Below, one piece after another: positions 1-53,889 of a stretch of 53,889 nt of DNA. The position numbers were made by a program, and so were the translations under genes. Positions within the stretch are counted from its first letter, which is position 1. Every line of letters starts with the position of its first letter. Source of the DNA: Parcubacteria group bacterium ADurb.Bin159 (GTDB lineage: Bacteria; Patescibacteriota; Patescibacteriia; UBA2591; MWDC01). Location: assembly GCA_002070355.1 (NCBI GenBank), contig MWDC01000004.1, positions 1-53,889 on the forward strand, given 5' to 3'. Below the pieces are notes generated by a model. The model had not been told where the DNA came from, did no database searches, and saw only the letters and a list, made by a program, of their open reading frames with translations.

Positions 1-657
1 TTCTAAATCTTGAAATTCTTTAGCTGTGGCTAATAACGCTTTTATTCCTTTTATAAAAATCTTCTCGTCTAATATACCTGAACCAATATGCTGATGAAGG
101 CCAATTATTTTCAAATTATATTGTCGGGCTATACTTTTTATTTTTTCTATTTCGGAAAAATAAATTCCAAATTTTGATTGAGATCCGCCGGTTATACAAT
201 GATAATGGCATCCCGCCCCAATACCTTGATTTATTCTTACTCCTATTTTTCCTCCAGGATTAAATTGGCTATATTTTTTTAATTGAGTGAACGAATCTAT
301 ATTTATTAATATTTTGTTTTTTATTAAAAATTTTAATTCTTCATCGGTTATATTGTCGCAAGTATATATCATTTCGCAAGATTTAAAGCCTGCCTTAAAT
401 CCCATTAAAATCTCTCCAGGACTGACCACCTCTAATTTAGCTCCCTCTCTTCTTAATATCTTTAAAATTTCTAAATTTGTATTCGCCTTACAAGAATAAT
501 ATAATTTTAATTTGTTATACCGGATATTTTTAGCTAAATCCATATATCTTTCTTTTATTTTATCTTCTTCATAAACATAAAGAGGGCTTCCGTACTTTTT
601 TATCAATTCGTCAGCCCTTATTTCGCCTAAAAATAATTTGTTATTTATGATACGCAT
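1..657 (-). CDS. lysA: Diaminopimelate decarboxylase, N-terminal 219 codons (runs off the window)
   Basis: The minus strand is open from ATG at 657 to the window edge, so the C-terminal half lies outside. The product would decarboxylate meso-diaminopimelate to lysine using PLP. The fold-type III alanine-racemase-like barrel is recognisable: YSCKANTN near residue 60 carries the PLP lysine, followed by LEVVSPGE, a SKFGI segment and HQHIGSG near residue 190. The 5' end is duplicated in the relic at 1909-2064. No Shine-Dalgarno or clear -10 box precedes this ATG, whereas the relic keeps a good -10 box. Family assignment is secure; whether the missing half is intact cannot be seen. Confidence 0.9.
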   Translation of the reverse strand, partial: MRIINNKLFLGEIRADELIKKYGSPLYVYEEDKIKERYMDLAKNIRYNKLKLYYSCKANTNLEILKILRREGAKLEVVSPGEILMGFKAGFKSCEMIYTCDNITDEELKFLIKNKILINIDSFTQLKKYSQFNPGGKIGVRINQGIGAGCHYHCITGGSQSKFGIYFSEIEKIKSIARQYNLKIIGLHQHIGSGILDEKIFIKGIKALLATAKEFQDLE

Positions 658-787
658 AAAACATCAATTACTATTAAACGCTCAGGCGAGCAAAAAGGAA
701 GGGGGTTGAGGGGGGAGGAATTTTTGTCTGCCCTCGCTTCCCGCCATCGTCGAATTTTGTGCCAACGAAGTTAGCGCGCTACCTGAT
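658..787. other. Spacer with a G-rich stretch, no gene seen
   Basis: These 130 bases separate lysA from the membrane-protein gene. The segment around 690-770 is far more GC-rich than its surroundings, with two G runs on the plus strand near 700-720 followed by a C-rich part. No ORF, tRNA or clear terminator was recognised. The composition suggests recently acquired or decayed DNA. Confidence 0.4.
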
Positions 788-1135
788 TTATAAAATTATC
801 AATCCGAAAATTATTGATATAATATTCGCGACCAAAGACGCAGTAAATGCTCTAGAGAATTTTAATTCTAGAAATTGATTATAAATAATTGCTTCGGTAA
901 ATACAATTAAAATCTCACCAAGATAAATATACAGACCCCGGCTAGAAATGTAGATTGGAAGAATAAACCAAAAATATGGCAGAGTCAATGTGGAAGCGAT
1001 AAATCCCGCAAAAACAATTTTAAAAATTTTTATTTCTTTTTGTTTGAATAGATATTTTACAAGAAAAAGAACAAGCAGAATTTCAATAATCAGCGTCAAT
1101 AATAAAGAGAGAAAAAATTTCTGCTCATAAAGCAT
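788..1135 (-). CDS. Small integral membrane protein, function unknown
   Basis: The protein has 115 residues and is almost entirely hydrophobic, with about four membrane-spanning segments separated by short charged turns (for example KYLFKQKEIKIFK) and a hydrophobic C terminus. The ATG at 1135 is preferred. An in-frame TTG at 1153 would overlap the upstream secreted-protein gene by 10 bp and lies directly on its GGAAGAGG, leaving little room for ribosome binding. The stop of the upstream gene is just 8 bp before this ATG, so the two genes almost certainly share one transcript. No catalytic motif was seen and no family name is offered. Confidence 0.6.
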   Translation of the reverse strand: MLYEQKFFLSLLLTLIIEILLVLFLVKYLFKQKEIKIFKIVFAGFIASTLTLPYFWFILPIYISSRGLYIYLGEILIVFTEAIIYNQFLELKFSRAFTASLVANIISIIFGLIIL

Positions 1136-1143
1136 AAATGATT

Positions 1144-1821
1144 TTATTGACAACCTCTTCCAAACAAATTTCTAAAAAAACAGATAATGGTTTGCCAAAA
1201 TCCTATTTTTACAGGTGTCGGCGAAGGGGTTGGCGGAATATTTGGTTGCTCGTTTGGTATAGGAGTAATTTGGGATGGAGGGTTCGGTGTCGGGGTAATC
1301 TGTTGATTATTTTGATTATTGGGTTCATTGTTTTTTAGTGGATTTGCAAAAGTTTCAACTTTCATCGGGGTACCGTCATTATATTCTGATATTTGTTTAG
1401 ATTTATATAAAATCAATTTTCCATCAGAAAACCCAGCAATGGAATATTCTATATTTTCTTTAACCAACGGATTGCTTCGATCAACATATCCGCCATAGGT
1501 CTCAATATCATCCAATAGTAAATTGTTTGGATCTATTATATTGGATTTATCTTTCGTATTCCAATAAATTTTCAGTGAATTAAACTTATATCCTTTTGTC
1601 CAACACTCGTTATTCTTAATTTGGTAAGTCTCGTAATTTTGAACCATTGGACCAGTGTAGTATCCAATTAAAACAATATCTGGAAATTCGTTCAGGTTTA
1701 CAATTTTTACGCATCTATTAAATGAATGAGAATTAGGTGGGATTACATCCGCTGAAACAGTTGACGAAAAAAGAAATACAAAAGCTAATAAAGACAGGGT
1801 GTAGAAAATTATTTTTTTCAT
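1144..1821 (-). CDS. Secreted Pro/Thr/Gln-rich protein, function unknown
   Basis: The 225-residue product begins with a classic signal peptide (MKKII, a hydrophobic core, then VSADVIPP near residue 25). A globular part of about 120 residues follows, containing CVKIVNLNEFPDIVLIGY and Cys residues that could form a disulfide. A low-complexity Asn/Gln then Pro/Thr linker occupies about residues 165-205. The short hydrophobic C terminus (GFWQTIICFFRNLFGRGCQ) could anchor it to the membrane. It is paired with the membrane protein after it. The upstream DNA carries a TATAAT within an inverted repeat (1853-1878). No known enzyme family was recognised; an envelope or surface role is an inference from export and linker. 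Confidence 0.7.
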   Translation of the reverse strand: MKKIIFYTLSLLAFVFLFSSTVSADVIPPNSHSFNRCVKIVNLNEFPDIVLIGYYTGPMVQNYETYQIKNNECWTKGYKFNSLKIYWNTKDKSNIIDPNNLLLDDIETYGGYVDRSNPLVKENIEYSIAGFSDGKLILYKSKQISEYNDGTPMKVETFANPLKNNEPNNQNNQQITPTPNPPSQITPIPNEQPNIPPTPSPTPVKIGFWQTIICFFRNLFGRGCQ

Positions 1822-1848
1822 AGGTTTTTGTTGTTTAACTATTTTTTA

Positions 1849-1878
1849 TTATAGCAGAAATCCGATTTCATTTCTGCT
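1849..1878 (-). promoter_or_regulatory. Putative promoter -10 with adjacent inverted repeat
   Basis: Read on the minus strand, TATAAT lies about 27 bp before the ATG at 1821. Immediately upstream are inverted arms AGCAGAAAT and ATTTCTGCT separated by 8 bp (1853-1878). The arms would overlap the spacer and -35 region, which suits an operator or an RNA hairpin. The -35 itself is weak. Confidence 0.4.
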
Positions 1879-1908
1879 TTATTAATAAAACGACTTTGGT
1901 TTATTTTA

Positions 1909-2064
1909 TTAAATCTTCAAAGGAACGCCGACTTCCCCAAAATCAATAAATTCTAAATCTTAAAATTCTTTAGCTGTGGCCAATAACGCTTTTATCCCGT
2001 ACTTTTTTATCAATTCGTCAGCCCTTATTTCGCCTAAAAATAATTTGTTATTCCTAACTCGCAT
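1909..2064 (-). pseudogene. Internally deleted lysA relic
   Basis: Codons 1-23 of lysA from ATG at 2064 are fused in frame to codons about 204-216, removing about 181 codons. A TAA at 1960-1962 then replaces the Gln codon. Past the stop the sequence still reads LEFIDFG followed by GVP, matching what lysA should encode beyond the window edge (FIDFGGG-type motif), and ends by 1909. Bases 1997-2052 are identical to 590-645 of the intact gene, and 1951-1994 differ from 1-44 at two positions, so the duplication is recent or maintained by gene conversion. Fusion occurs at a shared GG. Confidence 0.85.
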
Positions 2065-2072
2065 AAAATAAT

Positions 2073-2109
2073 ATTATAATTTTTAAATTCTTCTAAAATA
2101 TATTTTAGA
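2073..2109 (-). promoter_or_regulatory. Putative promoter with 18-bp palindrome, in front of the lysA relic
   Basis: On the minus strand TATAAT (2078-2073) is followed by 8 bases and then the relic ATG, the spacing expected for a leaderless transcript. Over the -35 region lies a perfect 18-bp palindrome, TCTAAAATATATTTTAGA (2092-2109), a plausible operator. No factor is known; the site could be the ancestral lysA control region. Confidence 0.4.
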
Positions 2110-2139
2110 GAAAATATTTATATTTGTCAAACATAGTAT

Positions 2140-3369
2140 CTAATTAAAATGTTTAATTTTTAAAACCTGTTTATGAGAAAATTTTAAAGCGAAACGATGC
2201 GCCTCATCTCTTACTCTTTGCAAAAGAGATTTAGAGGCAATAATTAGATTCTCCATATTTTTACTTGTTCCCTTAAAAATCAATTCGTCTTTTTTGTCTT
2301 TACCTTTTGATAAACCCACTACGGGAATAAAAACGCGCGCTTTTTTTAATACCTCATATACCCCATTTACCTGTCCTCTGCCCCCATCAATTAAAAATAA
2401 ATTGGGCAACGGCCATTCTTTATGCCTCAACCTTCGAGATATAACTTCTTCCAGCGCCCCTACATCATCTTTGGGTTTGGCTTTTTTAATTTTAAAAATA
2501 CGATATTCACTTTTTATTGGTTCATTATTCTTAAAAACAACCATTGAACCGTATGCTCCTTCACCGGCAAAATGACTAATATCGTACCCCTCTATTTTTA
2601 ATGTCTTGGGGAAAACATCTCCCCTGAGATTGTCTTTGGTAATCAAAAAACTATCTTGTATTTGATTCAAAAGTCTTATCTTTTCTGGGTAATCTTTTTG
2701 TATTTTTTTTATTAATCCTTTCTTTTTTCCTTCTAAAAATAAAATAATGTTTTTAATAATATCTTGATAATCTTTTTTATTGATTTTATTTATACAGGCT
2801 CCGGGACATAAATTAATTTGATAATAAAAACAAGGCCTGCCTGATTGGGGAAAAGTGCAATAAGGAAAAATTCGACGAACTAAAGCTAACATTTTCTTAA
2901 CTGTGGTATAACTTTGATATGGCCCAAAAATATAAAAATTATCTGTTGGATATTTTTTTAATTGTTGTCCTCGAACAATAATCGGGTAAGGAAAATCAGT
3001 ATTTTTAAAATGAGGAATAATAATATAAACAAAAGAACGATTATCCTTTTCCTTAACATTATAAATAGGCCAATATTTTTTAATTAAATTTGCTTCCAAA
3101 ACAAGAGCTTCTAAAACTGAATCGGTTTTGATATATTCAATTTTATTCGCTTGGCTCAAAAGATTTTTTATCTTAGGATTTTTTTGGCTGAAATAACTGC
3201 TTACTCTTTTTTTTAAAATAGCTGCCTTGCCCACATAAAGCACTTTTTCATCTTTTTTAAAAAGATAAACCCCCGGAGCAAGAGGAAGGCGGAGGGTCAG
3301 ACCCCCAAAATTGACTCCTTGAAAGCCTTTATTCATGCGGGTTTGCGAGTGATTTTTTGAAAATGACAT
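2140..3369 (-). CDS. uvrC: UvrC-type nuclease, shortened
   Basis: UvrC makes the dual incisions of nucleotide excision repair. The GIY-YIG nuclease domain starts at residue 28 (LPLAPGVYLF, then VLYVGKA). The RNase H-like second nuclease starts near 259 with GYDISH (Asp 263), LIDGGRGQ (Asp 328) and DEAHRF (His about 391). At 409 residues it is about 200 shorter than usual: the UVR motif that binds UvrB and the C-terminal HhH pair are absent. Residues 1-27 are encoded by the dispersed repeat at 3294-3380, so the element supplies the start codon. It is the last gene of a uvrB-uvrA-uvrC run. Confidence 0.9.
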   Translation of the reverse strand: MSFSKNHSQTRMNKGFQGVNFGGLTLRLPLAPGVYLFKKDEKVLYVGKAAILKKRVSSYFSQKNPKIKNLLSQANKIEYIKTDSVLEALVLEANLIKKYWPIYNVKEKDNRSFVYIIIPHFKNTDFPYPIIVRGQQLKKYPTDNFYIFGPYQSYTTVKKMLALVRRIFPYCTFPQSGRPCFYYQINLCPGACINKINKKDYQDIIKNIILFLEGKKKGLIKKIQKDYPEKIRLLNQIQDSFLITKDNLRGDVFPKTLKIEGYDISHFAGEGAYGSMVVFKNNEPIKSEYRIFKIKKAKPKDDVGALEEVISRRLRHKEWPLPNLFLIDGGRGQVNGVYEVLKKARVFIPVVGLSKGKDKKDELIFKGTSKNMENLIIASKSLLQRVRDEAHRFALKFSHKQVLKIKHFN

Positions 3370-3380
3370 AATTTTGATTA
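3294..3380 (+). repeat. Dispersed palindromic element, type A, inside the uvrC 5' end
   Basis: The palindrome GGGTCAGACCC (3294-3304) is followed by the core CCTTTATTCATGCGGGTTT (3326-3344) and a tail resembling GATTTTTTGAAAATGACATAATTTTGATT. It overlaps the first 25 or so codons of uvrC in antisense orientation. Mutation of the core to CATGAATAAAGG gives an alternative ATG (codon 12). Confidence 0.8.
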
Positions 3381-3389
3381 ATTTTCAAA

Positions 3390-5888
3390 TTAACTCAAAA
3401 TGGATTTTAAATATTTACCAGTATAAGAATTTTTATTTTTAGCCACAGCTTCTGGAGTGCCATAAGCAATAATTTCTCCTCCTTTGTCTCCTCCTTCTGG
3501 CCCTAAATCAATAATCCAATCAGCCGTTTTAATTACTTCTAAATTATGCTCAATAACCATTACCGTATTACCCTTATCCACCAATTTTTGCAAAATTTTC
3601 AAAAGCAACCTTATATCTTCATAATGAAGGCCAACAGTCGGTTCATCTAAAAGATATAATGTTTTGTAATGTAAGGGCTTATTTAACTCTCTGGCTAATT
3701 TTATTCGTTGCGCCTCGCCGCCAGATAGGGTCGTAGCACTTTGTCCTAATTCAATATAACCTAAACCAACGTCTTTTAATAATTTTAATCTTTCGGCAAT
3801 AAAAGGGATATCTTTAAATAAATTATAACTTTCATCAACAGTTAAATCTAAAACATCGGATATGGTCTTCCCTTTGTATTTTACTTCTAATGTTTGACTG
3901 TTGAATCTTTTGCCGTGACAAACCTCGCATTCTATTAAAATTGGGGGCAAAAAATGCATTTCTATTAACTTGTACCCCGCTCCTTCGCAAGATTCGCATC
4001 TTCCCCCCTTTACATTAAATGAAAATCGTGAAGAATTATAACCCCTTTCCAAAGAACCCTCTAAAGAAGCAAACAATTCTCTAATTGGCGTAAAAACTCC
4101 GGTATAAGTTGCTGGATTAGAACGCGGAGTTCTCCCAATGGGAGATTGATTAATTTCAATTAAACGCGATAAATTCTCCGCTCCTTTTATTTGAGAAACA
4201 CACTCTAAGGGCTCATTAATATGATATAAAGATTTGGGCAAATTTTTAATAATAATATCAAATAAAGAAGATTTGCCGCTGCCTGAGACACCGGTCAAAC
4301 AAATAAATTTTTTTAAAGGTATCCCCAATTTAATATTTTTTAAATTATTTTTCCTGCAGCCAATTAAATAAAGCATATCAGTCATTTTAACTCTTCTTGA
4401 AGGAATTTCTATTTTTTTCTCTCCTCTTAAATATTTCAAAGTTAAGGATTGATTTTGCCCTTTTAATAATTCATTAGTTTTTCCCTCAGCCGTTATTTCT
4501 CCTCCTTTTTTACCCGCGCCTGGCCCTAAATCTACCATATAATCACTCTCTTTTATGGCTCGCTTATCGTGTTCGGTAATAATAATGGTGTTCCCCAAAT
4601 CGCGCAAATCTTTCAAAAGTTTTAAAAGTTTTTCTGTATCTCTTTCATGCAAACCAATAGTTGGCTCATCTAAAACATATATTGTACCTGATAATTTTGA
4701 GCCAATTTGTGAAGCTAACCTTATCCTTTGCGCTTCTCCACCAGACAATGTGCTAGCTTCTCTATTTAAAGATAAATAACCCACACCAACTTCTTCTAAA
4801 AATTTTAATCGGCTAGCAATCTCCTCCAACAAGCTGTAAGCTATTTTATATTCTGTAAAATTAAGATTAGACTCTGTTTGATTAAAAAAAATCATTGCTT
4901 CGCTGATAGATAAAGAAGTAATATCATCAATATTTTTCTCACATATTTTAACAGCTAAAGATTCCTTTCTTAATCTTTTCCCCTGACAAACAGGACAAAT
5001 TTTATCTGAATAAATAAATTCTCTCCCCAAACCAGAACAAGATGGACAGGCCCCGTAAGGAGAATTAAAAGAAAAAAGACGCGGTTCAATCTCAGGAAAA
5101 GAAAATCCATCTTTGGGACAAGTTCTTAAAGATGAGAGCAAAAGTTCTTCTTGAATTTTACCCTTTTTATAAAAAAGAACATTTATTAAGCCTTTGCTTA
5201 AATTTAAAGCTGTTTCCGCCGCTTCAAAAAGCCGATTTATTTCTACTTTTTTTATTTTATCAACAACAATCTCAATGGTGTGGATTTGATAACGGGAAAG
5301 TTCTATGCGATTATGCAGAGAATAAAACTTTTCATCTATCCTTGCCTCATCAAACCCTTTATTTAAATAATCATAAAGCATCTGATAATATTCTCCTTTT
5401 CTGCCCAAAACAACGGGTGAGAGAATAATAATCTCGCTGCTTTGCCATTTTTTATATTGTCTTTCTATAATATCTTTTATTTCATCTAAAGATAATTGTT
5501 TAATTTCCTTGCCGCATATTGGACAATGCGGTTTGCCAATACGGGCAAAAAGCACTCTTAAATAGTCATAAATTTCAGTAAGAGTAGCTACAGTGGAACG
5601 GGGATTATGAGAAAGCGGTTTTTGATCAATAGCAATAGCAGGAGAAAGACCCTCAATATCTTCCACTAATGGTTTTTTCATTTCTCCCAAAAATTGTCTT
5701 GCGTAAGGAGAAAGAGATTCAATATATCTTCTTTGCCCTTCGGCAAAAATAGTATCAAAAGCTAAAGATGATTTTCCACTGCCTGAGACGCCGGTAAAAA
5801 CAATTAATTTATTTTTCGGCAAATTCAAAGAAATGTTTTTTAAATTATGTTGTGATGCTTTTTTAATTTTAATAAATTGATTTTCCAT
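3390..5888 (-). CDS. uvrA: Excinuclease ABC subunit A
   Basis: UvrA is the damage-sensing ABC ATPase dimer of nucleotide excision repair. Both nucleotide-binding halves are complete: Walker A GVSGSGKSSLAF near residue 35 and GVSGSGKSSLF near 530, two LSGGEAQRI signatures, and DEPTIGLHERD / DEPTVGLHYED Walker B regions. Cys pairs (CPICGKE, CPVCQG, CEVCHGK) mark zinc modules. It is 832 residues against about 940 in most bacteria, with a compact insertion domain, as is common in CPR. It lies 5 bp after uvrB, and uvrC starts about 20 bp after it, so co-transcription is very likely. Confidence 0.97.
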   Translation of the reverse strand: MENQFIKIKKASQHNLKNISLNLPKNKLIVFTGVSGSGKSSLAFDTIFAEGQRRYIESLSPYARQFLGEMKKPLVEDIEGLSPAIAIDQKPLSHNPRSTVATLTEIYDYLRVLFARIGKPHCPICGKEIKQLSLDEIKDIIERQYKKWQSSEIIILSPVVLGRKGEYYQMLYDYLNKGFDEARIDEKFYSLHNRIELSRYQIHTIEIVVDKIKKVEINRLFEAAETALNLSKGLINVLFYKKGKIQEELLLSSLRTCPKDGFSFPEIEPRLFSFNSPYGACPSCSGLGREFIYSDKICPVCQGKRLRKESLAVKICEKNIDDITSLSISEAMIFFNQTESNLNFTEYKIAYSLLEEIASRLKFLEEVGVGYLSLNREASTLSGGEAQRIRLASQIGSKLSGTIYVLDEPTIGLHERDTEKLLKLLKDLRDLGNTIIITEHDKRAIKESDYMVDLGPGAGKKGGEITAEGKTNELLKGQNQSLTLKYLRGEKKIEIPSRRVKMTDMLYLIGCRKNNLKNIKLGIPLKKFICLTGVSGSGKSSLFDIIIKNLPKSLYHINEPLECVSQIKGAENLSRLIEINQSPIGRTPRSNPATYTGVFTPIRELFASLEGSLERGYNSSRFSFNVKGGRCESCEGAGYKLIEMHFLPPILIECEVCHGKRFNSQTLEVKYKGKTISDVLDLTVDESYNLFKDIPFIAERLKLLKDVGLGYIELGQSATTLSGGEAQRIKLARELNKPLHYKTLYLLDEPTVGLHYEDIRLLLKILQKLVDKGNTVMVIEHNLEVIKTADWIIDLGPEGGDKGGEIIAYGTPEAVAKNKNSYTGKYLKSILS

Positions 5889-5893
5889 AAAAA

Positions 5894-7723
5894 TTAATCT
5901 GTTAAATCAATTAAATTTTGGATCTCTTTTTCAATTGTTTTTGGTTTAACTTTATGTTTTTTATTATATTCCATTTGGATTTTTCTCCTTCTTGTTGCTT
6001 CTTCCACTGCTTGTTTTATTGAACCGGTTAAATTATCAGCATATAAAATAACACTCCCCCTGACATTTCTGGCAGCTCTACCCATCATTTGGATAAAAGT
6101 TGTTTTACTTCTCAAAAATCCTTCTTTGTCGGCGTCTAAAATAGCTACTAAGGAAACTTCGGGTAAATCTAACCCTTCCCTTAATAAATTAACTCCCACT
6201 AAAACATTAAATTTCCCTTGCCTAAAATCCGTCAAAATTTCTGTTCTTTCTAATGTTTTTGTTTCCGAATGCATATAGCGAGAAGATATGCCTTTGGAAT
6301 TCAAGAATTCTGACAATTCTTCAGCCATTTTTTTTGTTAAAGTGTTCACTAAAACTCTTTCTTTTTTCTCTATTATTTTTTCAATTCTCTCTATTAAATC
6401 GTCTATTTGGGATATGTTTCTCTTCTTATCGTAAATCGGCTTTATTTCTATTTTAGGGTCAAGTAAATAAGTAGGCCTAACAATTTGTTCCACAATCACA
6501 GAAGAACATTTTTTTTCATAAGGCCCCGGCGTGGCAGAAGTAAATATAACTTGATTAATTTTAGATAAAAACTCTTCGAATTTTAAGGGTCTGTTGTCTA
6601 AGGCTGAGGGCAAACGCCAACCATATTCTATTAATATTTTTTTACGCTCATGGTCTCCTTCATACATTCCCCTAATTTGAGGTATAGTAATATGAGATTC
6701 GTCGATGATTGTTAAAAAATCGGGTTTGCCATTTTTATCTTTAGGAAAATAAGAAAGCAGTGTCTCTGGCGGCTCTCCGGCTAATTTCCCCAATAAGTGC
6801 CGAGAATAATTTTCAATGCCATGACAATATCCCATAATTTTTATCATCGCTAAATCTTGTTTAGTTATTCTTTCTAATCTTTCGGCTTCCAAAAACATTT
6901 TTTTCTTTTTAAAATAAGCCAATCTTTCTTTAAGTTCCTCTTTTATATCTCTAACGGCTCTATTTATATCGTCATCGTAAACAATAAAATGTTTAGCGGG
7001 AAAAATTATCAGCTGATTCATTTTTTTTAGAAAATTTCTTTTTAACTTATCAATTATTTCTAATTTATTTACTTTTTGTTCAGCTAAATCAATTCTATAT
7101 ATAGTATCTTCTGACGGCGGCATAATTTCAATAATATCCCCTCTTACTCGAAAACATCCTCTTTTAAGCTCTAAATCGTTTCTTTTATATTGCAAACGTA
7201 CTAATTGTTTTATCAAATCTCCCCTGGTAATTAATTTACCTTCTTCTAAATATATAGCTCGATTCAAATAATTAGCCGGAAGGCCTAAATTATAAATACA
7301 AGAAACTGAGGCAATAATAATTACATCTTTTCTGGTCATTAAAGAAGAGGTTGCTAAATGCCTCAAACGCTCTATCTCTTCATTTATCATTGCTTCTTTG
7401 GCAATATAAGTATCAGAGGCGGGAATATAAGCTTCTGGCTGATAATAATCATAATAAGAAACAAAATAGTTAATTGCATTTTCGGGAAAAAAGGTTTTAA
7501 ATTCACGATAAAGTTGGGCGGCTAAAATTTTATTAGGAGAAATGACTAAAATCGGTTTATTTATATTTTCAATAACATTAGAAATAGTAAAAGTTTTACC
7601 TGAACCCGTTGTGCCCAATAAAGTAGTAAAACGGTCGCCGCGTTTTATAGCTTTAATTAATTGTTTTATAGCCCTTGGCTGATCCCCTGAAGGATTAAAT
7701 GGCGAAACTAATTTAAATTTCAT
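5894..7723 (-). CDS. uvrB: Excinuclease ABC subunit B, lacking the UVR domain
   Basis: UvrB is the helicase-like subunit that verifies damage and recruits UvrC. Seen in order: GTTGSGKT Walker A near residue 40, the beta-hairpin YYDYYQPEAYIP with following acidic residues, DESH motif II, TSATPGPYE, and motif VI MGRAARN near 540. The protein stops at 609 residues after EKEIQNLIDLTD, where other UvrB proteins continue with a UVR motif. This matches the loss of the partner UVR motif in this UvrC. The 206-bp upstream gap holds a terminator for mnmA and AT-rich DNA with weak promoter-like hexamers. Confidence 0.97.
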   Translation of the reverse strand: MKFKLVSPFNPSGDQPRAIKQLIKAIKRGDRFTTLLGTTGSGKTFTISNVIENINKPILVISPNKILAAQLYREFKTFFPENAINYFVSYYDYYQPEAYIPASDTYIAKEAMINEEIERLRHLATSSLMTRKDVIIIASVSCIYNLGLPANYLNRAIYLEEGKLITRGDLIKQLVRLQYKRNDLELKRGCFRVRGDIIEIMPPSEDTIYRIDLAEQKVNKLEIIDKLKRNFLKKMNQLIIFPAKHFIVYDDDINRAVRDIKEELKERLAYFKKKKMFLEAERLERITKQDLAMIKIMGYCHGIENYSRHLLGKLAGEPPETLLSYFPKDKNGKPDFLTIIDESHITIPQIRGMYEGDHERKKILIEYGWRLPSALDNRPLKFEEFLSKINQVIFTSATPGPYEKKCSSVIVEQIVRPTYLLDPKIEIKPIYDKKRNISQIDDLIERIEKIIEKKERVLVNTLTKKMAEELSEFLNSKGISSRYMHSETKTLERTEILTDFRQGKFNVLVGVNLLREGLDLPEVSLVAILDADKEGFLRSKTTFIQMMGRAARNVRGSVILYADNLTGSIKQAVEEATRRRKIQMEYNKKHKVKPKTIEKEIQNLIDLTD

Positions 7724-7805
7724 AACAAATATCCCCCATCTTTTTATCTATAGGGGTATAAGAATATTAATTTTAATTTATCAGTTTTTTAAGAAAAAAC
7801 AAGAC

Positions 7806-7866
7806 AAAAAAGGGGGAGCTGGATATTCCGCCTCACAGGACGGCCTTTTCCTAGCTCCCCTTTTAT
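7806..7866 (-). terminator. Long-stem intrinsic terminator after mnmA
   Basis: Arms AAAAGGGGGAGCT (7808-7820) and AGCTCCCCTTTT (7853-7864) pair with one bulge. The 32-base apical part can itself fold (CCG-T-CC / GG-CGG around TGTGA on the minus strand). Read on the minus strand, a run of T follows the stem, as expected for termination after mnmA and before uvrB. The apical part is larger than a plain terminator needs. Confidence 0.75.
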
Positions 7867-7928
7867 ATTTATATTATTCCTCCTTATACTCTAATAATAA
7901 GATAATAAAAAAATTTGTCAACATAATT

Positions 7929-9017
7929 TTAAACAATAATCCCGCCCCCGATTATTTCTTCCCCAACAAAAAAAACAGCTGATTGCCCGGGAGTAATTGC
8001 TCTTTGCGGTTTTTTAAATCTAAGAAAATATTTTTTATGGCTAAATGACAAAATGGCGTTTGCTTCTTTTTGGCGATACCTTACTTTCGCTTTTACCTCT
8101 ATGGGAAGTTTTGGAGGATGTCCAAAAATCCAATTCACTTTTTCTAAAAAAATATCTTTTTTAAAAATTTTTTTTTCGTCTTTAGTAACTATTAAAAGAT
8201 TATCTTTTATATTTTTTTCTAAAACATAATAAGGCCCTCCGCTTTGCCCTATGCCCCTTCTTTGGCCAATAGTATAAAGGGGTAAACCGTTATGAACCCC
8301 CAATATTTCCCCTTTATCAGTTATTATTTTGCCTTTCTTTAAATTAATATATTTTTTTAAAAAATCGTAAATAGTATTTGGGATAAAGCAAATTTCTTGA
8401 GATTCTGGAATATTGTTTACAGGCAATTTAAATTTTTTAGCTAATTCTCTAATTTCTTTTTTTTTATAATCGCCAAGAGGAAACAAAACTTTTTTTAATT
8501 GATTTTGCCCAAGAGTCCAAAGAAAATAAGATTGATCTTTATCTCTGTCTTTGGATCGGAAAAGATGATATCCCTCTTCTGTTTTTTTTAATTTTGCATA
8601 ATGGCCAGTGGCTAAATAGTCAGCATTTAATGATAAAATTTTTTTTAGAAGAACGCCAAATTTTATTTCCTTGTTGCAAATTACGCAAGGATTAGGTGTT
8701 CTATTTTTTTTGCATTCTCTTATAAAATAATCAACTACTGATTTTTTGAATTCTTTTCTAACATCAAAAACATAAAATGGAATATTCAAAATTTTAGCTG
8801 CTTTTTCCGCTCTTCTCTCTTCATCAAGGAAATAATGTTTATTTTTTGCATGGTGCGAAAATTCTTCTTTTGTACCTTTCCATGTTCTCATAAAAATTCC
8901 CATAACATCAAAATCAGCCCTTTTTAAAAGGGCTGCTGCTACTGTGCTGTCTATGCCTCCGGACATAGCCACGATCACTCTTTTTTTAATTTTTCCCTCT
9001 TGCTTTTTCATCTCCAT
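7929..9017 (-). CDS. mnmA: tRNA-uridine 2-sulfurtransferase
   Basis: MnmA installs the 2-thio group on the wobble uridine of Lys, Glu and Gln tRNAs. The N-terminal PP-loop VAMSGGIDSTVAAALL lies near residues 15-30. The catalytic Cys in NPCVICN is near residue 105, GHYAK is present, and SQEICFIP carries the second Cys near 205. The C-terminal beta domain with GQRRGIGQSGG and AVFF endings is complete, and the length (362) is normal. It is monocistronic in appearance, with a hairpin terminator downstream. Confidence 0.95.
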   Translation of the reverse strand: MEMKKQEGKIKKRVIVAMSGGIDSTVAAALLKRADFDVMGIFMRTWKGTKEEFSHHAKNKHYFLDEERRAEKAAKILNIPFYVFDVRKEFKKSVVDYFIRECKKNRTPNPCVICNKEIKFGVLLKKILSLNADYLATGHYAKLKKTEEGYHLFRSKDRDKDQSYFLWTLGQNQLKKVLFPLGDYKKKEIRELAKKFKLPVNNIPESQEICFIPNTIYDFLKKYINLKKGKIITDKGEILGVHNGLPLYTIGQRRGIGQSGGPYYVLEKNIKDNLLIVTKDEKKIFKKDIFLEKVNWIFGHPPKLPIEVKAKVRYRQKEANAILSFSHKKYFLRFKKPQRAITPGQSAVFFVGEEIIGGGIIV

Positions 9018-9119
9018 ATATTTTCTTTCCCGGCATTTATCTGGTCTACGGCCCGAAACCGCTGCTCCACAGCGAAAACTCTAATTCCAAATTTCTAAAG
9101 TCAAAATTCAAAATTTTTT
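9018..9119. other. Spacer with small hairpin and heptad-like tail
   Basis: These 102 bases contain a short hairpin, CGCTG-CTCCA-CAGCG (about 9060-9074). It is followed by a degenerate 7-bp array (ATTCCAA ATTTCTA AAGTCAA AATTCAA) ending at the stop of the DUF218-like gene. No ORF was seen. Confidence 0.4.
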
Positions 9120-9785
9120 TTACATCTCCTTCATTTTTCGCTCCCACCATTGATAAATTGTTTCGCGATGTTTTTTACTTCCTGCCTCTCTGTAGTATTT
9201 AATTCTTTGTTCTAAGGTTTTTCTATATTGATCAAAAAATTTCTTATCTTTTAACGATTTAGACGCCATTTTTATGTCCCAATCTTCTTTCTTCTTGAGA
9301 AATTCCGGATCATAATAACGGTTAAGAGAAAGGTCAAAGTCTATGGGAATAACCTTAAAATTTCGTTTGATGATTTTTTTAGCCAGGATATTCATCTTTC
9401 GTTCTCTTGTTTTCTCAACAAAAATATAAAATTTTTTTTGTCCTACAATTTTTCTGGCGATTCTCTCAGCTCCAAGAATATTCTCCATAGTAGAAAGCGA
9501 TTTTTGTTCTAATGCATAACGCCAATTTTTGGTATATTTTTTGACAAAATCGCGCCTAGCCAGAAAGATAAAAAATTTCTTCATCTCCCCTGCCTCAGTT
9601 CTTTTGTAGGGTTTAAAAAGATCTGTCGGGCCGCCGCAAAAAATTATCAACGGGCTATTTTGCTTAGTTTCTAAACAAATTTGATAAATATGATTAAAAA
9701 CCAACCCTAAATACCTTTTTTGTTGCTCATCTTTAAAAATATTTTTAGCAACGCCGTAACCAGGAATAATAAAAATATTTTTCAT
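9120..9785 (-). CDS. DUF218 / YdcF-like protein
   Basis: The 221-residue protein matches the DUF218 layout of SanA/ElyC/YdcF proteins: an N-terminal strand with IIPGYG, then IIFCGGPTD and a TEAGEMKKFF helix near residues 50-75, and a later E-x-SLSTMEN segment near residues 100-110. The C-terminal 60 residues are very basic and helical. There is no clear transmembrane segment. DUF218 proteins are linked to envelope and peptidoglycan functions, but the exact activity is not known. It stands alone between mnmA and the tRNA pair. Confidence 0.6.
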   Translation of the reverse strand: MKNIFIIPGYGVAKNIFKDEQQKRYLGLVFNHIYQICLETKQNSPLIIFCGGPTDLFKPYKRTEAGEMKKFFIFLARRDFVKKYTKNWRYALEQKSLSTMENILGAERIARKIVGQKKFYIFVEKTRERKMNILAKKIIKRNFKVIPIDFDLSLNRYYDPEFLKKKEDWDIKMASKSLKDKKFFDQYRKTLEQRIKYYREAGSKKHRETIYQWWERKMKEM

Positions 9786-10047
9786 AAATATAATATTACT
9801 AATTAAAATGCAAACAAAAGGACTTGCTATCTTAACTTTGTTAAGACAAACTTTGTTGAGGCAAGAATTCTCTTATAATTCTTTTTTAAATTTTTTCTAA
9901 TTAGGCAATATTGTATTATAATGAGGTAATAATTAAGAGAGCGAGCCCACTATTTGTGCGCAGAAGGGCTAGGTAAGGACAACATTTCGCAAAGCGAAAC
10001 TGGAAAATTGCGGCAACAAAAAAACAAGGGCGAAACAAATTATTTGA
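9786..10047. other. Gene-poor 262-bp region, possible small RNA
   Basis: No convincing protein gene is here; the plus-strand ORF from 9954 runs antisense through both tRNAs. Seen: a hairpin CTTAAC-TTT-GTTAAG (9831-9845) inside outer arms CTTGC/GCAAG (9823-9865), a plus-strand TATAAT at 9917-9922, a GCCC...GGGC pair (about 9946-9969) and a perfect hairpin TTTCGC-AAA-GCGAAA (9985-9999). This would suit a roughly 110-nt plus-strand RNA, but it does not match SRP RNA, RNase P RNA or tmRNA signatures I know. Confidence 0.35.
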
Positions 10048-10121
10048 TGGTGGACCCGCGGGGAGTCGCACCCCGGACTCCTCCATGCCATGGAGGCATT
10101 TTACTGCTATACTACGGGCCC
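10048..10121 (-). tRNA. tRNA-Ala (GGC), CCA encoded
   Basis: Acceptor arms GGGCCCG and CGGGTCC pair with G3-U70, the alanine identity pair. The anticodon stem CCTCC/GGAGG closes the loop ATGGCAT (anticodon GGC), and the T stem CGGGG/CCCCG is perfect. A73 and CCA are encoded. Unusual: the T loop is TGCGACT (G at position 55), the D loop AGCAGTA has A at position 18, and the D stem is weak. It lies 2 nt after tRNA-Leu. Confidence 0.88.
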
Positions 10122-10123
10122 AA

Positions 10124-10206
10124 TGCCCAAGGCGGGAGTCGAACCCGCATGCTCAAATGAGCACAGCTCCTCAAGCTGCCGCGTGTACCTGTTTCGCCAC
10201 TTGGGC
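10124..10206 (-). tRNA. tRNA-Leu (GAG)
   Basis: The acceptor stem GCCCAAG/CTTGGGC is perfect. The anticodon loop TTGAGGA gives GAG. The long variable arm TGCTCA-TT-TGAGCA is that of a class II tRNA, the T loop is a standard TTCGACT, and the D loop holds GG. CCA is not encoded, unlike the adjacent tRNA-Ala, so CCA addition is required. Confidence 0.95.
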
Positions 10207-10209
10207 TTG

Positions 10210-10590
10210 TTATTCTTTTATTTCTTTTAGTTTCTTTTTGTAATCTCTTAAATAATACAATTTTGCCCTATTAACCTTATGTCTTTTTACCACTTCAATT
10301 TTTTTAATAGATGGAGAATAAATAGGAAAAATTTTTTCTACCCCAATGCCACCAATAGCTATTTTGCGTACAGTTATGGTCGCTCCAGCTTCTTTTCTCC
10401 CGTGGTGAGACAAAACTATTCCTTCAAAAACCTGTACTCTCTCTTTGGGATTGCCTTTAGCATCTGTATCAATAAATTTTTCATATACTCGAATGACCAT
10501 TCCCGGCTTAATATCGGGTAAAGGCTCTTTTTTGTTTTGTTCCTCCTCTATTTCAGCTTCATTTTTTTTTGTTTTATTTTCTTCTGCCAT
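10210..10590 (-). CDS. rplS: 50S ribosomal protein L19
   Basis: L19 sits at the 30S-50S interface. The conserved body starts near residue 25: DIKPGMVIRVYEKF, VQVFEGIVLSHHGR, ATITVRKIAIGGIGVEKIFP and a basic C terminus with VKRHKVNRAKLYYLRD. The first about 22 residues are a highly charged Glu/Lys/Asn extension. It ends 4 bp before the 5' end of tRNA-Leu, so a joint transcript with tRNA processing is likely. Confidence 0.97.
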   Translation of the reverse strand: MAEENKTKKNEAEIEEEQNKKEPLPDIKPGMVIRVYEKFIDTDAKGNPKERVQVFEGIVLSHHGRKEAGATITVRKIAIGGIGVEKIFPIYSPSIKKIEVVKRHKVNRAKLYYLRDYKKKLKEIKE

Positions 10591-10597
10591 AATATAG

Positions 10598-10640
10598 AAA
10601 AATTAAAAATCAAATTTTAAAATACAAAATTAAAGTAACC
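10598..10640. repeat. Degenerate heptanucleotide array before rplS
   Basis: The spacer reads as successive 7-mers such as AAATTAA AAATCAA ATTTTAA AATACAA AATTAAA. This is one of several spacers with the same period (see findings). Confidence 0.55.
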
Positions 10641-10669
10641 TATAAATTATTAATCCTTTGTTCTAAAAG

Positions 10670-11221
10670 CTATTTAAAAATTATCTCTTTTACTTTTTCC
10701 ACCGCTTCGTTTAATTTTCCCTCCTTATTAATCACTACAGCATCCCAAAAAGATAAATTTTTTATTTCTTCTCGCGCTTCTTTTAATCTTTTTTTTATAA
10801 CCTCAGGTTTATCCTGCCCTCTTTTTTTTAAACGTTTTTCTAAGTTGTCTATATTTTCCGGGGCAATGAAAATAACTTTTGAATTAGGAAATTCTTTTTT
10901 TATTGTTTTAGCCCCCTGAGGGTCTACTTTAAATATAATGGGCAATGGATCGTTCAAATATTTTTCTACATCTTTTTTTTGTGAACCATAATAATAGCCA
11001 TAAACATCTGCCCATTCAACCAATTTATTTTTTCTAATTAAATCTTCAAATTCTTCTTTTGAGATAAACCAATAGGGATTTCCTTGGCTTTCACCCTGCC
11101 TCATTGGTCTGGTGGTTGTAGTAATAATTTCTCTAAATTCTAATCCTTGCTTTTTAAGTTCGCTAATTATTGTATCTTTGCCCACACCAGAGGGGCCGGA
11201 AACAACGAAGATATTGTTCAT
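10670..11221 (-). CDS. gmk: Guanylate kinase
   Basis: The enzyme phosphorylates GMP to GDP with ATP. The P-loop VVSGPSGVGKDT is near residue 5-16 and the GMP-binding TTTRPMRQGE near residue 38. YWFISKEEF and the LID region KKRGQDKPEVIKKRL follow. At 183 residues it has the usual length. It overlaps the stop of the upstream pseudouridine synthase gene by 4 bp, which implies translational coupling. Confidence 0.96.
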   Translation of the reverse strand: MNNIFVVSGPSGVGKDTIISELKKQGLEFREIITTTTRPMRQGESQGNPYWFISKEEFEDLIRKNKLVEWADVYGYYYGSQKKDVEKYLNDPLPIIFKVDPQGAKTIKKEFPNSKVIFIAPENIDNLEKRLKKRGQDKPEVIKKRLKEAREEIKNLSFWDAVVINKEGKLNEAVEKVKEIIFK

Positions 11222-11898
11222 TTTAAAGTATTTAAAAAATTTTGTAAATCAGAAGGAAGAGGACATTTAAATTTCAAAAATTTGCCATTTGGCTGGTAAA
11301 AACTGAGATAAATACAATGAAGGAAAAGGCGATTCAATAAAATAGGCTGATTTTTAAACTTATAATCTTTGTCTCCAACAATGGGTATTTTTATATAAGA
11401 TAAATGAGCTCTTATTTGGTGTGTTCTACCAGAGAGAGGGATTATCTCCAAAAGAGTAAAATCTTGATATTCTTTAAGTGTCTTATATTTTGTTTTGGCT
11501 GGTTTAGATAATTTAAGATTAGTATAGCCGGCAACTATTTTCCCCTTCTTGGTCCAACCTATGGGGACGTCAATAATTCCTTTTTTTTCCAGCGGTCTAC
11601 CATAAACCAAGCCAATATATTTTTTTTTAACTCTTTCTTTTTTAAATTCAGAAATTAAATAATTATAAAAATAATTATTTTTAGCCACTACCAATAAACC
11701 GGAAACGTCTTTATCTAAACGGTGAACAATGCCCGGTCTACCGGCTTGTCCAACATTGGCTATAAATGGATAGTGTTCTAAAATGGATTGGACCAAAGTA
11801 TTTTCTTTCTCGTATTTTGTAGGATGAACCATCACCCCTCCCGGTTTATTTAAAATTAAAAAGTCTTCAGTTTCAAAAATTATATTTAAATTTGACAT
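11218..11898 (-). CDS. RluD-family pseudouridine synthase
   Basis: Proteins of this family isomerise uridine to pseudouridine in rRNA or tRNA. The catalytic motif is GIVHRLDKDVSGLLVVAKN near residues 55-75, with the active Asp after HRL. Later motifs KKKYIGLVYG, PLSGRTHQIRAHL and FLHC are typical of RluA/RluD proteins. It has 226 residues and no N-terminal S4 domain, so the exact target (RluC-, RluD- or TruC-like) is not assigned. A hairpin (arms TTAGGG/CCCTAA, 11908-11926) lies just upstream of the ATG. Confidence 0.9.
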   Translation of the reverse strand: MSNLNIIFETEDFLILNKPGGVMVHPTKYEKENTLVQSILEHYPFIANVGQAGRPGIVHRLDKDVSGLLVVAKNNYFYNYLISEFKKERVKKKYIGLVYGRPLEKKGIIDVPIGWTKKGKIVAGYTNLKLSKPAKTKYKTLKEYQDFTLLEIIPLSGRTHQIRAHLSYIKIPIVGDKDYKFKNQPILLNRLFLHCIYLSFYQPNGKFLKFKCPLPSDLQNFLNTLK

Positions 11899-11927
11899 TT
11901 TCTAAATTTAGGGCTCACAACCCTAAT

Positions 11928-11997
11928 TTCAAAAATTCGTCTTAGAACGTAGATTTGATGCGGATTAGGGAAGGATGTCTTTTGGGGACTGTCCCCC
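11928..11997 (+). repeat. Diverged dispersed element, type B
   Basis: TGATGCGG and the palindrome GGGGACTGTCCCC (11984-11996) are separated by exactly the same 20 bases as in the copy at 45201-45293, with matching GAAGG in between, so this is a decayed type B copy. It overlaps the last ten codons and the stop of the MBL-like gene. Confidence 0.6.
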
Positions 11998-12555
11998 ACT
12001 AAGAAGAATGGTTTGCTCTTTGGTGGCTAAGTTTTTGGCTTGGATTTTTAAATGTGGAATTGGTTTAATATTTTCCACATTTAAAATCGCTAAAACTTTT
12101 TTTAAACTATTTTGTTTATCCTCCTCTAAATAATAGGGTATAAAAATTTTGGGTTCTAATTCTTTTTTAAAATTGCTAATATCAGATGGCTTTATTTCGT
12201 TTAGCCCAATGGGAAAAATTAAAATATCTGTATTCAAAAAAAGATCCGACGATTCGTCTTTAGGTAATGTTTTTATTGGACTAAAAAATAATAAATTTAT
12301 ATTTTCGGCTGAAATTTGATAACATATTGATTTATGCTCCTTATCCAAAAACCGAGCATTAATAAAAATACCTTTTACTTCATATTCTCCAGGCCCTAAA
12401 ATTATAAAACTATTTCCCGTATCTTTAATTTGATTTTTTTCTGAAGTGAACAAAATAACGTCTGCTTGAACCGGCTTTTTAGGGTCAATAAAAATTACTT
12501 TTCCGTCTAAAAGAATAATTTTAAAAGTTGTATTGCCTTGCCAAATAAGGACCAT
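11965..12555 (-). CDS. Degenerate metallo-beta-lactamase-fold protein
   Basis: The 196-residue protein follows the UlaG-like MBL layout: WQGNTTFKI, VIFIDPKKPVQADVILFT, then GPGEYEVKGIFI near residue 55 and a C-terminal PYYLEEDK segment. The metal-binding HxHxDH expected right after ADVILFT is replaced by SEKNQ, so the zinc site is lost and hydrolase activity is doubtful. The C-terminal tail (GGQSPKDILP) is encoded by a diverged dispersed element. It is probably a structural paralogue or a decaying gene; function is not assigned. Confidence 0.6.
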   Translation of the reverse strand: MVLIWQGNTTFKIILLDGKVIFIDPKKPVQADVILFTSEKNQIKDTGNSFIILGPGEYEVKGIFINARFLDKEHKSICYQISAENINLLFFSPIKTLPKDESSDLFLNTDILIFPIGLNEIKPSDISNFKKELEPKIFIPYYLEEDKQNSLKKVLAILNVENIKPIPHLKIQAKNLATKEQTILLSGGQSPKDILP

Positions 12556-12558
12556 AAT

Positions 12559-12603
12559 AAAAAATCAAAAATCAAAATGAAAATGTAAAAATTAAAGTAA
12601 TTA
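12559..12603. repeat. Degenerate heptanucleotide array
   Basis: The spacer before the MBL-like gene reads as 7-mers AAAATCA AAAATCA AAATGAA AATGTAA AAATTAA, directly abutting the start context TTTTTTATTATG on the minus strand. Confidence 0.55.
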
Positions 12604-12623
12604 TCTACAGTAATTTTTTTATA

Positions 12624-14108
12624 TTACATATAGTAGATTTCGGTTTTTACAATTTTTTTATAAAGATTCTCGTATTCTTTGGCTGATTTTTGCCACGAAA
12701 AATCTTGCTTCATTAATAGGCAGATCACTTTATGCCAAAAATTTTTTTTGTTAAAAAGAGATAAACCATATTGAACCGCTTTCCATAATTTATTACTATC
12801 ATATTCAGTAAAAATAAGACCATTACCGTTTAATTTTTTGCCGAAAAAAATTTTTTTAAGCTTTAACGGTTTAACCGTATCCTTTAAACCTCCCACTTTT
12901 CGAACAATAGGACAACTGCCGTATCTCATAGCTATCATCTGCCCCAAACCGCAGGGTTCAAATTTAGAGGGCATTAAGAAAAAGTCACTAGCGGCATAAA
13001 TTTGACGAGATAAGGGCTCGTTAAATTCAATAAAAACTTTTACATTTTCTTTATATTTTTGGGCTATTTTTTTTAAAGCATTTTCTGTCTCTTTTTCTCC
13101 TTGTCCTAAAATAACTATATCGGCGTAAGAAACAAGAGAGGGAATAATTTTAAGCACTAAATCAATGCCCTTTTGAAAAGTTAAGCGGGAAACAATTGCA
13201 AATAACGGCCTGTCTTCCCATGTTTTTAAACCAATTTTCCGTTTAAGTTCAATTTTATTATTTTTTTTATTTTTAAGCGATTTAACTGAATAATAATGAA
13301 ATATATTTGGATCAGTTTCAGGGTTAAAATTTTCATAATCAATACCATTTAGAATGCCGCAAAAATTGTTTTGTCTTTTTTGAAAATAACTTTGCAATCC
13401 TCGGGAAAAATAAGGTTTTGTTAAAATCTCTCGGGCATAATTAGGACTTACTGTGTTTATAAAATCAGCAGTTAAAACTCCCTGTTGCATAGAATTAAAA
13501 TCTCTGCCAAATGGACCATAAAATGGTTCTTCCAAACTAAAATATTCGTTTCCTTCAAATTTCAAAAAATTCATTGTCTCTTGCCAATTCCATCTCCCCT
13601 GCATAGCTAAATTATGAATAGTAAAAAGAACTTTCGGCTTTTTAATATAACGATTATCTAATTTCAAAAAAAGAGGAACAGTGGCTGTATGCCAATCTTG
13701 AATATGATAAATATCCGGATGCCAATTTAATGCCCAAGGAATTTCTAAAATACTTTTAGAAAAAAAGAGAAATCTTTTTATTTCATTAAATTGACCATTT
13801 TCGCTGTAAATTGGTCCTTCACTTAAATATTTTTTATTTTCTATAAGATAAATAGGTATTTTGGTTTGAGGCAGAGGGGTTTGGTAAATATTTATTATCT
13901 GTTTATCGTCTCCAATCTGAACTGGAATATTTTTTGATAAAAGAGATAGAGGATATTTTTTTTGTATTATTTCCTCATAAAGAGGAAGAACAAGCCTTAT
14001 GTCTTGTCCAAAATCAAAAAGATATTTTGGCAAAGCTCCGGTTACATCAGCTAATCCCCCTACTTTAGCTAAGGGAGCTATTTCTGCTGAGACGAAAAGA
14101 ATCTTCAT
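12624..14108 (-). CDS. glgA: Glycogen (starch) synthase, copy 1
   Basis: GlgA adds glucose from ADP-glucose to a growing alpha-1,4-glucan. GT5 features are complete: N-terminal SAEIAPLAKVGGLADVTGALP (Lys of KVGGL binds the donor), HDW-like DWHTATVPLFLK near residue 140, the central SRLTFQKGID, and KFEPCGLGQMIAMRYG near residue 390, then KVGGLKDTV. At 494 residues it has normal length. It overlaps the PHP gene by 4 bp. A second, quite different GlgA is at 19433-20890. No glgC lies in the window. Confidence 0.93.
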   Translation of the reverse strand: MKILFVSAEIAPLAKVGGLADVTGALPKYLFDFGQDIRLVLPLYEEIIQKKYPLSLLSKNIPVQIGDDKQIINIYQTPLPQTKIPIYLIENKKYLSEGPIYSENGQFNEIKRFLFFSKSILEIPWALNWHPDIYHIQDWHTATVPLFLKLDNRYIKKPKVLFTIHNLAMQGRWNWQETMNFLKFEGNEYFSLEEPFYGPFGRDFNSMQQGVLTADFINTVSPNYAREILTKPYFSRGLQSYFQKRQNNFCGILNGIDYENFNPETDPNIFHYYSVKSLKNKKNNKIELKRKIGLKTWEDRPLFAIVSRLTFQKGIDLVLKIIPSLVSYADIVILGQGEKETENALKKIAQKYKENVKVFIEFNEPLSRQIYAASDFFLMPSKFEPCGLGQMIAMRYGSCPIVRKVGGLKDTVKPLKLKKIFFGKKLNGNGLIFTEYDSNKLWKAVQYGLSLFNKKNFWHKVICLLMKQDFSWQKSAKEYENLYKKIVKTEIYYM

Positions 14109-14971
14109 AAAGCGATTTCTTCAAATTTATGAACTGTTTTAAAATATTCCCAAAGAGAAAAAATAAGCACTCCCCAATTTAAAGGTAAATCTCCGTGATA
14201 ATCAGAACCACAAGTAATAAAAAGATTAAATTCTTTGGCTATTCTTTGCCAATAATCTTGTTCTGCCCAAGAGTGGTGGGAACTAATTGCTTCTAATCCA
14301 TCTAAACCAAGTTCTTTTAAATTTTTAATAATCTCCCAATCTTTAAATCTGAGGTGTTCTCCTGGGTGGGCTAAAACCGCTTTGCCCCGAGCTTGATGAA
14401 TTAACTTTATAGCCTCGCGCGCGGGAATTTCCGTTTCTGGACAAAGAAAAAAATATTTTTTAAAATAAAACCCAATAACATCCCCTACTCCCAAAATCTG
14501 GTTTTGCCGTAAATTCATTTCTTGTTTTAATTTTTTAAAATTATTCCCTTCCATTAAAATTCCTGCTACCTTACCTAAACCTTGATAAACCGAAGGACCA
14601 TTAAACACCTCTTTTTCTTCAATTTCCCACTTATCTTTTTTAAGAACCCGAACAATGTTTTTTAAAACAGATATTCTTTGCTCTTGTAATTGATTTAATG
14701 CTTTTTTAAGGTCAAAATTATTTCTATCAAAATTATAACCTAAAAGATGAAGATGGTATTGATTAAAATTAGTATAAATTTCTACGCCGGGAATAATTTT
14801 AATGTTTTGTTTTTCTCCGGCTGTTATCATCTCTTCAATGCCTTCTATCCCATTATGGTCAGTCAAAGAAAGTGTTTTTATGCCAAAGCCCTTAGCTTTT
14901 TCAATTAAATCAATCGGACTTAACACGCCGTCAGAATAATGAGAATGAATATGTAAATCAATAAAGGACAT
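14105..14971 (-). CDS. PHP-domain phosphoesterase
   Basis: The 288-residue protein has the PHP metal motifs DLHIHSHYSDG at residue 5, SLTDHNG near residue 37, PGVEIYT near 62, AHPGEH near 200 and SDYHGD near 258, so all four PHP motifs are present. Relatives include YciV/RNase AM (3',5'-nucleotidase activity) and histidinol phosphatases. Its place in the glucan cluster, overlapping glgA, suggests a phospho-sugar or nucleotide substrate, but this is inference. Confidence 0.85.
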   Translation of the reverse strand: MSFIDLHIHSHYSDGVLSPIDLIEKAKGFGIKTLSLTDHNGIEGIEEMITAGEKQNIKIIPGVEIYTNFNQYHLHLLGYNFDRNNFDLKKALNQLQEQRISVLKNIVRVLKKDKWEIEEKEVFNGPSVYQGLGKVAGILMEGNNFKKLKQEMNLRQNQILGVGDVIGFYFKKYFFLCPETEIPAREAIKLIHQARGKAVLAHPGEHLRFKDWEIIKNLKELGLDGLEAISSHHSWAEQDYWQRIAKEFNLFITCGSDYHGDLPLNWGVLIFSLWEYFKTVHKFEEIAL

Positions 14972-15003
14972 AATATAAATAGCATAAACAATGCTTTTTT
15001 TTA

Positions 15004-16059
15004 TTATAAGACGATTTTAAGATTATTCAAGCTCTCTTCAGCTTTTTCTAATAATATTTTTAGCCCTTGAGATTTATATTGAGGATTTGGCTCAATAAAA
15101 GCATGGATAGCGGCTATTTGTAAATACTTGTTAGATTTTAAATAAAATAATCTCTTCTTTTCCAAATCAGATATATTTTTTTGAAAATAATTTTCACAAA
15201 AACTATCAATAATTTTATTTTTTATTCTCTCTTTTGAGGGGCAATAATAACGGAACATTGATTCTGTTTGAACAATAAAACTAGCTACATCAATTAACGG
15301 GTCATCTAAACAGCTATCTCCGAAATCTATAACACCGATTTTACCTTGTTCTATTAAAATAATATTTCCCCAATGAAAATCCCTATGAATTAACACAAGA
15401 GGACCTTTATAGGAAATTCCCTGTTTTTTCTTCTCTTGCCAAAGTTCGTCTAAAAGATAACGCATTTGAGGATAAAATTCCGGCGCGCATTTTCTAACTA
15501 AAAACGCCCAATGACGGCGACTGGACAACTCAAGGTACTCCCCTCCTTTCCGAAATAAATTTCTTGATTTCGGCGGAATAGGCAGATGATGTAATTTGTA
15601 AAGAAAATTAGCTATAGCGGGCGTATTAGTTAAAAGAGGATTTAAATTTTTATGCTCTTCCAGCATATTCTGAAAATTTATTCCTTCCAAATTTTCATAA
15701 AGAATCATATTTAACGAAGAAATATAATCAAGCGGATGAGAGACCAAACCAGTAAAACCGTTTTCTTCTAAAAAACAAAGGGATTGATAATGTCTTTTGG
15801 GGCAAAGATGTAAACTATTAATTTTCGCTCTAACAATTTTCGTTTTCTTTTTATTTTTAAAAGCAATATCAAGATTATATTGAAGAGATATGTTTCTAAA
15901 TTTCCCTCGGAAATTTCTGTTAATTTTAATATCTAAATTCAAAAGTTTTTGCGCTCCGGGAAAATATTTTTTAATTCGTGGAGAAAAAAAATCTCTTGCC
16001 CAATTAATATCAAGAGCTTTTTTAGCATTAATTTTTTTATTGACTGGTTCAAAAAGCAT
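15004..16059 (-). CDS. APH/choline-kinase-fold phosphotransferase
   Basis: The 351-residue protein has the kinase catalytic loop LIHRDFHWGNIILIE near residue 225 (Asp and Asn of HxDxxxxN) and the metal-binding VIDFGDS about 15 residues later, with DPLIDVASF following. The N-terminal lobe is divergent and basic. Family members phosphorylate small alcohols, sugars or aminoglycosides; maltokinase is one branch. The position between a PHP phosphoesterase and a GH57 enzyme suggests a carbohydrate substrate. The substrate cannot be read from the sequence. Confidence 0.75.
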   Translation of the reverse strand: MLFEPVNKKINAKKALDINWARDFFSPRIKKYFPGAQKLLNLDIKINRNFRGKFRNISLQYNLDIAFKNKKKTKIVRAKINSLHLCPKRHYQSLCFLEENGFTGLVSHPLDYISSLNMILYENLEGINFQNMLEEHKNLNPLLTNTPAIANFLYKLHHLPIPPKSRNLFRKGGEYLELSSRRHWAFLVRKCAPEFYPQMRYLLDELWQEKKKQGISYKGPLVLIHRDFHWGNIILIEQGKIGVIDFGDSCLDDPLIDVASFIVQTESMFRYYCPSKERIKNKIIDSFCENYFQKNISDLEKKRLFYLKSNKYLQIAAIHAFIEPNPQYKSQGLKILLEKAEESLNNLKIVL

Positions 16060-16065
16060 AAAAAA

Positions 16066-16107
16066 TTAAAATCGTGCCCGCCTACCAATAAGACAGGGTC
16101 TACCCTA
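16066..16107 (-). repeat. Truncated dispersed element
   Basis: The element head AAAATCGTGCC (16068-16078) is followed after 17 bp by the degenerate palindrome GGGTCTACCC (16096-16105). The core is missing. The stop codon of the GH57 gene (TAG, 16102-16100) lies inside the palindrome. Confidence 0.45.
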
Positions 16108-18208
16108 ATTGCCAAATTAATTTGCGTAGATAGAAATCAAGATACCCTAAAATTTTTTTTAAATAGTCCTTAAATGAATATTTGATATGTTTGCCTTTAT
16201 TATTTTTTGGGGAAAATCCGCTAATTTTAAATTTAAAATTAAAGGGAGCGGAAATAATATAAGGTATTTTTATTTCTAAATGAGAATTTTTTCTTTTAAA
16301 GGGCAAAGGAACCCAAGCAATATTCTCGGCTAAAAGCGAAATAGTTAGATATTTTCCTTTATTTTTATCTTTGGTTTTTAGAAATTGGAAAAAATGATAA
16401 AGAACGCTGTTTTCATCTATAATAATTTTTAATTTATCTTTAAAAACATAATATTTATTTTGGCCAGGATTTTGATGAAATCCTTCTTTCTCAAACTTCG
16501 CTTGACTATAACTATCCCAAACATTTTTTTCTAATTGATAAGTAATGTCTCCTGCCGGTATTTCAGTAAGATAAAAATTGTTAAATTTATCCCAACTAAA
16601 ACCCAAAGGGTGAGATGCTTCACCAAAAGATTTCCCCTCTTGCCATTCTAAAAACGCTTTTTCCAAAAATTCTAAAAGTTTTTTTCTCTGAACTTTAATA
16701 AATTCTTCTTGGCTAAACTCTTCAAAATGCTTTTGAGCAAAAGGAGAAAATTCTTTAACATTATATTCCCAATATGATTTCAGGGAAGGAAGATGGCGGC
16801 TTATAGACAGGTCGTCAATAACATGTAAAACATCATAAATATCCGCTCCACTTTTTAATTTATAAATAGCATCTCGCCATTTAATTGCTTTTTCAAATTC
16901 CTGCTTTTCTATCGCTTTTTTCATTTCATCTTCAAACTCTAAAATCATTGAATTGTATGTCGCTCCATAAACTCTTTCTTTGTACGGCTTATTATTTTGC
17001 GAAGTGCGATAGGCTTTTCTATACGCCTCCCTGATTAATCCTTGGCGTTGCCAAGAAAAAGCAAGATCTATAATTTCCTGGTAATATTTTTCTGCTTTTG
17101 CTTTAATTTCTGAAGAAATGTTTTCTGCAGAAAAAATTACATCTTTTAACGCCCAAGCTCCTTCTTCTATCATCTCTAAACTCCACCAAGGTTTGGCTGA
17201 TGCCCACCAATAACTATCGGAAGATATGGCTTTATCAAGTTTTTCTCTTATTATATGATAATTAGCTTCATTTTTTAAATTTTTAACTTGGTCGATAACA
17301 AAATAAGTAAACTCCCATTGTTTTTGATGAATAGGATTTGATGGGTCTTGCCAAAGTAAAAAAGGATAGCTTTTTAGAGTATTTTTTTCTTTTTCTAAAT
17401 AAAAATCTTGTTCCTCTGAAGACCAAGTAGAAGGGCGAATAGAAATTTTTTCTTTTGTTTTTAATTTATTAACAACTTCTGTGCCCTTACAAAAACAAGA
17501 AGAAAAATCAGGTGATTTGTAAATATCAAAAAGAAATTCTTGAAGACCTGGACGATGATGACCAAAAGTTTCCGCATCCATAACCGTTAAAATATATTTT
17601 TTCTTTTTTAGGTCTTCGCCGATTTCTTCTTTTAAAGAATTAATATTTCTTAAAATCGCCGAAAGAATAAGAACGCTTAACCTTTTATAGCGAAATAAAA
17701 TTTTTAAATCTTTTGTCCCTTCTATGGAATATACTTGATTAAAATCCGGCTTGCCTAAAGGAGCGGCTAATTCTTCGGCAATAATCCAAGAAAAGCCAAG
17801 ATTTTCTATAATTTTAGCTAAATTCAAATTAATAGCCAATTCCGGAGAGAAAAAACCCAATAAATCAACCTTCCCTAAATATTTAATTAAGGTTTTATTA
17901 TTTAGATTAACTTGACGAACAATTTCTTCCTCCGGCAAAAGGGGTAAAAAGGGGTGATATATAGCTGAACCGGTCAATTCAATTTGCTCTCTTTTTATTA
18001 ATATTTTTAAATTTTCAATAATATCCACAAAACCATATTTATCCAATAATTCCAAAAGTCCGCCATTGATATTAAAAACCGCCTTAGCTTTAGAATTAGA
18101 TAAGAACCCCTTAATTAAGGGACGGTAACTTTCATTAACCACTCTCTCTAAAATATCAAATTGCTGATTAAAGGGCTGATAAAAATGAAGAAAATTTATC
18201 CAAGACAT
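16100..18208 (-). CDS. GH57 family glycoside hydrolase/transferase, long form
   Basis: Family GH57 includes alpha-amylases, 4-alpha-glucanotransferases, amylopullulanases and branching enzymes. Its motifs are visible: LHFYQP (residue 7), TGSAIYHPFLPLLP near 97, the nucleophile Glu in GFFSPELA near 140, and the acid/base Asp in MDAETFGHH near 210. After the catalytic barrel come a helical region (SSDSYWWASAKPWW near 330) and about 350 further residues with a beta-rich end. Length 702. The neighbouring GH57 is a shorter paralogue, so the two may divide labour. Exact specificity is not determined. Confidence 0.88.
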   Translation of the reverse strand: MSWINFLHFYQPFNQQFDILERVVNESYRPLIKGFLSNSKAKAVFNINGGLLELLDKYGFVDIIENLKILIKREQIELTGSAIYHPFLPLLPEEEIVRQVNLNNKTLIKYLGKVDLLGFFSPELAINLNLAKIIENLGFSWIIAEELAAPLGKPDFNQVYSIEGTKDLKILFRYKRLSVLILSAILRNINSLKEEIGEDLKKKKYILTVMDAETFGHHRPGLQEFLFDIYKSPDFSSCFCKGTEVVNKLKTKEKISIRPSTWSSEEQDFYLEKEKNTLKSYPFLLWQDPSNPIHQKQWEFTYFVIDQVKNLKNEANYHIIREKLDKAISSDSYWWASAKPWWSLEMIEEGAWALKDVIFSAENISSEIKAKAEKYYQEIIDLAFSWQRQGLIREAYRKAYRTSQNNKPYKERVYGATYNSMILEFEDEMKKAIEKQEFEKAIKWRDAIYKLKSGADIYDVLHVIDDLSISRHLPSLKSYWEYNVKEFSPFAQKHFEEFSQEEFIKVQRKKLLEFLEKAFLEWQEGKSFGEASHPLGFSWDKFNNFYLTEIPAGDITYQLEKNVWDSYSQAKFEKEGFHQNPGQNKYYVFKDKLKIIIDENSVLYHFFQFLKTKDKNKGKYLTISLLAENIAWVPLPFKRKNSHLEIKIPYIISAPFNFKFKISGFSPKNNKGKHIKYSFKDYLKKILGYLDFYLRKLIWQLG

Positions 18209-18214
18209 AAAAAT

Positions 18215-19405
18215 TTATTTTTCTCCTATCGATTTAGTCATTATACAACGACCGGATTTTAGACATTTATCTATTTCTTGATCAATTTTATTTTTAATAG
18301 TTTGGGCTTGGTTAAAATAAGATACGGGTAAATCTTTTTTTAGGAGGGTAAAAATTTTTAAAAATAAATCAACACTACGAAAGACAATATGGGGATTCCA
18401 CCAAGGATTAGCTGACGCCCACCAATAACCATCGCTTGATAAGGCCTCATCTAAAAGCCGCCGCGCTGACTTAAAATTGGAATTTCCCCTACCTAATTTT
18501 ATGGCTTTCAAAGCAAGCTCAGTTAATTGCCATTGGTACTGATGAATAATATTTTCCGGATGTTTCCATAGACCATAAGGAATATTATTTTGTAATTGCT
18601 CTTCAGTAGAAGACCAGCTTGAAGACAATGGTTCTACTGTTTTTTCTTTCTTAAAGAGAGAAAAGGATTCTTTCCCTAATAAAATTTTTATTTTTGGATT
18701 TAAAAGCAATTTAGCCCAAATCTCATCTCTTTTTTTAAAATGATGCCCCAAATTTTCTCCGTCAAAAGCAGTGATGAGAATATTTTTAGAACGACCATCT
18801 TCTTTTAACACCGACCAAAATTTGGCTTCATCTCTTAAATCTTTGTCAAAAAAAACATTACTTAATATTCTATGGCGGAAAATAACTAATAAATTTAATT
18901 TATCAATACGCCAATTGTTATTAAAAATATCTTGTCCTATTTTGCCGTTATAAGAAATTTCATCTAAAATAATATATTTATATCCCAATTTATCTATAAT
19001 TTGAGCTGTTTTTTTATTATAAGCCAATTCGGGAAGAAAAAAACCATAAGGCCGAGGCTGCCAAAATTTTCCAAAATGTTTAGAACACGTCTCCTCATTT
19101 AGTTTAATTTGCCGAATCGCTTCTTTTTGAGGCAAAAGAGGTAAAATGGGGTGATATTTTGCTGAACCCAAAAATTCAATTTGTCCCTTTTCAGCCAAAA
19201 ATTTAATCTGATTTAAAATATGATTATAACCAAAATTATTAAAATGCTCAACCAAAGAAGCGCTGACATTCAAAGTAATTTTTATATAAGGATTTTTTTC
19301 TAAAATATTTAAAATAGGCTGATATGCTTCATCAACCACTTTGTCCACAATTTTTTTTGTCTGCCACGAAGGCTGATAAAAATGTAGAACGTTTACCCAA
19401 AACAT
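18215..19405 (-). CDS. GH57 family glycoside hydrolase, short form
   Basis: This 396-residue paralogue of the next gene carries the same GH57 motifs: LHFYQP at residue 7, LGSAKYHPILPLLP near 97, the nucleophile Glu in GFFLPELAYN near 141, and Asp in AFDGENLGHH near 215. SSDGYWWASANPWW near 325 mirrors the long form. It lacks the long C-terminal extension. The two genes are 6 bp apart, pointing to tandem duplication followed by domain loss or gain. An alpha-glucan hydrolase or transferase is likely. Confidence 0.87.
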   Translation of the reverse strand: MFWVNVLHFYQPSWQTKKIVDKVVDEAYQPILNILEKNPYIKITLNVSASLVEHFNNFGYNHILNQIKFLAEKGQIEFLGSAKYHPILPLLPQKEAIRQIKLNEETCSKHFGKFWQPRPYGFFLPELAYNKKTAQIIDKLGYKYIILDEISYNGKIGQDIFNNNWRIDKLNLLVIFRHRILSNVFFDKDLRDEAKFWSVLKEDGRSKNILITAFDGENLGHHFKKRDEIWAKLLLNPKIKILLGKESFSLFKKEKTVEPLSSSWSSTEEQLQNNIPYGLWKHPENIIHQYQWQLTELALKAIKLGRGNSNFKSARRLLDEALSSDGYWWASANPWWNPHIVFRSVDLFLKIFTLLKKDLPVSYFNQAQTIKNKIDQEIDKCLKSGRCIMTKSIGEK

Positions 19406-19432
19406 AAAAAATCGTGTAATTGTTTTTATATA

Positions 19433-20890
19433 TTATTTCTTGTTAATTTCTATTGCTTTTTCATACAAAGCCACATATTTTTCCGCTGGCAATACCCAGG
19501 AATAAGATTGCTTCATGCTTTTAACTACTAAATTTCTCCATTTTCGCCGATGTTTATAATTTTCTAAAGCTCGAGTAATAGCCATCAATAAATCAGAAGA
19601 ACTGTAAGAAGTGAAAACAAAACCGTTTCCTTTCTCGGTTGTGGGATTGTAGTCAGTAATAGTATCAGTTAAACCACCAACTTTATAAACTATAGGAATA
19701 GAGCCATAACGAAGACTAATCAATTGTGAAATGCCGCAAGGTTCAAAACGAGAAGGCATTAAATAAAGATCTGAAGCAGCGTAAATTTTTCTACTTAAAT
19801 CTTCACGAAAAGGAGTAATAAAAAGAAATTTTTTGGGATATTGTTTTTGAACTTTTTTAAAAGTTTTAATATAAGATTTTTCCCCGCTTCCAATAATAGC
19901 GATTTGCAAAGGGAGCACTAATAATTTATCTAATATTTGCAAAATCAACTCAAAGCCCTTTTGCTCTGTTAAACGATTAGCCATACCAATTAAAGGTAAA
20001 TTTCGATTAACTTCTAGATTGTATTCTTTTTGCAAAAGCACTTTATTTTTAATTTTATCTTCTAAATTATGAATTCCATAATTAATATAAATATGTTTAT
20101 CAAATCTCGGATTAAAAATATGATAATCAACACCATTGATAATGCCGTAAAGTCTATTTTTTCTTTTTTTTAAATATTTATTCAAACCGCAGCCAAATTT
20201 AGGGGTTATTATCTCTTGAGCATAACGTTCGCTTACGGTATTAATTAAATCTGAATAAAGAATGGCCCTTTTAGTAAAATTGAGCCATTTAATTTTTTCT
20301 AAATCAGCAGGAGGGGTTCCTTTTCCTCTGTCTTTTTTTTCCGGCGGAACCTCCCACCAATTAAATGGTCCTTGAAACATTAAATTATGAATAGTAAAGA
20401 GTGTAGCGCCTCCATTTAACAAAGCGTCATTTTTATATTTTGTTTTTAAAAAATTAGCTATAAGTCCCGTTTGCCAATCATGACTGTGATAAACATCTAC
20501 TTTCCAATGAAAAGCTCTTATCATTTCAAGCGCGGCAAGATTAAAAAGTAAAAAACGCAATCCATCGTCTAAGCTGCCGTAGAGATGATTGTTCTCCCCA
20601 AAAAGAGAATTTTCCGAGATAAAAAAAACAGGATATTTGTCCTGGGTTATAGTTTTGAAATAATTAAATTTAAAATTTCTACCAACGTAAGGAATATCTA
20701 TTTCTAAGTCCAATTTTTTAATGGGAAAATTTTTTTCTTTAATAAATTTATAAAAAGGAGTTACCACTGAAACATGATGTCCTATTCTTTTTAGGGCACG
20801 TGGCAAAGAACGGCTTACATCGGCTAAACCGCCCGTTTTAGAATAAGGAGAAATTTCTGAACTAAATTGAACTATCTCCAAATGTTTCAT
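19433..20890 (-). CDS. glgA: Glycogen (starch) synthase, copy 2
   Basis: A second GT5 glycogen synthase of 485 residues, with SSEISPYSKTGGLADVSRSLP at the N terminus (KTGGL donor lysine), HSHDWQTGLIANFLK near 135, NRLTEQKGFE near 305 and SRFEPCGISQLISLRYG near 380, then KVGGLTDTI. It shares the fold and motifs of copy 1 but differs along its whole length, so it is an old paralogue or a separate acquisition. It lies 10 bp after the GH15 gene and 27 bp before the short GH57, in one transcription direction. Confidence 0.93.
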   Translation of the reverse strand: MKHLEIVQFSSEISPYSKTGGLADVSRSLPRALKRIGHHVSVVTPFYKFIKEKNFPIKKLDLEIDIPYVGRNFKFNYFKTITQDKYPVFFISENSLFGENNHLYGSLDDGLRFLLFNLAALEMIRAFHWKVDVYHSHDWQTGLIANFLKTKYKNDALLNGGATLFTIHNLMFQGPFNWWEVPPEKKDRGKGTPPADLEKIKWLNFTKRAILYSDLINTVSERYAQEIITPKFGCGLNKYLKKRKNRLYGIINGVDYHIFNPRFDKHIYINYGIHNLEDKIKNKVLLQKEYNLEVNRNLPLIGMANRLTEQKGFELILQILDKLLVLPLQIAIIGSGEKSYIKTFKKVQKQYPKKFLFITPFREDLSRKIYAASDLYLMPSRFEPCGISQLISLRYGSIPIVYKVGGLTDTITDYNPTTEKGNGFVFTSYSSSDLLMAITRALENYKHRRKWRNLVVKSMKQSYSWVLPAEKYVALYEKAIEINKK

Positions 20891-20900
20891 AAACGCGATT

Positions 20901-21992
20901 TTATAAATAACCTAAATGGCGGGCAGCGATAATAAACATAGCATAACTCCAAGCTAAAGGATAAACGCCAACTCGATCATCAGAAAAAATCTGTTCTGGC
21001 AAATATCCTTGATAAGGAGCGAGTTTGTCTAAGGGCCAAATAAAGTAATCTCTCGCTTTTTTAATATTTCCAATTTTAATAAAATAAATAGAAAGCCAAA
21101 AGTTCAAAACTGGCCAAGCTCCCCCTCCTTCGGCGGCGCTGCCCTCGCTATCAAAATAATCAAATTGATAACGATGCACGCCTCCATCAATAACTATATT
21201 TTTTTCAATCGCTTCAATAGTATTTTTAATTTTAATATCTTGGTAATCAAAAATTTCAAAAGGCCAAGCTAAACCAATTAAGGAAGCATCTATATTCGTA
21301 TCATTAACTTTCCCTGCATTGCGATAAAAATAACCATCTTGAGAAGAATATGCTTTATTAATTTGGTTAATCATTTCCAATGCTTTTTCTTTCCAAATGG
21401 ATTCTCCCAACATAGTTGATGCCCCGAGAAGACCACGAGCGCAAGCAGCCAAAGAATAAGTATGGTTATTAGCCATAGTTAAAGTTGTTTGGCGATAGCG
21501 TTCTTCCCAAATATCAATCGTATGCTCTTTAAAATGCTCTCCCTGCCAATCATCAACTAAACCATCAGCTAATCTTCTAATTAAATCTTCAATATCTTTT
21601 GTTAATGGTTTCCCTTTATAAAGTTGATTTATTACCCAAAGCATAGTGCCACTTTGGTCAGGTTGAAACATTTTGCCCATACTGCCAAAACGGCCATTAG
21701 TTGAATAATTAGAATATAGAATTTTAGTACGAGCGAAATCTTGAGGTCTTTCCCATAGCCAATCAAAAAATTTTTTTTCAAATCTTAATCCTAAATAATG
21801 AGCAGCTAAAACGATAAAGGCAGCATCTCTTGGCCAAACCCAACGATAGTTTGCTCCAGTACGAGGATAATATATTTTATCCGTGTTAGCCGCAACAATA
21901 GCTCCATTTTCTAAAAAACAATCTTTAAAAATTTCGCGAGATTGTTCTATTATTTTATTAATTGTTTGCTCTGAAATTGATGCTTTGGACAT
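20901..21992 (-). CDS. GH15 glucoamylase-like glycoside hydrolase
   Basis: GH15 enzymes release glucose from alpha-glucan ends with inversion. The 363-residue protein is the catalytic (alpha/alpha)6 barrel alone, without the N-terminal beta-sandwich of longer bacterial members. Motifs: YRWVWPRDAAF near residue 48, FQPDQSGTMLW near 108, the general acid Glu in IWEERYRQTTL near 165, AAEGGGAWPVLNFWL near 285 and the general base Glu in YLPEQIFSDD near 333. There is no signal peptide, so it is cytoplasmic. The start context shares 27 bases with the gene at 24619. Confidence 0.9.
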   Translation of the reverse strand: MSKASISEQTINKIIEQSREIFKDCFLENGAIVAANTDKIYYPRTGANYRWVWPRDAAFIVLAAHYLGLRFEKKFFDWLWERPQDFARTKILYSNYSTNGRFGSMGKMFQPDQSGTMLWVINQLYKGKPLTKDIEDLIRRLADGLVDDWQGEHFKEHTIDIWEERYRQTTLTMANNHTYSLAACARGLLGASTMLGESIWKEKALEMINQINKAYSSQDGYFYRNAGKVNDTNIDASLIGLAWPFEIFDYQDIKIKNTIEAIEKNIVIDGGVHRYQFDYFDSEGSAAEGGGAWPVLNFWLSIYFIKIGNIKKARDYFIWPLDKLAPYQGYLPEQIFSDDRVGVYPLAWSYAMFIIAARHLGYL

Positions 21993-22032
21993 AATAAAAA
22001 TATGTCAAATATTAAATATTAAATTCTATATT

Positions 22033-22536
22033 TTATTTTCCACAATTTTGTCCGTAAGCAATGGCTAATGCTAAAGCGTCAGCAGCATCATCGGGTTTAG
22101 GAATATTTTTTAATTTTAAAACCTTTTTTACTGTTTTTTGAACGTCTATTTTAGAAGCATGGCCATAACCAGTTAAAACCATTTTTACTTGAAGGGGAGC
22201 GACTTCTTTTATTTCTATTTTTCGGCGACTAATTGGTTGGCTATCTCTATTTTGAGAAATTGCTAAAAGAATAACCCCCTTAACCTGACCTACGTTAATA
22301 GCTGTTTTGGCGTTTTTGGCAAAATAAACATTTTCAATGACTATTTTATCCGGCTCATAATAATCTAATAAATGCTTTGCTTGATGATAAATTAAGGAAA
22401 GACGGCGTTCAAAAGAGGTCTTGGCTAGTGTTTTAATACAGCCAAAAGTAACCAAAGAAAAAGAATTCTTCCCCTTTTTTTCTATTAAACCATATCCTGT
22501 AGTAGCTACCCCGGGGTCAAAACCCAAAATTAGCAT
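22033..22536 (-). CDS. ruvC: Holliday junction resolvase RuvC
   Basis: RuvC cleaves Holliday junctions as a dimer. The RNase H-fold acidic residues are visible: Asp 7 in LGFDPG, Glu in IVIENVYF near residue 68, and the C-terminal PDDAADALALA pair near 150. The 167-residue length is standard. In other bacteria ruvC often neighbours yebC, as here. It starts without a Shine-Dalgarno sequence, directly after a 7-bp-periodic spacer. Confidence 0.95.
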   Translation of the reverse strand: MLILGFDPGVATTGYGLIEKKGKNSFSLVTFGCIKTLAKTSFERRLSLIYHQAKHLLDYYEPDKIVIENVYFAKNAKTAINVGQVKGVILLAISQNRDSQPISRRKIEIKEVAPLQVKMVLTGYGHASKIDVQKTVKKVLKLKNIPKPDDAADALALAIAYGQNCGK

Positions 22537-22540
22537 AATA

Positions 22541-22597
22541 ATATGTTAAATGTCAAATGCTAAATATCAAAATCAGAAATTTCTAATTTTGAAATTC
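22541..22597. repeat. Degenerate heptanucleotide array upstream of ruvC
   Basis: The plus strand reads ATGTTAA ATGTCAA ATGCTAA ATATCAA AATCAGA AATTTCT AATTTTG. The seven-base register is clear through at least seven units and reaches to within a few bases of the ruvC start codon. Confidence 0.65.
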
Positions 22598-22640
22598 CGC
22601 TCTTAGTAGGAACTTCGAAAAGAAATTCTAAATTCAATAT

Positions 22641-23363
22641 TTATCCGATATTGGAATAATAATCATTAATATCGGGATTTTCATCTAATTCAGCAAAAAT
22701 GGCGTCAACTTTCTTTTGATCTTCAGGAGATATTTTAATTAAATTTTTGGCAAACCACTCTATTTCAGCGTAATCAACTTTTAAATTCATTTCTTGCTCT
22801 AAGGCATTTTTTACTCTTTCTAAATCCTCTGTTTTGATTAAAACAACCAATTCATCGTTTTCTTTTTTAACATCTTCAACCCCTAAATCAATAATTTTAA
22901 GCTGTAATTCGTCTAAATCTTTTCCTTTCAAATCAGAAATTCTTATAACTCCCTTCTTCTCAAACATCCATAAAACACTATTTTGTTTAGCTAAATTGCC
23001 TCCATATTTTGATAAAATATGGCGTAAATTGGCTAAAGTGCGATTCCGATTATCCGTCAACACTTCAATAACCAAAGCAGCATTAGATGGTAAATAGGCT
23101 TCGTAAGTTACGCTTTCTATGGCCGTCTCTTTGGTTTTACCGATACCCCGGTCAATAGCCCTTTCTACATTAATATTAGGCATATTAATTTGCCTTGCTT
23201 TATCTATAGCCAATCGAAGTTTAAAATTCATTTGAGGGTCTCCTCCTCCTTCTCGCGCCGCTACAGTAATCATTCGAGCCACTTTGGTAAAAAGACTCCC
23301 CTTTTTAGCGTCAATAGCGCCTTTAGAGTGTTTTAATTTTGCCCATTTGCTATGTCCTGACAT
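22641..23363 (-). CDS. yebC: YebC/PmpR family regulatory or translation protein
   Basis: The 240-residue protein starts at ATG 23363, giving the near-universal MSGHSKWAKLKHSKG; an upstream TTG (23381) would add six unlikely residues. Other family blocks are KKGSLFTKVARMITVAAREGG, the NMPNINVERAIDRG segment, EAYLPSNAALVIEVLTDNRNRT and the acidic C terminus. YebC proteins were described as transcription regulators and more recently linked to translation of proline-rich stretches. It is divergent from the PGI/PMI gene, with promoters in the 155-bp gap. Confidence 0.95.
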   Translation of the reverse strand: MSGHSKWAKLKHSKGAIDAKKGSLFTKVARMITVAAREGGGDPQMNFKLRLAIDKARQINMPNINVERAIDRGIGKTKETAIESVTYEAYLPSNAALVIEVLTDNRNRTLANLRHILSKYGGNLAKQNSVLWMFEKKGVIRISDLKGKDLDELQLKIIDLGVEDVKKENDELVVLIKTEDLERVKNALEQEMNLKVDYAEIEWFAKNLIKISPEDQKKVDAIFAELDENPDINDYYSNIG

Positions 23364-23483
23364 AAAAAAATAAAAACACAAATCTCAAAATTTGCTTTAA
23401 AACTCCCTTAAAAACAGAATTTCAAATTTGACCTTTATATCTCTCTATTATTGTACCTTAAATTAATAAAAAGGCAAGCAATA

Positions 23484-23512
23484 TTGACAAAAACAAAAAA
23501 ATAAGGTATAGT
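23484..23512 (+). promoter_or_regulatory. Consensus sigma-70-type promoter, leaderless start
   Basis: TTGACA (23484-23489), a 17-bp spacer, then TATAGT (23507-23512). The ATG of the PGI/PMI gene is at 23519, where transcription should begin 7 bp after the -10 box, so the mRNA would have essentially no leader. Confidence 0.85.
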
Positions 23513-23518
23513 AATGTT

Positions 23519-24571
23519 ATGTTTTCTTTGGATAATCAAAGATTTATTAAATCTTTAGATAAAAAAAATTTGGCGTCTGTTATAGAACAATGGCCTAATT
23601 ATAGCCTAAAAATCTTAGAAAAAGCCCAAAAAGAATTATCTATCCCTCAAAATTGGGTTAATAAAGGGAAAAACGTTTGTTTTTATAAAATCATAGTTAA
23701 TGGAATGGGAGGGTCGGGAATCGTCGGCGATGTTGCTAAATTGGTGGCTAATCCTCGACTTCCTTTTATTGTCTTTAAAAATAATAAAATTGATTCGGTT
23801 TTAGATGAAAATACTCTTTTTATCCCTATCAGTTTTTCAGGCAATACTAATGAAGTATTAATTTGCCTTAAAATGGCTTTATCTAAAAAAGCAAAAATTT
23901 TTATCATCACTTCTAATGGAAAACTTCTAAAACTGGCGAAAACAAAAAAAATACCATTTTTCCAAATAAAACATCCCGGACCTCCTCGCCTTGCCTTGGG
24001 CCCGCAACTTGTTCCTTTACTTATTCTTTTGGAGAAACTTCATCTGTTTCAATCAAATCATTTAATTCCTGTCTTAAAAAAGAATTATCAAGTTAATAAA
24101 AAATTTTCCCCTCCTGTTTTATCTAAAAAAAATTTAGCCAAACAAATTGCTTTCACTCTTTTTAATTATTTACCTATAATAGCAACTTCTTCAAAAGAAA
24201 AAGTTTTAGGCGAAAGATGGATGACCCAATTCCACGAAAACAGTAAAAATTTTGCTTTTAATTGCCAATGGCCGGAAATTTTTCACAATTTAGTGGAAGC
24301 AAATTTGCCTCAGTCAATTAAAGAAAAACTTTTTTTTATTATTTTATCGTCTAAAAACGAAAATTATATTAAAAAACTAACCTTTTCTTTTAGAGAAAAA
24401 CAAATTTCTTATTTAACTATTATTGGTCAAGGAAAAAATTATTTAGAAAAAATTTTTTATTTAATAACTTTAGGCGATTGGGTTTCTTATTATTTGGCTA
24501 TTTTAAATAATGTTGACCCTACTCCAGTAAAACATATTGAACGACTGAAAAAATTAGATTACAGAATATAA
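23519..24571 (+). CDS. Bifunctional phosphoglucose/phosphomannose isomerase (SIS domain)
   Basis: This family converts glucose-6-P and mannose-6-P to fructose-6-P. The first SIS domain shows NGMGGSGIVGDVA near residue 60, PISFSGNTNEVL near 100 and IITSNGKLLKLA near 125. The second shows GERWMTQFHENSKN near 240 and the C-terminal HIERLKKL. The 350-residue length is normal for the archaeal/bacterial PGI/PMI type. It is one of only two plus-strand genes and has the best promoter in the window. It links stored glucan and sugar nucleotides to glycolysis. Confidence 0.92.
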   Translation: MFSLDNQRFIKSLDKKNLASVIEQWPNYSLKILEKAQKELSIPQNWVNKGKNVCFYKIIVNGMGGSGIVGDVAKLVANPRLPFIVFKNNKIDSVLDENTLFIPISFSGNTNEVLICLKMALSKKAKIFIITSNGKLLKLAKTKKIPFFQIKHPGPPRLALGPQLVPLLILLEKLHLFQSNHLIPVLKKNYQVNKKFSPPVLSKKNLAKQIAFTLFNYLPIIATSSKEKVLGERWMTQFHENSKNFAFNCQWPEIFHNLVEANLPQSIKEKLFFIILSSKNENYIKKLTFSFREKQISYLTIIGQGKNYLEKIFYLITLGDWVSYYLAILNNVDPTPVKHIERLKKLDYRI

Positions 24572-24610
24572 AATTTTGAATTTGATATCTGACATTTAAC
24601 ATTTGACATA
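24571..24610. repeat. Degenerate heptanucleotide array
   Basis: The gap between the two plus-strand genes reads TTTGATA TCTGACA TTTAACA TTTGACA, then TATTTTT and the ATG context. It is the clearest plus-strand example of the 7-bp period. Confidence 0.65.
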
Positions 24611-24618
24611 TTTTTATT

Positions 24619-26934
24619 ATGTCCAAAAAATCAATTTTTATCTTTTTATCTATTGCTTTTTGCTTTATTTTCACCAATAATGCAGCTGCTCTTTCTTATC
24701 AACCGGATTTAACTATTAAATATGATTGGAAATATGTAACCTTAGGAGGAGGTGTTGTAAACTCAACCGGAGACAACCAAATGGCCCATGATTTTATTGA
24801 AGGGTATAAAAAAGTGTCATACACTATAAATATCTATAATGCTGGAGACGATAAAGACAAATTTCTTCTTTGGGGTTCAGCCGGTAATCAATATTGGGAT
24901 ATTAGCTATACAGATAGTGTAGGCAGGGATATTACTTCGCAAATGACTTCTTCTGGCTGGACAACTGTTACTCTTTGGCCTAAAGAAAAGGAAAAAATTA
25001 ATATGAGAATTATTCCCAAAAAAGGCATTAATTATGGGCAAGAAGATACTTTTTTTGTTATGGCTAAATCTTTAAGCGCTCCTTCTAAAATAGATAAAGT
25101 GATGACTCATCTTAGTGTTCGTTTTAAAGAAGAAACAAAAGAAAATCCTCCTCAATTTTCTAATCCTGCACCAGAGAAAGAAACGGGTTTAAGCGAAACC
25201 TCTACTGTATCTTCCTCTCAACCAGATTTAGAGGTTAAAACCTGCGGAGAAAATAATTATTTGGGTAAAAATATTTTTGAGGCAAAAGATAAAATTGAAA
25301 AGCAAATATCTCAAATTATAACTAATGCTGCTTATGGGCCAGCTTGCTTTAATGTTAAATTAACCAATAATAGCGCTATTCCTGATTCATTTTTTGTTAA
25401 GGGCCCAACTGTTATAGAAGGCAATTGGTCTATTGATTATTTTTCTTTTAATAAGGAAAACCAAAAAAATAACATTAATTCGGAAATAATTAAAGAGTCA
25501 TTTTCTCTTACTCTTAACCCGGGTGAAAGCCAAATATTTGAAATACAAATCCAACCCGCCTTAGAAGCGATTAATGAAGAAATTGAGGAATTTTTAATTT
25601 TTGCTCAATCTAAAAATGATATAAATAAATTAGATTACATTCTTTTATCAATAAAAATTGATACTGATTTAGATAAAGATGGAATGAGTGACATTTGCGA
25701 AAAAAAATATAATCTTGATTTCCGTAACCCGAAAGATGGAGAAATTGACATTGATGGAGATGGGCTTACTAATCAAGAAGAATGTTTTTATCAAACGGAT
25801 CCGCGAAAAAAAGATACGGATAATGATGGTCTTTGGGATGGAGCAAGTTGTGAAAAAACTATTCTTTATTTGCCAGGATCAAAAAATGAGCATTTTGTTA
25901 TTGCCGGTCCGGTCTTAACCGCTAAAGGTGAAATCGCCCGCGAACAAAATATTTCTTTTCATTTAACAGGGAATAATGTTGATTATACTATAATTAAAAA
26001 AACTGATGATAATGGATTCGCTATATTGAGAATTCCTCCAGAATATTTGGTAAATTTTGGCCAATATTTCATAGAAACCAAAGGCAATGGAACGGTTTGG
26101 CAAGAAAATACTTTTTTTATCGCTCCCTGGGGGAAAATTATTGATAAAAAAACAGAAATAGGTTTAAATGGGGCCCAAATTAATCTTTTCAGCTGCCAGG
26201 GAAATTGCTGTCAATTAATAGCTCAAAGCATATCAGATGAAAATGGCCTTTGGGACAATTTTATGGTTTCTTTGGGTAATTATCAATTAAAAATAACTAA
26301 ACCGGGATATAAAAATTTCCGTTCTCAAATTTTTACTCTCAAAGACGATACCTTAGAACAAACAATTTCTCTTTCGCCGGTTAATTCTTTAGGCACAAAA
26401 ATTTTATTGATTATTCTTGGATTAGCGCTTTTAGCCATTCTTATTTTCTCTATTTATAAAATTTGGCCTAAAGTATCTTCTCGAGGAGAGTTAATCCAGT
26501 CATTCCAACCAGACGGGCAAATTAAATTAGAAAAGGAAGAAGATTATTTAGGCGATACTATTTATAATTTATCTGGTGAAGGACAAACAAAAAAACAATA
26601 TATTAAATCTGACGAAACGGCTATTTTCCATATTCGTATTCAAAACGACGGAGCCCGACCTGATAAATTTTTAATTCGCGCGCTTCCTGTTGAAACAAAA
26701 GATTGGCAAATAAAATTCTTTAATACATTACATCAAGGAAATGAAATCACTCAAGAAATAATTGGCAACGGTTGGGAAACAGGGACCCTTGGCTCAGGAA
26801 TTTCTAAAGATATAAGATTAGAAATAAAACCAATTGGTGAGCCCTTAGCTCCTCTATCTTTGCAGATTAATTTTATTTCTAAGGGAAACCCATTAAAAAT
26901 TGATACCGTAAAAGCGGAAGTAAAAATAATTTAA
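24619..26934 (+). CDS. Large exported protein with three related beta domains and TSP3-like repeats
   Basis: The 771-residue protein has an N-terminal signal peptide (to about residue 25). Three related domains each begin with QPD, at about residues 28, 200 and 628, and share a (P/D)DKF-like strand, a W-x-I-x-(Y/F) strand and a late R/E-I-x-P strand. Residues about 345-410 contain Asp-rich thrombospondin type 3-like units (DKDGMSD, DIDGDGLTN, DTDNDGLWD) that should bind calcium. A carboxypeptidase-regulatory-like module follows. A membrane helix lies at about 594-616, and the third QPD domain is beyond it. An adhesive or surface-scaffold role is inferred. Confidence 0.75.
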   Translation: MSKKSIFIFLSIAFCFIFTNNAAALSYQPDLTIKYDWKYVTLGGGVVNSTGDNQMAHDFIEGYKKVSYTINIYNAGDDKDKFLLWGSAGNQYWDISYTDSVGRDITSQMTSSGWTTVTLWPKEKEKINMRIIPKKGINYGQEDTFFVMAKSLSAPSKIDKVMTHLSVRFKEETKENPPQFSNPAPEKETGLSETSTVSSSQPDLEVKTCGENNYLGKNIFEAKDKIEKQISQIITNAAYGPACFNVKLTNNSAIPDSFFVKGPTVIEGNWSIDYFSFNKENQKNNINSEIIKESFSLTLNPGESQIFEIQIQPALEAINEEIEEFLIFAQSKNDINKLDYILLSIKIDTDLDKDGMSDICEKKYNLDFRNPKDGEIDIDGDGLTNQEECFYQTDPRKKDTDNDGLWDGASCEKTILYLPGSKNEHFVIAGPVLTAKGEIAREQNISFHLTGNNVDYTIIKKTDDNGFAILRIPPEYLVNFGQYFIETKGNGTVWQENTFFIAPWGKIIDKKTEIGLNGAQINLFSCQGNCCQLIAQSISDENGLWDNFMVSLGNYQLKITKPGYKNFRSQIFTLKDDTLEQTISLSPVNSLGTKILLIILGLALLAILIFSIYKIWPKVSSRGELIQSFQPDGQIKLEKEEDYLGDTIYNLSGEGQTKKQYIKSDETAIFHIRIQNDGARPDKFLIRALPVETKDWQIKFFNTLHQGNEITQEIIGNGWETGTLGSGISKDIRLEIKPIGEPLAPLSLQINFISKGNPLKIDTVKAEVKII

Positions 26935-26960
26935 ATTAGCGAAAATAAATAGCAATATTT

Positions 26961-26992
26961 AAAAAAACGGAAGTTAAAACTTCCGTTTTTTT
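26961..26992. terminator. Bidirectional intrinsic terminator
   Basis: Arms AAAACGGAAGTT (26964-26975) and AACTTCCGTTTT (26978-26989) pair perfectly around a 2-base loop, with A and T tracts on both sides. It sits between the convergent plus-strand surface-protein gene and degP. Confidence 0.9.
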
Positions 26993-26997
26993 GTTTT

Positions 26998-27092
26998 GGT
27001 AAAAAAAGTGTCAAATTTGATTTTTTGAGGAGATAGGCCTTTATTGATGCGGGTTTGCAGAGGTCGGAAAAAAGGGACTGTCCCCTTTTTAA
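26998..27092 (+). repeat. Dispersed palindromic element, type B
   Basis: The head GGTAAAAAAAGTGTCAAA, core CCTTTATTGATGCGGGTTT (27038-27056) and palindrome GGGACTGTCCC (27074-27084) flanked by A and T runs. The palindrome abuts the degP stop and would also act as a terminator hairpin for degP. Confidence 0.8.
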
Positions 27093-28426
27093 GAGTACTC
27101 AGCGAGAATTACTTTTATCTCTTTTTCTTCTCCCTTTTTTAAAACCTTAAGAGTAATCTCGTCACCCGGTTTATATTGACGAATAAGACTAGAAAGAGAA
27201 TTGTCTTTGGTAATTTTTTGACCATTAATCTCTAAAATAATATCATTTTCCGTTAATCCCGCTTTATCCGCTGGTGAACCCGGAGTAACAGCTAATTCAC
27301 TTATTTCCTCTCCTCTTACAATTAAAGCCCCATAATCAACTGGTAAATTATTTTTTTTAGCAATATCCTCAGTGATTAAAAGATATCGTACTCCCAAAAA
27401 AGGATAGATTATTTTCCCATATTTTTGAACAGATTCAATTGTTTTTTTAACCTGATTAATAGGTATAGCAAAACCTATTAATTGCCCACTTGAGGCAATA
27501 GCTGTATTTACTCCAATAACTTCCCCTTTAAGATTAATCAATGGTCCGCCCGAATTGCCAAAATTAATCGCTGCATCTGTTTGAATAACATTTTCTAATG
27601 TTTCGCTCAAACCCTGCATATCGCCAGCAGTAATGGTCCGGCCAATTCCGCTAATTACTCCTTTGGTTACTGTGTTTCTATACTCACCCAAAGCATTGCC
27701 AATGGCAATAACTGTTTCACCAATAGCGATTTTATCACTGTCCCCTAAGGATAATGGTTCTAAATTAAGCCCTTCTACTTTAATTAAAGCCAAATCATTA
27801 AATGGGTCAACAGCTAAAATTTTTGCCTCATATTTATCGCCACTATTAGTCACCACAGTGTAATCAGCGTTTTCTTCGCTTACTACGTGTTTATTGGTTA
27901 AAATAAGTCCATCATTTGATATAACAAACCCTGTGCCTCCGCCAATCTCAATTTTTTCTTGAAATTTTTCTGGCTGAGGACTCTCTTGTTCTGGCGGCCA
28001 TGTTTCCGGAATTCTCGGACCAGGATACAAATCAAAATTAAATTTAAATGGGTCAAAATCAAAAAAATCATCTCCAGGAAATTGAAAAGGAATGTTATAA
28101 TAACGCTCCACATATTGAGAAACAACAATAGAAACTACCGAAGGGTTTACTTTTTCCACAATTTTTTTTACCAATTCTTCTTCGGTTAAAACAATTTCTT
28201 GTTTTTGGTTTTTAATATTTTCTGGTTTTGTTTCCCCATTATCTTCAATTAAAATTTGTTCCGTGTTTTCTTGTCCTTTTAAACTTAAATTAATCTCTTC
28301 TAAAAAAGAAGGAGAAAATTTAAAAGCATAAATTACCGCCCCTATACCGGCTCCTGCTCCCACAAGTAAAGCTATTAAGATAGTAATAACAATAAATTTT
28401 GCTGAATTAAAATTTTCGTCTTTCAT
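27089..28426 (-). CDS. degP: HtrA/DegP-type serine protease with PDZ domain
   Basis: The 445-residue protein has an N-terminal membrane helix (about residues 11-33), a low-complexity linker, then a trypsin-like domain with the full triad: His in TNKHVV near 185, Asp in DPFNDLALIKV near 215 and Ser in GNSGGPL near 300. One PDZ domain follows (AVTPGSPADKAGL near 385). It would degrade or refold misfolded envelope proteins outside the membrane. ATG overlaps the nrdG stop by 4 bp, which is odd functional company and suggests simple transcript sharing. Confidence 0.92.
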   Translation of the reverse strand: MKDENFNSAKFIVITILIALLVGAGAGIGAVIYAFKFSPSFLEEINLSLKGQENTEQILIEDNGETKPENIKNQKQEIVLTEEELVKKIVEKVNPSVVSIVVSQYVERYYNIPFQFPGDDFFDFDPFKFNFDLYPGPRIPETWPPEQESPQPEKFQEKIEIGGGTGFVISNDGLILTNKHVVSEENADYTVVTNSGDKYEAKILAVDPFNDLALIKVEGLNLEPLSLGDSDKIAIGETVIAIGNALGEYRNTVTKGVISGIGRTITAGDMQGLSETLENVIQTDAAINFGNSGGPLINLKGEVIGVNTAIASSGQLIGFAIPINQVKKTIESVQKYGKIIYPFLGVRYLLITEDIAKKNNLPVDYGALIVRGEEISELAVTPGSPADKAGLTENDIILEINGQKITKDNSLSSLIRQYKPGDEITLKVLKKGEEKEIKVILAEYS

Positions 28427-29202
28427 AATCTTAATTTAATATTTTTTATATATTTTTGACAAAGTTTAGCTATTATTTTTATCTCTTCCGGCGAATATGG
28501 CTTAAGCCAATTGCCTTTAGCTAATTCCGGCTTAAATTGCTGTAAAACATAAGGCTTTTCTATTATCTGGCTATCTGACAAATTTTGCAAGGTTTTAACT
28601 ATCTCTAAAATATCTTTTTTTTCTAAATATTTAGGAATTATCGTCGTTCTAAATTCTGCCTCTCCTCTAAAATTAAGAATTAATTTAATACTTTTTTTGA
28701 TTTTGTCAATATTCACTTTTCCCTCTCCTGTAAGTTTTTGATATTTTCTCGGATCCAAGGGCGCTTTAATATCCATTGCCCAAAAATCAACTAGTTTTTT
28801 ACGATTTAATTTTTCTATGGCTTCTGGATTTGAACCATTTGTTTCTATGCCCACTAATAAACCTAATTTTTTGACTTTCTTTATAAATCTTACTAATTCA
28901 TTTTTTGATTCATCGTTTTGACTTTTGGCTTTTGACTCGCGCTTCTGATTTTTGATCTTTAATCTTTGATTTATTAATGGCTCTCCTCCAGTAATTACCA
29001 ATCCTTCTAAAAAATGATTTGTTTTTAAATAATTTAATACTTCATTTTCTCTATAAAATGGCAAATTTTCCTGATGTTTTACTAGATCTTGATTAGCACA
29101 CCAAGGACAAGAAAAATTACAACCGCTTAACCAAATTACCGAAACAACTTTTCCTGGCCATTCAATTAAAGATTCTTTTTGCCAGCCATGAATGTTAAGC
29201 AT
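28423..29202 (-). CDS. nrdG: Anaerobic ribonucleotide reductase activating enzyme, radical SAM
   Basis: NrdG uses a 4Fe-4S cluster and SAM to generate the glycyl radical on NrdD. The cluster motif is CNFSCPWC at residue 29, with TGGEPL near residue 70. Between TGGEPL and the next helix (ELVRFIKKVKKLG) there is a Lys/Gln/Ser-rich insertion of about 21-25 residues encoded by a heptanucleotide array (28904-28972). The rest (GIETNGS, DFWAMDIKAPLDP) is normal. It follows nrdD by 68 bp, the expected pairing. Confidence 0.93.
   Translation of the reverse strand: MLNIHGWQKESLIEWPGKVVSVIWLSGCNFSCPWCANQDLVKHQENLPFYRENEVLNYLKTNHFLEGLVITGGEPLINQRLKIKNQKRESKAKSQNDESKNELVRFIKKVKKLGLLVGIETNGSNPEAIEKLNRKKLVDFWAMDIKAPLDPRKYQKLTGEGKVNIDKIKKSIKLILNFRGEAEFRTTIIPKYLEKKDILEIVKTLQNLSDSQIIEKPYVLQQFKPELAKGNWLKPYSPEEIKIIAKLCQKYIKNIKLRL
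28904..28972. repeat. Heptanucleotide array inside nrdG
   Basis: The plus strand reads TTTTGAC TTTTGGC TTTTGAC, a degenerate patch, then TTTGATC TTTAATC TTTGATT. About nine units total 63 bases, which keeps the reading frame of nrdG. Confidence 0.7.
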
Positions 29203-29212
29203 AACAATAAAT

Positions 29213-29270
29213 TAAATCCAAATATCAAATCAATCCCAAAATTCAAAATTCTATATTCTATATTCTAAAT
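29213..29270. repeat. Degenerate heptanucleotide array between nrdD and nrdG
   Basis: The spacer runs as CAAAATT CAAAATT CTATATT CTATATT CTAAATT, closing on the nrdD stop. It has the same 7-bp period as other spacers here. Confidence 0.65.
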
Positions 29271-31364
29271 TTAATCTCCATTTTGAATTTTGAAAGATTT
29301 TCTTTCTTTAAACTCTTGCTGCTTTCCTTTGTTCCATTGCTGAACTGGCCTGAGATAACCGACAATCCGTGAATAAACCTCTGCTTTTTCGTGGCAGGTT
29401 GGGCAAGTAAAATGTTCTCCTTCAATATAGCCATGCGTAGGGCAGATAGAAAAAGTTGGAGTAAAAGTTAAATAAGGCAAACGGAAATTGGAAAAAATCT
29501 TTTTCAAAAGCTTGGGGATAATCTGACTATCGGATATTTTTTCTCCCAACCAAAGGTGCATTACCGTTCCTCCTGTATAAGCGCATTGCAATTTATCTTG
29601 TAATTTAAGCGCTTCCCACATTCCTCCATCAAAACCAACAGGCAATTGAGAACTATTAGTATAATAAGGAGCATCTTCTGTTCCAGCAGTGATAATATCT
29701 TTATATTTTTTCTTATCAATCAAAGCTAAACGGAAAGATGTACCTTCAGCCGGCGTGGCTTCTAAATTATAAATATTACCTGTTTCTTTTTGATAAATTT
29801 TTAATTTATCTCTCATAAAATTCAAAACATCTAAAGCAAATTTTCTCCCTTCTTCTGTAGTGATATCCTTTTTCATAAAATTTAAAAGAGATTCATTCAT
29901 TCCAATTAAACCAATAGTAGAAAAATGATTAGCCCAATAATTGCCTCTCATTTTTTTAACGTTTGCCAAATAAACTTTAGAATAAGGATATAATCCCTTT
30001 TCCATAAAATCATTAAGAGCTTTTCTTTTTATTTCCAAAGATTCTTTAGCTAAATCCATTAAATGGGTAAGACGGCGGAAGAAATTATTTTTATCTTTAG
30101 CCAAATAACCTATTCTGGGCAAATTAATCGTCACCACACCCAAACTGCCTGTTAAAGGATTTGCCCCAAAAAGCCCTCCGCCTTTTTTATAAAGCTGGCT
30201 AGTTAATAATCTAAGCCGACAACACATACTCCTTACATCTTCAGGTTTCATATCAGAAGAAATAAAATTGCTCCAATAGGGAATGCCGAATTTAGCTGCC
30301 ATCTCCCAAATAGCTTGATAATTTGGATTTTCCCAATCAAAATCAGAAGTGATATTATAAGTGGGAATAGGAAAAGTAAATGGCCTTTGTTGAGAATCCC
30401 CTTCAACCATTACTTCAGCAAAAGCTTTATTAAAAATATCCACTTCTTTTTGAAAATCTCCGTAAGTTTTGTTTTGTGGCTTTCCACCAATAATAACTGG
30501 TTGATTAGCTAAATGTTTAGGAATCTTAAGGTCAAGAGTAAGATTTTCAAAAGGGGTTTGAAATCCCACTCGCGTGGGAACATTGCAATTAAAAAGAAAC
30601 TCCTGTAATTGTTGTTTTATTTCTTTATAAGAAAGATGGTCGTAATAAATAAAAGGAGCCAAAAAAGTGTCAAAAGAAGAAAACGCTTCGGCCCCGGCTG
30701 CTTCTCCTTGAAGAGTATAAAAAAAATTGACTATCTGCCCTAAAGCTGAACTTAAATGTTTAGGCGGCTTTGCTTCAATTTTACCGAAAACACCGCCAAA
30801 CCCTCGTAAAAGCAAATCCTCTAAGTCCCATCCCATACAATAAGTTGATAAAATCTGCAAGTCATGCAAGTGAAAATCTCCTGATTCATTAGCTTCACGA
30901 ATCTCTTTGGGATAAACTCTAGAAAGCCAATATTTTTTGCTAACTAAAGAAGAAATATAATTATTCAAACCCTGTAAAGAATAAGCCATATTGGCATTTT
31001 CTTTAATCTCCCAATCCATTTCCTTCAAATACTGATCAACTGTTTCCACTGCCTCTTCAGTGCTTAATCGCGCTTCTCTTATTCTTCGCCTTTGTTCACG
31101 ATAAAGAATATAAGCCTTAGCCACTACCACTAAATTATTTTTTATTAAAACCTCTTCCACAATATCTTGCACCATTTCTACGGTGGGGATTTGGTCAGGA
31201 AATCGACGTACTAAAATTTGTACTACTTCTTTGGCTAATCTTTCTGATTCTTTGCCATCAGTAGCTCCTGTAGCGGTGATAGCTTTAAAAATAGCCTGTT
31301 GTATTTTAACCGGCTGAAATTTAACTATCCTCCCGTCTCTCTTTTTTATTTTTTGAGGAAGCAT
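29271..31364 (-). CDS. nrdD: Anaerobic ribonucleoside-triphosphate reductase
   Basis: NrdD reduces ribonucleoside triphosphates to deoxynucleotides under anoxic conditions. Residues 1-95 form an ATP-cone regulatory domain (KKRDGRIVKFQPVKIQQAIF). The ten-stranded barrel region has DLHDLQILSTYCMGWDL near 185 and NPLTGSLGVVTINLPRIGYL near 400. The C terminus has a zinc module (CPTHGYIEGEHFTCPTC) and the glycyl radical site in SRIVGYLRPV, with Gly near 677. The 697-residue length is normal. It implies an anaerobic or fermentative life. Confidence 0.95.
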   Translation of the reverse strand: MLPQKIKKRDGRIVKFQPVKIQQAIFKAITATGATDGKESERLAKEVVQILVRRFPDQIPTVEMVQDIVEEVLIKNNLVVVAKAYILYREQRRRIREARLSTEEAVETVDQYLKEMDWEIKENANMAYSLQGLNNYISSLVSKKYWLSRVYPKEIREANESGDFHLHDLQILSTYCMGWDLEDLLLRGFGGVFGKIEAKPPKHLSSALGQIVNFFYTLQGEAAGAEAFSSFDTFLAPFIYYDHLSYKEIKQQLQEFLFNCNVPTRVGFQTPFENLTLDLKIPKHLANQPVIIGGKPQNKTYGDFQKEVDIFNKAFAEVMVEGDSQQRPFTFPIPTYNITSDFDWENPNYQAIWEMAAKFGIPYWSNFISSDMKPEDVRSMCCRLRLLTSQLYKKGGGLFGANPLTGSLGVVTINLPRIGYLAKDKNNFFRRLTHLMDLAKESLEIKRKALNDFMEKGLYPYSKVYLANVKKMRGNYWANHFSTIGLIGMNESLLNFMKKDITTEEGRKFALDVLNFMRDKLKIYQKETGNIYNLEATPAEGTSFRLALIDKKKYKDIITAGTEDAPYYTNSSQLPVGFDGGMWEALKLQDKLQCAYTGGTVMHLWLGEKISDSQIIPKLLKKIFSNFRLPYLTFTPTFSICPTHGYIEGEHFTCPTCHEKAEVYSRIVGYLRPVQQWNKGKQQEFKERKSFKIQNGD

Positions 31365-31440
31365 AATAAAAATTAAAAATTAAAAAATCAAAAAGTAAAA
31401 CAACAAAAATGAATTAAATTCTATATATTCTAAATTTTAT

Positions 31441-31529
31441 TCAAAATCGTGCCATTTTTGAAAAATCGCCTGAAAACCCGCATCAATAAAGACTTTTGAG
31501 CCGTCGATTTTTGGGGTCTGACCCCTTTT
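31441..31529 (-). repeat. Dispersed palindromic element, type A (inverted)
   Basis: The head ATCGTGCCATTTTTGAAAAA, core AAACCCGCATCAATAAAG (31475-31492) and palindrome GGGGTCTGACCCC (31513-31525) lie just after the cvpA stop codon. It is the mirror image of the copy at 32077. Confidence 0.85.
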
Positions 31530-31540
31530 AACTATTGGAT

Positions 31541-32047
31541 TTACAATATTACTGATTCAATCTCTTGAAGGGCTTGGGGAATTAAGGGCGTTAAAATGTG
31601 GCTTAAATTTATTAAAAATAAAGCAATTTCTGAAGAAACAATCTTGGCAATCCATTCCGGGCCCAAAGAAAATTTTGTGGATAGGTCTAAGAAAAAACCA
31701 ATAATTAACCCCCCCATAGCTAAACCCAAAATTCCGCCAATTAAACGATTGATCAAACCGTGAAAAGGAATAAGCTTTAACACTTTCTTTAATAAACGGA
31801 AAATTAAAGAAACAATGATGCAAACTCCAAGAAAAATCAAAGCAAACGCCAAAATCTTGGCTAAATTCAAATTTCCAGAAACAACAGAGAGTAATTTTAA
31901 AGCAAGAAATTCATAATAATGACTAGCCAATATAACGCCCAATATCAAGGAAACAACGCCGGAAATAATATACCATAAACCACAAATAACCCCAAAAAGA
32001 AAAGAACCTAAAAGTAAAATTAAAATAATAAGATTAAAAAGGTCCAT
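31541..32047 (-). CDS. CvpA family membrane protein
   Basis: The 168-residue protein has four or five membrane helices and the CvpA (colicin V production) pattern, with FNLIILILLLGSFLFGVICG at the N terminus and a glycine-rich GGILGLAMGGLIIGFFL helix in the middle. CvpA proteins are linked to envelope homeostasis; their activity is not defined. The gene is framed by two inverted copies of the dispersed element, 12 bp after its stop and 30 bp before its start. Confidence 0.75.
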   Translation of the reverse strand: MDLFNLIILILLLGSFLFGVICGLWYIISGVVSLILGVILASHYYEFLALKLLSVVSGNLNLAKILAFALIFLGVCIIVSLIFRLLKKVLKLIPFHGLINRLIGGILGLAMGGLIIGFFLDLSTKFSLGPEWIAKIVSSEIALFLINLSHILTPLIPQALQEIESVIL

Positions 32048-32076
32048 AATAAAAAATCAAAAATCAAATTGAATTA

Positions 32077-32165
32077 GGGGGTCAGACCCCAAAAACCGAC
32101 CGCTGATAACCCTTTATTGATGCGGGTTTTCAGGCGATTTTTCAAAAATGGCACGATTTTGATCA
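32077..32165 (+). repeat. Dispersed palindromic element, type A
   Basis: Palindrome GGGGTCAGACCCC (32078-32090), core CCTTTATTGATGCGGGTTT (32111-32129) and tail CAGGCGATTTTTCAAAAATG then GCACGATTTTGAT. This copy looks close to the family consensus. It lies in the 5' leader of cvpA. Confidence 0.85.
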
Positions 32166-32225
32166 GAATTTATAATTTAGAATACAAAATTAAAAATTAG
32201 GTTTTGATATTTGAAATATTTTTTT

Positions 32226-32253
32226 ATTATACCATTATTTAGTGCTTTGGCAA
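32226..32253 (-). promoter_or_regulatory. Extended -10 promoter upstream of cvpA
   Basis: On the minus strand TTGCCA, a 16-bp spacer and TGGTATAAT (an extended -10). The transcript would start near 32219 and run through the type A element before reaching the cvpA start at 32047. Confidence 0.6.
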
Positions 32254-32254
32254 G

Positions 32255-32953
32255 TTAAGAAGAAGAACCGAATTTTTGATATTGGAAAAAATCTGTTTCG
32301 GATATTCTTTCGTAATCTCCCCACGTTGTGGGATAAATACCTATTGCCCTGACCTTAAAACCGACAAATAAATTGGCACCGGGAGTAATAGTATAAGTGA
32401 CGTTATTTTCTCCTAAATTATTTATTCTAAGACGATAATAATAGACATTACTATCAAGATTTAACAGGTTTACAGGCCAAGTTGAATAAGTGTTTTGACT
32501 CCAATTTAAGGGCGATAACTTAGCTGCTGAACTTAAAATTATTTCACTCGTTTCTTCTGGATTTCGACTAATACTTAAACTCGCTGGATAAGAAGCGCCG
32601 TTAATATCTAAATTTAATTGAAAACTTTGCCCAGGCAAAAGAGTGATACTCCAAGGATTTGGGCTATTTTTTAATATTATTTCCTCAATTTCGTATTCTG
32701 CATCTTCTCCTAAACTGCCCGATAGAGTATAAGAGCTATAATCTTTATGATTTTTTAAAATATCATAAGCAGCAATTTCAGTAGCCGATTCAGCAGCAAA
32801 ATAAGCTTTCTCTGAAACCTCAAATCCCTTTATTGTTCGACTATATCGGATAATAACTTGGCTAACTAAAAGCAAACCGGTTAAAACCGCCCCAATAACT
32901 AAAAGAGTTAAAAGAAGGGTTACTGCTTTTTTGTTTTTAAAATTAAACCGCAT
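32255..32953 (-). CDS. PilX-like type IV pilus assembly protein (minor component)
   Basis: The 232-residue protein has one N-terminal membrane helix (AVTLLLTLLVIGAVLTGLLL) followed by the FEVSEKAYFAAESATEIAAY segment typical of PilX-type proteins. The remainder is a beta-rich extracellular part. The ATG at 32953 is preferred over a TTG at 32983 that would overlap the upstream pilin gene. Gene order after three pseudopilin-like genes supports a minor pilin or tip-assembly role. Confidence 0.65.
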   Translation of the reverse strand: MRFNFKNKKAVTLLLTLLVIGAVLTGLLLVSQVIIRYSRTIKGFEVSEKAYFAAESATEIAAYDILKNHKDYSSYTLSGSLGEDAEYEIEEIILKNSPNPWSITLLPGQSFQLNLDINGASYPASLSISRNPEETSEIILSSAAKLSPLNWSQNTYSTWPVNLLNLDSNVYYYRLRINNLGENNVTYTITPGANLFVGFKVRAIGIYPTTWGDYERISETDFFQYQKFGSSS

Positions 32954-32964
32954 ATTTATAATTT

Positions 32965-33579
32965 TTAATCTCTTTTTGTCCAACGTTCAAAAATGGTTTG
33001 TTGAAATAATATCTTATTCTCCCCTACTTTTTCTTTCAATGATTTCAAATTAAAAGTAATAGTGCAGCGCGGCTGTTGTTTTTTTGCTTCCGAAGAAGAA
33101 CTTTTATTAAAAGGATCTTCGTTGGGTTGAATATAAAAATTTAAATTTTCTACATTAATATCTTTACTGGTCAAATCTTGAAAATCTGTATCTTGGCAAA
33201 CATTAGCTGTATCAGCGCAATTTTTAGTCGGTTCTGTTTTTGTTTTTACACATTTTTGAATAATACCTCGGTTATCTGATGTTATCCGGCGATAACGACT
33301 ACACTCTGTTTCTTCTATATTTTGGAGAATTAAATAAGTAATAGGCGAATCTTTTGGAATAGTGCCAATGGCACTATAATCTATTTTTGAAGAGCGAATA
33401 TCTTTAGCCATTAAACTCATTATATATTGTCCTTCTTGATGAAGGTCAGTTTGGCCTAAGGTTTTCTCCCGCGAGCCAATAATAAAAACATAAGTGCCAG
33501 TAACAATCAAAACAACCACGCTAATAATTCCTAAAGAAACTAATAATTCGATTAAAGTAAAACTATGATTATTTCTCAT
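32965..33579 (-). CDS. Type IV pseudopilin, PilW/PulJ-like
   Basis: The 204-residue protein begins MRNNHSFTLIELLVSLGII, a type III signal peptide; cleavage before Phe is unusual in that Gly is replaced by Ser at -1. A hydrophobic helix follows, then a globular head with four or more Cys residues (SRYRRI, KTEPTKNCADTANVCQ). The order of PilD, GspH-, PilV-, PilW- and PilX-like genes is that of a minor pilin operon. Confidence 0.8.
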   Translation of the reverse strand: MRNNHSFTLIELLVSLGIISVVVLIVTGTYVFIIGSREKTLGQTDLHQEGQYIMSLMAKDIRSSKIDYSAIGTIPKDSPITYLILQNIEETECSRYRRITSDNRGIIQKCVKTKTEPTKNCADTANVCQDTDFQDLTSKDINVENLNFYIQPNEDPFNKSSSSEAKKQQPRCTITFNLKSLKEKVGENKILFQQTIFERWTKRD

Positions 33580-33633
33580 AAAAATATTTATTGAAATAAC
33601 TAATGATAAATGAAAGTTGATTCTAAATTCTTT

Positions 33634-34176
33634 TCATTCTCTCCAGTCAGTTAAAACTAATTTAAAAAATATTTTATGGGGCCGGCCTCTTTCTTGCCAC
33701 CAAACAGTAGAAGTAATTTTTTTTCCGCAGGGTGCTTCATCAACACAACCACCAGAAGGCGTAAAATTTTCTACTTTTATTATTCTTTTAAAAATAGGCG
33801 CCTGACAAGAACTGCAATTATAACTATAAATAGCCGGGTTCCCTTCTAAATAAAGCCAGCAATTAGTGCAATTTTCAATAGTAGGATTATTTGGCGGATT
33901 TAAATCATCTAAATTTTGACTATTCCACTGGACACGATAACTCCCTTCGGCAAATTCATCTAACCAATCAACGCTTGAATCTAACCAATAACTGGCTCTT
34001 ATAGCTTGCACTACTTCTATTCCTTCACGACCCAAATTAGTGGCTAAAACTCTCTCAGTAGATTGACCCCCTAAATTAAGAAAAGTTTGGCCTAAAGCCA
34101 AAATAGCCACAATGGCCGAAGCAGCAATAGCTACAGCAATTAATGTTTCAATTAAACTTTGAGCTGTTTTTTTCAT
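33634..34176 (-). CDS. Type IV pseudopilin, PilV/GspI-like
   Basis: The 180-residue protein starts MKKTAQSLIETLIAVAIAAS: the E+5 of the pilin helix is kept but the usual GFTL is replaced by AQSL, so processing by PilD may be altered. REGIEVVQAIRASYW near residue 50 is typical of PilV-like proteins. The C-terminal part has paired Cys residues (ENCTNCW, CSSC). It overlaps the upstream GspH-like gene by 4 bp. Confidence 0.75.
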   Translation of the reverse strand: MKKTAQSLIETLIAVAIAASAIVAILALGQTFLNLGGQSTERVLATNLGREGIEVVQAIRASYWLDSSVDWLDEFAEGSYRVQWNSQNLDDLNPPNNPTIENCTNCWLYLEGNPAIYSYNCSSCQAPIFKRIIKVENFTPSGGCVDEAPCGKKITSTVWWQERGRPHKIFFKLVLTDWRE

Positions 34177-34838
34177 TTAGTTATTTCAATTTTTCCTTGA
34201 GAATAAAGGTCTATATAAGCGTGCCGACCACTAGCGCTTTGAAATAAAATAATACGGATGAAATCGTTTCCCGTCAAGAGCTTACATCCATTGATTCCTG
34301 CATCGTAATAATAAATATCAGATTTCGGCGCAGCAAAAATAATTGATGAAGAAAAATTATCTATAAATTTTTGTTGACTTGAATCATATTTTTGAATTTT
34401 TTCTACACTAATCCCTTGGATTAAGTCAAAATTTTGAATCAAAAAATTATTCGCATCAGGTCCGCTATAAAGGCAATTATTATCTGTTTCAGCAAAAAAA
34501 GTATAATCATATCCCCCAAAACTAAAAATTATCCCATATTGATTTGGCCGAATAGAATTTACTAAAGTTCCACTTAAAGCATCAGCTTGCGCTGTTCGCA
34601 AAATACTAGCCAATCCCTCAGCCTCAGAATTAATATTTAATTCGCGTTCTCCTTGCCGATAATCTATTAAAACCATAGCGGCAATTAAAGCCACAATAGA
34701 AACAACCACTAATAATTCAATCAAGGTAAATCCTTTACTCAATCCCCTGGGGTCAGACCCCGGAAAGCAGCTGCTTATAAGCCTTTGTTTATGCGGGTTT
34801 TCAGGCAATTTTTTGAATTTGGCACGTTTTTGATTCAT
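34173..34838 (-). CDS. Type IV pseudopilin, GspH-like, leader replaced by a dispersed element
   Basis: The pilin core begins GFTLIELLVVVSIVALIAAM at residue 36, with a GspH-like head behind it. From ATG 34838 the first 33 residues are encoded by the dispersed element at 34749-34840, giving a basic leader much longer than usual. An alternative is TTG at 34742, immediately after the element palindrome, which would restore a short leader, MSKGFTLIELL. An in-frame start further upstream at 34913 lies within pilD and is unlikely. Which start is used decides whether the element peptide is made. Confidence 0.75.
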   Translation of the reverse strand: MNQKRAKFKKLPENPHKQRLISSCFPGSDPRGLSKGFTLIELLVVVSIVALIAAMVLIDYRQGERELNINSEAEGLASILRTAQADALSGTLVNSIRPNQYGIIFSFGGYDYTFFAETDNNCLYSGPDANNFLIQNFDLIQGISVEKIQKYDSSQQKFIDNFSSSIIFAAPKSDIYYYDAGINGCKLLTGNDFIRIILFQSASGRHAYIDLYSQGKIEITK

Positions 34839-34840
34839 TT
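34749..34840 (+). repeat. Dispersed palindromic element, type A, in a pilin 5' end
   Basis: Palindrome GGGGTCAGACCCC (34749-34761), core CCTTTGTTTATGCGGGTTT (34782-34800), then TCAGGCAATTTTTTGAATTT and GGCACGTTTTTGATTCA. It lies between the pilD stop and the pilin helix codons. Confidence 0.85.
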
Positions 34841-34843
34841 TTG

Positions 34844-35629
34844 TTAACTGAAGAATAAAATCAAAAATCCTCCTAAAGACAAAAACGGGCCAAGCGGTAT
34901 TTGACTTGACCATTTTTTCTCTTTAAAAATTATTAATATCAAACTAATTAAAGCGCCGATGATATAACTTAAAAACAAAACTACTAAAAAAATTCGGAAG
35001 TTAGCGAAAAAAACAGCCAAAAAAATACCTATTCTTATATCTCCTAAACCAATTCCTTTGGCTTTAGTTAAAACATATTGAAGACCAAAAAAAACAAGAG
35101 CCAAAAATAGGCTAATCATCATTCCCTGCCAAGACCAACCAAGAAATAAATTAAGAATGAAAACTATCCCCGCGGCTGGTAAAAGAACAATGTCCTCAAT
35201 AATCTGATATTTTAAATCGTAAACAAAAATAAAAAGAAGAGTAAAAACGCCTAACCAATCTCTAATTATCTGTAAAGCAAGCATTCCTCCTCTAACTTGA
35301 ATAATAGGCAAATAATTTTCTAAAAAATTAAAACTCGGCAAATAATCAAAATTTTTTAAAACAACCAAACTAAAAAGCAATCCGCTTATTAATTCAACCA
35401 AGGGATACTGAATAGAGATTTTTTTATGGCAATATCGGCAATGTCCTTTTAATAAAATAAACGAGATAATGGGGATATTATCTCGAAAGGATAGTTGATG
35501 CCCGCATAAAGGACAAATAGAGCGGCCAAGCATTGACTTTTTGTGATAAAGCCGCCACATCAAACAATTCAAAAAACTGCCTATAGCCAAACCGAATATA
35601 AAACCAAAAATTAACCAAAAAACCATCAT
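34844..35629 (-). CDS. pilD: Prepilin peptidase (A24 aspartic protease)
   Basis: PilD cleaves and may N-methylate type IV prepilins. The 261-residue polytopic protein has the cytoplasmic zinc module CPLCG...CRYC near residues 38-66, the first catalytic Asp in FVYDLKYQIIEDIVL near 137, and the GxGD motif in KGIGLGDIRIG near 192. It lies at the head of the minor pilin genes. Confidence 0.93.
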   Translation of the reverse strand: MMVFWLIFGFIFGLAIGSFLNCLMWRLYHKKSMLGRSICPLCGHQLSFRDNIPIISFILLKGHCRYCHKKISIQYPLVELISGLLFSLVVLKNFDYLPSFNFLENYLPIIQVRGGMLALQIIRDWLGVFTLLFIFVYDLKYQIIEDIVLLPAAGIVFILNLFLGWSWQGMMISLFLALVFFGLQYVLTKAKGIGLGDIRIGIFLAVFFANFRIFLVVLFLSYIIGALISLILIIFKEKKWSSQIPLGPFLSLGGFLILFFS

Positions 35630-35633
35630 ACTC

Positions 35634-36437
35634 CTATTCTACTCCTTTTTCAGATTTTTTCAACGCCTCTATTTTCTCTTTATATTTTATTAAACCCGTC
35701 TGTTTTTTTTGAGCAATGGCTAGTAAATTACCCGAAAGAGAGGGGCAAAAAAAACAAAAAAACTTCTTTATTAATTTGGTGAATAATGAATTTCCGGAAA
35801 TACTATAATCAAAATAAAAAATATCTACTTTTTTAAATCCTGTTTGAATAAGCAGTTCTTTTAATTCTGACGCTCCGTATTCATGACAGTGTCCTTCTCC
35901 TAAGGGTGTTTTAACAAAGGGTAGAATCTGGCGATTAAAAAGCATTCTTAATTTATTTCCTAATCTAAAAAAATTAGGTACGGTTATCACAAAATATCCA
36001 TCATCTTTAAGGACATTATAAACGTCTTTTAATAAAGGGGTGGGATCAAAATAAAAATGTTCTAAGGTCTCGAGTAATAATACTATATCAAAGGTGTTTT
36101 TATTAAAAGGAATTTTCTCTTTAGAAAAATCGCTTTCTTTTAGATCAATGTGATATTTTTTAGCTCTTTCTTGAAGAAAGGGCTGATTAACGAATTTTCC
36201 TAAATCTAAAGCACAAACATCTATCCCTCTTAAACTACATAAACAAGAAAGATGCAAATAGGCAGAACCCAAATCAAGTAATTTAATTGATTTTCTATTT
36301 AATTTTTTTGATAAAGAATCTATCAGTTCAATCATTAATTTATATCGAGGATAATGAAAATTAAAATAATCTTTATCCTCAGGAAAAAGCGGTGTAGTAT
36401 TTAAAAATTGCTCAAATAATTGTGGAGCAGATTTCAT
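35634..36437 (-). CDS. SAM-dependent class I methyltransferase
   Basis: The 267-residue protein has motif I LLDLGSAYLHLSC near residue 47, an acidic motif II region (VCALDLGKF), and the post-motif VLLLETLEHFYFDPTPLLKDVYNVLKDDGYFVITVPN near 120-155, typical of methyltransferase domain 11 enzymes. The substrate is unknown. Context with an O-antigen-ligase-like protein suggests a glycan or lipid-linked sugar. Confidence 0.82.
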   Translation of the reverse strand: MKSAPQLFEQFLNTTPLFPEDKDYFNFHYPRYKLMIELIDSLSKKLNRKSIKLLDLGSAYLHLSCLCSLRGIDVCALDLGKFVNQPFLQERAKKYHIDLKESDFSKEKIPFNKNTFDIVLLLETLEHFYFDPTPLLKDVYNVLKDDGYFVITVPNFFRLGNKLRMLFNRQILPFVKTPLGEGHCHEYGASELKELLIQTGFKKVDIFYFDYSISGNSLFTKLIKKFFCFFCPSLSGNLLAIAQKKQTGLIKYKEKIEALKKSEKGVE

Positions 36438-36441
36438 ATAT

Positions 36442-37389
36442 TTATTCTAATTTAATCTCAGATAAAAAATTTTTAATTTCCTCGTCTTCTGGGGAAAGAT
36501 TTAAAGCAATAGTAGCATAATAAATTGCTTTATCAATATCCCCCTTCTCTTTGTAAAGCAGGGCAATAGCAAAAGGCCAAGTAGAATCTTTGGGATTAAG
36601 AGTAAAACCATGTAAATTTTCAAAAATGGCTTTATCAATATCTCCTCTCAAATAATAAATATTGGCTATTTTTTTATGAATATGATATTCAAAGGGAGAA
36701 AGATGCAATAATTTAAACCAAGATTCTAAAGCTTTGTCATACTCCCCTTGTTTCTGATAGATTTGGCCTAATTTATCATAAACATTTATCTCTTCAGCAA
36801 TAATCATTTGATAATGGTCATTGATGATTCCCGGATAGTCTGCAGGAGGATATAAAGAAAGAGCTTTCTCACAAACTTCTAATGCCTCTTCCCAATTTTC
36901 TTCATAAATTTTTAATTGGCACCAATCATTATAGATGCCTGCCATTTTCGGAGAAAGTGCAGATATTTTTTCAAATAATTCTTCTGCCTGACTGTAATCT
37001 TTTTCTCCAGATAAATGAATTTTCTCAGCTAACATATTAGCTTGATTAGTCATCATAGCCAATATTCGCTCTTCTAATGGGACATTTTCAATAGTGGCTA
37101 TTCCTATTTCTAAAATTTTAATCTTTGAAGAAGGATTAGGATAAAATGTTAATCCCTTTCTTAAATCTTCGGCAAAACGAGAACGATAATAATGCTGGCG
37201 CGGCAATATTTTTAAAACCTTATCATAATTTTGCAAAGTTTTTGGCCAATCTTCTTCCATCCGCGAGACAAGCGCTTCTCTAAAATAAAAATCAGCTAAA
37301 TAAACTTTAATAGCGCATTCGCTAATAATAAAAATAAAAATTATAGCCAAAGAGAGAATAATGATAATTTTATGAAGATTTTTTAACAT
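36442..37389 (-). CDS. Membrane-anchored TPR protein
   Basis: The 315-residue protein has an N-terminal membrane helix (about residues 8-25) and then TPR units, the clearest at about residues 175-300 (for example YDKLGQIYQKQGEYDKALE, IANIYYLRGDIDKAIF and LLYKEKGDIDKAIYYATIAL). It is probably extracytoplasmic. TPR proteins next to Wzy/WaaL-type ligases are common and may organise glycan assembly or pilus parts. Its start abuts the head of the element at 37393. Confidence 0.8.
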   Translation of the reverse strand: MLKNLHKIIIILSLAIIFIFIISECAIKVYLADFYFREALVSRMEEDWPKTLQNYDKVLKILPRQHYYRSRFAEDLRKGLTFYPNPSSKIKILEIGIATIENVPLEERILAMMTNQANMLAEKIHLSGEKDYSQAEELFEKISALSPKMAGIYNDWCQLKIYEENWEEALEVCEKALSLYPPADYPGIINDHYQMIIAEEINVYDKLGQIYQKQGEYDKALESWFKLLHLSPFEYHIHKKIANIYYLRGDIDKAIFENLHGFTLNPKDSTWPFAIALLYKEKGDIDKAIYYATIALNLSPEDEEIKNFLSEIKLE

Positions 37390-37392
37390 TTG

Positions 37393-37560
37393 ATTAAAAT
37401 CGTGACATTTTTAAAAAATCGCGAGATATTCCTTTATTTATGCGATGTTTCCGAGGTTAGTTTTGAGGGTCTGACCCCAATGGCGACCAGTGAGGTTAGT
37501 TTTGAGGGTCTGACCCCAATGGCGACCAGTTTTGAGGGTCTGACCCCAATGACGACCCCA
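37393..37560 (+). repeat. Dispersed element, type B, with amplified 39-bp tail
   Basis: Head AAAATCGTGACATTTTTAAA, core CCTTTATTTATGCGATGTTT (37431-37450), then three tandem copies of a palindrome-bearing unit: 37453-37491 and 37492-37530 are identical 39-mers, and 37531-37560 is a 30-base partial copy. Each contains GGGTCTGACCCC. The repeat is in frame with the ligase gene, adding 13 codons per unit. Confidence 0.88.
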
Positions 37561-38879
37561 ATGGCTAGAAACCCAACAAAATAAACAGCTGTAGGAATAA
37601 CATGAAAAGAGAATTGAAGAGAAACTAAATAACCGAAAACACCCAAAAGAAGAGCCAAAATAAACAAACCGGAGAAATCTAATTTTTTGAGAACTTGTTT
37701 AATTCCAAAATAAAAAGATGAACCAATAAATAACAAATAAGAAATAAGACCAAAAAATCCCGTAGTTAAAAGAGTATCTATTATATCGTTATGCGCCCTA
37801 TCTGGATAGCTGTTTATAGCTTCTAAAGCAGCAAATTCCGGCCGGTAATAAGAAATATAATAAAATCTTTGGGTTTCCGGGCCATAACCGAAAAATGGCT
37901 TTTTTGAGATTAATTCTAAACCGTCTTGCCAAAAATATAAACGCAAACGTCCAGTGGCTCCTCCTAAATAAACAAGCGACTCTAATCGGCCTATTATCGG
38001 CGATAGCGATTCGTTAATAGGCGAATTGAAATGATAAATGTTTAATCCTATTAAAATTAGTCCTAATCCCAAAACAATAATTAAACTTGTACAAAATAAT
38101 CTCCTTTTTTTAAAATACCAAAGAAGAAAAAAATAAAGAATCAAAATTTGAGATAAAAATCCCAACCAAGCGCCGCGGCTTTGAGTAAAAATTAAAACAA
38201 AAAAAACAAATAAAAACATTAAAAAGGCAAAGAAGGGGAATAAAATAGATTTTTTCTCTTTGCGCCAAAAATTAAAACAATAAAAAAAGAATAAACTAAT
38301 AAGAGGTAAAACTAAAAGCAGCCAAGAAGCTAAAAAATTCGGCTGGCCTAAACTAGAAAAAATACGATAGCTTTCTGAAGGATTGACTTCCCATTTAATA
38401 AAATCAAAACCAAAAAGCTGAATAACTCCATAAAGACAAATAAAAAATGTTGTGCCGAAAATAACTCCGATCAATTTTGTTAATTGGTCCTTTGTTTTAA
38501 GATTAAAAATTAAAAGACAATAAAAGAGAAAAAGGTGGAGCCAAGTTAAAAAACCAAAACATCTTTCATAGCTTCCCCAAAAACTAAAACTTAAAGACCG
38601 TGATAATAAAGTAGAGATAAAAACGAAAATAAGAAAAATGAAAAATGGTAAAATATATTTAACCCTTTTTTTAAATTCATTTTTAAATTCAGAAAAATTA
38701 AAAATTATTTTTATTAACCAAAAAAACAAAGTGATTTGTAGTAAAGTGTAAAAACTTACTTGCCAAGCAGTGGGGAATGGCTGATAAATTAAAGTATCAA
38801 AATAAATCGGAGACAATAAAAAAATTGCTAACCAGCCAATTTCTATAATAATATCTAAAGAAAAATGTATTTTTTTCAT
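37434..38879 (-). CDS. O-antigen ligase / Wzy-like polytopic protein
   Basis: The 481-residue protein has about 11 membrane helices and the ligase-family loop with FGYGPETQRFYYISY and DRAHNDIIDTLLTTG near residues 345-385. PF04932 proteins join or polymerise lipid-linked glycans outside the membrane. The last 38 residues (three IGVRPSKL repeats) come from the dispersed element and its 39-bp tandem copies. The promoter is an extended -10 placed 7 bp before ATG. The glycan it acts on is unknown. Confidence 0.8.
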   Translation of the reverse strand: MKKIHFSLDIIIEIGWLAIFLLSPIYFDTLIYQPFPTAWQVSFYTLLQITLFFWLIKIIFNFSEFKNEFKKRVKYILPFFIFLIFVFISTLLSRSLSFSFWGSYERCFGFLTWLHLFLFYCLLIFNLKTKDQLTKLIGVIFGTTFFICLYGVIQLFGFDFIKWEVNPSESYRIFSSLGQPNFLASWLLLVLPLISLFFFYCFNFWRKEKKSILFPFFAFLMFLFVFFVLIFTQSRGAWLGFLSQILILYFFLLWYFKKRRLFCTSLIIVLGLGLILIGLNIYHFNSPINESLSPIIGRLESLVYLGGATGRLRLYFWQDGLELISKKPFFGYGPETQRFYYISYYRPEFAALEAINSYPDRAHNDIIDTLLTTGFFGLISYLLFIGSSFYFGIKQVLKKLDFSGLFILALLLGVFGYLVSLQFSFHVIPTAVYFVGFLAIGVVIGVRPSKLVAIGVRPSKLTSLVAIGVRPSKLTSETSHK

Positions 38880-38885
38880 AAAAAA

Positions 38886-38895
38886 TATTATACCA
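38886..38895 (-). promoter_or_regulatory. Extended -10, leaderless start of the ligase gene
   Basis: On the minus strand TGGTATAAT is followed by exactly seven bases, ATTTTTT, and then the ATG at 38879. Transcription would begin at the start codon. Confidence 0.65.
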
Positions 38896-38906
38896 AATTA
38901 ACCAAT

Positions 38907-38937
38907 AAAAGAAACCTGTTTAAAACAGGTTTCTTTT
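38907..38937. terminator. Bidirectional intrinsic terminator
   Basis: Arms AAAAGAAACCTGTT (38907-38920) and AACAGGTTTCTTTT (38924-38937) pair perfectly around a TAA loop, ending the pilin transcript before the ligase promoter. Confidence 0.88.
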
Positions 38938-38942
38938 CTATG

Positions 38943-38973
38943 ATATTCTAAATTTTAAATTCTATATTCTATA
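38943..38973. repeat. Degenerate heptanucleotide array
   Basis: TATTCTA AATTTTA AATTCTA TATTCTA follows the pilin stop codon, again with a 7-bp period. Confidence 0.6.
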
Positions 38974-39405
38974 TTAGTTGCTAATTCCCGCTGGCGTGGC
39001 TGTTCTTAACCCCGCGGCAATGCCTCCGCTAGAAGCCCCTAAACAATATTGAAGAGTATAACTGGTATAAGCACCAGCAGCTCCCTGCGCCGTATAAGTG
39101 TATTTATCCTCTGTACTCCAACAATCACTGGGTTGAGGAGCTGTAGGGACCTGAGCCATATAAACCGTGCCGCCTGATGATATTGCTGAGCCGGACGCTA
39201 CACTCGCAGTCGCAGGATAGCCGTTTTGATCTAAATAATAAAGCTCTAAAGCAGTTTGGATTTGCTTAATATCAGCTAATCTTTTAGAATCCCGAGCTCT
39301 AGCTCGAGCATTATTTAAAGCTACCACTGAAATAGCCGCTAACATAGCAATGATAGCCACTACTACTAAAAGCTCAATCAAAGTAAAAGCTTTTTTGTTG
39401 CTCAT
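38974..39405 (-). CDS. Type IV pilin-like protein, paralogue 1
   Basis: The 143-residue protein has a type III signal peptide (MSNKKAFTLIELLVVVAII, with Ala at the usual Gly -1 position) and a long helix (ALNNARARARDSKRLADIKQIQTALELYYLDQNGYP) typical of CPR major pilins. The small Ala/Gly/Ser/Thr-rich head contains paired Cys residues. Its first about 54 codons are almost identical in DNA to those of the gene at 39849, while the heads differ. Confidence 0.88.
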   Translation of the reverse strand: MSNKKAFTLIELLVVVAIIAMLAAISVVALNNARARARDSKRLADIKQIQTALELYYLDQNGYPATASVASGSAISSGGTVYMAQVPTAPQPSDCWSTEDKYTYTAQGAAGAYTSYTLQYCLGASSGGIAAGLRTATPAGISN

Positions 39406-39476
39406 AAGATTAAAACAAAATATTAAAATGTCAAAGACAAAAGTTGAAAGTAGATTTAATTTTATTTTTAATTTTT

Positions 39477-39839
39477 TTAAACCGCTTGATAATGAAAAAT
39501 TTTTACTTTATTTAAAGGATCAATGTCAATGGCGATTAAATCAATTCGCCAATTCTCTTCTTGGGGGCGATAATGAGACAAATAAATTTCTGCCATTTTT
39601 ATTAATTTTTTCTTTTTATTAAAAGTAAGCTCTTCTTCAGGCAAACCAAAGTCTTCTGATTTTTTAGTTTTAACTTCAACAAAAACAAGCTGTTTATCCT
39701 TATCGCAAGCAATAATATCAATTTCCCCCAAAGAAGAAAAACGGAAATTTCTGGCTAAAATTTGATAATGTTTTTTAATTAAAAAATTTATGGCTATTTC
39801 TTCTCCTTTTTTGCCCAAATCTTGGCGTTTAAAAGACAT
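39477..39839 (-). CDS. yraN: YraN/UPF0102 family protein (endonuclease-like fold)
   Basis: The 120-residue protein matches the YraN pattern: GKKGEEIAINFLIKKHYQILARNFR, then GEIDIIACDKDKQLVFVEVKTKK with the nuclease-like E-D-ExK arrangement at about residues 38-58, and IDLIAID near the end. The cellular role is not established; a Holliday-junction or repair function has been suggested by fold. It separates two pilin paralogues. Confidence 0.92.
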   Translation of the reverse strand: MSFKRQDLGKKGEEIAINFLIKKHYQILARNFRFSSLGEIDIIACDKDKQLVFVEVKTKKSEDFGLPEEELTFNKKKKLIKMAEIYLSHYRPQEENWRIDLIAIDIDPLNKVKIFHYQAV

Positions 39840-39848
39840 TTTAATCGA

Positions 39849-40322
39849 TTACGGACAGGTTCCCTTCCAAATGCCTTCGGGTGTAGCCGTATTATATCCG
39901 GCGCCTATCCCCCCGCTGTCAGCCCCTAAGCAATAATTTAAACAATATTTCTTCTTAGTCGGCCGAGAATAAGAATAATTATTATTATCGGCTGTACAAG
40001 CCGCACTATCATGAGGTTCAGGAGCCACCGGGATTTTAGCCATATAAACCGTGCCAGTGCAAGTAGTACTAAAACCCGGTGTTCCTCCATCTAAACATTT
40101 CCCCTCAATGTTTGTTGAAGTGTTGGCTGTTGGATATTCATTTTTATCCAAAAAATAAAGCTCCAAAGCAGTTTGGATTTGCTTAATATCAGCTAATCTT
40201 TTAGAATCCCGGGCTCTGGCTCGAGCATTATTTAAAGCTACCACTGAAATAGCCGCTAACATAGCAATGATAGCCACTACTACTAAAAGCTCAATCAAAG
40301 TAAAAGCTTTTTTATTACTCAT
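39849..40322 (-). CDS. Type IV pilin-like protein, paralogue 2
   Basis: The 157-residue protein repeats the first 55 or so residues of paralogue 1 and then has a different Cys-rich head (KCLDGG, TTCTGT, SAACTAD, KKYCLNYCLGAD). Both heads end with a similar LGA(D/S)SGGI-x-AG segment. It is likely a structural pilin variant. A putative minus-strand promoter region with two TATAAT boxes lies about 170 bp upstream. Confidence 0.88.
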   Translation of the reverse strand: MSNKKAFTLIELLVVVAIIAMLAAISVVALNNARARARDSKRLADIKQIQTALELYFLDKNEYPTANTSTNIEGKCLDGGTPGFSTTCTGTVYMAKIPVAPEPHDSAACTADNNNYSYSRPTKKKYCLNYCLGADSGGIGAGYNTATPEGIWKGTCP

Positions 40323-40535
40323 AAGATTAAAGATGAAGATCCAAAATATAATTATTAAAATCCTAAATCAAAAACTCTAAATTAAAATAAACGAAACTTA
40401 ATTTTTCTTTTTTATTTTGAGTTTTGAATTTTAAATATTAGAACTTGTAGCAAATTTTGTGCTTAAGATTTCGAATTTATCTTTTTAGATATTATACTCT
40501 ATTATACTCTTTTTTTTTGAAAAGTTATCCACAGA
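40323..40535. promoter_or_regulatory. Spacer between eno and the pilin with paired -10 boxes and a DnaA box
   Basis: Two tandem ATTATACTCT units (40491-40500, 40501-40510) give two TATAAT boxes on the minus strand, oriented to the pilin. A perfect DnaA box TTATCCACA lies at 40525-40533, 3 bp beyond the eno stop. The pilin-proximal part (40340-40395) has heptad-like repeats. There is no ORF. Confidence 0.45.
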
Positions 40536-41795
40536 TTAAATTATCTCTTCTATCTCCAATAAACGATTATATTTTGCCACTCGTTCTCCTCGATTAGGCG
40601 CTCCGGCTTTAATAAAAGAAGCATTGGCAGCTACAGCTAAATCAGCAATGAAAGTATCATTCGTTTCCCCTGAACGATGAGAAATAATCGTTTGCCAACC
40701 ATTTTTTTGGGCTAAATCAAAACAATCAACTGTTTCAGAAAGAGTGCCAATCTGATTAGGTTTAATCAAAATAGCATTAGCCGCCTTAAGAGCTATTCCT
40801 TTGGCTAAACGTTCTATGTTGGTAGAGAATAAATCGTCTCCCACGATTAAAACTTGAGGATTAATTATGTTAATTTCATTAGTTAATTTTGCCCATAAAT
40901 CAAAATCGTCTTCATTAAGCGGATCTTCAATTAAAAAAATAGGATATTCTTTAATACATTTTTTATAAAATTTAATCAACCAATCAGTTTTTCTCAAATG
41001 TCCTTCAAAATTATAGGCTTTCTTTTTTGGGGAATAAAAATAATTAGCCGCAGCATCAAAACCAAAAAAAACAGTATCCCCCAAAGAATGTTTAGTAAAA
41101 TTAGCAATTTGAGAAAGAGTATCAAAAACTTTAATAGTTGTCCCAAGTTTTGGAGCAAATCCTCCTTCATCTCCGCAGGCAAAACTAAAACCTTTTGAAG
41201 CCAATATTTCCCTTAAAGCATAAAATATTTCCGCTCCTATTCTTAATTTTTCTTTAAAACTATTTGCCCCCTTAGGAATAACTAAAAACTCTTGAATATC
41301 TAATCCTGAATCAGAGTGTTTGCCGCCATTAATCATATTAAAAAGCGGGGTGGGTAAAATATATTTTTCTTTATCCGGCCAAAATAATTTTCTTAAATAT
41401 TGAAACAACGGTAATCTCTCATTTAAAGCTGCTGTCCGAGCAGTAGCTAAAGAAACAGATAAAATAGCATTAGCCCCTAAATTGGCTTTTTGCGGAGTTC
41501 CATCAAGCTCGCACATAATTCTATCAATTTCTTTTTGTTCGCTTACTTCTTTACCTTGCAAAGCCGGGGCGATTTTTTCTTCTATATTTACAATGGCTTT
41601 TTTTACACCTTTTCCCAAAAAACGTTCGGGGTTTCCGTCGCGTAATTCGCAAGCCTCATATTTCCCCGTAGAAGCACCAGCCGGCACTGAAGCTTTCGCC
41701 CATAAATCATTTTCTAAAACAACCATTGTTTCAATAGTAGGATTTGCCCTTGAGTCCAAAATTTCTCGGGCAACAATATTTTTTATTTTAGCCAT
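40536..41795 (-). CDS. eno: Enolase
   Basis: Enolase converts 2-phosphoglycerate to phosphoenolpyruvate. Features: REILDSRANPTIE at the N terminus, GGKHSD near residue 157, the metal ligands in FGFDAAAN, LIEDPLNEDD and VGDDLFSTN, the catalytic Lys in LIKPNQIG and SHRSGETNDTFIADLAV near the end. Length 419. It shows that lower glycolysis is present. The small EF-Tu-II-like gene lies 8 bp upstream in the same direction. Confidence 0.97.
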   Translation of the reverse strand: MAKIKNIVAREILDSRANPTIETMVVLENDLWAKASVPAGASTGKYEACELRDGNPERFLGKGVKKAIVNIEEKIAPALQGKEVSEQKEIDRIMCELDGTPQKANLGANAILSVSLATARTAALNERLPLFQYLRKLFWPDKEKYILPTPLFNMINGGKHSDSGLDIQEFLVIPKGANSFKEKLRIGAEIFYALREILASKGFSFACGDEGGFAPKLGTTIKVFDTLSQIANFTKHSLGDTVFFGFDAAANYFYSPKKKAYNFEGHLRKTDWLIKFYKKCIKEYPIFLIEDPLNEDDFDLWAKLTNEINIINPQVLIVGDDLFSTNIERLAKGIALKAANAILIKPNQIGTLSETVDCFDLAQKNGWQTIISHRSGETNDTFIADLAVAANASFIKAGAPNRGERVAKYNRLLEIEEII

Positions 41796-41803
41796 ATTTA
41801 TTT

Positions 41804-42064
41804 TTACTCTAAAGCTCGATACACTTTATCGCCTTCTCTAACTGGTTCATCAACCTTAATCCCAATAGCATCGCCCTTTTTTGCCTCCTTAATACTTTCG
41901 TGTTCAACTTGCATTGAACTTATTTCTTGAGTAAAATCACGTGCGCCATTACCGCCAACAATATGGATTTTATCGCCAACTTTAATTTTATCTTCCAATT
42001 CCACTACTGCGACATTAATTTTGCTAAAATAGTGGGTAATTTTTCCTATTTCTTTTTCAGACAT
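41804..42064 (-). CDS. EF-Tu domain II-like mini-protein
   Basis: The 86-residue protein is a single beta-barrel: IGKITHYFSKINVAVVELED, KVGDKIHIVGG, SMQVEHESIKEAKKGDAIGIKV and VREGDKVYR correspond to the translation-factor domain II pattern (also found at the end of U32 peptidases). No GTPase domain is present. Such stand-alone barrels are frequent in CPR and archaea, but their role is unknown. Confidence 0.75.
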   Translation of the reverse strand: MSEKEIGKITHYFSKINVAVVELEDKIKVGDKIHIVGGNGARDFTQEISSMQVEHESIKEAKKGDAIGIKVDEPVREGDKVYRALE

Positions 42065-42147
42065 ATAATATTAATATAAAATAAATATTAAAACTAAAAA
42101 TTTCTATTTAAGTATATTATAATAAATCTAAAAAAAGTGTAAAGCGC

Positions 42148-43590
42148 CTATTCTCCTTTAATAACCGCTAAGGGTAGAAGACGAGCGATTTTCTTAGCTA
42201 AACCAGCTTTTTCCACTATTTCTACTACTTGATTAATATCTTTGTAAGCAAAAGGCGCTTCTTCAACAATTCCCTTCATTGAATGACATTTTACCATAAT
42301 TCCTTTTTTTCGCAATTCTGAAACCACCTCTTCCCCCCTTGCTTGTCTTAAAGCATTGTGACGAGACATTGCTCTCCCTGCTCCATGGCAAACGGAGAAA
42401 AAACTTTCTTCTGATTTATCAGTTCCAGTTAAAACATACGAAGAAGTGCCCATTGAGCCGGGAATCAAAACTGGCTGACCGATATTTTTATATTTTTCTG
42501 AAATTTCTAAAGAGCCTGGAGGAAAAGCCCGGGTCGCTCCTTTGCGATGAACAATTAATTTTATTTTTTCTCCATCAATTTTATGCTCTTCAATTTTGGC
42601 GATATTATGACTTACATCATAAAGTAAACTTAATTTCGCTTTTTCTCCTAAAACTTTTCGCCAAGCTTTTCTAAGATAAAAAGTTATCATTTGCCGATTA
42701 GCCCAAGCATAATTGCAAGCCGCTGACATTGCTTTAAAAAATTTTTGTCCTTCAGGAGAATCAAAAGGCAGACAGCATAATTCTCTATCCGGCAATTTTA
42801 TGCCATATTTAGAATAAAGCGGCATAAACATTCTTAAATAATCAGTGCAGTTCTGATGTCCTAATCCACGAGAACCAGTATGAATCATAATAACTATCTG
42901 ATTTTGGAATAAACCAAAAATTTCGGCTATTTTTGAATCAAAAATTTCTGCTACTTTTTGTATTTCACAAAAATGATTACCGCTGCCCAAAGTTCCCACT
43001 TGGTCTTCACCTCTTTTTTTGGCTTGAAAAGAGACACAAGAAGCATCCGCTTGGGGCATCTTACCTTTTTCTTCGCAATTCTCCACATCTTCTTTTTCTC
43101 CGTATCCTTTTTCTACTAAATAAGGCACGCCTCCTTCTAAAATTTTATTAATTTGTTCAATACTTAATTTTATTTTTCTTCCTTTTCCTAAACCAGAAGG
43201 GATTTCTCTTTGAATTTCATTGGCTAATTTTTCTAAATAAGGAGCAATTTCTTTTTCTTGGTAATCTGATTTTAATAATCTCACGCCGCAATTTTCATCG
43301 TATCCGGTAAAACCAGGGGAAATAACTCCCTTAGGATAATTAGTTGCCCCTACTCCTCCAATTGGCGAACCATATCCTGAATGAATATCAGGCATAGCCA
43401 CCACATATTTTGTAATCCCAGGTAAAGTAGCGGTATTAACTAATTGCTCCAATGACATATCTTCTAAAACTTGTCCTAACATTGCTTCCGAAGCATAAAT
43501 TCTCGCTGGGACATTCATATCACCACGAAACGATTTTGGAATTTCATAAAGATAATCATTTATTTTGTTTAAATCTTTCCTGCTTAGCAT
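42148..43590 (-). CDS. rtcB: RNA-splicing ligase RtcB
   Basis: RtcB joins 2',3'-cyclic phosphate or 3'-phosphate ends to 5'-OH RNA using GTP and manganese. Motifs: MPDIHSGYGSPIGGV near residue 65, the metal Cys/Asp region GYDENCGVRLL near 95, LGSGNHFCEIQ near 200, HTGSRGLGHQ near 235, HRKGATRAFPPGS near 350 and the guanylylated His in SVCHGAGRAMSRH near 405. The ATG at 43590 (480 aa) is preferred over TTG 43605, which would overlap archease. The pair with archease is standard. Confidence 0.96.
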   Translation of the reverse strand: MLSRKDLNKINDYLYEIPKSFRGDMNVPARIYASEAMLGQVLEDMSLEQLVNTATLPGITKYVVAMPDIHSGYGSPIGGVGATNYPKGVISPGFTGYDENCGVRLLKSDYQEKEIAPYLEKLANEIQREIPSGLGKGRKIKLSIEQINKILEGGVPYLVEKGYGEKEDVENCEEKGKMPQADASCVSFQAKKRGEDQVGTLGSGNHFCEIQKVAEIFDSKIAEIFGLFQNQIVIMIHTGSRGLGHQNCTDYLRMFMPLYSKYGIKLPDRELCCLPFDSPEGQKFFKAMSAACNYAWANRQMITFYLRKAWRKVLGEKAKLSLLYDVSHNIAKIEEHKIDGEKIKLIVHRKGATRAFPPGSLEISEKYKNIGQPVLIPGSMGTSSYVLTGTDKSEESFFSVCHGAGRAMSRHNALRQARGEEVVSELRKKGIMVKCHSMKGIVEEAPFAYKDINQVVEIVEKAGLAKKIARLLPLAVIKGE

Positions 43591-43594
43591 AAAA

Positions 43595-44002
43595 TTATAT
43601 GTCAAATAATATCGTAGCCTGCCATTTTCTTTTTTGTTTTTTTATTTCTAAATCATGCCAAGTTACCGCTTTTATTTCCAAACCAAATCTTTCTACTTTA
43701 TATCCGCAAATTTCGGCTATTAGCTCTTGGTGAGTTAATTTATCAAACCTTGCCTTAAAATAAATTTCATTATTAATATCAGAAAGATAAAGAACTTCGC
43801 TTAAAAAGTTTATTAAAAGGGATTCTAAGTCTTCGGCTTTAATATTTATTTTTCTAAATTTTAATTTTTTGTTTTTTATTTCTGGCCGACAGGCCTCAAA
43901 TACTGCTGTTAGGACATTTAAAAAAAGCTCTTCTAAGTTTTTACCCTCAGTCTGAACTTTTAAATCAGCAGTATGTTCTAAAAATTTATAATTCTTCTTC
44001 AT
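43595..44002 (-). CDS. Archease
   Basis: Archease is the activator that speeds RtcB guanylylation. The 135-residue protein has FLEHTADLKVQTEGKNLEELF at the N terminus, a DLESLLINFLSEVLYLSD helix and a KAVTWHDLEI strand near 115, all typical. It ends 4 bp before the rtcB ATG and overlaps scpB by 17 bp at the other side. Confidence 0.93.
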   Translation of the reverse strand: MKKNYKFLEHTADLKVQTEGKNLEELFLNVLTAVFEACRPEIKNKKLKFRKINIKAEDLESLLINFLSEVLYLSDINNEIYFKARFDKLTHQELIAEICGYKVERFGLEIKAVTWHDLEIKKQKRKWQATILFDI

Positions 44003-44519
44003 TTTGTGCTATTTCTAAATTATGATATTTTTCATAATCAGGCAAATCTTCTACTTTTTCTATTCCCAATTGACGCAATAATTTTGTGCTTACTCTATAT
44101 TCTTTTGGTTCCCCCTCACCTATGATAAAATCGCGAGACAAAAGATGGGAAATAATAACTTGCGAATTAATCCCTCTTATTGTAGAGATAATTTCTTCAC
44201 TAACTGGACCGCGATAAGCAATAATCGAAAGCGCTTCTAAAGCGGCGGGAGTCAATTCTTCCGCTACAAGTTTGGCAATAAATTTTTTCACTTCTTCAAA
44301 ATTAGAAGCTATTGAACTCATCTCTACTGTATCACCGCTAAAAACCAAACAAATACCCGCTCCCCTTTCCTCATATTCTTTAACCAAATTATTAATTTCC
44401 TCCCAAACCTTATCTTTGGGAACCTTCAAACTTTGGGCGATTTTGCTTACTTTCAATGGTCCATTAGCTACAAATAAAATGCTTTCTATTTTACTTTTTA
44501 AATTATTCTTTTCGGACAT
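43986..44519 (-). CDS. scpB: Segregation and condensation protein ScpB
   Basis: ScpB binds the ScpA kleisin of the SMC complex. The 177-residue protein (ATG 44519, MSEKNNLKSKIESILFVANGP) has two winged helices; EELTPAALEALSIIAYRGPV and IRGINSQVIISHLLSRDFI are hallmark segments. It overlaps scpA by 17 bp, consistent with coupled expression. An upstream in-frame start (44549) would deepen that overlap and is unlikely. Confidence 0.94.
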   Translation of the reverse strand: MSEKNNLKSKIESILFVANGPLKVSKIAQSLKVPKDKVWEEINNLVKEYEERGAGICLVFSGDTVEMSSIASNFEEVKKFIAKLVAEELTPAALEALSIIAYRGPVSEEIISTIRGINSQVIISHLLSRDFIIGEGEPKEYRVSTKLLRQLGIEKVEDLPDYEKYHNLEIAQNEEEL

Positions 44520-45195
44520 AAATAGAAGAAAATAATTCTTTTTGTTCAATGGTCAAAACTCGCCTCTTGTTCAGCTCTAAAACAGCTAAAACAAGCACGA
44601 TGACTTCTTCTTTTGATTTCTGAACAAAAATTTGATTTAAAATAAATTCTTTATTTTTATTTAAAAAAGATAAAACCTCTTCTATCTTTTTTTTCAAAGA
44701 TATGGCTCTAAGGCGCAAATGGAAACTTCTTTTTTTGGAAGTAATTTCTAAGACCGAAATTATCCGTTTGAATTCTTTTTGAAGCTTTAGGGGGGATAGT
44801 TCTAAAGAAAAATCTAATTTTTGATAGATATTTTGAGACAAAGCAGTCCGAGAAATAGAAAAATATGGCTGATTGTTTAATTTGCTAATATTTTTACTTG
44901 CCTCTTTATACGCTTGGTAAATTTTTAATTTTAAAACCAAAGATTCTCCCCCTTCTTCTTCCTCGCCTATAAGCTCAGGGAGCAAAAATTTTGATTTTAA
45001 CCAAATAAGTTGAGCGGCTATTTCCAAAAAATCAATCATTTCTGAAGCTTGAACCATTGAATTTTTTATATAAAGAAGAAATTCATCAGTCACTTTGGCT
45101 AAAGAAATTTGGCTGATGTCTAATTTTTCTTTTTCAATCAAATCTAAAAGCACGGATAACGGCCCTTCAAATTTATCGGTTTTTACTAAATACAT
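44503..45195 (-). CDS. scpA: Segregation and condensation protein ScpA
   Basis: ScpA is the kleisin that bridges the SMC heads. The 230-residue protein has the N-terminal FEGPLSVLLDLIEKEKLDISQIS and EFLLYIKN, the EMIDFLEIAAQLIWLKSKFLLPE helix near residues 55-75, and a C-terminal winged helix (EVIVLVLAVLELNKRRVL). The SMC gene itself is not in the window. Upstream is the element that ends alaS. Confidence 0.94.
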   Translation of the reverse strand: MYLVKTDKFEGPLSVLLDLIEKEKLDISQISLAKVTDEFLLYIKNSMVQASEMIDFLEIAAQLIWLKSKFLLPELIGEEEEGGESLVLKLKIYQAYKEASKNISKLNNQPYFSISRTALSQNIYQKLDFSLELSPLKLQKEFKRIISVLEITSKKRSFHLRLRAISLKKKIEEVLSFLNKNKEFILNQIFVQKSKEEVIVLVLAVLELNKRRVLTIEQKELFSSIYVRKE

Positions 45196-45200
45196 AATTT

Positions 45201-45293
45201 AGGTAAAAAAAGTGTCAAAATTAATTTTTCAGCGATTTTACCCTTTATTGATGCGGGTTTGCGAAGGTCGGGAAAAGGGGACTGTCCCCTTTA
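45201..45293 (+). repeat. Dispersed palindromic element, type B, forming the alaS 3' end
   Basis: Head GGTAAAAAAAGTGTCAAAAT, core CCTTTATTGATGCGGGTTT (45242-45260), then GCGAAGGTCGGGAAAA and palindrome GGGGACTGTCCCC (45277-45289) flanked by A and T runs. In antisense it encodes the last 16 residues and stop of alaS. Confidence 0.88.
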
Positions 45294-47064
45294 AACGGAG
45301 GAGATTGGCGCCGATGGATTCTTGTTTTATAATATGAAAATCGCCTATTTCTCCGGTATTTTTAACATGAGGACCAGCGCAAATTTCCTTAGAAAAAATA
45401 TTTTTTCCTTTTCCTATAGTGTATACTTTTACTATTTTAGGATAACGTTCTTTAAAAAAAGCTAATGCTCCTGTTTTAATTGCTTCTTCATAAGGCATTT
45501 CTTCATAGTTAACTGGCAAATTTTCTTTAATTTTTTCTCGGACAATATTCTCTATTTTTTTTATTTCTTGGGGAGTTAATTTACGATTAAAATTAAAATC
45601 AAATCTTAACCTCTCGGGAGTAATATCCGAACCTGCTTGATGGACATCATTCCCTAAAACAATCCGCAAAGCCGCTTGAAGTAAATGAGTGGCTGTATGA
45701 AGGGAAGCAACTTCTTCCCCCCAATGGCCTACACCGCCAAATTTTTTTTCTGCCCCAGCGCGAGAAATTACTTGATGAAGAGAAAACTCTTTTTCGTAAT
45801 CTTCTCGAGAAACAAAAAGATTTTCTTCTTTAGCCATTTCTTGGGTAAGCTCAAAAGGAAAACCATAAGTGTCATAAAGATGAAAGACGTCTTTGGACTT
45901 AAGGGACGATTCCCCTTTTTCTTTCACCAAAGAAACAATTTCTTTAAATTTTTTAAGCCCTTGTTTTAAGGAACGAGAAAATTTTTCTTCCTCGTTTTCT
46001 AAAACGGTTAAAATCATTTCATTATCAATTCCTATTTCCGGATAAATATCTTGATATTTTTGAATAATGAATTTAGCTAAAATAATTAACGCTCCTTTAT
46101 CTATTTCTATCAAATTACCATATCTTATAGCCCGACGGATTAAACGGCGAAGAACATAGGCACGCTCTTCTTTCCCCGGCAAAACACCATCTTTAATTAA
46201 AAAAACAGCCGCACGAAGATGGTCGGCAATAATACGAACAGCTTTTATGTCATTTTGATTTTTGGCTAAAGAATTAATATTATCAACAATATCAGCAAAA
46301 AGGTCAGTTTCATAATTTGAGGGCAACTCATTCAAAACGCAAGTTAATCTTTCCAGCCCTATACCTGTATCAATGCTGGATTTTTTTAATTTCTCTAATT
46401 TTCCTGAAGCGAGTTTATTGTATTCAATAAAAACTAAATTCCAAATTTCCACAAATCTGCCACATTTACAATTAGGCCCACATCCTTTAATAGTACAAGG
46501 ATATTTCTGCCATTTTCCGCCTCGATCAAAATGAATTTCGCTGCAAGGCCCGCAAGGACCCGTTTGACCAACTGGTCCCCAAAAATTTTCTTTTTTTGAA
46601 AACCAAAAAATATGAGAAGAGGGTATACCTTGTTCTTGCCAAAAAACAGCTGTTTCCTCATCTTTTTTAATTTCTTTTTCTCCCTTGAAAATGGTTATAT
46701 AAAGCTGTTCTTTTTTGATCCCCAATTCTTTAATTAAAAATTCTAAAGCAAAATCAATGGCTTCTTTTTTAAAATAATCGCCAAAAGACCAGTTCCCCAA
46801 CATTTCAAAAAATGTATGATGAAATTCATCTCCCACCTCCTCAATGTCTGAAGTTCTAAAACATTTTTGAATACTAGCTGCTCTTTTAAAAAGAGGAACA
46901 ACTTCTCCGGTAAAATAAGGAATAAATTGTTGCATTCCCGCAGAAGTAAAAAGAACAGTAGAATCAGCGGGGATTAAAGAAGAGCTGGAAACAATTTGAT
47001 GGTTTTTTTTTCTAAAAAAATCAAGAAATTTTTTTCTTAATTCTTGAGAGGTGATTGTGGCCAT
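45238..47064 (-). CDS. alaS: Alanyl-tRNA synthetase, short form
   Basis: AlaRS charges tRNA-Ala. The class II catalytic core is complete (FFRKKNHQIVSSSSL, LFTSAGMQQFIPYF, RAASIQKCFRT, HHTFFEMLGNWSFGDYF). The editing domain shows HTATHLL (His 456, His 460) and the second half CAGPHVKNTGEIG (Cys 562, His 566). It lacks the oligomerisation and C-Ala domains, as in other CPR short forms. The last 16 residues (GTVPFSRPSQTRINKG) and the stop come from the dispersed element, replacing the native end at about residue 592. Confidence 0.95.
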   Translation of the reverse strand: MATITSQELRKKFLDFFRKKNHQIVSSSSLIPADSTVLFTSAGMQQFIPYFTGEVVPLFKRAASIQKCFRTSDIEEVGDEFHHTFFEMLGNWSFGDYFKKEAIDFALEFLIKELGIKKEQLYITIFKGEKEIKKDEETAVFWQEQGIPSSHIFWFSKKENFWGPVGQTGPCGPCSEIHFDRGGKWQKYPCTIKGCGPNCKCGRFVEIWNLVFIEYNKLASGKLEKLKKSSIDTGIGLERLTCVLNELPSNYETDLFADIVDNINSLAKNQNDIKAVRIIADHLRAAVFLIKDGVLPGKEERAYVLRRLIRRAIRYGNLIEIDKGALIILAKFIIQKYQDIYPEIGIDNEMILTVLENEEEKFSRSLKQGLKKFKEIVSLVKEKGESSLKSKDVFHLYDTYGFPFELTQEMAKEENLFVSREDYEKEFSLHQVISRAGAEKKFGGVGHWGEEVASLHTATHLLQAALRIVLGNDVHQAGSDITPERLRFDFNFNRKLTPQEIKKIENIVREKIKENLPVNYEEMPYEEAIKTGALAFFKERYPKIVKVYTIGKGKNIFSKEICAGPHVKNTGEIGDFHIIKQESIGANLLRLKGTVPFSRPSQTRINKG

Positions 47065-48070
47065 TATTATTAATTAATGATTTAAAAACTAATGTAAACA
47101 ATTCGCCAAAATAAGGCAAAATTAAAATTACGCCCAAAGCAACTAAAATAAAATCTGCAAAGCGTGATATTAAACTAAATCCAAAACCTAATTCCGCTGA
47201 TAGACCCACAGCAGAAAAGCCTAAAACATAAGCTCCTTCGTAAAATCCGACACTAGCCGGTATAGGCATAAAGCCACCCAAAAGAGCAATTGTCCGAACA
47301 ACAATAGCGTTCAAAAAAGAAGTATCCTCTCCCATAAAGAAAAGGAACAGTTCTATTTGCAAAACTAAACAAAAAAAACAAATTACGCTAAGAAGAATAC
47401 ATATCCATAAAGAAAAGGATCGTTGATGAAAAAAATTGAGAAAATTTTGACTAGCATGTTCTATCTTTTGAGGAATCCCCTTAGAGAAACGGCGAAAAAA
47501 AGACAAATTAGCAAACCAAGTTAACAATCTAAAAAACCATTTGGTTTTTAGAATAAATAAAAAGCCAAACCCTAAAAGACAGCCAAGAAAAAAAAGAAAA
47601 ATAGCCCAAATAAATTGCTTTTTAAGCAAAAGAATAAAGGCGGAAAGTAAAAGAAAAAAAGCGAAAACAAGTCCTTCTAAAAAACGGTCAATAATGACCG
47701 ATAGAATCCCTTGTTTTAAGGAAATATTTCCTTCTTTTTTAAGAACCAATGGTCTAACTATTTCACCACCAAAACTAGAACTAGGAGTAAGATAATTTAC
47801 AGCAATATTGCCTGCTCTCGCCTTAATAGTAAGCCCTAAAGAGACATTTCGAACCCCCATTAAATTCAAAACCGTTTTCCAACGCCAAGACCAAAAAATT
47901 ACATTTAATAAATAAATAAAAATAATTAGAGAAAGCTGATACCCTTTAAGGATTTTAATACGAGAAATGACTTCTTCCACACCTAAATGGTGAAAAAGCC
48001 AAATAAATAAAGGAATCCCAATAACCAATAAAAGAAAAAGATAAAATAATAAATTGATTTTTTTCTTCAT
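47021..48070 (-). CDS. LPG synthase TM-region / flippase-like membrane protein (UPF0104)
   Basis: The 349-residue polytopic protein has about eight membrane helices and UPF0104/AglD-type motifs: RWKTVLNLMG near residue 65, GNIAVNYLTPSSSFGGEIVRPLVLKKEG near 90-117, SVIIDRFLEGLVF near 127 and FMPIPASVGFYEGAY near 275. Members of PF03706 include the MprF flippase domain and archaeal glycosylation factors. It lacks the soluble aminoacyl-transferase half of MprF. Its 3' end overlaps the alaS start by 44 bp, and its start overlaps the ATPase gene by 4 bp. Confidence 0.85.
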   Translation of the reverse strand: MKKKINLLFYLFLLLVIGIPLFIWLFHHLGVEEVISRIKILKGYQLSLIIFIYLLNVIFWSWRWKTVLNLMGVRNVSLGLTIKARAGNIAVNYLTPSSSFGGEIVRPLVLKKEGNISLKQGILSVIIDRFLEGLVFAFFLLLSAFILLLKKQFIWAIFLFFLGCLLGFGFLFILKTKWFFRLLTWFANLSFFRRFSKGIPQKIEHASQNFLNFFHQRSFSLWICILLSVICFFCLVLQIELFLFFMGEDTSFLNAIVVRTIALLGGFMPIPASVGFYEGAYVLGFSAVGLSAELGFGFSLISRFADFILVALGVILILPYFGELFTLVFKSLINNNGHNHLSRIKKKIS

Positions 48071-49536
48071 AAAGAAGGACGGTTAGATTCCTCTTTTTTT
48101 GTCTGACGATATTCTCTTAAGCAATTTTTACATAAAACAGGCCTAACTCCATCAGGAATAAAAGGAACAAAAACCTGTGTTCCGCATTTATCGCATTTAG
48201 TTTCATAACGAGCCTCTTGGGAAAATGATATTTGATTTTTCTCTTCTTCTTTAGCACTCCAACGGGCAATTTTCTCTTCTACTATTTGCCGTGGAGCTCC
48301 GTAACGTTCTCGGCAAAACCGAATAATTTTATCTCTATTCCCTTCTATTCGAGATAAGGGCATCAATCCCCGAGCAGAAAATGGCTCGGAAGTAACACCA
48401 TCAATCATTAATTTAACATACATTTCAAATTGATCTAAATTAACTAAATCTTCTTCGTTAAATTGAGGGAGAAATTCTTTAGTTAAAAATTCCGCATCAG
48501 AAGCACCCACTCTAAAGCAAACAATTGTGCCCACATTGCCAAAAATAGCCGACCTGACATGTTCTTCTAATTGTTCAATATATTGATGAGCTAAAATTAA
48601 ACTAAGACGATATTTCCGCGCTTCAGATAAAATATTAGCAAATGCTTCTGTGGCAAAATTTTGAAACTCGTCAACATAGAGATAAAAATCTCTTCTTTCT
48701 TTCTCGGGGATATCAACTCTACTCATTGCTGCTAATTGTATTTTAGTAATTATCATTGCTCCTAAAAGAGCCGAAGCATCTTCGCCAATCCGTCCTTTAG
48801 ATAAATTCAAAATAAGAATTTTGCCCTCATCCATTACTTGGCGCAAATCAATTTTAGATTTAACTTGACCAACAATATTTCTTATAAGAGAAGTTGATAA
48901 GAATTGGCCTACTTTATTTTGAATAGGAGCAATAGCTTCGGCTTGGAATCTGTCTGGATATTTTGAAAATTCATCTACCCAAAAAGCGCGGACTACCGGG
49001 TCAGTTAAACGAGAGGTAACCTTCCGGCGAAATTCTTTATCGGAAAGTATTCTCATAATACCCAACAAAGTACTACCTGGATATTCTAAAAGCGCTAATA
49101 TGGCATTACGCAAGACATATTCAAGCCGAGGACCCCAAGAATCAGCCCAAAGTTTTTTAAAAATACCAATAAGCCCCGAAGCTACAAGATGACGATGGGT
49201 TGAATCAACTTGTTCTAAAATATTAAAAGCAATCGGATATTCAGTATCAGCCGGATTAAAATAAATCGTATCGTTAATTCGAGAAGCGGGAATAAAATCA
49301 AGAATCTTTTCCGCTAAATCACCATGGGGGTCAACTACAGCCACTCCTTCGCCGTTATGAATATCCTGATAAATCATATTCTCTAAAGTAGTGCTTTTCC
49401 CTGTGCCTGTTTTTCCAATTAAATAAATATGCCTGCGTCTATCATCTTTTTTAATACCAAAACGCCGGTGAATATTCCGATAATTTGTTTCACCAAAATA
49501 AACAACATCATTGTGAGGTTGAGAATCTGAAGCCAT
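48067..49536 (-). CDS. TraG/VirB4-type ATPase with C-terminal zinc ribbon
   Basis: The 489-residue protein has Walker A LIGKTGTGKSTTLENMI near residue 40, VVDPHGDLAEKIL near 68 and Walker B LYVDEFQNFATEAF near 290, followed by ARKYRLSLILAHQYIEQL, as in FtsK/HerA/TraG type IV secretion coupling ATPases. C-terminal CDKCGTQVF...CKNCLREYR forms a zinc ribbon near 455-480. No membrane helix is seen, and there are no other secretion genes nearby. DNA handling or pilus-linked DNA transfer is possible. Confidence 0.82.
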   Translation of the reverse strand: MASDSQPHNDVVYFGETNYRNIHRRFGIKKDDRRRHIYLIGKTGTGKSTTLENMIYQDIHNGEGVAVVDPHGDLAEKILDFIPASRINDTIYFNPADTEYPIAFNILEQVDSTHRHLVASGLIGIFKKLWADSWGPRLEYVLRNAILALLEYPGSTLLGIMRILSDKEFRRKVTSRLTDPVVRAFWVDEFSKYPDRFQAEAIAPIQNKVGQFLSTSLIRNIVGQVKSKIDLRQVMDEGKILILNLSKGRIGEDASALLGAMIITKIQLAAMSRVDIPEKERRDFYLYVDEFQNFATEAFANILSEARKYRLSLILAHQYIEQLEEHVRSAIFGNVGTIVCFRVGASDAEFLTKEFLPQFNEEDLVNLDQFEMYVKLMIDGVTSEPFSARGLMPLSRIEGNRDKIIRFCRERYGAPRQIVEEKIARWSAKEEEKNQISFSQEARYETKCDKCGTQVFVPFIPDGVRPVLCKNCLREYRQTKKEESNRPSL

Positions 49537-49567
49537 AATTTAAAATTCTTGATTCTATTTTATTATC

Positions 49568-50659
49568 TCAAAAATTGCCTTTTTTGTCCAGACGGCGATG
49601 TTCAATAAACCAATTAAGGCCAAAAATAAAAAGAATAAGAGAAATAATTAAAAGAAGCTTGCCTTTAGTCCGGAATGAAAGGGCTAACCCTCCCCAAAGA
49701 ACAGCTATAAGCCAAAGGAAAATCACTGCCTGACGATGGCTGAAGCCCGCTTTAAGCAAACGAAAATGAAGATGCTCCTGGTCTCCCAAAAAGGGAGATT
49801 TATGCTCTTTGGCTATGCGCCGCCAAGCTACCCAAACTATATCTAAAACTGCTAAGCCTAAAATTAAAAAACTCGTGGCTACTTTACTCCCGGAGATAAT
49901 AGATAAAACTCCTAAATAAAAACCAATAAGCAAGCTCCCTCCTTCTCCTAAAAAAATTTTAGCTGGATGAAAATTAAAAATAAGAAATCCGAGAATTGAC
50001 CCGGAAAAAATTAAAGCTAATAAACCAACATCTAACTGGAAAAATTCGGTTAAGAAACAAAGTCCAGCAATAATAAGAGAGCCAATTACCCCCATTCCGC
50101 TTACTAATCCATCTAACCCGTCCAGCAATTTTGTAGAATAAGCTAAAATCATTAACCAAATAAAAGTAAAAATATCCGCCAAGGGAGTAAAATAATACGG
50201 TATGCCTTTAAAACGAAAAACTTCTATTTTAATTTGATTAAAATAAATATAGCCCGAACCAAAAGGATTATTAATGTATTCAATGCCTATGCCGCTCATT
50301 ATAACAACAAGAGAGGCAAGTATAGGCCAAATAATTTGATAAATTGGTTTAAGATGAAAACGGTCATCTAAAAATCCGCCAAACATTAAAATCGCTCCGG
50401 CAAAAATCATCCCTACTAAATGTTTAAGCTCAATATGATGAGATGGCCAAAAACCGCATTGCCAAGAAATAAAAAGACAGATAACAAAAGTTAAAAAAAT
50501 AGCCACTCCTCCACCCAAAGGAATGGGAGTTTGATGAATTTTACGGCTATGAGAAAGAGGGAAATCAAGAATTTTAAACTTTAAAGAAAGATAGCGGACC
50601 AAAAGAGTCAAACCAACAGAAAGAATAAAACTTAAAATAAAAAATAATAAAGGCGTCAT
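49568..50659 (-). CDS. WecA-like undecaprenyl-phosphate sugar-1-phosphate transferase
   Basis: The 363-residue polytopic protein of the MraY/WecA family loads a sugar-1-phosphate onto undecaprenyl phosphate. It has HQTPIPLGGGVAIF near residue 43, the Asp pair GGFLDDRFHLKP near 95, LLDGLDGLVSGMG near 180, FLGEGGSLLIGF near 240 (usual FLGDAGS) and DQEHLHFRL near 295. The HLH-type loop favours WecA/TagO over MraY. It would start a lipid-linked glycan, fitting the O-antigen-ligase-like gene further left. Confidence 0.9.
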   Translation of the reverse strand: MTPLLFFILSFILSVGLTLLVRYLSLKFKILDFPLSHSRKIHQTPIPLGGGVAIFLTFVICLFISWQCGFWPSHHIELKHLVGMIFAGAILMFGGFLDDRFHLKPIYQIIWPILASLVVIMSGIGIEYINNPFGSGYIYFNQIKIEVFRFKGIPYYFTPLADIFTFIWLMILAYSTKLLDGLDGLVSGMGVIGSLIIAGLCFLTEFFQLDVGLLALIFSGSILGFLIFNFHPAKIFLGEGGSLLIGFYLGVLSIISGSKVATSFLILGLAVLDIVWVAWRRIAKEHKSPFLGDQEHLHFRLLKAGFSHRQAVIFLWLIAVLWGGLALSFRTKGKLLLIISLILFIFGLNWFIEHRRLDKKGNF

Positions 50660-50679
50660 AAAAAATTCTAAATCCTAAT

Positions 50680-51057
50680 TTAAATTTGGCATTTCTTAAT
50701 TCCCCTTTCTAAAATCAAAGCCGCCGAAGAAGAATGAGATTCTTTTGATAAACCTCGACTAGTTAATCGTTCGTCAGTGGTAAGTATAGGAATTTTAATA
50801 TATTTTTTAAATTCTTGAATAAATTTTTGCGTTTTTTTTGTTTGCTTAGTTGATTTATTAGACAAACTAACCGGCCAGCCAATAATAATTTGGCTAATAC
50901 TATTTTCTTTAATAATTTCCAAAAGTTGATTTATCAATTCTTTTTTGTTCTTATATTCTAATGTTTTATACGGAAAAGCAATAAAAAGGGGTTCTTTGGC
51001 TATGGCTAAACCCACGAATTTTTCCCCGAAATCAACGCCTAAAAAATTATTTTCCAT
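50680..51057 (-). CDS. ruvX: RuvX/YqgF family Holliday junction resolvase-like protein
   Basis: The 125-residue RNase H-fold protein has Asp 9 in LGVDFGEKFVGLAIA, IIIGWPVSLSNKSTKQT near residue 75 and TTDERLTSRGL near 96. YqgF proteins act in 16S rRNA 5' processing and possibly recombination. It lies 20 bp after map in the same direction, an uncommon neighbour for a ribosomal spc operon tail. Confidence 0.92.
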   Translation of the reverse strand: MENNFLGVDFGEKFVGLAIAKEPLFIAFPYKTLEYKNKKELINQLLEIIKENSISQIIIGWPVSLSNKSTKQTKKTQKFIQEFKKYIKIPILTTDERLTSRGLSKESHSSSAALILERGIKKCQI

Positions 51058-51076
51058 AATTTATTATGTAAATGTT

Positions 51077-51850
51077 TCACTCCTGCATAGAAGTTAAAAT
51101 CTCCGCCCCTTGGGGAGTAACTAAAACTGTATGTTCAAAATGAGCAGCTAAAGAAGAGTCAGTAGTAACAATTGTCCAGCCATCTTTCTTTGTTTTCATT
51201 TTTTCTGTAGACAAACTTACTAATGGTTCAATGGCTAAACACATTCCTTTTTTAAGACGAATTCCTTTACCGGGAAATCCATAGTTTAAAATATTCGGCT
51301 CTTCGTGTAAAGAACGGCCAATGCCATGGCCAGCAAGTTCTTTTATAACATAACAATTATGACGGTAAACATATTCTTCAATAGCTGCTGAAATATCGCT
51401 CAAGCGCGCTCCCTCTTTAACTCGGCTAATTCCTTGATAAAGAGCGTTTTTTGTTACTTTTAATAAATGTTGAGCTTTCTTTTTTATTTTTCCCACAGGC
51501 ACGGTAATAGCCATATCAGAAAAATAACCTTTGAATTTCAGACCAGCATCAATACTTACAATGTCCCCTTCTTTGAGTTGTCTTTTTTGAGGTATCCCGT
51601 GAACAATTTCTTCATTGATTGAAACGCAAAGAGTTGAAGGAAAAGAAGAAACACCCCTCTTATTTGAGGGAAATCCCTTAAAAGCCGACTCTGCTCCACA
51701 AGATATAATAAATTGATTGGCTAAACTTTCAAGTTCAATAGTAAAAAGACCGGGCTTCACCACCCGGACTAATTTCATCATCATTTCCGCCAACAAACGG
51801 CCGCTTTTTCTCATTAATTTAATTTCTTCTTCTGTTTTAATAGAAACCAT
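51077..51850 (-). CDS. map: Methionine aminopeptidase, type I
   Basis: Map removes the initiator methionine. The metal ligands are visible: Asp pair in DAGLKFKGYFSDMAITVPVG near residue 98, His in GHGIGRSLHEEPN near 170, Glu in AIEPLV near 205 and Glu in HFEHTVLVT near 236. It has 257 residues, without the N-terminal zinc extension. It lies between adk and ruvX, as in many spc operons (secY-adk-map). Confidence 0.96.
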   Translation of the reverse strand: MVSIKTEEEIKLMRKSGRLLAEMMMKLVRVVKPGLFTIELESLANQFIISCGAESAFKGFPSNKRGVSSFPSTLCVSINEEIVHGIPQKRQLKEGDIVSIDAGLKFKGYFSDMAITVPVGKIKKKAQHLLKVTKNALYQGISRVKEGARLSDISAAIEEYVYRHNCYVIKELAGHGIGRSLHEEPNILNYGFPGKGIRLKKGMCLAIEPLVSLSTEKMKTKKDGWTIVTTDSSLAAHFEHTVLVTPQGAEILTSMQE

Positions 51851-51874
51851 AATAAAAATGCAAAAAGAAAAAAA

Positions 51875-52561
51875 TTAAATTTCGAGATTAGAAACAATAT
51901 CTTGATAAACCTTGTTAATTGGTTGACTGGCGTTAACTTTTATAAACTTAACTTCTTTGTTTTTTTTATAATAATCTATTACCGGTTTTGTTTCCTTTTT
52001 AAAAAGACAAATTCTTTTTCTAATAGCTTCGGGTTTGTCATCCTGTCTTTTTATAATATTCCCCTTACATTTAGGACAAACCTTAGCATCTTTTTTAATA
52101 TCTACACCATTAATATAAATAGTTTTACAAGAAGCGCACATTCTTCTTTTATTTAAACGCTTTATCGTTTCTTCTTTTTTTAAATCAAGATAAATCAAAT
52201 AATCAACTGAACGCCCCGCTTTTTTTATTTCCGAAGAGAATATTTTGGCTTGACCTATGGTTCGCGGAACTCCATCAAAAATTATGTTTTGTTCTCGAGA
52301 ACTCTTTTTAAGGCATTGCCTTAAAACTTCTTTAATTATTTTATTAGAAACTAATTGTCCTTTTTTATTTATTAAATAATCTATTTTACGGCCGAGAGGA
52401 GTATTTTTAAGAGCCAATGCTCTTAACTCCGCTCCCATTTCAATAATTTTTAAATTAAAACGACGAGCCAAAAGAGCGCTTTGAGTGCCCTTGCCGCTGC
52501 CTGCTGGCCCAAGAATAACTAAGGTAAGACCTGAATTTTTAAATAATTTATTTCCCCTCAT
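51875..52561 (-). CDS. adk: Adenylate kinase with zinc LID
   Basis: Adk equilibrates AMP, ADP and ATP. From ATG 52561 (228 aa) it shows the P-loop LGPAGSGKGTQ near residue 19, FDGVPRTIGQA near 98 and a LID with four Cys (CASCKTIY, CPKCKG) at about 140-165 that should bind zinc. The usual FPR is VPR here. The start overlaps the secY end by 14 bp; an in-frame ATG 15 bp further upstream is less likely. Confidence 0.95.
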   Translation of the reverse strand: MRGNKLFKNSGLTLVILGPAGSGKGTQSALLARRFNLKIIEMGAELRALALKNTPLGRKIDYLINKKGQLVSNKIIKEVLRQCLKKSSREQNIIFDGVPRTIGQAKIFSSEIKKAGRSVDYLIYLDLKKEETIKRLNKRRMCASCKTIYINGVDIKKDAKVCPKCKGNIIKRQDDKPEAIRKRICLFKKETKPVIDYYKKNKEVKFIKVNASQPINKVYQDIVSNLEI

Positions 52562-53822
52562 ATTCATAAACAGCAATTTGAGATTTAATTTGTTCCATAG
52601 TTTCTAAAATAACGCTTACGACAATAAGTACTGACGCTCCACCAACAGTAAAAGCAGTAATATGAAATATTCCCTGAACAATAATAGGCAGAACAGCAAT
52701 TATACCTAAAGAAAGCGCTCCGAAAAGTAAAATATGCTGCAAGGTAGAATGAAGATATTTAGTTGTTGGCTCTCCGGGACGAATTCCGGGAATAAATCCG
52801 CCAGAGCGTTGAAGGTTTTCTGATATTTGGTCGGGATGAAAAACAATACTAGTATAAAAATAAGTGAAAGCGAAAACTAAAGCAAAATAAACTAAACCAT
52901 AAATTATTTGATTTTGAAATAAATTAGCCAAACCTTGACCAAAATTAGCTATAATCGGGGAAGCAGCGCGGGATAAAAATTGACCAATAAATCCCGGAAT
53001 AAGAACTATAGCCATAGCAAAAATAATAGGAATCATCCCCACGGGATTAACCCGTAGAGGTAAATAAGTATCTGTACCGCCATACATTCTATTTCCTCTA
53101 ATGCGTCGAGCATAAGAAATTGGTATATTACGCTCCCCTTCAGTTAAATAAACAACTCCTACAATAGTTAAAATAGCTACTAAAATAAAAACAATATAGG
53201 TAATAATTTGACTCGAGGTAAAGGTTAAAATAGATTGTTGTAAAGATATGGGCAAACGCTCCACAATACCCGCTAAAATTAAAAGCGAGACGCCATTGCC
53301 AATCCTTTTCTCGGTAATTAATTCTCCAAGCCACACTAAAAACATTGTTCCAGCAGTCATGGTTAAAATAGCCGTTATTAACGACAGCCCTTTTAATTCT
53401 CCTATTAAAGAAGTTCCTCCACTTTGTAATAATCTAATCATTCCATAAGACTGCAACATTGCTAAAGGAATAGTCACAAAATTAGTATATTGATTAATTT
53501 TTTGCTGTCCTCTTTGCCCTTCCTGAGCTAATTCTCCAAGCGAAGGAATAATCATTGTTAAAAGCTGAATAATAATGGAAGCAGTAATGTAGGGTCCAAG
53601 CCCAAGAGTGATAATAGAAAAATTGCTCATTGCCCCTCCAGAGAGAAGATTGAGCATCCCTAAAAGTTGATTATCAGCGAAAAAATTTTTTAAAGCGTTA
53701 ACATCCACCCCGGGTAAAGGAATATGGGCAGCAAATCGAAAAACACAAAGCATCGCCACCACAAAAAGAATGCGGTTTCTTATGCTTTTAATTTGAAAAG
53801 CGCGGGTTATTGTCTCGGGCAT
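52548..53822 (-). CDS. secY: Preprotein translocase subunit SecY
   Basis: SecY is the channel of the Sec translocon. The 424-residue protein has ten membrane helices, the plug region LLGMLNLLSGGAMSNFSIITLGLGPYITASII near residues 52-85, ARRIRGNRMYGG near 235, PVGMIPIIFA near 260 and the loop QRSGGFIPGIRPGEPT near 340. It is the last classical spc-operon gene. The window ends before the expected ribosomal protein genes. Confidence 0.98.
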   Translation of the reverse strand: MPETITRAFQIKSIRNRILFVVAMLCVFRFAAHIPLPGVDVNALKNFFADNQLLGMLNLLSGGAMSNFSIITLGLGPYITASIIIQLLTMIIPSLGELAQEGQRGQQKINQYTNFVTIPLAMLQSYGMIRLLQSGGTSLIGELKGLSLITAILTMTAGTMFLVWLGELITEKRIGNGVSLLILAGIVERLPISLQQSILTFTSSQIITYIVFILVAILTIVGVVYLTEGERNIPISYARRIRGNRMYGGTDTYLPLRVNPVGMIPIIFAMAIVLIPGFIGQFLSRAASPIIANFGQGLANLFQNQIIYGLVYFALVFAFTYFYTSIVFHPDQISENLQRSGGFIPGIRPGEPTTKYLHSTLQHILLFGALSLGIIAVLPIIVQGIFHITAFTVGGASVLIVVSVILETMEQIKSQIAVYEYEGK

Positions 53823-53889
53823 AATAAAAAATTTAAGATTAAAATCAAAATTATAATCTAATATTTTTTGAAGAAATGTTTACTTTCCT
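53823..53889. other. Spacer upstream of secY
   Basis: AT-rich, with heptad-like units (AAATTTA AGATTAA AATCAAA ATTATAA) ending in TTTTTTATTATG at the secY start. No gene is visible before the window edge. Confidence 0.4.

Follow-up and report, generated by a model that had tools for sequence, protein, structure and literature searches.

The direct repeats in this contig look like the scar of one past insertion that partly duplicated lysA, the gene for diaminopimelate decarboxylase, and not like a working on/off switch. The window, the whole 53889-bp stretch of DNA analysed, is the entire contig C4 and terminates inside lysA. On the minus strand the order of features is uvrC, a lysA relic, gene A, gene B, a GC-rich hairpin element, and a displaced lysA (Table 1). 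The relic carries a native-type start and a promoter-like site; the GC-rich element is the end of a cassette found in many other genomes. The islet, wedged between the two lysA pieces, is a truncated cassette, because only its 3' end has been kept.

Table 1. Features of the lysA region (window positions)
Feature	Position	Strand	Remarks
lysA (diaminopimelate decarboxylase), first 219 codons	1..657	-	Runs off contig end
Direct repeat, copy 1	590..645	-	Within displaced lysA, codons 5-23
Altered start of displaced lysA	644..660	-	TTTATG-CGTAT-CATAAA, perfect inverted repeat, read from sequence
Double-hairpin cassette end, 3' type	679..782	-	104 bp; 98.5 bits with model R1, which includes this copy
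Islet gene B	788..1153	-	121 aa, hydrophobic protein; overlaps gene A
Islet gene A	1144..1821	-	225 aa with signal peptide; two other genomes of the class have weak homologues
9-bp hairpin	1853..1878	.	Terminator-like on + strand; between gene A and relic
lysA relic	~1908..2064	-	Codons 1-23 fused in frame to codons ~206-235, then stops
Second relic block	1951..1998	-	45/48 identical to window 1-48
Direct repeat, copy 2	1997..2052	-	Within lysA relic, 56/56 identical to copy 1
Sigma-70-like promoter	2102..2130	-	TTGACA-17-TAAAAT, 11/12 consensus positions; upstream of relic
uvrC	2140..3369	-	Upstream neighbour of relic

Direct repeats and in silico excision

The preliminary description had reported two identical segments spaced 1407 bp apart, and this was confirmed for all 56 bp, a match expected by chance about 1e-23 times in 5 kb. 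This core is the longest exact match within a repeat family, D1, that pairs 590-661 with 1997-2068 at the same spacing. The flanks of the core have diverged, with 5 mismatches in the 16 bp on one side, clustered in codons 2-4, and 3 in 48 on the other, where the second block of the repeat lies. At the neighbouring mismatch rate, the chance of finding no mismatch in the core is about 0.03. An identical core between diverged flanks is the expected trace of a crossover or conversion tract, and is suggestive of one.

Removal of 646-2052 in silico deleted exactly 1407 bp, as had been predicted, and produced an in-frame lysA beginning MRVRNNKLFLGEIRADELIKKYGSPLYV (MRVRNN) behind the promoter of the relic. 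The product had been described as an intact lysA behind that promoter; the in-frame start and the link to the promoter were reproduced in silico, but only 219 of about 404 codons are visible. The geometry of the proposed excision is correct, and equal recombination would put lysA back behind the promoter of the relic.

The two copies of lysA

The relic begins with ATGCGAGTTAGGAA, which resembles the lysA start of the same-genus genome (ATGCGAGTTAAAAA), and its two parts are fused at a TTCC microhomology. The displaced lysA starts with ATGCGTATCATAAA, unlike the same-genus start; this altered start could be the product of one template-switch mutation, with which its inverted repeat is compatible. 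A -10 box had been noted at the relic, with nothing comparable just upstream of the present lysA start, and both observations held. The box lies beside the ATG, but the convincing feature is the -35/-10 pair and not the -10 alone.

The visible half of the displaced lysA has 65% identity to the same-genus protein. Because dN is 0.24 and dS 1.77 between these two copies, we conclude that the visible part is under purifying selection. The C-terminal half was not found in a search of the genome assembly. The RNA between gene B and lysA had a fold no more stable than those of shuffled sequences (z -0.91), and therefore we claim no terminator there.

Islet genes

The product of gene A looks secreted. 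A search of the class with gene A gave three weak matches, two of them convincing, and in a search of the order the window was the sole match. A similar overlapping A-B-like pair is present in the genome G132. Neither gene had a significant match in Pfam or NCBIfam.

The islet edge is a cassette end

The GC-rich element directly follows the gene B stop and ends about 20 nt before the displaced lysA start. The inner hairpin behind the gene B stop is of the GTGCCAAC/GTTAGC type and is oriented in the direction of the cargo, as in a 3'-type end. The element is cut where the lysA leader begins, and its outer module is absent. For an inverted 5'-type partner, a search with filters off gave no second significant match in 12 kb, and no partner end was found to the right of gene A. 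No tRNA gene lies near lysA, the only ones in the window being at 10048-10206. Rfam had no match for the islet or the cassette ends, and returned only tRNAs and one group I intron nearby. The segment 7813-7860 gave a weak B-module match that was rejected; it is a hairpin between uvrB and mnmA. That hairpin is strong (z -4.8 as DNA), and its Rfam scores are far below the cut-off.

The GC-rich stretch recurs elsewhere in its own genome, and 11 of 26 genomes in the order contain it. Model R1 was built from ten copies, the window copy among them, and the relatives were found independently by BLAST. The ten aligned copies form two hairpins with paired changes on both sides; in this alignment there were 12 paired-change cells vs 4.6 in shuffles, and 91.9% of cells were paired vs 40-59% for slid versions. 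Matches to R1 were found in 90 of the 381 genomes sampled in the class and in 47 of the 380 in the phylum sample, and many of them form inverted pairs with a spacing of roughly 1 to 8 kb.

Such pairs were compared in 20 fetched paired loci, the C35 contig, and loci fetched earlier. All 15 pairs of the recognisable main type had one ATT-type and one GC-type inner hairpin, classes that were assigned by eye after the data had been seen and from which six more divergent pairs deviate. The predicted cargo genes all run from the ATT-type to the GC-type end in 14 of these pairs; the fifteenth, the restriction-modification pair on C35, has mixed cargo directions. By this by-eye classification, the unlike inner hairpins appear to mark the 5' and 3' ends of the cargo in the 15 recognisable pairs.

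Cassettes with inverted hairpin ends were seen at L018, L039, and L098-L110, and are common to distant families of the phylum. The one at L018 (G000:C35), in the same genome as the window, has a restriction-modification operon between its inverted ends and an N-terminal resolvase fragment at the contig end. Among ten scanned cargo proteins, nine matched PADLOC models, mostly for methyltransferases; these ten were picked for their defence-like look, a biased choice, and other cargo exists. Within that biased choice, restriction genes are frequent cargo of the hairpin-ended cassettes. Two further loci had unusual arrangements. At L040 8660-9481 (G012), module A alone lies behind two consecutive genes and adjoins an ORF fragment resembling a serine recombinase. 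At L099 1740-2063, a group I intron match directly precedes a cassette arm, apparently inside a tRNA gene.

Serine recombinases and tRNA genes at related loci

Complete large serine recombinases adjoin the cassette arms at six loci (L098, L103, L107, L110, L114, and L115). Resolvase, Recombinase, and zinc-ribbon domains were found in all four of the complete recombinases scanned, and a Resolvase domain in the fragment at the C35 contig end, which is N-terminal only. Each of the six complete recombinase genes has a tRNA gene (Ser, Arg, Ala, Gly, Glu, or Met) at its 3' end. The recombinase ORF ends at or inside the tRNA gene, and another inverted repeat flanks the recombinase in several loci. 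At L106 and L039 a tRNA gene adjoins the arm without a recombinase.

On balance we favour the view that an undescribed system of mobile cassettes exists in these bacteria, which are probably Patescibacteria, and that the islet is a fragment of it. The cassettes of that system would hold cargo operons between inverted hairpin arms, with unlike inner hairpins marking cargo start and end; a large serine recombinase would bring them to tRNA 3' ends, and occasionally one would become trapped at another site, as in this duplicated lysA, whose promoter it would have displaced. A literature search gave no account of such cassettes, weak evidence, as its scope left out most subscription papers and all preprints.

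A scar or a switch

The window has two direct copies of one gene segment, one of them degenerate, with a native flank on the relic and a foreign flank, the dispersed cassette end, on the displaced copy. The native-type start and the promoter are found at the relic and not at the displaced copy; the ancestor was therefore probably the deleted form, and the predicted deletion product would most simply represent that ancestral state. No genome seen in the order has uvrC beside lysA. The only same-genus genome has lysA elsewhere, divergent from a gene resembling that for valyl-tRNA synthetase, and had no uvrC match. Among the named genomes scanned, no lysA was closer than the 65% of the same-genus one, from isolate AUK078.

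Recombination between direct repeats is predicted to cause irreversible loss of the circle between them. The preliminary description had suggested that the locus may switch between two states. In such a switch, reversible or regulated excision of a 1407-bp circle would turn lysA on and off; the excision product would be correct and linked to the promoter, but one-way loss is expected here, with no recombinase recognisable in the islet (Pfam and NCBIfam on genes A and B), no match to the PF07508 recombinase in its own genome (C35 has only the N-terminal resolvase fragment), a decayed cassette end, no route for re-entry, and no relative found with either state, and we consider such a switch very improbable.

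Origin of the arrangement

Insertion with partial duplication of lysA, most likely by one Campbell-like crossover in the lysA 5' end, is the best explanation available, and we hold it with even confidence. It is favoured because of the anatomy of the repeat and relic, with a native-type start and a good promoter at the relic only; because the islet edge is a dispersed cassette end that lacks its outer module and has no partner in 12 kb; and because a perfect core lies between diverged flanks next to a visible lysA that is constrained.

By this explanation, lysA would originally have lain directly after uvrC with its own promoter, a state reconstructed from one same-genus start sequence. The incoming DNA would have carried a lysA piece together with genes A and B and the truncated cassette end of 3' type, and a single crossover within the 5' end of lysA would most likely have joined it. 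A partial lysA would thereby have been left with the native promoter and start, and would then have decayed, losing 182 codons in a microhomology deletion and gaining stop codons. The lysA further downstream would have kept its body, but with a new upstream region and changes in codons 2-4. The duplicated stretch would be seen today as the 56-bp repeat, which the crossover may have homogenised. Deletion of the islet by RecA or slippage could occur at a low rate and regenerate the ancestral gene, but re-insertion would not be possible. Today's lysA may be expressed by read-through.

Nearly identical scars would be left by a crossover, by break repair, or by tandem duplication plus insertion; we rank a single crossover through lysA first and tandem duplication plus insertion second. 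In the latter, an ordinary tandem duplication of lysA was followed by decay of the upstream copy, with the cassette either already downstream or inserted later between the copies. Common types of mutation would explain both relic and repeat, the TTCC microhomology deletion being of such a kind, but separate events are needed for the islet, and one edge of the duplication must fall just before the ATG, at the point where the cassette end is cut as well. Had the cassette been downstream already, lysA should be followed by another copy of A-B; none was found in the genome, although the contig stops before that region. This origin is possible, and we regard it as doubtful.

An assembly or strain chimera, with relic and islet from one molecule or strain and displaced lysA from another, is unlikely. 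The repeat lies 590 bp from the contig end and lysA lacks its other half, as a chimera might leave them, but a false join needs a shared word. When 560-820 was compared with other pieces of the same genome, the longest exact match, the 56-bp repeat aside, was 17 bp, and the sequence reads through 646-788 without a shared word. Site-specific integration, in which the 56-bp core is an attachment site and the element brought a mimic of the gene start, would account for the identical core, diverged flanks, and new start, as in elements integrating into gene 5' ends; the islet has no integrase, however, and the recombinases of the cassette family are at tRNA genes, none of which is near lysA, so that this origin is highly unlikely.

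Relation to known systems

The lysA arrangement resembles a Campbell-type insertion with partial duplication in that a piece of the gene lies on both sides of the inserted DNA, the promoter-bearing copy is truncated, the other keeps the body, and deletion restores the ancestor. It differs in the edge of the insert, which is a truncated cassette end, and in the heavy decay of the truncated copy.

The related loci resemble SCCmec-type (ccr) islands and tRNA-integrating elements, in that inverted-ended cargo, often restriction-modification, lies beside a large serine recombinase gene extending into the 3' end of a tRNA gene. Unlike those islands, the cassettes have inverted arms of roughly 100-250 bp, with covarying hairpins and unlike inner hairpins at the cargo ends, and the islet has a single end and no recombinase. 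Integron cassettes likewise have a structured element (attC) immediately after the cargo stop codon, but the paired ends of the related loci are inverted and not direct, and the linked enzyme is a serine recombinase and not the tyrosine recombinase IntI. REP/BIME repeats are also dispersed GC-rich intergenic hairpins in AT-rich genomes, whereas the cassette ends have few copies per genome, often flank cargo in pairs, and are 80-95% alike between families.

Taken alone, the lysA arrangement is a modest example, in a reduced genome, of an insertion that duplicated a gene and disconnected it. The cassette end has wider implications, pointing to a low-copy, structured mobile unit common to distant families of ultra-small bacteria. 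The system often carries restriction-modification genes, and its recombinase and tRNA target are directly testable. It would give a concrete route for gene trade among streamlined cells.
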